Below are positions 1-26,383 of a stretch of DNA of 26,383 nucleotides, one piece after another (position 1 is the stretch's first letter; each line of letters begins with the position of its first letter). Position numbers and translations under genes: made by a program. The notes below the pieces were generated by a model that was not told the origin of the DNA, did no database searches, and saw nothing but the letters and a program-made list of their open reading frames with translations. Origin of the DNA: a virus; the IMG/VR virus record IMGVR_UViG_3300043409_000106, positions 1 to 26,383 of that record; one strand, given 5' to 3'.

Positions 1-28
1 TTTCAGCATCCGTCCATTTTGTTATCAT
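1..28 (-). CDS. 5' end of a divergently transcribed gene (partial)
   Basis: An ATG at 28 on the minus strand is preceded by an AGGGAAAATA ribosome binding site and opens a frame that runs off the left edge (MITKWTDAE...). It would be transcribed away from the early operon, making the stretch between 28 and 89 a divergent control region. Only nine residues are visible, so the product cannot be named. A Trp near the N-terminus after basic residues occurs in phage HNH or Myb-like DNA-binding proteins, but that is a guess. The good ribosome binding site is the main support. Confidence 0.35.
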
Positions 29-88
29 TATTTTCCCTATAGGCTTAAACTAATTATCAACATCTTATTCTATAGTTAAAATTAAAAG

Positions 89-117
89 TTTACAAGAATG
101 AAGTTGTAATACATAAT
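89..117 (+). promoter_or_regulatory. sigma70-type promoter for the rightward early operon
   Basis: TTTACA (89-94) and CATAAT (112-117) are separated by 17 bases; each matches five of six consensus positions. The surroundings are very AT-rich. Initiation would fall near 124, giving a leader of about 150 bases before the DUF1376 gene. TAATAC at 114-119 is an alternative -10 box with a poorer 19-base spacer. It is the best promoter-like site noticed in the window, and no gene occupies it. Confidence 0.55.
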
Positions 118-163
118 ACTCATATCAGGATTGATAAACCTGACCAACAGAGAGGGATTCATA

Positions 164-259
164 ATGCAATTCAGTATTTTTTTCGGTGAGATAAGGGCAT
201 ACAGCCTACCCCTTTCTAAAGTTGTAAGCCTGTCGGTTTATCCCCGGCTCTCACCGTAA
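164..259 (+). CDS. 31-codon leader reading frame
   Basis: An ATG at 164 lies seven bases downstream of GAGGG (152-156), a better-placed ribosome binding site than that of many larger genes here. The frame encodes 31 residues (starts MQFSIFFGEIR, ends YPRLSP) and stops at 257-259, directly against the ribosome binding site of the DUF1376 gene. It has no recognisable domain. It could be a real small protein, or a leader peptide whose translation opens or closes the hairpin that spans 184-256. A chance frame in an untranslated leader is equally possible. Confidence 0.35.
   Translation: MQFSIFFGEIRAYSLPLSKVVSLSVYPRLSP
184..256 (+). promoter_or_regulatory. long-range inverted repeat in the early mRNA leader
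   Basis: CGGTGAGA (184-191) pairs perfectly with TCTCACCG (249-256), enclosing 57 bases. A smaller AAGGG (193-197)/CCCTT (210-214) stem lies inside. The 3' arm ends two bases before the AAAGGA ribosome binding site of the next gene at 258-263. The layout suits a folded leader controlling that gene. I do not recognise it as a named riboswitch family. It overlaps the 31-codon frame. Confidence 0.35.
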
Positions 260-270
260 AGGATATTGAT

Positions 271-1095
271 ATGCACTACTATAAATTCGATATTTCGGCG
301 TGGGCAATACATACAGCCCATTTGACCTTGGAGGAGGAGGCGGTCTATTTTAGGCTGATAAACTTCTACTACGACACCGAGCTTCCGATCCCGACCGACC
401 CTTCCGCAGCACTCCGAAAACTAAGACTCTCTAAACATTCCAGCATAGCAAAAGTAATATTATCAGAATTTTTCGAATTGTTGCCGGACGGTTGGCATCA
501 CAATAGATGTGACAAAGAGCTGGCTACATATCACGGAATGGCTGAAAGAGCCAGACAGGTAGGGAAGTTGGGAGGTAGACCGAAGATACCAAAAGAAACC
601 GATCCGGTTCCGGCAGATAACCCAGATATAACCCTAACTAAGAACTACGAACTAGGAACTACTAACTATAAACTACCCTCTCCGAACGAGAGGGAGCCGG
701 AGGTCGATCTTGTAGACTTCAGACCCTCAACTATTACAGCAATAACTGTAGCATTGCGATCTCTCGGAGTGCGGAACATCATCCAGACTCACCCTCACTT
801 TGTCAGACTTGTCGCGGAAGGCGCGGAGGTTCAAGAATTCATAGACGCTGGCAAAATGGCGATGAGTTCCGGGAAGCCGTTTGCATACGTTGTCGCCATA
901 GTCAAAAGGCAGCGGGAGGAGATGCAGCAAGCGATAAAGGATACGCCCACGCAGCCCGTAGGCAAAATACAGAATTGGATGGAGAGTTTAGAGTTAACGC
1001 ACCAAAGATGTAAACAGGAAGGGGTAGAAGTTATTGACGATCTCAGACAATTAAGGATAAATCTAAATGACCACATACAGTCGCAATACAGATAG
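271..1095 (+). CDS. DUF1376 (YdaU-like) phage replication-type protein
   Basis: The first 90 residues match the DUF1376 pattern: MHYYKFDIS at the start, 'AHLTLEEEAVYFRLINFYYD' (residues 16-35), 'PIPTDPSAALRKLRL', and a conserved Trp-His-Asn-Arg-Cys-Asp segment near 75-80. Members of this family usually sit in phage replication modules and are thought to act as replication initiation or DNA-binding proteins with a winged-helix-like N-terminus. A 'GKLGGRPK' hinge near residue 98 is followed by a variable linker and a helical C-terminal half. The start has AAAGGA at 258-263, eight bases upstream. It is the first large gene of the early operon and overlaps the next gene by 29 bases. The exact biochemical role is inferred from family and context only. 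Confidence 0.85.
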   Translation: MHYYKFDISAWAIHTAHLTLEEEAVYFRLINFYYDTELPIPTDPSAALRKLRLSKHSSIAKVILSEFFELLPDGWHHNRCDKELATYHGMAERARQVGKLGGRPKIPKETDPVPADNPDITLTKNYELGTTNYKLPSPNEREPEVDLVDFRPSTITAITVALRSLGVRNIIQTHPHFVRLVAEGAEVQEFIDAGKMAMSSGKPFAYVVAIVKRQREEMQQAIKDTPTQPVGKIQNWMESLELTHQRCKQEGVEVIDDLRQLRINLNDHIQSQYR

Positions 1096-1330
1096 ACCAA
1101 CAGACAGACCCGTTGAGCTGTGCGAGGATAAGTTTTGCCATTCCCAAGCGATACTATTGGCAGGTGGATACAGCTACTGCCGGGAACACTATGACAACTA
1201 TTTCCATACTCAGGCTCTGATCTGGAACAGAGAGAACGGCTTGGACACGGTAGAAAAGCGCAAGGAATATCTCTCAAATAGAATCCGTGGAGTTCTGGCT
1301 ACCAAAAAGGTGACCACATGGGAGATATAA
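1067..1330 (+). CDS. small Cys/His-rich (zinc-type) phage protein
   Basis: This 87-residue protein carries a C-x4-C ... C-x2-H arrangement (Cys19, Cys24, Cys38, His41) typical of a small zinc ribbon or finger. A helical C-terminal part follows with the phrase 'WNRENGLDTVEKRKEYL', seen in small phage proteins next to replication genes. The ATG at 1067 follows AAGGA (1052-1056). The gene starts inside the preceding gene in another frame (29-base overlap) and overlaps the next by 13 bases, so translation is probably coupled. The repeated TDRP residues at 8-15 come from a short direct DNA repeat. The function is unknown; DNA or RNA binding is a guess from the metal site. Confidence 0.72.
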   Translation: MTTYSRNTDRPTDRPVELCEDKFCHSQAILLAGGYSYCREHYDNYFHTQALIWNRENGLDTVEKRKEYLSNRIRGVLATKKVTTWEI

Positions 1331-1659
1331 AAGAAGACATAAGTCCTTTCAAAGCCCTTGATTTTATCAGAGACCACGCCAAAAAATACGCACACGCCAA
1401 GGCAGACGTACTCTACCTGTCGGAGTTCAGAAAGACAAAGAAGGCTTTGCTGATGATCGAGTCGGACGCTAAAACCGAAAGTGCAAAAGAAAGTTACGCA
1501 TACGCCCATGTTGATTACATAAAACATCTTGAGGCTTTACGGGAGGCGATATCAATTTCAGAACAACTGAGATGGCAGTTTGTAGCGGCAGAAGCCAAGA
1601 TAGAGGTATGGCGTAGCCTTGAGGCTTCCGCACGAATTGAAGTTAAATCCACATCATAG
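1318..1659 (+). CDS. conserved helical phage protein of unknown function
   Basis: This 113-residue, mostly alpha-helical, charged protein has the phrases 'YLSEFRKTKKALLM' and, near the C-terminus, 'EQLRWQFVAAEAKIEVWRSL'. I recognise this pattern from small proteins in the replication/recombination cassettes of many proteobacterial phages, where no activity has been assigned as far as I know. The ATG at 1318 is preceded by AAGGTGACCAC and overlaps the end of the previous gene by 13 bases. The stop codon at 1657-1659 overlaps an AGGAG that appears to serve a 10-codon frame downstream. A coiled-coil or accessory role in replication is possible, but nothing in the sequence proves it. Confidence 0.75.
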   Translation: MGDIKEDISPFKALDFIRDHAKKYAHAKADVLYLSEFRKTKKALLMIESDAKTESAKESYAYAHVDYIKHLEALREAISISEQLRWQFVAAEAKIEVWRSLEASARIEVKSTS

Positions 1660-1667
1660 GAGATTAT

Positions 1668-1700
1668 ATGCAGCCATTTATACAGATAAACATTAATTAA
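1668..1700 (+). other. 10-codon mini reading frame with strong ribosome binding site
   Basis: AGGAG (1658-1662) lies five bases before an ATG at 1668 that opens a frame of only ten residues (MQPFIQININ) ending in TAA at 1698-1700. It fills the gap before the Ref-like gene, whose own start is a TTG. It may be a leader helping to load ribosomes for that gene, a remnant of a lost gene, or chance. No protein function is claimed. Confidence 0.22.
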
Positions 1701-1713
1701 ATGGAGTCATTAG

Positions 1714-2007
1714 TTGAGTAAGACAAAACAACAGGCGTATTATGACAAGCTGGCGCAAATAGGTTGTATTCTCTGTCTGCATAAAGGCATTGAAGATACT
1801 CCGGCTCAAATGCACCACATCATTCGCAATGGTATTCCGCGTGATAAATCTCCGGTCATACCGTTGTGTTACGAACATCATCAAGGAAAGACTGGAGTAC
1901 ATGGACTGCGAAGCCGAGGTTTCACAAAGCTCCACGGGGTCAGCGAGGAAACGTTATTGAGCTTTTTAATCTTGGTTATGGGTGGGAAACATGACAACGA
2001 AATATAA
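1714..2007 (+). CDS. Ref-like HNH family nuclease
   Basis: This 97-residue protein has a zinc/HNH layout: Cys18-x2-Cys21, a His34-His35 pair, 'VIPLCYEHHQG' with Cys52, His55 and His56, then 'GVHG' and a Phe-x3-His motif (Phe70, His74). The order matches the core of the phage P1 Ref family (RecA-dependent HNH nucleases, recombination enhancement function), found in many phage ninR-like regions. Compared with P1 Ref the N-terminus is short, as in most phage homologues. The start is TTG at 1714, supported by GGAG at 1703-1706; no ATG fits in frame. A role in recombination or DNA processing is inferred. A plain HNH endonuclease is the alternative. Confidence 0.75.
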   Translation: MSKTKQQAYYDKLAQIGCILCLHKGIEDTPAQMHHIIRNGIPRDKSPVIPLCYEHHQGKTGVHGLRSRGFTKLHGVSEETLLSFLILVMGGKHDNEI

Positions 2008-2110
2008 GCGGAAACTATTGGCGTGTGACGGGTTAATTATGTTTCTTGCGGTCGTTCCAGTAATTGTAATCGTGGCAATTATTGGATACCTGATCGGACT
2101 ATTAATATAG
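1991..2110 (+). CDS. 39-residue single-span membrane peptide
   Basis: A short frame starts at ATG 1991 inside the end of the Ref-like gene (17-base overlap), with GGTGGG just upstream as ribosome binding site. It has a basic N-terminus (MTTKYKRKLL) followed by an almost uninterrupted hydrophobic stretch (residues 15-39, with VVPVIVIVAIIGYLIGLLI at the end) and a TAG stop. This composition is not random and fits a positive-inside single-pass inner-membrane peptide. Many phages carry such peptides at early operon ends. The function is unknown; a host-takeover, superinfection or lysis-related role cannot be told apart. Confidence 0.55.
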   Translation: MTTKYKRKLLACDGLIMFLAVVPVIVIVAIIGYLIGLLI

Positions 2111-2114
2111 TAAA

Positions 2115-2200
2115 TAAGTTAGGCGGCAGATACAGAGTTAACTGGGCTTCCCGACAGGACTCTGTAAATGTTTTTGGCTATGTCCTCCTAGCCCAACTTA
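2115..2200. repeat. nested inverted repeats in the convergent intergenic region
   Basis: TAAGTTAGGC (2115-2124) and GCCCAACTTA (2191-2200) form an outer 10-base inverted repeat with one mismatch, which becomes a G-U pair in minus-strand RNA. It encloses the 8-bp stem at 2131-2166 and a GGCTA/TAGCC stem (2176-2180 with 2189-2193). The last stem competes with the outer one, and the outer repeat includes the endolysin stop codon. The arrangement suggests a bidirectional transcription end or a protected 3' RNA end for the late mRNA. Confidence 0.4.
2131..2175 (+). terminator. probable intrinsic terminator of the early operon
   Basis: TACAGAGT (2131-2138) pairs perfectly with ACTCTGTA (2159-2166), with a further GGG/CCC pairing possible in the loop. 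Four bases later comes TTTTT (2171-2175). It sits 20 bases after the last plus-strand stop and before the convergent end of the late operon, where a terminator is expected. The U-tract is short and slightly separated from the stem, so strength is uncertain. Confidence 0.5.
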
Positions 2201-2632
2201 ATCGTAAGACCTTGTTCCGGCACTATCAATAATCAATCCGCTTCGTCTTGGCTTGAACTCAAGCAGCGGAATAGAGATATGAGTCCAGCTATTGAACTCC
2301 AAAATTACTTGGTCGTATTCTAATTTGGATTTTATTAGCCTCTCGCAGACTTGACGAGGGGTAAGTCCTTTTACCTTAATATCTACCGCGCAACCAATCC
2401 TATGCTGGCTTGTGTCCTTACTTCCGATTGCATCGTTAACTTGCTTACACCTATAACCAGACGTGATCGTAATAGGTTTGTTCCACAGCGTGATCCGCAC
2501 CTTCTCTAAAAACGCCGCCAGTCGCAAAAGATTAGCGGTGTGGTCAGCATTAGGTGTATTGTCCCACCCGCGCCGAGCCGCAACGTCTGAAGCGGTCATT
2601 TCTTGTAGTGTAAAGTGTGGGCTGAGTTTCAT
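2198..2632 (-). CDS. peptidase M15-type endolysin (D-Ala-D-Ala / L-Ala-D-Glu peptidase fold)
   Basis: This 144-residue protein matches the Peptidase_M15_3 family used by phages to cut the peptide part of peptidoglycan. The sequence shows 'HFTLQEMTAS' at the N-terminus, 'ITSGYRC' (56-62), the zinc motif S-x-H-x6-D (Ser75, His77, Asp84) in 'SQHRIGCAVDI', and the third ligand in 'WTHISI' (His118). Length is normal for a single-domain enzyme, with no cell-wall binding domain and no signal peptide, so it should need a holin. The ATG overlaps the i-spanin stop as ATGA. It is the last gene of the late operon. Endopeptidase activity is inferred from the family. Confidence 0.9.
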   Translation of the reverse strand: MKLSPHFTLQEMTASDVAARRGWDNTPNADHTANLLRLAAFLEKVRITLWNKPITITSGYRCKQVNDAIGSKDTSQHRIGCAVDIKVKGLTPRQVCERLIKSKLEYDQVILEFNSWTHISIPLLEFKPRRSGLIIDSAGTRSYD

Positions 2633-2855
2633 TCGATTTTAGCCTGTTGCCTGATCCAGTCTTGCAAGGACTGTAGTTGTAAGATATTTTCTTGGCACGA
2701 ACCGTAATTGGTTCCGATAGTTTCGGCAGCATCTTTAATTGTAGTGGTTTCTGCATTAGCAAAGTCGGTGGATGAGGGAACGGTGTTCGAGGCGGCAGAG
2801 TCGTGGAACACCCGAAAGCTAGAAGGCAGAATAATGTTATCGTCCACTTTTGCAT
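2550..2855 (-). CDS. Rz1-like outer-membrane spanin lipoprotein (overlapping gene)
   Basis: This frame encodes 101 residues beginning with a short basic/hydrophobic signal and a lipoprotein box, 'LLAFGC' (Cys16 the lipidation site). A proline-rich stretch (PP-R-TPFPHPP, residues 21-30) follows, the usual signature of o-spanins. GGGAG lies ten bases before its ATG. It starts inside the i-spanin gene in a different frame, as Rz1 does in Rz, and continues 80 bases beyond it into the endolysin gene. Family knowledge says o-spanin and i-spanin bridge the periplasm and fuse the membranes in the last step of lysis. The lipobox is slightly unusual (Phe at -2). Confidence 0.7.
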   Translation of the reverse strand: MQKWTITLFCLLAFGCSTTLPPRTPFPHPPTLLMQKPLQLKMLPKLSEPITVRAKKISYNYSPCKTGSGNRLKSNETQPTLYTTRNDRFRRCGSARVGQYT

Positions 2856-3111
2856 TTGTTAGTATCTCCCGCGACCGCTTCTGTACTTGTCCAACAGCTT
2901 TTGTGTAATTCGTGACGACTTTATCAGTAACCAGCACCTGTTCCGAGACTGCTTGTATCGTATGTGTCTGGGACTCAATTACAGCCTCTCTACAGGACGC
3001 TTCGCCAATTCTGATGCCCTGATAAACCCCTGCGCCAAATAACGCCACCACGAGCATTATGACAGCCCCAATCTTGGTGGCAAGTGGAAGTGCTAACAAA
3101 AACTGTATCAT
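2629..3111 (-). CDS. Rz-like inner-membrane spanin
   Basis: This 160-residue protein has one N-terminal transmembrane segment (about residues 13-32, rich in Ala/Val/Gly). A periplasmic helical domain follows, and the C-terminal pattern 'YGSCQENILQLQSLQDWI' is common to phage Rz-like i-spanins. Together with the embedded o-spanin it should form the spanin complex that disrupts the outer membrane of a Gram-negative host. The ATG overlaps the stop of the endolysin gene at the 3' side and the holin-like gene at the 5' side (both ATGA), so the lysis genes are translationally coupled. Confidence 0.82.
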   Translation of the reverse strand: MIQFLLALPLATKIGAVIMLVVALFGAGVYQGIRIGEASCREAVIESQTHTIQAVSEQVLVTDKVVTNYTKAVGQVQKRSREILTNAKVDDNIILPSSFRVFHDSAASNTVPSSTDFANAETTTIKDAAETIGTNYGSCQENILQLQSLQDWIRQQAKIE

Positions 3112-3296
3112 TCAAGAGATTGGTTCGTTTTGAATCTCAAAATAATGTTTCCCGCGCTGCTAACGAAAACCATCCCGGCATAGACGAGCGGAGGGATAAA
3201 AAGGGAAAAGGTAGTTGCGCCCAGTTCGATCAATGCTAGTGTAAGAATTAATAGTCCGTTCCACCAAAGCGTCTTTGATCTCCGGGCCTTTTTCAC
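3108..3296 (-). CDS. small two-span membrane protein, probable holin
   Basis: This 62-residue protein has a basic N-terminus (KKARRSK) and two hydrophobic segments (about 12-32 and 34-55) separated by a short turn with PP, then a short charged tail ending KTNQSLE. Its size, topology and place directly before spanins and endolysin fit a holin or holin-like pore protein. The start is GTG at 3296 with only a distant GGCGG upstream. It overlaps the stop of an 11-codon frame (GTGA), suggesting reinitiation from a much stronger upstream ribosome binding site. The holin assignment comes from topology and context, not a family signature. Confidence 0.6.
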   Translation of the reverse strand: MKKARRSKTLWWNGLLILTLALIELGATTFSLFIPPLVYAGMVFVSSAGNIILRFKTNQSLE

Positions 3297-3328
3297 GGGA
3301 AGTTGCCGCCTATAGCATAATTAGTCAT
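3293..3328 (-). CDS. 11-codon mini-cistron coupling two lysis-region genes
   Basis: AAAGGAGG, the strongest Shine-Dalgarno sequence in the window, lies four bases before an ATG at 3328 that encodes only MTNYAIGGNFP. The ATG overlaps the stop of the 77-residue gene (ATGA) and its own TGA overlaps the GTG start of the holin-like gene (GTGA). The perfect fit at both ends suggests a translated spacer that hands ribosomes to the weakly started holin-like gene. It may have no product function. Confidence 0.3.
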   Translation of the reverse strand: MTNYAIGGNFP

Positions 3329-3558
3329 TTATCCTCCTTTGCATCCAGTTTGATAAAAATCCGTTCCAGCGTGACATCAATTTTATCAAAGCGGGACTGG
3401 ATGTCATCCTTCCGACTGTAATTACTTGGCAAGCAGACTTCTATTTTTTGAATGTCGGCCTTCAGTTTTTCGACCGCATCCCATAGAGTACGGCAGAGCC
3501 ATCCAATAACCGCCAAACCCGCGCCAGATCCTAGATTTATAAGCGTTTGAGCGTCCAT
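3325..3558 (-). CDS. membrane-anchored coiled-coil protein of the lysis region
   Basis: This 77-residue protein has an N-terminal hydrophobic segment (about residues 8-26, 'LGSGAGLAVIGWLCRTLW') followed by a charged helical region with heptad-like spacing and a lysine/aspartate-rich end. Small phage proteins with one span plus a coiled coil, next to holin and spanin genes, are often annotated as holin accessory, XhlA-like or antiholin proteins. The ATG overlaps the stop of the upstream 36-codon gene (TAATG) and has no clear ribosome binding site, so coupling is likely. Exact role unknown. Confidence 0.65.
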   Translation of the reverse strand: MDAQTLINLGSGAGLAVIGWLCRTLWDAVEKLKADIQKIEVCLPSNYSRKDDIQSRFDKIDVTLERIFIKLDAKEDK

Positions 3559-3668
3559 TATGTTGGGTAGACCAAGTCAACATTGGTTCCGACAGTCAAC
3601 CCAACCAAAAACACTACGGAAGTCCCGCTCGTCAATGGTTGGTCTATGAAGTCTTGATTAATTGTCAT
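3558..3668 (-). CDS. 36-residue protein of unknown function
   Basis: A small frame begins at ATG 3668, overlapping the stop of the upstream gene as ATGA, and ends with a TAA at 3558-3560 that overlaps the next start as TAATG. It encodes 36 residues (MTINQDFIDQPL..., then a Val/Leu/Gly/Thr-rich stretch, ending DLVYPT). It would look like a 110-base gap if ignored, in an operon that has almost no gaps. The composition suggests beta structure, perhaps a small particle-associated peptide. No family is recognised and it has no strong ribosome binding site of its own. Confidence 0.55.
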   Translation of the reverse strand: MTINQDFIDQPLTSGTSVVFLVGLTVGTNVDLVYPT

Positions 3669-3949
3669 AGCAACCGCACTCTGAGTAATGCCTGTGCCTC
3701 TTTATATGCTGCAATTCTCACCGTATCGCCCTCTACTACCGCGCGTATGATCTTGAGATCGGCAGCGGCTAGTGCGGCGAGGATGGGAGCGTTTAGATCA
3801 TCCTTGGATGGTAGGTCAGCAGGTGTTGGCGTGTTGCCTTCTGAAATCCATTTGAGATACTTGGCATAGTCCCTGTTTTGTGGGTCAGACGGAATGATCG
3901 CATTATCTGATAAGCGAGTGATTGAGTCTGTGAGAGTTAGTTTATACAT
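3665..3949 (-). CDS. small tail-fibre-associated protein
   Basis: This 94-residue protein contains 'DPQNRDYAKYLKWISEGNTPTPADLP' split over residues 22-47. That phrase (non-start xYxxYLxWxxEGNTPxPAD) recurs in small proteins encoded next to phage tail fibres, and in tail fibre assembly-like or XkdW-like proteins. The C-terminal half is an Ala/Leu-rich helix. It lies directly after the large distal fibre gene (one-base junction at 3949), which supports a role in fibre assembly or capping. Such proteins are poorly studied, so function is inferred from position. Confidence 0.68.
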   Translation of the reverse strand: MYKLTLTDSITRLSDNAIIPSDPQNRDYAKYLKWISEGNTPTPADLPSKDDLNAPILAALAAADLKIIRAVVEGDTVRIAAYKEAQALLRVRLL

Positions 3950-5490
3950 TATAATTCCGCCTGTAGTGTTATTGTGTTAGAGGCATTAGTTGTCTGCGAG
4001 AAAGTCAAAGTATCGGCTGTCGTATTTGTAGAAGCAAATCCTGCTCCACCCCCTGCGATAGTCGGGATAGCCCTCATGTTAATCGGAATGGATGCTGGTG
4101 TTGCTGTTGCTGGAACTCGCAGCACTCGTGTTTGATAATATCTCTGACATAATGCTAATTCTTGCTGAACGCTTCTAACGTCATAAGCAGTAGCGACCTG
4201 TCCGGCTTCTAGTTGTATTAATGCAATCTTAAAGACGTTAGTATTAGCGTCCATTGCGTTAACTTGGTTTGATGAAGCAAGAAAAGCACCAGCCGCCCAC
4301 GCCCCTGCGGTGGTTTTGAATGTTGTGCCACACATCAAGGCAAAGTATAGATAAATACCTGCACTGGTGCCGTTTTCCCATGTCCCAGTCGTATCGACTG
4401 CAATGGTTATTGTTTTGTATTCCCAAGTGTTTGTTACGTTAATCGTGTATTCTGCAACATAAGACCTGTTGGCAGCATTATTTTGTAGTGCAACAGAATG
4501 AATACCTGTTTTAGTTCCTTTTACCCAGAAAGATAAGGTAACGTAGCGGGTGCCAGTTTGACCAAAACCAAAAGAGGCGGTGTTATACCCCTCTAATCCT
4601 TGGTATATAGACCAATAATCACCAGCGGCGATTGATGAGTCAACTGTAGTGCACGCAATGCTTAGGCAAGACTGAGTATATATTCCGGCTTCTGTCGCGG
4701 TAGGGGCATCTGTTGCTTTTGACATTGTATTGACCGCGGCTGAAACATACCAACTCCACCACCTATCGGCGGTTACAACACCATTAGCTACCGCAACAAA
4801 GCTAGTCCCCCGTTGCCAAGGATTAATAGTAAAGTCGCCGCCGATGATTTTGTTTTTGAAGCCGTTATATTGTATTCCAGTACAGTTAGATAAATTGCCT
4901 GATGTCGGAGTTCCTAATGCACCATTGAACGTCACAGGCGCACCCGCCGAGCCTATTGCTACTCCGAGAGCCGTTAATACGTTAGCGCCAGTTGTTACTG
5001 TGGAAGGTGATGCACCTGCTCCACCGCCCACAACTAAAGCATTGGCGGCTAATGCTGCTGATGTTGCCCAAGTCGTACCAGATGAAAAGTATGGCACTCC
5101 TCCGCTCGTCCCCGCTACTGTAAGGGCTGGATCTGTTGTTGGGTTAGCAACGGATACGATGCCACCAGTAAATCCGACAGTCGTTACCGTACCCAAAGTG
5201 CTATTTGCGATAGTTATTGCGCCAGAGCCGTTGGTTACTGTTATTCCTGCGCCAGCCGTTAAAGTAGTCTTTGTTAACGTGTTTCCAGTTGTATTTCCTA
5301 TTAACAACTGCCCATTGATATAACTGGTTTGACCATTACCACCATGCAGCACAGCCAGCGTTCCCGTAGCGTTCCCAACATCGGTTGGATTTGTAGTCAC
5401 CCACGAAGTGCCATCCCATGTGTAAGTCAAACCATTAGCAGTATATGTCTGATTTATAGTGGGACTTGCTGGAAAGTCTAACGCTGCCAT
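3949..5490 (-). CDS. tail fibre / carbohydrate-binding appendage protein
   Basis: This 513-residue protein begins with a domain of the form DFPxSPxxxQxYTxNGxxYxWDGTSW (residues 5-30), common at the start of phage appendage proteins. A repetitive Thr/Gly/Ala-rich beta shaft follows (about 40-205, including 'LAVLHGGNGQTSYINGQLL'). The C-terminal module starts at 'NKIIGGDFTINPWQRG' (213-228) with ADRWW at 241-245 and a jelly-roll-like, carbohydrate-binding sandwich. The last 80 residues may form a tip. Such proteins bind host surface glycans. GGAG lies five bases before the ATG. It is the distal member of the adhesion locus. Confidence 0.78.
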   Translation of the reverse strand: MAALDFPASPTINQTYTANGLTYTWDGTSWVTTNPTDVGNATGTLAVLHGGNGQTSYINGQLLIGNTTGNTLTKTTLTAGAGITVTNGSGAITIANSTLGTVTTVGFTGGIVSVANPTTDPALTVAGTSGGVPYFSSGTTWATSAALAANALVVGGGAGASPSTVTTGANVLTALGVAIGSAGAPVTFNGALGTPTSGNLSNCTGIQYNGFKNKIIGGDFTINPWQRGTSFVAVANGVVTADRWWSWYVSAAVNTMSKATDAPTATEAGIYTQSCLSIACTTVDSSIAAGDYWSIYQGLEGYNTASFGFGQTGTRYVTLSFWVKGTKTGIHSVALQNNAANRSYVAEYTINVTNTWEYKTITIAVDTTGTWENGTSAGIYLYFALMCGTTFKTTAGAWAAGAFLASSNQVNAMDANTNVFKIALIQLEAGQVATAYDVRSVQQELALCQRYYQTRVLRVPATATPASIPINMRAIPTIAGGGAGFASTNTTADTLTFSQTTNASNTITLQAEL

Positions 5491-5492
5491 AA

Positions 5493-6050
5493 TTACTCCG
5501 TAAAGGTTAACCTGCGCTGCAATATTACAGAAGGCGTTATTGTGATATAGCTATCTCCACTTGCTGCCGCAGTTGGCCCGTTAAAATAGAAGGTTACTGT
5601 TCTATTATTCCCCATCGAGCCAATGTTAATAATTCCAACCTCAAATACTAAAGCATCTCCAGACAAAAACTCTGTAGTCGTTGGGGTTACGGTTGCAGCT
5701 ACCGCACCTTCTGTCGTTCCTAGCTCTACTGTAGCCGATGCCTGACCAAGTGAAGCTCCCAGTCCGGCGGCTTTTGTCCATTTGTAAATCCGAACGCCCA
5801 AACTTGCGTTCGCTTGGGTCGAACTCTCAGCCCCCCTTAGATTGCAAGTTACTGTCCCCGAAAGGGAAAACTCCACAAGAGGTTGACTAGCAAAATAACC
5901 AAGTGAAATCCATGTGCCTCCGCTAGTTGTCGTTCCTGCAATGGATGCAGCAGACGCCCCCCTTTCAAAAAGCGCAGTCTTCCCGGTTGCACCGTTGCCG
6001 TATGTTGCAATTCCAATAGAAAAGGAACTTGGATAGAAAGTTGTTGCCAT
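5493..6050 (-). CDS. putative beta-rich virion appendage protein
   Basis: This 185-residue protein is rich in Thr, Ser, Gly and Ala with alternating hydrophobic residues, suggesting a beta sandwich. It has no Cys pattern, signal peptide or membrane segment apart from one cysteine near residue 70. It lies between two fibre genes, two bases from each, so it is probably another particle appendage or fibre tip domain encoded separately. No family is recognised. The start has only a weak GAG upstream and likely depends on coupling to the gene before it. Confidence 0.65.
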   Translation of the reverse strand: MATTFYPSSFSIGIATYGNGATGKTALFERGASAASIAGTTTSGGTWISLGYFASQPLVEFSLSGTVTCNLRGAESSTQANASLGVRIYKWTKAAGLGASLGQASATVELGTTEGAVAATVTPTTTEFLSGDALVFEVGIINIGSMGNNRTVTFYFNGPTAAASGDSYITITPSVILQRRLTFTE

Positions 6051-6051
6051 T

Positions 6052-7065
6052 TTAGAACTCTAGCGTTATCGACAAAGCCGGAACGGTTCCAGATACGGCA
6101 GTCATTGCGACCCAAACAAAAGAGCCAGCAGAAATAGTTGCGCTGCTAAATGTGGTTGTTGATGTTCCCGTAGAGATACTCGTGGTCGTTATTGCTGATG
6201 CCGTTACCGCCGTTCCAGCCGCCGAAACATCCGAGCCATAACGGACATTGAAGGACGCGCTTGGGGTTGCTGATCCAGCCGGAAGAACCGAAACAATCTT
6301 GCTTATCGTTAGCACGACTGTTGTATAAAACAGCACCACTTGAGTATCACCTGTTGTCGGATACTGAAGCAAAGCTGATTTCGGCCCCATTGCACCAGTT
6401 GCGCCAGTTGTGCCAGTATCTCCGCGTGGTATTGTGAATCCTAGAATCGTATCGCCGTTTGTCCCAGTATTGGCAACACTAGCTGATGATCCGGGAGAGC
6501 CTGTTGTTGTTGATCCCACAGAAACCGCAGACGCTCTCGGTAAAGAGAAATTGTATGTAGCGTTACCGCTTGTCCCGGTATCCGTAAGGCTTGGATTCAC
6601 ATTCGGGTTTACCGTAGTGGTTGATCCTAGTGCAACTATTGTTCCTCTTGGGATTGAGAAGTCAAACGTAGCCGCGCTTGATGTTCCAATATTAGTTACA
6701 CTAGCAGAAGTCCCCGCGTTTCCAGTTGTCGTTGTCCCAACTGCAATAGTGGCTGCGCTTCCTACCGTGCCAGTTGCAGCGTCCACCCACTGTGAGGTGT
6801 TTGCATCGGTATAGTAAATCTTGAGCTTTCCTTCCGCGCTGGCCCACCACAAATCTCCGGCAGACGGTGAAACAGGTGGGGTCGTTCCAACACTAACCGA
6901 TGCGCCACCTCCCCCAATCTCAACAATCGTGGCAGTTCCGTTATCTTTTTTAATAAATAACTTTCCGTCAAAAGTATTTATCGCCAGCTCGCCAAGTGCG
7001 AGCTGTGCTGTAGTTGGAACTGAGGAAGCGGTTGCCGATCTTTTTACCTTAATACTGTTTGCCAT
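6052..7065 (-). CDS. tail fibre protein with repeats and a collagen-like segment
   Basis: This 337-residue protein starts with the anchor domain 'KVKRSA...PTTAQLALGELAIN' and 'DGKLFIKK', shared by many tail fibres. A 'PPVSPSAGDLWW...' module (63-93) is next. Three repeats of about 37 residues then occupy roughly 106-215, each starting (V/L)G(T/S)TTT and ending in (I/L)PR. A collagen-like GDT-GTT-GAT-GAM-GPK stretch (215-229) and a C-terminal beta domain end it. AAAGGA precedes the ATG. It probably forms a trimeric fibre. The collagen-like triplets are notable because two dioxygenase genes lie about 2 kb upstream in the operon. Confidence 0.8.
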   Translation of the reverse strand: MANSIKVKRSATASSVPTTAQLALGELAINTFDGKLFIKKDNGTATIVEIGGGGASVSVGTTPPVSPSAGDLWWASAEGKLKIYYTDANTSQWVDAATGTVGSAATIAVGTTTTGNAGTSASVTNIGTSSAATFDFSIPRGTIVALGSTTTVNPNVNPSLTDTGTSGNATYNFSLPRASAVSVGSTTTGSPGSSASVANTGTNGDTILGFTIPRGDTGTTGATGAMGPKSALLQYPTTGDTQVVLFYTTVVLTISKIVSVLPAGSATPSASFNVRYGSDVSAAGTAVTASAITTTSISTGTSTTTFSSATISAGSFVWVAMTAVSGTVPALSITLEF

Positions 7066-7080
7066 ATGGCTTCCTTTGCT

Positions 7081-7094
7081 TGTCTATATAGACA
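7081..7094. repeat. 14-base perfect palindrome between fibre genes
   Basis: TGTCTATATAGACA is fully self-complementary and sits in the 34-base gap between two fibre genes, just upstream of the AAAGGA of the distal one. As DNA it could be a dimeric operator; as RNA the loop would be too tight for the whole stem. No function can be assigned. Confidence 0.35.
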
Positions 7095-7099
7095 GGAAT

Positions 7100-8197
7100 T
7101 TAGTATGTTCCACCATCCACATTGATCTCATATTCATTTGCGGCTGTCAGTTGCCCTTGTGCATTTACTGTGAACGTTACAGTATATTGCCCGTTGGCGT
7201 TGCCATAAGCCGCCGGAGTAACAGCGGTGTTTGTGATAGAGAACTGGCTGCCTGTTAGCGTCAAACCCGTTCCGGCACTATACGAGCCAGCCGCTCCAAA
7301 TTGAACCCAAGTTACAGGGGTTGTCCCTAACGTGCCGCCGGAATTAACCGTGCAAACCCACGAACTGTCAGCTTGCGCCGTTCCTTCCTCAATGAAGGTA
7401 AACGCGCTGATTAACGAGTCCCATGTGCTTGCATCTGCTGTCCGTGTCCAAGCTCCCGCGTTGCATTGGTAAATACCGTTGTTCTGGTCGAGAGTTTGAT
7501 TCTTGACAAGAACACGCATTCCAGCAGTTATCGAGATTCCATCAACTGTCTGTGTACCAGATAAAGTAATGTTTGAAACGGTTGCTGCAACGCACGAAGC
7601 CTTTGGATCGAGTCCTTGCGCTACGGAATCAACATAGAATTTTGTTGCCGCGTCCTGTGCCAGCGTAGGCTCTCCAAGACCTGTTAATTTATACGCCCCC
7701 CAAGCCACATCCCCTGTGGGAGCGGTCAACTCTGAGATGGAAGCCGTAGCCGCAGCAGTAACCAAGCCCTTTGCATTGACCGTGGTTTTTATAAAAGTTC
7801 CAACGTTCGCGTTAACAGTGGCAAGCGTACCTATTCCCGTGACCCCCGCCGTTCCATCAAACGCACTTGAGGTATAAGCCAAGTCACCTGTTACAGAGAT
7901 GGTGCGCCCTGTTGCCAAAGCTGTTGCGGAACTCGCTGTTCCTGTTAGGTTTGCAACTATCGGGCTTGAGAACGTTTTAACTCCATCGACATTCTGCGCC
8001 GAAGAAAGGTCAACGAACGCGCCGTTTCCTGCGATACTAATAATTGACGTAGCTGTGCCTCCCGCTCCGCCAGTTCCCGTTCCGTAGTACAGGACATTTG
8101 TCTGTTCGTTAAACGCCAGTTCCGCGTTCTCTAATGTTGCTGGTGCGCCAGCCCCGCCTCCATTTGCCCGTCTTTTAATTCTGATCTTATTTGACAT
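7100..8197 (-). CDS. tail fibre protein
   Basis: This 365-residue protein starts 'MSNKIRIKRRANGGGAGAP' followed by 'LENAELAFNEQTNVLYYG', a variant of the anchor domain of the neighbouring 337-residue fibre. 'DLSSAQNVDGVKTFSS' (about 68-83) and 'GLGEPTLAQDAATKFYVDS' (about 174-192) are recurrent phage tail-fibre repeat motifs; a central 'AGMRVLVKNQT...NGIYQC' beta module follows. The protein ends in a DGGTY tail. GGGAG lies nine bases before the ATG. It is likely a trimeric host-recognition fibre attached to the tail tip. Confidence 0.82.
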   Translation of the reverse strand: MSNKIRIKRRANGGGAGAPATLENAELAFNEQTNVLYYGTGTGGAGGTATSIISIAGNGAFVDLSSAQNVDGVKTFSSPIVANLTGTASSATALATGRTISVTGDLAYTSSAFDGTAGVTGIGTLATVNANVGTFIKTTVNAKGLVTAAATASISELTAPTGDVAWGAYKLTGLGEPTLAQDAATKFYVDSVAQGLDPKASCVAATVSNITLSGTQTVDGISITAGMRVLVKNQTLDQNNGIYQCNAGAWTRTADASTWDSLISAFTFIEEGTAQADSSWVCTVNSGGTLGTTPVTWVQFGAAGSYSAGTGLTLTGSQFSITNTAVTPAAYGNANGQYTVTFTVNAQGQLTAANEYEINVDGGTY

Positions 8198-8209
8198 TTT
8201 TAATACTCC

Positions 8210-8494
8210 CTAAAAGTTACCACCATCGGTTATTTCGGTCTGATTTATGTTGTTCCACTGATTCGACCCAAACATCACAACATCTTGGTATTGGATATTA
8301 CTCATCACGACCGGATAACCTGCGATGAGATTGTTATTCCCGCTGCCGCGATTAATCTGGATAATTTGGTTCGGGGTGGGTGTGACTGTCAGATTAATGT
8401 TGTTACCGCCGGATACTTGCGCGGTTATATTATTTCCGTCTTGTACCGTAACTGTGGTACTCGGTGCGGCTGCCGTAACGTTTATGTTTGCCAT
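8210..8494 (-). CDS. small Asn/Thr-rich appendage protein
   Basis: This 94-residue protein is rich in Asn, Thr, Gly and Val, with beta-strand-like alternation and no charged helices. Its C-terminus is DGGNF, close to the DGGTY end of the next fibre in the operon. It begins two bases after the preceding gene with no strong ribosome binding site, so translation is probably coupled. Its place in the adhesion locus suggests a particle component, perhaps a fibre connector. No domain family is recognised. Confidence 0.62.
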   Translation of the reverse strand: MANINVTAAAPSTTVTVQDGNNITAQVSGGNNINLTVTPTPNQIIQINRGSGNNNLIAGYPVVMSNIQYQDVVMFGSNQWNNINQTEITDGGNF

Positions 8495-8496
8495 AG

Positions 8497-8985
8497 CTAG
8501 ACCACTACGATGCCATCACTGCGAACAATAAATAATAGAAAAATTATGTTGTCCTCTGCCGGAACGCTTCCAGCAGCAACGAAACTGATCTTAATCCGAC
8601 CAGAAAAACCCGCGCCATTGACTGAACTAATAGCGAGTTGAGCATCATCATCCACCAAGTCCCAAGAATCGTCATTTATGATAAGCGTGAACGATCCTTC
8701 GGCATCATCACGGTTAACGATAGTTAAAGGAATCGGAGTTGGGGTGGGAGTGTAATTCGTTATGTCGAAGGTTAACCCGTATCGGGAGTCCTTAACATTA
8801 GATAAGGTTCTACGGACGATCTGCGCGTCTATAGTCGCATCGGTAAGGTCAACAGGAGTTGTGCCATCATCACCAGTTAAAGTGAGATTCCAGAAGGTCG
8901 ACTGTTGGTATACGAGTTCGCCAGCAATAATTGGGTTGTCAAACCCGCTGACTTGTGTGAGAGAGTTCTTATTAAATACTGCCAC
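8497..8985 (-). CDS. putative baseplate/upper fibre beta-sandwich protein
   Basis: This 162-residue protein starts with GTG at 8985, preceded by AGGAG six bases upstream. It contains 'WNLTLTGDDGTTPVDLTDATI', split at residues 32-52, and a later 'GSFTLIINDDSWDL'. That layout resembles the Ig-like or BppU-type upper fibre domains found in phage structural proteins. The C-terminus 'IIFLLFIVRSDGIVVV' is hydrophobic but looks like buried beta strands rather than a membrane span. Near-identical phrases occur in aquatic phage proteins I recall only as hypothetical. A structural role is inferred from context. Confidence 0.65.
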   Translation of the reverse strand: MAVFNKNSLTQVSGFDNPIIAGELVYQQSTFWNLTLTGDDGTTPVDLTDATIDAQIVRRTLSNVKDSRYGLTFDITNYTPTPTPIPLTIVNRDDAEGSFTLIINDDSWDLVDDDAQLAISSVNGAGFSGRIKISFVAAGSVPAEDNIIFLLFIVRSDGIVVV

Positions 8986-9000
8986 GATCTGCTCCTATCT

Positions 9001-9030
9001 CGGAATTCGGTTCGCTCACTAGCGAATCCG
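9001..9030. other. hairpin in the gap between dioxygenase and appendage genes
   Basis: TTCGCT (9011-9016) and AGCGAA (9021-9026) form a perfect 6-bp stem with a four-base loop, extendable by CGGA (9001-9004) with TCCG (9027-9030) across a six-base bulge. It lies in a 75-base gap, one of the longest in the late operon. No T-run follows on the minus strand, so it is not an ordinary intrinsic terminator. An RNA-processing or stability element is possible. Confidence 0.4.
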
Positions 9031-9060
9031 TGCAGTCATGTTGTGTCTTATGTTTAGATT

Positions 9061-9657
9061 TTAATCTAGTTTTCCGACAAAATCTATAGGAACAAAGTGG
9101 AAAAAAACTAGGGTGCAATACTTCCCTTTAATCTTTTCTCGGAAGTGTGGGCTATCCGTTCCAGAGTAACAAAGAGCATCGTTAGGCTGTAGGGTATAGG
9201 GCTTATCATCTACCCAAATATCCCAAGTCTCGTCCTGATCTATGCAATAGTCTATTGTGTACTTGCACTGAGGACGGTCAGTATGGAAAGGACAGACTCC
9301 CGCATCCCCATATAGACTTGTATAGACATATGAAGGCTTGACCTTCTCTCCGAATATCTCTGACGCTGCTTCAGCTAGTTGCTGATGGATATGTGAAAAG
9401 AACGGGATGTTATGTGCGCCAGTCCTCTTGAATTCATTAGGATCGTTCTCAATTAGATACGCCCCAGACTTAATAAACTCAACTATCTTTTGGTGTATCT
9501 CAGGAGCGAATAGTTCTTTTTCTATAACCGGGATCATTGCCCCATCAGTGCGAACTACTAGCACCCCTTTCTCATTAGCCCATCCCTGATCTATCCTAGC
9601 TATGAACGCATTGTCTGATAGGTTTATGGTCTCCCCGATTTTCATCTCTTGTAACAT
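9061..9657 (-). CDS. 2OG-Fe(II) dioxygenase (first type)
   Basis: This 198-residue protein shows the double-stranded beta-helix iron motif: HTD (His125, Asp127) in 'GVCPFHTDRPQCKY' and a distal His171 in 'SPHFREK', with Arg173 or a nearby Lys as possible 2-oxoglutarate ligand. 'YTSLYGDAG' (112-120) is the usual strand before the HxD. These enzymes use oxygen and 2-oxoglutarate to hydroxylate or demethylate proteins, nucleic acids or small molecules. The substrate cannot be read from sequence. It follows the second dioxygenase by six bases and has AGGA before its ATG. Embedded among fibre genes, it may act on virion proteins. Confidence 0.78.
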   Translation of the reverse strand: MLQEMKIGETINLSDNAFIARIDQGWANEKGVLVVRTDGAMIPVIEKELFAPEIHQKIVEFIKSGAYLIENDPNEFKRTGAHNIPFFSHIHQQLAEAASEIFGEKVKPSYVYTSLYGDAGVCPFHTDRPQCKYTIDYCIDQDETWDIWVDDKPYTLQPNDALCYSGTDSPHFREKIKGKYCTLVFFHFVPIDFVGKLD

Positions 9658-9663
9658 ATTGTC

Positions 9664-10296
9664 CTATTTGAACGGTGGGCCAGTGATCCAAGCAACCAGA
9701 CTGTATCGTGTGCCTTTGGTAACGGGCTTGACCCCGTGTAGAGCGTAGGATGGAAAGGCTAGGGCTGTTCCCTGAGTGCGCGGCATAACCATTTCGTTTC
9801 CATAGTTACAGATCACATCTCCACCCTCGTATTCGTTCTCATCCGATAGCTGTACTGAAATAGATAGTTTTCTGATCTTCCCGTTATACATACAGTCCAC
9901 ATGAGGATCATACTTGCCGCCCGGAGATTCGTATTCTGTGAACTGGATGCCTTCTGCAAATCCTAATAAATCGAACTTAAAGAACCGATCATTTAAAAAC
10001 ATCGCTGTATCAGTTAACTTCTGAAATATCCACTCGTTCCCGTCTGCCGGAGATAGCCAACTTGTTTTACTCTTGCGGCAAGTTTCGTCATAATTGGTTC
10101 CGCCAACTCCACCGATCACCGCTCTCTCTAGTATTGCATTTTTACCAATCTGGATAATTGTCTTGCACTGAGCCGGAGTGAATGTTTCAACGTAAGCAAA
10201 AGGTTCTATCCTATCTGTTGTAAAAAACCAAGACACTTGCCCGTACCTTTTCTTCTCTTGTAGATAGTCTAGTAACTCAGGCTGGAGGTGTCTCAA
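9664..10296 (-). CDS. 2OG-Fe(II) dioxygenase, PKHD/prolyl-hydroxylase-like
   Basis: This 210-residue protein has a complete prolyl-4-hydroxylase-type core: His132-Val-Asp134 in 'YDPHVDCMY', distal His187 in 'SYALHGVKPV', and Arg197 in 'GTRYSLVAW' placed ten residues after it to bind 2-oxoglutarate. 'LSISVQLSDENEYEGGD' (144-160) is the familiar central strand pair. It is close to PKHD-type hydroxylases found in cyanophages and pelagiphages. Its ATG lies inside the preceding small gene (20-base overlap). Protein hydroxylation is likely by family; the target is unknown, and fibre proteins of the same operon are candidates by position only. Confidence 0.87.
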   Translation of the reverse strand: MRHLQPELLDYLQEKKRYGQVSWFFTTDRIEPFAYVETFTPAQCKTIIQIGKNAILERAVIGGVGGTNYDETCRKSKTSWLSPADGNEWIFQKLTDTAMFLNDRFFKFDLLGFAEGIQFTEYESPGGKYDPHVDCMYNGKIRKLSISVQLSDENEYEGGDVICNYGNEMVMPRTQGTALAFPSYALHGVKPVTKGTRYSLVAWITGPPFK

Positions 10297-10498
10297 GTAT
10301 TGCCTCTTGTGGTTTTAATATAATATCGCTTCCATTCCAATAATGAGTTTCTGGAGTTACATCATCCTGACAATCAGTCCAGAACAATGCAGAACTAACT
10401 GCAAAAATATTCTGGTCTTGTTCTACTTGGCATAAACGAATTCCTGTAGTTCCATCTGCCAGAGATACCGTTTCTTCTGATGCTATCAGTGCTTTCAT
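10277..10498 (-). CDS. small conserved phage protein of unknown function
   Basis: This 73-residue acidic protein has 'VEQDQNIFAVSSALFWTDC' in the middle and ends in a proline-rich tail. I recall the pattern MKALI...V(E/A)xxxxxFPVAxPLFWxDC from small proteins next to appendage genes in aquatic phages, where no function is known. AAAGGA lies before its ATG at 10498. It overlaps the PKHD dioxygenase gene by 20 bases, so the two are probably translated together and may work together. No catalytic motif is visible. Confidence 0.65.
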   Translation of the reverse strand: MKALIASEETVSLADGTTGIRLCQVEQDQNIFAVSSALFWTDCQDDVTPETHYWNGSDIILKPQEAILETPPA

Positions 10499-10507
10499 AT
10501 TAATCCT

Positions 10508-11350
10508 TTAGAATTCTATTACTATTTGCCCCTGCCTTCCACCACCGCCCGTAGCTGGAGCCCAATCACCAGCCCCGCCGCCTCCGGCACCAAAACCAGA
10601 CCCTACACCACCTATAGCAATACCCCACAGTCCCCCAATCCCTAGCGTTAGCGCAGAAAACCCCCCTTGCCCTACTCCCGCAGAGGCTGGACTGCTATTG
10701 CCGCCGCCCGTGGCACCTTTCTGTCCATAATAATTCAATTTGCCACCAGAGCCGCTTCCACCCGCCCCGCCTGCGCCAAAGCCAGCTGGTGAGTTGCTAC
10801 CGCCAGCTCCTCCGGTAGCGGATACGGTTCCCGCTGGCCCGACAGGGCCAAATGAAGTAGTCCCTCCTGTCCCCGCGGTTGTTGAAACTACCCCCGCCCC
10901 ACCAACTCCAACAACATACGCAACAGGGCCAGTCACAACGCCTGCGAACGTAGCCGCACCAGCACCGCCACCACCACCACCAGCGGGGCCAGCTCCTCCA
11001 CCACCCCCGCCGCATATTGTTACGCGTATAAAACTTGCTGTAGCTGGCTTTGTCCAAGTCCCCGGCCCTGTTGCTGTTATAACAGTTGTCGAAGTAAACC
11101 CACCACCAGCCGCAGCAGCAGAAGACCAAGTCGTGCCATTAGATGTTAAAACATTGCCTGACGTACCCGCTGCAATGCCTGTAACCGCGCCAGTCCCCGC
11201 GCCGACTAACACATTGTTAGCGGCTAGAGTTGCTGCACCAGTCCCACCATTAGCCACAGGGAGTGTTCCAGTTACTCCTGTGGTTAAAGTTACCTGCCCT
11301 GATGAGTTCGTGTTATTTGCTAATTGACTTAAATTAAAAGCATTTGTCAT
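10508..11350 (-). CDS. glycine-rich tail adhesin / fibre protein
   Basis: This 280-residue protein has a short N-terminal fibre part with 'GTLPVANGGTGAATLAANNV' (28-47), a repeat typical of phage fibres. A C-terminal glycine-rich module starts at 'GTWTKP' (97-102) and runs to the end in G6-A, G6-AG and GGxGxGG clusters. This resembles glycine-rich adhesin domains (T4-like gp38/S16-type polyglycine sandwiches) that recognise outer-membrane proteins or glycans. Its ATG overlaps the J-like gene's stop (ATGA). The extreme Gly content yields open Pro-rich frames on the other strand, which are not genes. Confidence 0.78.
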   Translation of the reverse strand: MTNAFNLSQLANNTNSSGQVTLTTGVTGTLPVANGGTGAATLAANNVLVGAGTGAVTGIAAGTSGNVLTSNGTTWSSAAAAGGGFTSTTVITATGPGTWTKPATASFIRVTICGGGGGGAGPAGGGGGGAGAATFAGVVTGPVAYVVGVGGAGVVSTTAGTGGTTSFGPVGPAGTVSATGGAGGSNSPAGFGAGGAGGSGSGGKLNYYGQKGATGGGNSSPASAGVGQGGFSALTLGIGGLWGIAIGGVGSGFGAGGGGAGDWAPATGGGGRQGQIVIEF

Positions 11351-14300
11351 GCTGCCCCCGCTCGTGCGAATGTTTGTTGGAGAATCACATTATTAACTGT
11401 ATCTGGAGCGTTTGTTAACGTATACGCCCCAACAACAGTTGTAAAGTCCGTCCCTAATTCTAATAATACACCGTTTTGATAAAGATTAAAACCACCCGAA
11501 GTGAATGAGAATGGATATGTTACTTGACCTATTACGGTTTGCACGACCACGTTAACAGGATTTCCATTTGGAATTCCCATGTTGTTTGCTGTCCATTGAA
11601 TTATCTCAAATTGCCCCGTTGCCACATTTGGAAAGCTCGTAATTGTTTGCCCAACTATATCGTAGTCCTGCTCATTTATTACCGTGCCATTTAAGAATAA
11701 AAGTTCATAACCAGATACCAATGTAAAACCTGATGCCGTGTAACTTCCGGCATTTGTTAGAGTCGCTGAGTTCCTAGAGAATGATGCGTATGTGCCTGTA
11801 GAGCTGTTGGTCGATCTAAACGAGATTATCGTTATGATATTATTTAACACTATACCCGTTGCGAACGTCACCCCGCCAGCAGCGTCCGTGTATTCCGAAG
11901 TCTGGCACAATGTCCCTTGATTGAATACGAAGCACTGGCCCACTAAATAGGCCGCGTTCCTAGATACTGCAAAGAATGTCTGTCCACTTGTCGCTGTGAA
12001 TGTCGAGATGGTCATCTGGAATGTATCTGGCGCGGTGAAGCCGACCACCCGACCGTAAATATCAACCGTTAACGTAGCAACCGATGAGGTATAGGTATAA
12101 ACGCCAGCACCAAAATCAAGATAAGGAGCAAGCTGCGCTACAACAACGCCTTCTGCGTTATTGGTAACGGATATTTCTCCTGTCCCCACACTCGTGGTGC
12201 CTACTTTTAATAACTGCCCAGTTCTGACATCAAGGTCTATAAAGTTAGTCCCATCTGGCAGCGCAGACCAGAGCGTTGGGTCAAATAGATTTGTTTCATA
12301 AGGAACAAAGGCCGCAGTGCCGGAAGCATAAATAGCGAAGCCAGTATCAAAAGATATTTTGCGGCCCGTTCTATTTATATACAGAGGATAAATAGTCGTT
12401 CCAAACGTTGGTTCGGCTAAATACCACTTATAAGCCGCCGGATTATTACTCGGCGTTACGCTATTTTGATTAATTAATCCGTAATAGGACTTGTTCCGAG
12501 GACTTAAACTAAAGCCAGTTCCGGTGATCGTGTTCGCATAAGCAATAACTAAATATTGTTCTGTGTATTGGAATGTGGTGGGCCGCCAATGAAAGACCGC
12601 GCTTGGTAGGCTGAAGCTGGACGCACCAATGCTGTTCCTCATTCGCGAAACAAAATACCAATCACCCGATGGAATTCCAGCCAGCGAGATTAATGGAAGC
12701 ACTGTATTAATATTCCACGGAGTGCCGTTTGATTGCACCTCGCTTGTACCTGCAAAGATTAGTTGCGCCTCGGTGGGGCTTGAGAAAGCGGTGTAATAAA
12801 GTTCCGCATATTGTGAGATACCTGCCCCCGGCGTTGTAACCCGCACCAAGAATAATGGGTTAACCGCAGTAGGATACTGCGTGTCTACTACAGGAGGCGG
12901 CACTGTGCCAAATACCAGCGGATCACCAATACCTGTATTCGGACTCGGCTGGAATTCTGTTATAGCTACATCATCATAGACCGTGGGATTAAACTCCATC
13001 AAGAGAAGGGTAACAATAATCGCCCCGTCCTCTTTGAATGTCTGCGTTACTTTATTTGTACGGAATAACTTATTTACCCATCCATAATTGGCATTTGTTA
13101 GGGTTATAACGTCACCCGCTTCTAGTTGGATTCCAGTAAATCCAACGGAACAAGTAACCTGCAAATCCTCCCTCGTAGCTTTTAAAAATCGGTTTGCTAG
13201 GTATTGTGCGCGTACACTATTGTTACAGAATGGTACTGTTATTGATTGCTTATTAGTCGGCTCATTAGGAAATAGAAGTACAGGATCAATTTGCGCCAAA
13301 TCAAAAGTAGAGGTATTAAAAGTATCTTGATTTGACTTATCTGGAAACTTGACTTCGGCAATATTAAAAGAGTTAGAAAGGTCAATTGGAGTGACTTGTA
13401 TCGAGGATACAATGTTGCTGTCATCTATAGCCATTGCCACCGTATATGTGGGCTTCTGAACGATCACTCCCCACTTAGCCGTGACCTCATCATATCTTAA
13501 TAAACAATCGCAGCTACTGGTCATGTCTTGTAGCGTATTCATAATAGTTCGTTGTGCATCCACCGCGCCATCGAAACGAAATCGAGTTTGATTTGTCACA
13601 ACTCCAGCATAAGTTGTGTAGTAGAACATCTCATTAGAGTAGACATTCAATTCAGTTAGGCTTGCTGTGTCAATTTGCGCTAACGGGATTGCCGCGCCAT
13701 AACGCGTATTGGTCAGGTAGTCTAAAAAACAATCCCCCGGCTTATATCTACTGTTTCTTACTTGGAACCTAGTCTGCATTAAGCCGCGAATATTTGCTGT
13801 AACACTATATGTAAGGACAAGAATAGCGAACGCGCAATTCGTCATTAGCTTTGTTGCGTCCCACTGGTAAACGAGGTTCGCATCTTGCATTACTTCTATT
13901 GCTGTCTTGGTGGAATTTGTAGGCGTATTCGATCCGTTATGATAAAGGTAAATATTAATCTTTCCCAGAACATTTGTTTCTGATTCCCCCGTGGACTCGT
14001 CCAGCAAGGCGTTAACTTGATATTGTTTTGTCCCATCAAATATACATTTCTTTCCAGAAAAATAAATGTCTCCAAATGTAATTGTATCGGGAGTCTGACC
14101 GGGATTAGTATTTGTGACCTCGCTTAAAGCAAGGACGTAATACATTGTCTGGTCGTTATTTGTTATACTCAGGTCAACTACCGTGCCGCCGATCCACGCG
14201 TTACCATAGATAATTGGCAATTTATTGGATGTTGCCGGAGGTATCTGCGTCCTATTTCCCGGATCGCGTGGAGCGGAGGGGCTTCCCGGCCCACCTATAA

Positions 14301-14511
14301 CGGCAGAGACTGCAAAAGATATAGCCATTGATACGATCATACTGATTGCAACAGCTAAGACTTGGGCTGTAGCAAGCGATATAGTTAACGCTGTGACAAG
14401 AAAGGCGGTAAGCGTACCGATAAACGCATACGCCTGACTTGTGAATGTCATCGTACTTAGCCCAACAAAAATAACCCAAGTTCTCTTATTTAAGAAAGCT
14501 CTTTTATCCAC
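11347..14511 (-). CDS. tail tip / host specificity protein (J-like)
   Basis: This is the largest protein of the window (1054 residues). The N-terminus holds a long hydrophobic stretch (about 10-75, Ala/Val/Ile/Ser-rich), then 'NKLPIIYGNAWIGGTVVDLS', the recurrent start of the first hub domain in J-like tail tip proteins. The middle has beta domains ('KPGDCFLDYLTNTRYGAAI', a 'LEAGDVITLTNANYGW' segment). The C-terminal half has fibronectin-like and fibre-like beta repeats rich in Thr/Ser/Phe. It should form the central tip trimer that closes the tail tube and contacts the receptor. Its ATG overlaps the GNAT gene by 22 bases. Confidence 0.82.
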   Translation of the reverse strand: MDKRAFLNKRTWVIFVGLSTMTFTSQAYAFIGTLTAFLVTALTISLATAQVLAVAISMIVSMAISFAVSAVIGGPGSPSAPRDPGNRTQIPPATSNKLPIIYGNAWIGGTVVDLSITNNDQTMYYVLALSEVTNTNPGQTPDTITFGDIYFSGKKCIFDGTKQYQVNALLDESTGESETNVLGKINIYLYHNGSNTPTNSTKTAIEVMQDANLVYQWDATKLMTNCAFAILVLTYSVTANIRGLMQTRFQVRNSRYKPGDCFLDYLTNTRYGAAIPLAQIDTASLTELNVYSNEMFYYTTYAGVVTNQTRFRFDGAVDAQRTIMNTLQDMTSSCDCLLRYDEVTAKWGVIVQKPTYTVAMAIDDSNIVSSIQVTPIDLSNSFNIAEVKFPDKSNQDTFNTSTFDLAQIDPVLLFPNEPTNKQSITVPFCNNSVRAQYLANRFLKATREDLQVTCSVGFTGIQLEAGDVITLTNANYGWVNKLFRTNKVTQTFKEDGAIIVTLLLMEFNPTVYDDVAITEFQPSPNTGIGDPLVFGTVPPPVVDTQYPTAVNPLFLVRVTTPGAGISQYAELYYTAFSSPTEAQLIFAGTSEVQSNGTPWNINTVLPLISLAGIPSGDWYFVSRMRNSIGASSFSLPSAVFHWRPTTFQYTEQYLVIAYANTITGTGFSLSPRNKSYYGLINQNSVTPSNNPAAYKWYLAEPTFGTTIYPLYINRTGRKISFDTGFAIYASGTAAFVPYETNLFDPTLWSALPDGTNFIDLDVRTGQLLKVGTTSVGTGEISVTNNAEGVVVAQLAPYLDFGAGVYTYTSSVATLTVDIYGRVVGFTAPDTFQMTISTFTATSGQTFFAVSRNAAYLVGQCFVFNQGTLCQTSEYTDAAGGVTFATGIVLNNIITIISFRSTNSSTGTYASFSRNSATLTNAGSYTASGFTLVSGYELLFLNGTVINEQDYDIVGQTITSFPNVATGQFEIIQWTANNMGIPNGNPVNVVVQTVIGQVTYPFSFTSGGFNLYQNGVLLELGTDFTTVVGAYTLTNAPDTVNNVILQQTFARAGAA

Positions 14512-14933
14512 GTTTCTTCCATTTTCTTAAAGCCATATTTCTCATAATTCAAATTGGGGCTGTTATAAAGCTTGCCCATTACAGAAAATGTAATTCTGCC
14601 TTCTTCTTTTAATTGATTCCCGTAGCTTATAAATTCCTTAAAGAGCCTATATCCTACCGTAGACTTTCTATACTCTGGTTTAACGTACCACGCCAACTCA
14701 TGCAGCCCAAACGTTTTATTACACCACAGCGAGGGAACTATCATCCCCATTATCAGTCCCTTCCCCGGCTCAATAAAAATAACACCTAGTCCAGAATTAA
14801 TAGTATCAAATAGCTGACTCCACCAGTCCGGGTTATCTAATGCTCGAAGGAAGTCTATGTCGCTTTCCATCTTAAACATTTGCATCATTTCGATTACGTC
14901 CAGCTTATCGAATTTATTTGACTTTCTTATCAC
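14490..14933 (-). CDS. GNAT-family N-acetyltransferase-like protein
   Basis: This 147-residue protein shows the GNAT layout: an N-terminal helix pair, strands with 'GLGVIFIEPGKGLIMGMIVP', then 'LHELAWYVKPEYRKSTVGYR', a degenerate acetyl-CoA motif A, and a C-terminal 'NLNYEKYGFKKMEETW' strand-helix. GNAT enzymes transfer acetyl from acetyl-CoA to amines; the substrate is unknown. Such genes are repeatedly found between tail genes of aquatic phages. The start is GTG overlapping the upstream stop (GTGA). The glycine-rich loop is altered (STVG), so activity should be tested rather than assumed. Confidence 0.72.
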   Translation of the reverse strand: MIRKSNKFDKLDVIEMMQMFKMESDIDFLRALDNPDWWSQLFDTINSGLGVIFIEPGKGLIMGMIVPSLWCNKTFGLHELAWYVKPEYRKSTVGYRLFKEFISYGNQLKEEGRITFSVMGKLYNSPNLNYEKYGFKKMEETWIKELS

Positions 14934-15535
14934 GAGTTAATTGAAGCGTCTTTGCCAAAGGCGTAATTTATGGTTGTAATAAAGGCCACTCTATTCATAC
15001 TTGTGTCTCCCGGAGTAAAGAATTGCCAAGAGCTGTTATTGGTATATCTTCCAGCCGTTCTGTTCTGCAAGATTATTTGAATAGATGAGCCAGATACGGT
15101 TATAACTCCGACATACGTTCTAGCTTCTTCTAGCCATTCTTCCGATATAGAGAATGATGAGATATACCCGTTAAAATATTGATATAGCCCACCAGTTCCA
15201 CCAGTAGTCAACAAAACCCCGTCTGTCCCAAAAAAACCCTTCCATGCCTCGATTTGCGATCCCTTTATATCCTTACTTAAAACAAATCCCAACATCGCTG
15301 TATCAATTCCAACAAACGTAAATGTAGTCTCGTTAGCGGTTGATTTTATATCTCTAGTCGCATCTCCCGCCCTTAACAAAATCCCAAGACCAGAGAATGG
15401 CTGCGCGTCTACAGCAGGTATAGTAAGTGCTGATGGGGCTGACGATATTAGAAAGACCTCATCCGGCGTAGTAATCCGAAGAAAGTCTGCATAGCGTATG
15501 TTATTAGTATCAACAACTGGTGGAATGACATTCAT
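14930..15535 (-). CDS. putative distal tail / hub protein
   Basis: This 201-residue protein lies between a distal-tail-like protein and the tip protein, the place of lambda gpL or DUF2163-type hub proteins. The C-terminus has 'IILQNRTAGRYTNNSSWQFF' and 'PGDTSMNRVAFITTINYAFG', which parallels the NRR...QRFFPGDxxF...(I)xWG end of that family. The N-terminal part carries 'EVFLISSAPSALTIPAVDAQ', like the surface-finding domain of the same group. It lacks a clear cysteine cluster for an iron-sulphur centre. Both ends overlap neighbours by four bases. Family assignment is by pattern and order. Confidence 0.65.
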   Translation of the reverse strand: MNVIPPVVDTNNIRYADFLRITTPDEVFLISSAPSALTIPAVDAQPFSGLGILLRAGDATRDIKSTANETTFTFVGIDTAMLGFVLSKDIKGSQIEAWKGFFGTDGVLLTTGGTGGLYQYFNGYISSFSISEEWLEEARTYVGVITVSGSSIQIILQNRTAGRYTNNSSWQFFTPGDTSMNRVAFITTINYAFGKDASINS

Positions 15536-16212
15536 AGGACTGCCTCAAATGCTTTAAATGTTCCTTGCCAATTTATAAACGAATCATTCTTCAACGGAAT
15601 TAGCGTATAGGTTGGGTAGTCTCGAAGGATCACTGGAAACGTGCATCCTATGTACGAATCCCCACCCATCGCCACCGTTGTTCCATATTGCCCTATCACA
15701 GCCGCTACTGGCGTAGTGAGCGTGGTTATTAGGTTGCGATGTACCGGGATGTTTACGGTCGATCCTGAGCCTCTGACAACGTCTGCTGTAGCTATGTAGG
15801 AATATCTGCCGACTTGGCAGAAGTCTCCGGCCTTAACTATATAGAGTCCAGAACTTATACTGGGAAGTGAGCCTAAAACCAGAACCTTTGCTGCTGATGC
15901 CACCTGCCACAAACAGTTATCAATAGCAGCGGAACTCATGTCTCCTTGATACGCTATATAGTTAACCCAACCCGTAGCACCAAAATTTAAGTATTGTTCG
16001 AGCGACTTATCAGGAATCCGAAGGGTATTTAGAAGTCCTCTGCTTTGACTGTATTTCAAATAGTTATTCGGCTTCATCTCAAATGCAAAAGGCACTACCG
16101 TCAAAACCTCTGCGGTTGATATTCTCTGATTCCGGCTGATAACTTGACCAACAAAGCGGTGGTCATTAATCCCAACCGACTCGCTATTAATTAAAATTGT
16201 ATTTAGGCTCAT
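15532..16212 (-). CDS. putative distal tail protein
   Basis: This 226-residue protein directly follows the tape measure gene, the place of lambda gpM or Dit-like distal tail proteins. Sequence phrases include 'FVGQVISRNQRISTAEVLT', 'LNTLRIPDKSLEQYLNFGAT', 'GDFCQVGRYSYIATADV' and 'FINWQGTFKAFEAVL' at the end. I recall close relatives in uncultured aquatic siphophages, annotated only as tail or hypothetical proteins. Mostly beta structure; no enzyme motif. It should sit at the tube end and anchor the tip complex. TMP stop and this ATG are three bases apart. Confidence 0.68.
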   Translation of the reverse strand: MSLNTILINSESVGINDHRFVGQVISRNQRISTAEVLTVVPFAFEMKPNNYLKYSQSRGLLNTLRIPDKSLEQYLNFGATGWVNYIAYQGDMSSAAIDNCLWQVASAAKVLVLGSLPSISSGLYIVKAGDFCQVGRYSYIATADVVRGSGSTVNIPVHRNLITTLTTPVAAVIGQYGTTVAMGGDSYIGCTFPVILRDYPTYTLIPLKNDSFINWQGTFKAFEAVL

Positions 16213-16215
16213 AGT

Positions 16216-18168
16216 TTACCTGTTCACTGGAACGGATCGGTTTGCAGATTGATTCGCCGCCCACACACCCATTTTGTTTTTCGTAAGGAACTGCAAGGCT
16301 GATTGGGTGTCTATCGCTGACATTTGAGCGATGTACGGGCCGTTGTATACAATAGAAGGTTGGGTGCTTGGGCTGAGAGCATCCGACAGCCTATTGTTTG
16401 GGATAACATTCCCCCTCCCTGCCGGGATGAAAAGCTCTGGGCCTTTCTCTCCAACTATCGTGGGGCCACCGATCTCTCCACCTTCTGCTGCAAATCCAGT
16501 GCCAGTCATTCCAGAAGGCATAAAGTCACCCTTTAATGACCCGCCCTTACCGCCTCCACCCATTGCGCCAGTAATAAACCCGACCGCCATCATAGCAAGC
16601 TGCATCGCGTAGAACTTCACTAGCATTTTGGCTATGTCAGCTATAACACTGAGAGCGAACTTCGAGAATGATAGCGATCCGTTTTCAGCAAATTGGTCTA
16701 TAGCTGATTCAATAGTATTGGTAAACGTGCTGAAAGCATTTGCTCCCAGTTTGCTATAGTTCCTTGCATCGTCATTGAATTGATTGAAAGACTTTTTCCA
16801 ACCGAATTGGAATGTGTACTGCTGCGCCTGAACCGATCTCATTACCTGTTCTGTTAACGTGATATAGGCGGCTCCCTGTTCTTCAATAATCTTTTTTTGC
16901 TGTCGCAATACATCTGCCAACTCGTACTCTTTCATAATGAGCGCGTCTTGAATCTTGCTCTCCATATTCGCCATCTGATTGCTGAGGTCTTGCCTGATCT
17001 TGAGCGTGGCCTTGATTACCTCTTGTTCCCGCTGCGGGTATAGAGCTATACGGGCGTATATGCCTAACTGTTCCAGAGCCAATTCGTTCTGACGAAGATA
17101 CTCTGCCGATAGCAATCTTGCTCGTTCCAACGTTTGTTGCAGTCTCAATGCTTTATCGGCATCCGGGTTTTTGGCAGCTTCCACCCCGCGACTTGGCACT
17201 GTATCGGATGTAATCCCGCCACCTTGCCTTGCCAGCGGTATCATTACGTCTTGCATCAATCGTTGGTTGTCAGCCCATAACGCATTATTCTTTGCTTTTA
17301 ATGTGTCGTAAGCTGCCGATATTCCCTTGAAGTCACCTGATAACGCCTTGCCTAGCGCATCGCCCATAAACAACAAAGTCGATGCCAGTTGAGATACTGC
17401 TGTAACAAGAGTATTTATTCCGACTGCGGCATACTTGACGAAGTTTTCTAATTGATCGAAAAAGAACTTCTGAGCTGCCGAGTTCTTCCCCCAGTGGTCG
17501 TACATCGTTGCCAGTGTAGGGATAACTGCATTGGTGAACATCAACAGCATTTGATGGGCTTTACCAACAATCTGGTCGTGCATCCTTCCGGCTTGCTCAA
17601 CAGCTTGAGCATATTGCACCATCTCGATCCTTGCCCTAGCCATGCCAGCAGACAAATCACCGCCAGCGACATTCATCATGCCTCTACCGAATATCTCTCT
17701 CTGTAGCGCGTTCCTTTTTAGAGCGTCAGTTTCCAGCTCCAAACCCTTTAAGGTCTTGTCCAGCAACTTCTCCATGCTCATCGTATCTAAATCTTTCAGA
17801 GATACGCCGAGCTTCTTAAATGCGTCTTGTGCTTTTTTTGATTCTTCTGCGGAGGCGTTAACATTCTTGGAGAATGTGGCTAACATTACGCCAGCCTTTT
17901 CCGAACTCCCCCCGTTCTCAACGAGGCCTTGAGAGAGTGCTAGGATCGTCTCTACTGCGACTTCGTTGGCTCGTGCGGTGTCAGTGATCTGGTCTGCATA
18001 ACTCAACGCTGAGTACGTCATAGCGACAAAAGCGGCACTTGCTACTGCCGCTCCTGTTTGCGCTGTTTTTGCTAATTTATCTAACTGGCGATCCGCACCC
18101 TCAATACCCTTCTGGAACTCTGCCGAGTCCAGCCCTAGAACCACCCCTAACCTAGCTAACATTGCCAT
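16216..18168 (-). CDS. tail tape measure protein
   Basis: This 650-residue protein follows the chaperone pair, as tape measures do. It is largely helical, with long coiled-coil-prone charged regions (about 100-200 and 330-450) and hydrophobic segments near 40-57, 245-270 and 505-550. The C-terminal end carries 'GPTIVGEKGPELFIPAGRG' with 'VIPN', the classic phage TMP end. It determines tail length and helps DNA pass the membrane. With about 1.5 angstrom per residue, the rule for this family, a tail near 100 nm is expected, which fits a siphovirus. GGGG lies before its ATG. Confidence 0.92.
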   Translation of the reverse strand: MAMLARLGVVLGLDSAEFQKGIEGADRQLDKLAKTAQTGAAVASAAFVAMTYSALSYADQITDTARANEVAVETILALSQGLVENGGSSEKAGVMLATFSKNVNASAEESKKAQDAFKKLGVSLKDLDTMSMEKLLDKTLKGLELETDALKRNALQREIFGRGMMNVAGGDLSAGMARARIEMVQYAQAVEQAGRMHDQIVGKAHQMLLMFTNAVIPTLATMYDHWGKNSAAQKFFFDQLENFVKYAAVGINTLVTAVSQLASTLLFMGDALGKALSGDFKGISAAYDTLKAKNNALWADNQRLMQDVMIPLARQGGGITSDTVPSRGVEAAKNPDADKALRLQQTLERARLLSAEYLRQNELALEQLGIYARIALYPQREQEVIKATLKIRQDLSNQMANMESKIQDALIMKEYELADVLRQQKKIIEEQGAAYITLTEQVMRSVQAQQYTFQFGWKKSFNQFNDDARNYSKLGANAFSTFTNTIESAIDQFAENGSLSFSKFALSVIADIAKMLVKFYAMQLAMMAVGFITGAMGGGGKGGSLKGDFMPSGMTGTGFAAEGGEIGGPTIVGEKGPELFIPAGRGNVIPNNRLSDALSPSTQPSIVYNGPYIAQMSAIDTQSALQFLTKNKMGVWAANQSANRSVPVNR

Positions 18169-18177
18169 GCTGTACCC

Positions 18178-18519
18178 CTAAAATATTTTCTTGGGTGCGT
18201 TTGGAGCCGCTTTCATATAATTCCTGAGTGCCTCATTTACCTGTGCCGCTTTCTGTTGCTCAGTCAATGGAGGATACAAGTAACTATATGTCTTTGGTAT
18301 TATGTCTTGTAGCTTATAGGCAGCTTGGCTTTCCGACCTCATGTAATTATATATCGCGCCTGTCAATGATCCTAGCACTTCCATCATTCCACGGTTGCCG
18401 ATCAGTCCATCAACATACATGATACAAATGTCTGTAAAACGCTCCTCGTCTATGCTATCAGGATCAGTCCCGTTTGCCGTAAGCATCGCTTTAACCTGCC
18501 TACGGACTGACCCCGTTAT
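18178..18519 (-). CDS. tail assembly chaperone T-like extension, made by -1 frameshift
   Basis: This frame continues from the upstream chaperone gene after a -1 slip at 18519-18525. From the slip it is open for 113 codons, beginning ITGSVRRQVKAM and ending NAPKKIF. The first ATG (18486) is internal and without a proper ribosome binding site, supporting expression as a fusion (155 + 113 = 268 residues). In lambda, gpGT made this way brings major tail protein and tape measure together; position between chaperone and tape measure matches. The extension is helical with a 'TEQQKAAQVNEALRNYM' segment. Initiation at 18486 remains an alternative. Confidence 0.78.
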   Translation of the reverse strand: MTGSVRRQVKAMLTANGTDPDSIDEERFTDICIMYVDGLIGNRGMMEVLGSLTGAIYNYMRSESQAAYKLQDIIPKTYSYLYPPLTEQQKAAQVNEALRNYMKAAPNAPKKIF

Positions 18520-18525
18520 TTTCCC
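18461..18525 (-). promoter_or_regulatory. programmed -1 ribosomal frameshift signal
   Basis: GGGAAAA (18525-18519) is a canonical heptamer in the correct phase (G_GGA_AAA) and is immediately followed by the zero-frame TAA. Six bases later a stem begins: GGTCAGT (18512-18506) pairs with ACTGATCC (18468-18461, one bulged U). Directly inside it CCGTAGGCA (18505-18497) pairs with TGCTTACGG (18485-18477), nine pairs including one G-U. Heptamer, spacer and stem all suit -1 frameshifting, and this gene pair is where tailed phages use it. Confidence 0.82.
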
Positions 18526-18983
18526 TTCGCTTCCTCATATCCCGGCGAAACAGTCTCGCTGATCCCCTTGATTATCTGCATTTGTACTGGCAAAGGGAAT
18601 AACTCGTCAATCATAGAGTAATCAATGTTCGCCATGTCGAAGTCTAGTTCCTCCGGGACAAGAAGCCGGAATAATTCAGTTATCCGCTGTTCCAGTATTA
18701 ACTTGTTTTTAGCCGCCTCTCTAAGAGACATCCCGCCCACAATAATATCATTGTCCCCTAACTCAAAATCTTTATTGTCGTTTAGGTTCGTAACAAGAGT
18801 CTGATAATACTCCTCCAAAAGTTTTGGATCAGCCTCTTCCATTCGCACCTGCATTTCCTCAAATTCTTTTGTCAGCGGCACTTTTACCTTGAAGGTATGT
18901 CCACCCAAGTCGAATGATCTTGTCCTTACGTTATCTTTGTGCTTGGCGAAATTTGCGCCCAATGCCTTTTCTAGCTTATTCAT
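18516..18983 (-). CDS. tail assembly chaperone (G-like)
   Basis: This 155-residue acidic helical protein sits between the tail tube genes and the tape measure, the fixed position of the tail assembly chaperone. Visible parts are 'FDLGGHTFKVKVPLTKEF' near the N-terminus, typical of short chaperones that begin with a beta hairpin, and a C-terminal Glu/Leu/Ile-rich helical region. It would bind the tape measure during tail assembly and be absent from the finished virion. AAGGA lies before the ATG at 18983. It ends on a slippery GGGAAAA-TAA, so part of the translation should continue into the next frame. Confidence 0.8.
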   Translation of the reverse strand: MNKLEKALGANFAKHKDNVRTRSFDLGGHTFKVKVPLTKEFEEMQVRMEEADPKLLEEYYQTLVTNLNDNKDFELGDNDIIVGGMSLREAAKNKLILEQRITELFRLLVPEELDFDMANIDYSMIDELFPLPVQMQIIKGISETVSPGYEEAKGK

Positions 18984-18992
18984 GTTGTATCC

Positions 18993-19502
18993 TTATATTT
19001 TTTTAGACTTGAACTTCTCTATGTTTTGTCGCAATAACCCAGATAAATCTCCGAGTACAGCTTCAGACTCGGATTCCAACGCTGGACGCATAAATGGTGT
19101 TCCCGCCATCTTTGCCGTCCCAAACTCCACCGCTATAGCGCGAGCATCGCTCGGCACTCCAACCTGCTTCGAACCTGTTTTCTGATTTAGAAATTTTGTT
19201 TTCGCCAATTTTGAACCCGGAGCTGTAGTCACAACCCCGATCACGGAGTCACCGATCTGCACATACTTTGATCTGCGATCTTTGCGCGTAGGCTTCCTTG
19301 ATTCGATCTGAAGCGATGCACTTAATGCCCCAGTGTCTTTAGGCACAAGACTTTTGGCCTTTGCCAACACAGGTTTAAGGGATTGACCAACCGACTTCCG
19401 CAGAATCGACATACTGTCTTTAGGGCCAAAATTCTCTGTTAGCGTCTGGAAAACTTCTTTCAGTTCCAGATACCCTTCGAATTTAATGTCCACCTTAGAC
19501 AT
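18993..19502 (-). CDS. HK97 gp10-like tail completion protein
   Basis: This 169-residue protein matches the HK97-gp10 family: N-terminal helical part, 'AKSLVPKDTGALSASLQIES' (51-70) and the hallmark 'AIAVEFGTAKMAGTPFMRPA' (126-145) near the C-terminus, then a helix and a basic end. Members act in head-tail joining or tail completion, normally between the connector and tail tube genes. Here it lies after the major tail protein, two genes before the tape measure. Its ATG overlaps the upstream stop by one base. Confidence 0.87.
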   Translation of the reverse strand: MSKVDIKFEGYLELKEVFQTLTENFGPKDSMSILRKSVGQSLKPVLAKAKSLVPKDTGALSASLQIESRKPTRKDRRSKYVQIGDSVIGVVTTAPGSKLAKTKFLNQKTGSKQVGVPSDARAIAVEFGTAKMAGTPFMRPALESESEAVLGDLSGLLRQNIEKFKSKKI

Positions 19503-19723
19503 TAGTCCCCCAACACTATCTTTTTATAAATCGCGTTATTTAGCTGTACGGTGTAATCCGCGACCTCGTCTGGGGTCATGACGTTGGCGTGATTCCGCGC
19601 TATTTCGTATGCTAGGTGTATCCCGGCAATACGTTGCTGTTGATGGCTAAACCAGTTTTTTTGGCCTGAGTTCGCTTGGTGGATTATATAGTCGAGAAGT
19701 GCTGCTGAATTATTTGTTGTCAT
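19502..19723 (-). CDS. small helical protein between tail genes
   Basis: This 73-residue protein is predicted mainly helical and rich in Asn, Gln, His and Ala ('YIIHQANSGQKNWFSHQQQR'). No family is recognised. The ribosome binding site appears to be the GGGCGGG that forms the 3' arm of a very stable hairpin (19732-19749), eight bases before the ATG, so translation may be held low. The gene is between the major tail protein and the gp10-like gene and overlaps the latter by one base, so a tail assembly role is likely but not proved. Confidence 0.65.
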   Translation of the reverse strand: MTTNNSAALLDYIIHQANSGQKNWFSHQQQRIAGIHLAYEIARNHANVMTPDEVADYTVQLNNAIYKKIVLGD

Positions 19724-19731
19724 ATTGTATA

Positions 19732-19749
19732 CCCGCCCCGAAGGGCGGG
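19732..19749 (-). promoter_or_regulatory. UUCG-capped hairpin after the major tail gene
   Basis: In the minus-strand RNA, CCCGCCC and GGGCGGG form seven G-C pairs closed by a UUCG loop on a C-G pair, an exceptionally stable tetraloop. It begins eight bases after the major tail stop codon and ends eight bases before the next ATG. No U-run follows, so it is not a standard terminator. It could protect the upstream mRNA 3' end and hide the next ribosome binding site. Confidence 0.65.
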
Positions 19750-19757
19750 ATTATCCT

Positions 19758-20282
19758 TTATGGATTAGTTGACCAACCGTAGTTCAACCCGCCGATAGGA
19801 TGTATGGTAAATATAAACTTATTCTCAGCATTGGGTTGCAAGTCCCACTTTAGACCGCCCACCATACCATTAAACGCGTAGGCAACGGTGTCAGAGCCAT
19901 CGTAAACAGCAATCACATAGGTTCTAATTACAGTCCCGCCATAACCGTCATCGCGGATTAGCAGTTGTGCTGCATCTGCCGGATTCCAAGCTGCGGTAGT
20001 TGTTAGGGAGGTCACTTGATTCTGAGTCGTGACCTTTGCGCCAGTTCGCGCACCCGCGACAGAGTAGGCCGCCACCGCATCATCAGCACCGAAAGCAGGA
20101 ACAGACTCAACAGGGATTTGGATACCATCGCCACCATTTCCACCTGCCGAGGTTCCGATTATATCGCCCACTTGTGAAGCCCAGACCGAAAGATTGGTTA
20201 CGCTTAACGGTGTAGGCGTTGCGCCTGTTTGCATCCAAAGAGTTGCGGTATATCCGGGTAAGATTTTATTGATAAGTGCCAT
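19758..20282 (-). CDS. major tail (tube) protein
   Basis: This 174-residue protein is at the normal place of the siphovirus tube protein, between the tail terminator and the chaperones. It is beta-rich with Gly/Thr/Ala loops and no long helix. The C-terminal 'LQPNAENKFIFTIHPIGGLN' and 'VAYAFNGMVGGLKWDL' segments look like tube-forming beta strands. Size is near that of small tube proteins. A strong AAAGG lies nine bases before the ATG, and stable RNA hairpin follows the stop, both suiting a highly expressed gene. I do not recognise an exact family; position and composition carry the call. Confidence 0.75.
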   Translation of the reverse strand: MALINKILPGYTATLWMQTGATPTPLSVTNLSVWASQVGDIIGTSAGGNGGDGIQIPVESVPAFGADDAVAAYSVAGARTGAKVTTQNQVTSLTTTAAWNPADAAQLLIRDDGYGGTVIRTYVIAVYDGSDTVAYAFNGMVGGLKWDLQPNAENKFIFTIHPIGGLNYGWSTNP

Positions 20283-20319
20283 GATGTTCGCCTTTAATAA
20301 GAGTTAAAAAAATTTTGTC

Positions 20320-20736
20320 TTATGTAGGAATATCCATTGTGCAATCTAGTATTATTTGATTCATGCCAAGCTCGTTATCATAGGTGTTGTAGAGCCAATG
20401 AACGTCTGCCTTAGCAATAAAAAATCCATCTTCAATACTCCCGAACAATCCAGAGTACCCATGCAACTCTTGCAAGAACGTGTTTCCCAGATTGAAGGCA
20501 TCCGTCATCGCCTTGCAGAATATGGTTGTCTGGAATACCGGGGTATCAATCCCTTTGTTACTTTGCGTTTGTCCAGTATACACTGGTTGATGCACATTTC
20601 TTAACTGCCATGTTACAAACTTTTCCTCTGTTGCCCAGTTCCGATTAAAAATTGCATAGACTGGGACTGGACTAAAAATGTCTGCAAGTTGGTACTGGAT
20701 CGCTTCGGCATATATAAACGGATTGTTTTGACTCAT
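20320..20736 (-). CDS. tail terminator / completion protein (gpU-like)
   Basis: This protein of 138 residues follows the head-closure gene and precedes the tube gene, the usual position of the tail terminator. The sequence has 'YAEAIQYQLADIFSPVPVY' near the N-terminus and a C-terminal 'ELGMNQIILDCTMDIPT'. This is an alpha/beta layout similar to DUF3168-type or gpU-like proteins that cap the tail tube and join it to the head. I chose the ATG at 20736, with GGAG eight bases upstream and an ATGA overlap with the preceding gene, instead of an in-frame ATG 30 bases upstream. Confidence 0.7.
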   Translation of the reverse strand: MSQNNPFIYAEAIQYQLADIFSPVPVYAIFNRNWATEEKFVTWQLRNVHQPVYTGQTQSNKGIDTPVFQTTIFCKAMTDAFNLGNTFLQELHGYSGLFGSIEDGFFIAKADVHWLYNTYDNELGMNQIILDCTMDIPT

Positions 20737-21077
20737 ACAGGTGTCTCCGGGTCGTTGCGGTAACAAATAAATGTTACCTTCATCCGATCATTCGATTCCT
20801 TTATATCCGTAATTCTCCAGTCGAATCCGCGCCAAGTAATGCTGTAAAGATTCTGGTTGTCTACAATCTCTTTGTTATTCGGAGTGTAGTTAACCGTGAT
20901 GTTCACCAAATCTTGATAGACTCTATATCGCTCACTGATCCTCAGTGAATTGGCTACGTCAGCGATAAGCCCCCTAGTCTCGAACCACGGAGTGATAGAC
21001 GTGGTGTATTCTCCAATGGAGTTGACCCCATTCGATACATTATTAATAATTATATTTTCATATCTTGTGATAGCCAT
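20733..21077 (-). CDS. head closure / head-tail adaptor protein
   Basis: This 114-residue beta-rich protein contains 'ITWRGFDWRITDIKESNDRM' (about 79-98) and a terminal 'KVTFICYRNDPE'. The order (Y/W)-R-(I/V)-x-x-(I/V)-x-(E/D) before a final strand is seen in SPP1 gp16-type and HK97 head-tail joining proteins. It lies between the connector and the tail terminator. It would close the DNA exit channel after packaging. Starts with a TAATG overlap and ends with ATGA, so it is tightly coupled on both sides. Confidence 0.68.
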   Translation of the reverse strand: MAITRYENIIINNVSNGVNSIGEYTTSITPWFETRGLIADVANSLRISERYRVYQDLVNITVNYTPNNKEIVDNQNLYSITWRGFDWRITDIKESNDRMKVTFICYRNDPETPV

Positions 21078-21730
21078 TACATAACCAATGGCTTGTAAGG
21101 TCTGAGCAACTGAGATATCCCGAAAGGCAATTCCCTTAATATCTCACTGGTTGTATTGGAACGATTGTTGTATAGGCTCGTCAATAACAATAATCCAGCC
21201 TGTTTTATGTTTGGGTAATTCGATATAGGGTTTGCGTTCTGCGTATAGGTCACTATGATCGGATTGGCAAACGTCTGGTTCAGACTTGTTGGAATTGCCG
21301 ATACTACAACCCTATTCCCTGTCTGGTCATAGAAAAAGCTGGTTGATGCAAGTGCGATTGGCGCGTTACTTTCCACCCCGTAATAAACCACGGAGTTAAT
21401 GGTAACTCCAGCCGAGCCGATGGATACTTCTGGCAAGTCCAGATAAAGTGCTGTCCCATACACGCCAGAATTCCCGTAGTACACGCGATATTGTGTGCTA
21501 AATATCGCCATGCCCAAGTAATCTTCAATCGCAAATCTTGTTGCCAACTCTAGGCTTTCAAGATAATCATCCTGAGATTCGTCTTGGAATAAGTTTAGCT
21601 GTTGAGTAATTTCAGCAGTCGAGAGCCACTGTGTAACGGTATCCCGTGCTATTTGCTCTACTTTCGCATAGTTATAGGGGTTTCGGTTAGACCCGAAGAA
21701 CTCCCCTAACGTCATGTTTTCTACTGGCAT
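21077..21730 (-). CDS. head-tail connector (gp6/gp15-like adaptor)
   Basis: This 217-residue protein follows the capsid genes, as adaptor proteins do. Its N-terminal half has helices with 'LELATRFAIEDYLGMAIFST' (61-80), matching the 'A.. .IE.YL(G/N)R.(L/I)' helix of phage gp6-like connectors. The middle holds beta strands ('YLDLPEVSIGSAGVTINSV'), and the C-terminal helix carries 'QAGLLLLTSLYNNRSNTT' (the family's usual 'A.L.L...Y..R.....'). It would bind the portal ring to start tail joining. GGAG lies six bases before the ATG. Confidence 0.8.
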   Translation of the reverse strand: MPVENMTLGEFFGSNRNPYNYAKVEQIARDTVTQWLSTAEITQQLNLFQDESQDDYLESLELATRFAIEDYLGMAIFSTQYRVYYGNSGVYGTALYLDLPEVSIGSAGVTINSVVYYGVESNAPIALASTSFFYDQTGNRVVVSAIPTSLNQTFANPIIVTYTQNANPISNYPNIKQAGLLLLTSLYNNRSNTTSEILRELPFGISQLLRPYKPLVM

Positions 21731-21739
21731 GGCACACTC

Positions 21740-22777
21740 CTATGCTGGACAGACTGCACGGACTCCAGCAAACACATCGCGAATAGTTGAACATACCCGC
21801 TTCTCAGCGTACAGAGAAATAAATCCGGGCTGATACTGTTCCAACCGTTGAATACTCATCATCTCATTGTCAGCGATGGTCATAAAGCTATCCCACGCAG
21901 CAAGATAGATAGGGTAGGTGCTTGCCCCATATTCGCTCATGTAAGGATTTGGGATAACTGGGAAACCAAAGATGCTACATACGGAACCACCATCATCATC
22001 ACCTGATTCGAATAGAACTGGAAATCCGGCGGTGTCTTTTAATTGCCTAAACAATTGGATTGTGTCCGGGTGCATCATCCACGCTGTACACGGACTCATC
22101 CAATACTGTGCAGGAAGTGCAGAAGCTAAAGCGGTAAGGTCGTTGTAAGTAACAACAGTTTTAGACGCTGCGGCTGTCTGTAGCATCGTGTGCCGACCGT
22201 TAGTAGTTGCTGATCCGCTAGTGCCGAAAGATGCTGCCGAGGTACTTCCAGCATATAAATTTAATCCGCGCAGCCCGTCAACCTGACCAGTTTGGGGTGT
22301 TGATGCTCCGCTAGCTTGGTCGTTGTTCAACATCATAGAAAGGGCTTCTTGCTGTGCGAATTCAAGAGCAATATCCGTGACAATGCTTTCATCCAGTCCG
22401 TCAATATCTGACAGAATGGCAGTCCGAATCGGAACTACCGCATTAATTGATTTTTGGGATATTTGCCAAAACGAAGTTTCGTAATTCCCTACATCATTTT
22501 TTATTGAATAGCCCCACGGATTCGTAGTGCTGGTCTGGATTACTGTAGCGTTCCCCGTCTTGACTACAAACGCTTCTTCCGATCCTGTGGTCATTACTTC
22601 TCGAACGCCACACATACGGAATGGGTTGCCATACCTTAATGGCGCAAAGGCTTGGTCATAAATAACGCGACCGCCAACATCAGTACCAGACCCAGTTAGT
22701 CCAGCGGCTTCTTTCAAACTAACAACAGCCCGACCCCCGGACAGTGCTGTTTTTACTGCTTCGAGAATTAGGCTCAT
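21740..22777 (-). CDS. second HK97-fold capsid protein, without delta domain
   Basis: This 345-residue protein is clearly homologous to the upstream major capsid protein. 21 of 31 residues agree between its residues 22-52 and residues 104-134 of the neighbour. Both share 'IDGL', 'GLRGLN', 'LPxQYW' and a final 'PGFIxxYxEKRxC'. It lacks the first 80 or so residues (delta/scaffold part), starting near where capsid maturation would cut the neighbour. It may be a vertex or minor capsid subunit, a co-assembling second major subunit, or a paralogue under divergence. The start at 22777 (MSLILEAV) has AAGGA upstream; the longer open frame to 23002 lies inside the neighbour's gene. Confidence 0.85.
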   Translation of the reverse strand: MSLILEAVKTALSGGRAVVSLKEAAGLTGSGTDVGGRVIYDQAFAPLRYGNPFRMCGVREVMTTGSEEAFVVKTGNATVIQTSTTNPWGYSIKNDVGNYETSFWQISQKSINAVVPIRTAILSDIDGLDESIVTDIALEFAQQEALSMMLNNDQASGASTPQTGQVDGLRGLNLYAGSTSAASFGTSGSATTNGRHTMLQTAAASKTVVTYNDLTALASALPAQYWMSPCTAWMMHPDTIQLFRQLKDTAGFPVLFESGDDDGGSVCSIFGFPVIPNPYMSEYGASTYPIYLAAWDSFMTIADNEMMSIQRLEQYQPGFISLYAEKRVCSTIRDVFAGVRAVCPA

Positions 22778-22801
22778 GTGAGTTCCTTTTAATTGGAAAG
22801 A

Positions 22802-22819
22802 CGGGGGATTTCTCCCCCG
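22802..22819 (-). terminator. GAAA-capped hairpin between the two capsid genes
   Basis: In minus-strand RNA, CGGGGGA and TCCCCCG pair over seven bases around a GAAA (GNRA) loop, followed by GUCUUUCC, a weak U-rich tract. It starts eight bases after the first capsid stop codon. It may be a partial terminator lowering expression of the second capsid gene, or a 3' end protector for the first. Confidence 0.5.
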
Positions 22820-22826
22820 CGTATTC

Positions 22827-24170
22827 TTAGTCGTTAGCCGTATGGGTAGAACGGAAACGGATGATACTGAAAGGATCAACAACGCTGGTACATAGACGCT
22901 TCTCACCGTAGAACGTAATGAAACCGGGGAGTGTCTGATCGTATCTACGCATAACCATATTGAGACGGTCAACAATGGTATGACCGCGTGACCAGTCACC
23001 AAAGTACATTGGGAACAGATCAGGCTTGTCCACGCCAGCGTAGCTAGGGGTATCCAGATACTTATTCACAACAACATCGAATCCACACAAGCGACCTACG
23101 ATACCGTCTGTTTCCAGAGGACTCATACGCTCGAATACTGGGGTGCCGTTGTCATCGGTCAATCCGCGAATCTGTGAAAGCAAAATTGGATTGATAACGA
23201 AACGTGCAGATGTTGTCCAGTATTGTTGTGGCAACGCATAGATGAAGTTGATAACGTCCTTGTACTGGATGTTAGCTGCGCCAGCGGTGTTGCCGTTGGT
23301 TACAAGCTGGTCGTATGTGGCAATCTCCGACAGACCGCTTGACGAACCCGTCCCGCTTGTTCCGTATTCAGCGGTCGTTGTTACCCCGCCAGCGTAGGCA
23401 CCCGATCCACCACCGTATTGGTTCAGACCGCGCAAGCCATTCACCCCGCCCGTTGCCGCGATAATTCCGGCATCGTTGCTCTGATCGTCATTCTGGATCA
23501 TTGAGATACCTTCTTGCTCACTGAACTCGACCAACATATCTGAAACCACGTTGCTTTCCAGACCGTCAATATCGTCCAATGCTGCTGTACGGAGTGGGAA
23601 TTGAACGTTCAAGTCTTGCAGCGTCAGTTGCCAAATGTTCGTGGCTACTGTGGTTGCCGATCCGTTGTTCTGGATAGGATAGCCCCAAGCTGGGCCTGTG
23701 TTGCCAGTTTTCGCCCTAAATTGATAGGTAGAACCATCAGTTGCAACGGTGCGTGATACGCCGCGCATAGGATTAGCCAAACGCAATGCAACAAATACAG
23801 GATCGTATGCAGTACGACCACCGACATCCGCGCCCGATCCTTGCAGACCAGCAGCTTCTTTCAAGAAAGCGTCATACTGTGAATCAGATTCGAACAGGCT
23901 GATCTCTTTCTCCATCCGACTATTGGATTTTACGAAATCGCTTAGTTGTTCTTTGACTCTACGGTTTACATCTTGCGAGATGGTCTTAGTTTTAGGTTTC
24001 AGAAGTGCAGGTACTTGAATAGATGCGACCTTAGCTTCTAGGGCCGCGACTTTCTCGGCAACCTCAGTCCGCATGGCTTCCATAGATACGTTTACTTCGC
24101 CCTTGATTTCCTCGATCTTAGCGGTATTTGCCGCTTCGATGTGGTCTAGCTTCTCGATAACTTCGTTCAT
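22827..24170 (-). CDS. major capsid protein (HK97 fold) with delta domain
   Basis: This 447-residue protein has a helical, charged N-terminal region (about 1-85, coiled-coil type) acting as built-in scaffold, then the HK97 core. 'LKEAAGLQGSGADVGGRTAY' (103-122) marks the start of the mature part. 'AALDDIDGLESNVVSDMLVE' is the spine helix region, and 'LPGFITFYGEKRLC' is near the end. It follows the prohead protease by one base, with GGAAAC as ribosome binding site inside the protease end. By analogy to HK97, the protease should remove the delta domain after assembly. It is the main shell protein or one of two. Confidence 0.92.
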   Translation of the reverse strand: MNEVIEKLDHIEAANTAKIEEIKGEVNVSMEAMRTEVAEKVAALEAKVASIQVPALLKPKTKTISQDVNRRVKEQLSDFVKSNSRMEKEISLFESDSQYDAFLKEAAGLQGSGADVGGRTAYDPVFVALRLANPMRGVSRTVATDGSTYQFRAKTGNTGPAWGYPIQNNGSATTVATNIWQLTLQDLNVQFPLRTAALDDIDGLESNVVSDMLVEFSEQEGISMIQNDDQSNDAGIIAATGGVNGLRGLNQYGGGSGAYAGGVTTTAEYGTSGTGSSSGLSEIATYDQLVTNGNTAGAANIQYKDVINFIYALPQQYWTTSARFVINPILLSQIRGLTDDNGTPVFERMSPLETDGIVGRLCGFDVVVNKYLDTPSYAGVDKPDLFPMYFGDWSRGHTIVDRLNMVMRRYDQTLPGFITFYGEKRLCTSVVDPFSIIRFRSTHTAND

Positions 24171-24171
24171 T

Positions 24172-24963
24172 TTAGTTTCCTTTATTAAGACGTTGGGTTA
24201 AGGCCTTCAGTAACTCTCTCTCTTTTAGAGCTTTGAGAATTGCCTCGGCTTGCTTTGTTGCCACCGCGTCAGGCTCCCCCTGAGTTGGTTTAGGATCAAG
24301 AGCTTCGTTGTGGGCTTCCCGCTCCTCAACTATTCTCTTAAAAACCAAAGACGCGGTGGTCGCATCTTTTCTCGTCAACCCCGCATCCCGCAGGGTCTTT
24401 TCGATTATTCGAATTAATAGATGGCCTTCAGCGTCAAAAGCCTCTAATCTACTAATTTCTGAATTTGGATTGTTTGGGTACATTACGACAGAGACTTCCC
24501 GTAGACCACCTTTAGTAATTCTAAAGTAGCCATCAGCCTCTTTTGTTGGGTTGCCTTCTTCATCGACCAGCTCGGCTTCTTCCGCAAATGCCCCAACAGA
24601 AACACCGCCGAACATATTGGGAGATTCTTTTAATACAGAATGAAGATCAGAGCCTCCGACCGTGTTCATGTAAATCTGGCCTTTGGCGGTCATGCCTTCC
24701 TCATCAAACTCAAATTCATTCCATTGCCCGACAGGCATCCCGCTGTCGTTATGGTTTAGGAACATCGGAAGCGGTTTATCCGCTTTGGAGAATTCGTCTG
24801 CCCATTGAGCAAAGCCTTCTGGCTGATAATTAAATCGCCTTCCATCTAGCCCTTCACGCGCACCCCAAGTCGTTGCACGAGCGTGTATTGCACCTCTATT
24901 TCCGCTTACTGCGCTCTCGTCTAGGCTTAGTTTCGCTTCGCAAACCAGTTGCAGGTTCTTCAT
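24172..24963 (-). CDS. HK97-type prohead maturation protease (U35/S78)
   Basis: This is a serine protease of about 263 residues. It has 'PLPMFLNHNDSGMPVGQW' with the catalytic His71, 'MFGGVSVGA' with the nucleophile Ser122, and 'GGLREVSVVMYPNNPNSEI' with Glu156 (herpesvirus assemblin-like fold). The C-terminal third is helical and charged. It trims the scaffold part of the capsid protein and itself before DNA packaging. I chose the ATG at 24963, six bases after GGGG; another ATG at 24975 in the same frame (MGLSM...) lacks a ribosome binding site. It lies between portal and capsid, the normal place. Confidence 0.9.
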   Translation of the reverse strand: MKNLQLVCEAKLSLDESAVSGNRGAIHARATTWGAREGLDGRRFNYQPEGFAQWADEFSKADKPLPMFLNHNDSGMPVGQWNEFEFDEEGMTAKGQIYMNTVGGSDLHSVLKESPNMFGGVSVGAFAEEAELVDEEGNPTKEADGYFRITKGGLREVSVVMYPNNPNSEISRLEAFDAEGHLLIRIIEKTLRDAGLTRKDATTASLVFKRIVEEREAHNEALDPKPTQGEPDAVATKQAEAILKALKERELLKALTQRLNKGN

Positions 24964-25096
24964 TGATAGCCCCATTTTTAATAGATTGGTTATTATCTGT
25001 TATCTTATGTGGCGGCTCAACTATAGCGGGAAGTGTAACATCAGACTTCCGCACTTGTGAAGAAAAAAAGCCAAGTATTTTATCTAGGATATTCAT
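24896..25096 (-). CDS. small coupled protein between portal and protease
   Basis: This frame encodes 66 residues with an amphipathic N-terminus (MNILDKILGFFSSQ) and a strongly basic end (RSETKPRRERSKRK). It starts at ATG 25096 overlapping the portal stop as ATGA, has AGGAAAG upstream, and overlaps the protease gene by about 70 bases in another frame. The start position and ribosome binding site suggest it is translated. Small genes of unknown role do occur between portal and protease. The last 22 codons may be constrained mainly by the protease gene. No family recognised. Confidence 0.55.
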   Translation of the reverse strand: MNILDKILGFFSSQVRKSDVTLPAIVEPPHKITDNNQSIKNGAINEEPATGLRSETKPRRERSKRK

Positions 25097-26383
25097 GTCT
25101 TTCCTATATTCATCTTATTTGTTTGGTTCCCGCCGCCCCCACCCGTATCTTGTGGGCTTCTTCCACCTATCATAGCACCACTTCCACCGCTCGTTAGATC
25201 ATCAGCCCCGTCCATACCTGCCATATTCAAATACTCTCTCGCTTCATTTGGAGTGAATATACCATTAGTTACGCCAGCAACAACAAAATTCATTTGATCT
25301 AGGGCCGCACCCTTCAAGAAGTCTTTTGTATCAAATCTTACCACTAGGTTAGGATACCCCTTTAATAGCTGCTGTTTTAACTTCTGCTCGATGTTAATAA
25401 TCATCGGATACATCGTTGTTTTGTAGAACTCGTCCAGCATCGTTTGGGTGTTATTAAATTTCCCATCACCAATCCCAAGCATCGCTGAAGGCACTCCAAA
25501 TAGACCGCATATCCGCTTCATTGTCTGTACCTTTAGCTCGGCTGTCTGAGCGTCTTGCAAGGTAAGCATATCCACTGGAGTGTACTTCATACCTTGATCC
25601 AGCAGCATCCCTTGTCCCGCTTTGCTCTGGTCTGTGTTTCTCGTTCCAGTCATTGCGTTCCATGTTTCCTTTAGCCTAGAAGCTACCTCTTTGTACTTGG
25701 CGTCAGGAATAACCTGCTCTGTCGTGAAAATTCCACTCGGTTTCGCCCCATTTTGCATGATAAAGTTAGCATAAATGTCAATATCCTGATCTAAAGCGAC
25801 CAGTTCCGTAGCCAAAATACCCTTATTAAACCCGCTCGATCCTTGCCATGCAGCCTCTTTAACGTGCATAACTTGGTGTGATTCTAACGGCTGATCCTTG
25901 CTGAAGCCGTAGGATGGAGTGGATAAACGGTATGAAGGGTAGCGGGTAGGATTCAGAATAACCGTGATGAGGGTCGAATCCAGCATATACATCTCTAGCG
26001 GAGTCGCTAAAGAGTCTTGTTGATCCTTGCGCCACCATAGGGTAAATGATTCCCCGGATATGTCTTGCCACATACACCACTGATACCAGAACTCGTATTG
26101 GCTCTGGAAGTTGTTTGGATTCGTCAGCAGACCGATTACAGACTTCGCCTTTCGCTGCTCTCGTTCCGGGACTTTGCTTGTATCGGTTTCGGTTGCAGCA
26201 TTAACGTATGATCCATCGGCTTGCTTAGACATCACCGTTATTGAGCATTGCGCCAATGATCTGGCTTTCACGCCTACGCAACTCATAACAGTTGAATTCC
26301 GCGTTAATGCAGATACGTCTATTACTCTACCAGCGGTTGTGGTGCTTGAGGTGGTTACATAGAGTAGCTGGGAGGAGGTTATT
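25093..26383 (-). CDS. portal protein (HK97 family), 5' end beyond the window
   Basis: The frame is open from its TGA at 25093 to the right edge (429 residues visible), so the first codons are missing and the internal ATG at 26286 is not the start. Portal signatures: 'VSALTRNSTVMSCVGVKARS' (the A-L-x-x-x-x-V-x-x-C-V segment), 'MHVKEAAWQGSSGFNKGIL', 'FIMQNGAKPSGIFTTE' and 'RICGLFGVPSAMLGIGDGKF' with 'EFYKTTMYPMIINIEQKL'. The portal forms the 12-mer DNA gateway at one capsid vertex and docks the terminase. A Gly-rich end (GGRSPQDTGGGGGNQ) precedes the stop. Confidence 0.93.
   Translation of the reverse strand, partial: ITSSQLLYVTTSSTTTAGRVIDVSALTRNSTVMSCVGVKARSLAQCSITVMSKQADGSYVNAATETDTSKVPEREQRKAKSVIGLLTNPNNFQSQYEFWYQWCMWQDISGESFTLWWRKDQQDSLATPLEMYMLDSTLITVILNPTRYPSYRLSTPSYGFSKDQPLESHQVMHVKEAAWQGSSGFNKGILATELVALDQDIDIYANFIMQNGAKPSGIFTTEQVIPDAKYKEVASRLKETWNAMTGTRNTDQSKAGQGMLLDQGMKYTPVDMLTLQDAQTAELKVQTMKRICGLFGVPSAMLGIGDGKFNNTQTMLDEFYKTTMYPMIINIEQKLKQQLLKGYPNLVVRFDTKDFLKGAALDQMNFVVAGVTNGIFTPNEAREYLNMAGMDGADDLTSGGSGAMIGGRSPQDTGGGGGNQTNKMNIGKT

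Follow-up and report, generated by a model that had tools for sequence, protein, structure and literature searches.

A vertex protein of the phage T4 gp24 type forms the pentamers at 11 vertices of the head, amounting to about 55 copies. Well-studied phages other than T4 build hexamers and pentamers from one protein, whereas in T4 the hexamers consist of gp23 and the 11 pentamers of gp24; the propeptides of gp23 and gp24 are 65 and 10 residues long, respectively, and gp24 probably arose by duplication of gp23 (PMC9958956). HK97 gp5 and the capsid protein Rcc01687 of the Rhodobacter gene transfer agent (RcGTA) likewise form both kinds of capsomer without a second copy. Two HK97-fold paralogues also share a shell in the Family 2B two-component encapsulins, where they mix irregularly (PMC12407261); unlike phage heads, these are cellular compartments that have no portal, protease or genome packaging. 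Among tailed phages, the capsid gene is duplicated in Caulobacter phage Colossus (gp81/gp36), with a diverged copy that is encoded about 21 kb from the other and for which no role is reported (PMC3556154). A search of the open-licence literature for tandem HK97 capsid paralogues in siphophages gave no description of the pair reported here.

The window, by which we mean the whole 26,383-nt stretch of viral DNA analysed here (IMG/VR record IMGVR_UViG_3300043409_000106), contains a tandem pair of this kind, MCP1 and MCP2. Its head module, read along the minus strand, runs from portal, S78 protease and MCP1 through a spacer to MCP2, the head-tail adaptor Ad1, connectors, tail genes and tape measure, and includes the following features:

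25093-26382, minus strand: portal protein (PF04860, 196.1 bits), truncated by the window edge
24172-24975, minus strand: prohead protease, S78 (PF04586, 36.7 bits; phrog_80), directly upstream of MCP1
22827-24170, minus strand: MCP1, HK97-fold major capsid protein with an N-terminal delta (scaffold) domain, 447 aa (PF05065, phrog_10, Foldseek)
23859-24170, minus strand: delta-like helical domain of MCP1, about residues 1-104 (predicted helices, low pLDDT; conserved in relatives)
22778-22826, minus strand: spacer between MCP1 and MCP2, 49 nt
22801-22820, minus strand: GC-rich hairpin, 8 bp with a 4-nt loop, terminator- or processing-like (-19.0 kcal/mol)
22783-22788, minus strand: Shine-Dalgarno-like AAGGAA upstream of MCP2, read from the sequence
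21740-22777, minus strand: MCP2, second HK97-fold capsid protein, without a delta domain, 345 aa (PF05065, phrog_10, Foldseek)
22709-22777, minus strand: N-terminal leader of MCP2, about 22-23 residues, ending in a conserved L-x-E
21077-21730, minus strand: Ad1 (phrog_442 and phrog_40), immediately following MCP2

An initial annotation of this DNA, made from the sequence alone, had described two tandem HK97-fold capsid paralogues, and this description holds for both genes. MCP1 and MCP2 are 39% identical over 350 aa (BLASTP, 209 bits, E 2e-68), both match the Pfam family Phage_capsid (PF05065; 97.4 bits for MCP1 and 76.9 bits for MCP2, cut-off 24.2), and both match the PHROG major head protein family phrog_10. 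Structure prediction for the two proteins, which the annotation had recommended, returned HK97-fold matches for each monomer: with low-confidence models as queries against the PDB, Foldseek placed the RcGTA capsid first for both (E 3.5e-10 and 4.7e-10), and both models also matched the HK97 capsid (E about 1e-8 to 1e-6). These AlphaFold models are monomers only, built on shallow alignments (32-33 rows), and have low mean pLDDT (50.7 for MCP1, 55.9 for MCP2). RcGTA is also the closest solved capsid by sequence profile; the profile searches of the PDB retrieved RcGTA and cf-PICI capsids only, with no match to T4 gp23 or gp24. MCP2 starts at the ATG at 22777, and the 420-aa open reading frame listed mechanically is the same frame extended upstream, nothing more. 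We rejected an origin of the pair by chance or artefact, which is ruled out by the BLASTP E value together with the universal pairing in relatives described below, and also a single gene split by a frameshift, which is ruled out because both cores are complete and each has a start of its own.

The two proteins differ most at their N-termini. As had been claimed, a delta domain is found in one copy only: MCP1, encoded next to a protease gene, has the helical N-terminal extension of about 100 residues that marks a fused delta domain, and MCP2 does not; in HK97, too, a delta domain is fused to the capsid protein and the protease gene lies upstream. The low-pLDDT model of MCP1 has helices at residues 2-50, 64-81 and 96-107 ahead of the core, whereas that of MCP2 has two helices there, one of 13 residues and one short, with a strand between them, and nothing else. 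In the relatives described below, the residues preceding the conserved core number about 118 in MCP1 and 38 in MCP2 (medians). The initial annotation had further supposed that MCP2 is made already mature, and this is doubtful, since its conserved leader of about 22 residues ends in the same hydrophobic-x-Glu motif that is found in MCP1. Indeed, the motif and a similar stretch (consensus LKEASALTGSG) occur in each paralogue in 60/60 parsed pairs, ten more pairs falling outside the parsing pattern. Because the motif is common to both proteins and an S78 protease gene is present at all loci with room for it, we suggest that the protease probably trims both proteins at this shared site; MCP1 would lose about 100 residues in this way and MCP2 about 22, and "already mature" is then probably not an exact description of MCP2. 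Other phage heads also have known Glu-type sites; SPN3US proteins, for example, are processed at A-x-E (PMC5694885).

The annotation had also proposed a search of metagenomic phage genomes for the same tandem pair, and we find the pair to be universal among the loci collected from the group to which the window belongs. Loci were collected from IMG/VR scans (the queries being MCP2, an MCP1 profile and two divergent MCP1 proteins), a scan of GTDB genomes and Methylophilaceae phage P19250A, giving a total of at least 318 loci, with each viral scan contributing its 80 best; several loci share a contig, such that the counts are partly non-independent, and they comprise 188 different spacers and 70 pairs that are non-redundant. 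Among the matches listed, MCP2 is present at 301/301 loci where 400 nt or more of sequence follow MCP1, including loci fetched by an MCP1 query alone, and MCP1 is present at all 59 MCP2 loci of the first scan with upstream room. The same matches have the order MCP1 then MCP2 in 307/307 loci, an S78 protease gene in 254/254 loci with room, and Ad1 directly after MCP2 in 264/264 loci with room. No group member with a single MCP was found among the matches listed for the four MCP1 queries (best 80 loci per viral scan); rare losses of MCP2 may exist beyond these best 80. The observation of a duplicated capsid gene is thus confirmed, and is stronger than first thought.

The group consists of large numbers of mostly uncultured, small tailed phages. 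In a phage collection of 50,697 records, the pair occurs in P19250A alone (KX815270), a cultured siphovirus that infects Methylopumilus planktonicus (PMC7678222). P19250A has the same tandem pair as the window, in the same place and with a hairpin; its MCP2, annotated as "hypothetical protein", is about 51% identical to that of the window, and its MCP1 about 66%. By contrast, Bcep176, ST64B and RHph_X2_25, which rank among the nearest relatives with a single copy in the collection, have portal, protease, capsid and connector genes in a like order, with one capsid gene of this family and no MCP2 before Ad1. The ST64B product that bears the label "major head protein", sb5, occupies the protease position. 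The pair was also found on contigs binned with Nitrosotalea, Alpha-, Beta- and Gammaproteobacteria and Rhodocyclaceae MAGs (L161-L165); the archaeal (Nitrosotalea) assignment probably reflects mis-binned phage contigs. The reading frame appears broken in two loci, at the end of MCP2 in L053 (6930-7040) and inside MCP1 in L046 (258-1669), which could reflect errors of assembly or genuine damage.

In a tree of the 70 pairs, a single branch with 100% support divides all MCP1 from all MCP2 sequences, and when four single-MCP phages are added, MCP1 and MCP2 are jointly set apart from them (support 100/100). Since the two copies form separate clades that lie together apart from the single-MCP phages, their sequences indicate one old duplication in this lineage that predates the diversification of the group. 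Long branches leave the exact root of the tree with single-MCP phages unsettled; MCP1 is the slower copy, and a long stem leads to MCP2. MCP2 is indeed the faster evolver (mean pairwise identity 0.59, versus 0.68 for MCP1), and it is under purifying selection: median dN/dS is 0.092 for MCP2 (maximum 0.39) and 0.077 for MCP1, from 481 unsaturated comparisons that share sequences and are non-independent. The HK97 core of MCP2 is whole, with some 70-85 invariant positions. Loss of the second gene, or relaxed selection on it, was the outcome against which the initial annotation had staked its proposal; among the matches listed we find the gene at every one of the 301 loci and under constraint, and these two results rule out decay of the second copy.

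The spacer between the two genes is conserved as a structure. The hairpin noted there by the initial annotation is real, and a stem of 6 bp or more, 5 or more of them GC pairs, is found in 187/188 different spacers, compared with 0.6% of shuffled spacers, each being the perfect stem picked by best pairing, such that the pair types listed are no separate test of covariation. These stems have 103 different 5' arms, and therefore the structure is preserved while its sequence varies. Spacers between MCP1 and MCP2 fold at -12 kcal/mol or below in all 70 non-redundant pairs; in a slot-by-slot control, none of the protease-MCP1, MCP2-Ad1 and Ad1-next spacers does so, these being mostly about 10 nt or shorter. 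An intrinsic terminator would have a U-run behind its GC-rich stem; at least five T residues lie within 10 nt after the stem in 169/188 different spacers. The run after the stem in the window is merely CTTT, the U-run being stronger in relatives, and with this weak run true termination at the window hairpin is not certain. MCP2 lies on the downstream side of the hairpin, grouped with low-copy connector genes. The simplest reading of the conserved element is that it lowers expression past the most abundant virion gene, and its conservation suggests an unequal supply of MCP1 and MCP2.

Some loci carry additional sequences in or around this slot. The sole spacer without a stem (L098/L099) holds an HNH-like endonuclease ORF; homing endonuclease-like ORFs (NUMOD3, GIY-YIG-like) lie between MCP1 and MCP2 in L053 (5339-5992) and L131, with the stem kept in both. 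A second GC hairpin in the window, at 19724-19757 (7 bp, TTCG loop, -15.1 kcal/mol), comes after the gene at 19758-20282, whose 174-aa product is likely the major tail protein, judged by position, and terminator-like hairpins occur at the tail-gene position in relatives L035 and L051 as well. Strongly folded "spacers" about 4.4 kb downstream were discarded, as they resemble coding sequence whose start had been missed.

MCP2 has gained domains. N-terminal fusions of a domain of about 100 residues (MPKPT..., phrog_2859, function unknown) are found at seven loci (L034, L036, L037, L039, L054, L129 and L143), where the domain occupies the slot in which a delta domain would stand. Four loci (L055, L056, L057 and L110) have inserts in the E-loop region of MCP2 that are about 70 residues long, with T, V and G abundant; the L055 insert matches phrog_21413 (unknown) and phrog_38233 (tail fibre), and these inserts possibly form a surface domain. 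MCP1 has no domain gains, its length staying within 437-462 aa (first set). Such gains fit a low-copy capsomer, in which extra domains would be better tolerated, a weak argument in our view.

We propose, by analogy with T4, that MCP1 and MCP2 are two subunits of one HK97-type shell in which MCP2 forms the pentamers as gp24 does, and we think this probable. MCP1, self-scaffolding through its delta domain and overproduced, would assemble hexamers around the portal; MCP2, lacking a scaffold and supplied at a lower level past a conserved partial terminator, would fill the 11 non-portal vertices as pentamers; after assembly, the protease would trim both proteins and the head would then expand. We infer here the vertex position and copy number of MCP2, the cleavage site and the action of the hairpin. 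Of the two-subunit shell or vertex protein with a ratio-setting hairpin that the initial annotation had envisaged, the parts that stand are a second protein that is kept and under selection and a conserved hairpin; the part that is in doubt is its being made mature. As in T4, there are two HK97-fold paralogues; the long N-terminal extension of the main copy and the short one of the second would, if trimmed, parallel the propeptides of gp23 and gp24. T4 is, however, a large prolate myophage whose gp23 and gp24 are about 20% identical, compared with 39% for the window pair, in which the scaffold is fused to MCP1, and the phages described here are small (38.7 kb for P19250A). The proposed T4-like working is an analogy and implies no membership of the T4 family.

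The main rival to the vertex model is a mixed shell, in which MCP1 and MCP2 would occur together in hexamers and pentamers alike, with a variable or patterned composition. The 39% identity and common core mean that MCP2 could co-assemble with MCP1, and two-component HK97-fold encapsulin shells are indeed mixed, with variable composition and irregular tiling (PMC12407261). We nonetheless regard a mixed shell as unlikely, since the conserved hairpin suggests unequal supply, a scaffold-less MCP2 would upset scaffold contacts within hexamers, and MCP2 accepts large insertions that MCP1 never does. An alternative possibility is that MCP2 is a minor HK97-fold head protein that acts elsewhere, at the portal vertex or in control of size or maturation, and is no general penton. 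Its position directly before Ad1 at all loci with room (among the matches listed), on the low side of the hairpin, would suit such a role, and a hairpin after the major capsid gene would equally reduce a plain minor protein. We know of no phage that uses an HK97-fold protein in this way, however, and the retention of an entire HK97 core exceeds the needs of a small adaptor, making this reading more improbable still.

The hairpin itself may have no special tie to MCP2, being an element of general use that follows an abundant gene and acts as a step-down or in mRNA stability. This could well be so, although we lean somewhat against it: the window has its second hairpin after the presumed major tail protein, and so do some relatives, but the spacer between MCP1 and MCP2 is far stricter, with 70/70 folded against a minority of clear cases at the tail gene. 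A generic hairpin would be compatible with the vertex model or with any of its rivals. Lastly, MCP2 might not be a virion protein at all but a decoy, a regulator or a duplicate heading for loss. Its faster evolution agrees with such a fate; this is nonetheless very improbable for a full-length core from an old duplication that is under purifying selection and, among the matches listed, is never lost.

A more far-reaching form of the vertex model is an obligate two-protein shell, in which hexamers are scaffolded and vertices are not, the hairpin sets the ratio, and the vertex subunit serves as a platform for surface or internal domains. We offer this combination tentatively, as close to a toss-up. 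If it is true, a group of small siphophages with a cultured member would provide a simple system for studying how hexamer and pentamer roles are split after a duplication, and the two-protein solution of T4 would appear to have arisen more than once. Many phage genomes would then also hold a second capsid gene, annotated as hypothetical or as a second "major" capsid protein.

Away from the head genes, in the tail-tip module of the window, the gene at 14490-14933 matches the PHROG acetyltransferase family phrog_1249 (E 2.4e-9). This is an unusual position for such a gene, which adjoins a 1054-aa host-specificity-like gene.
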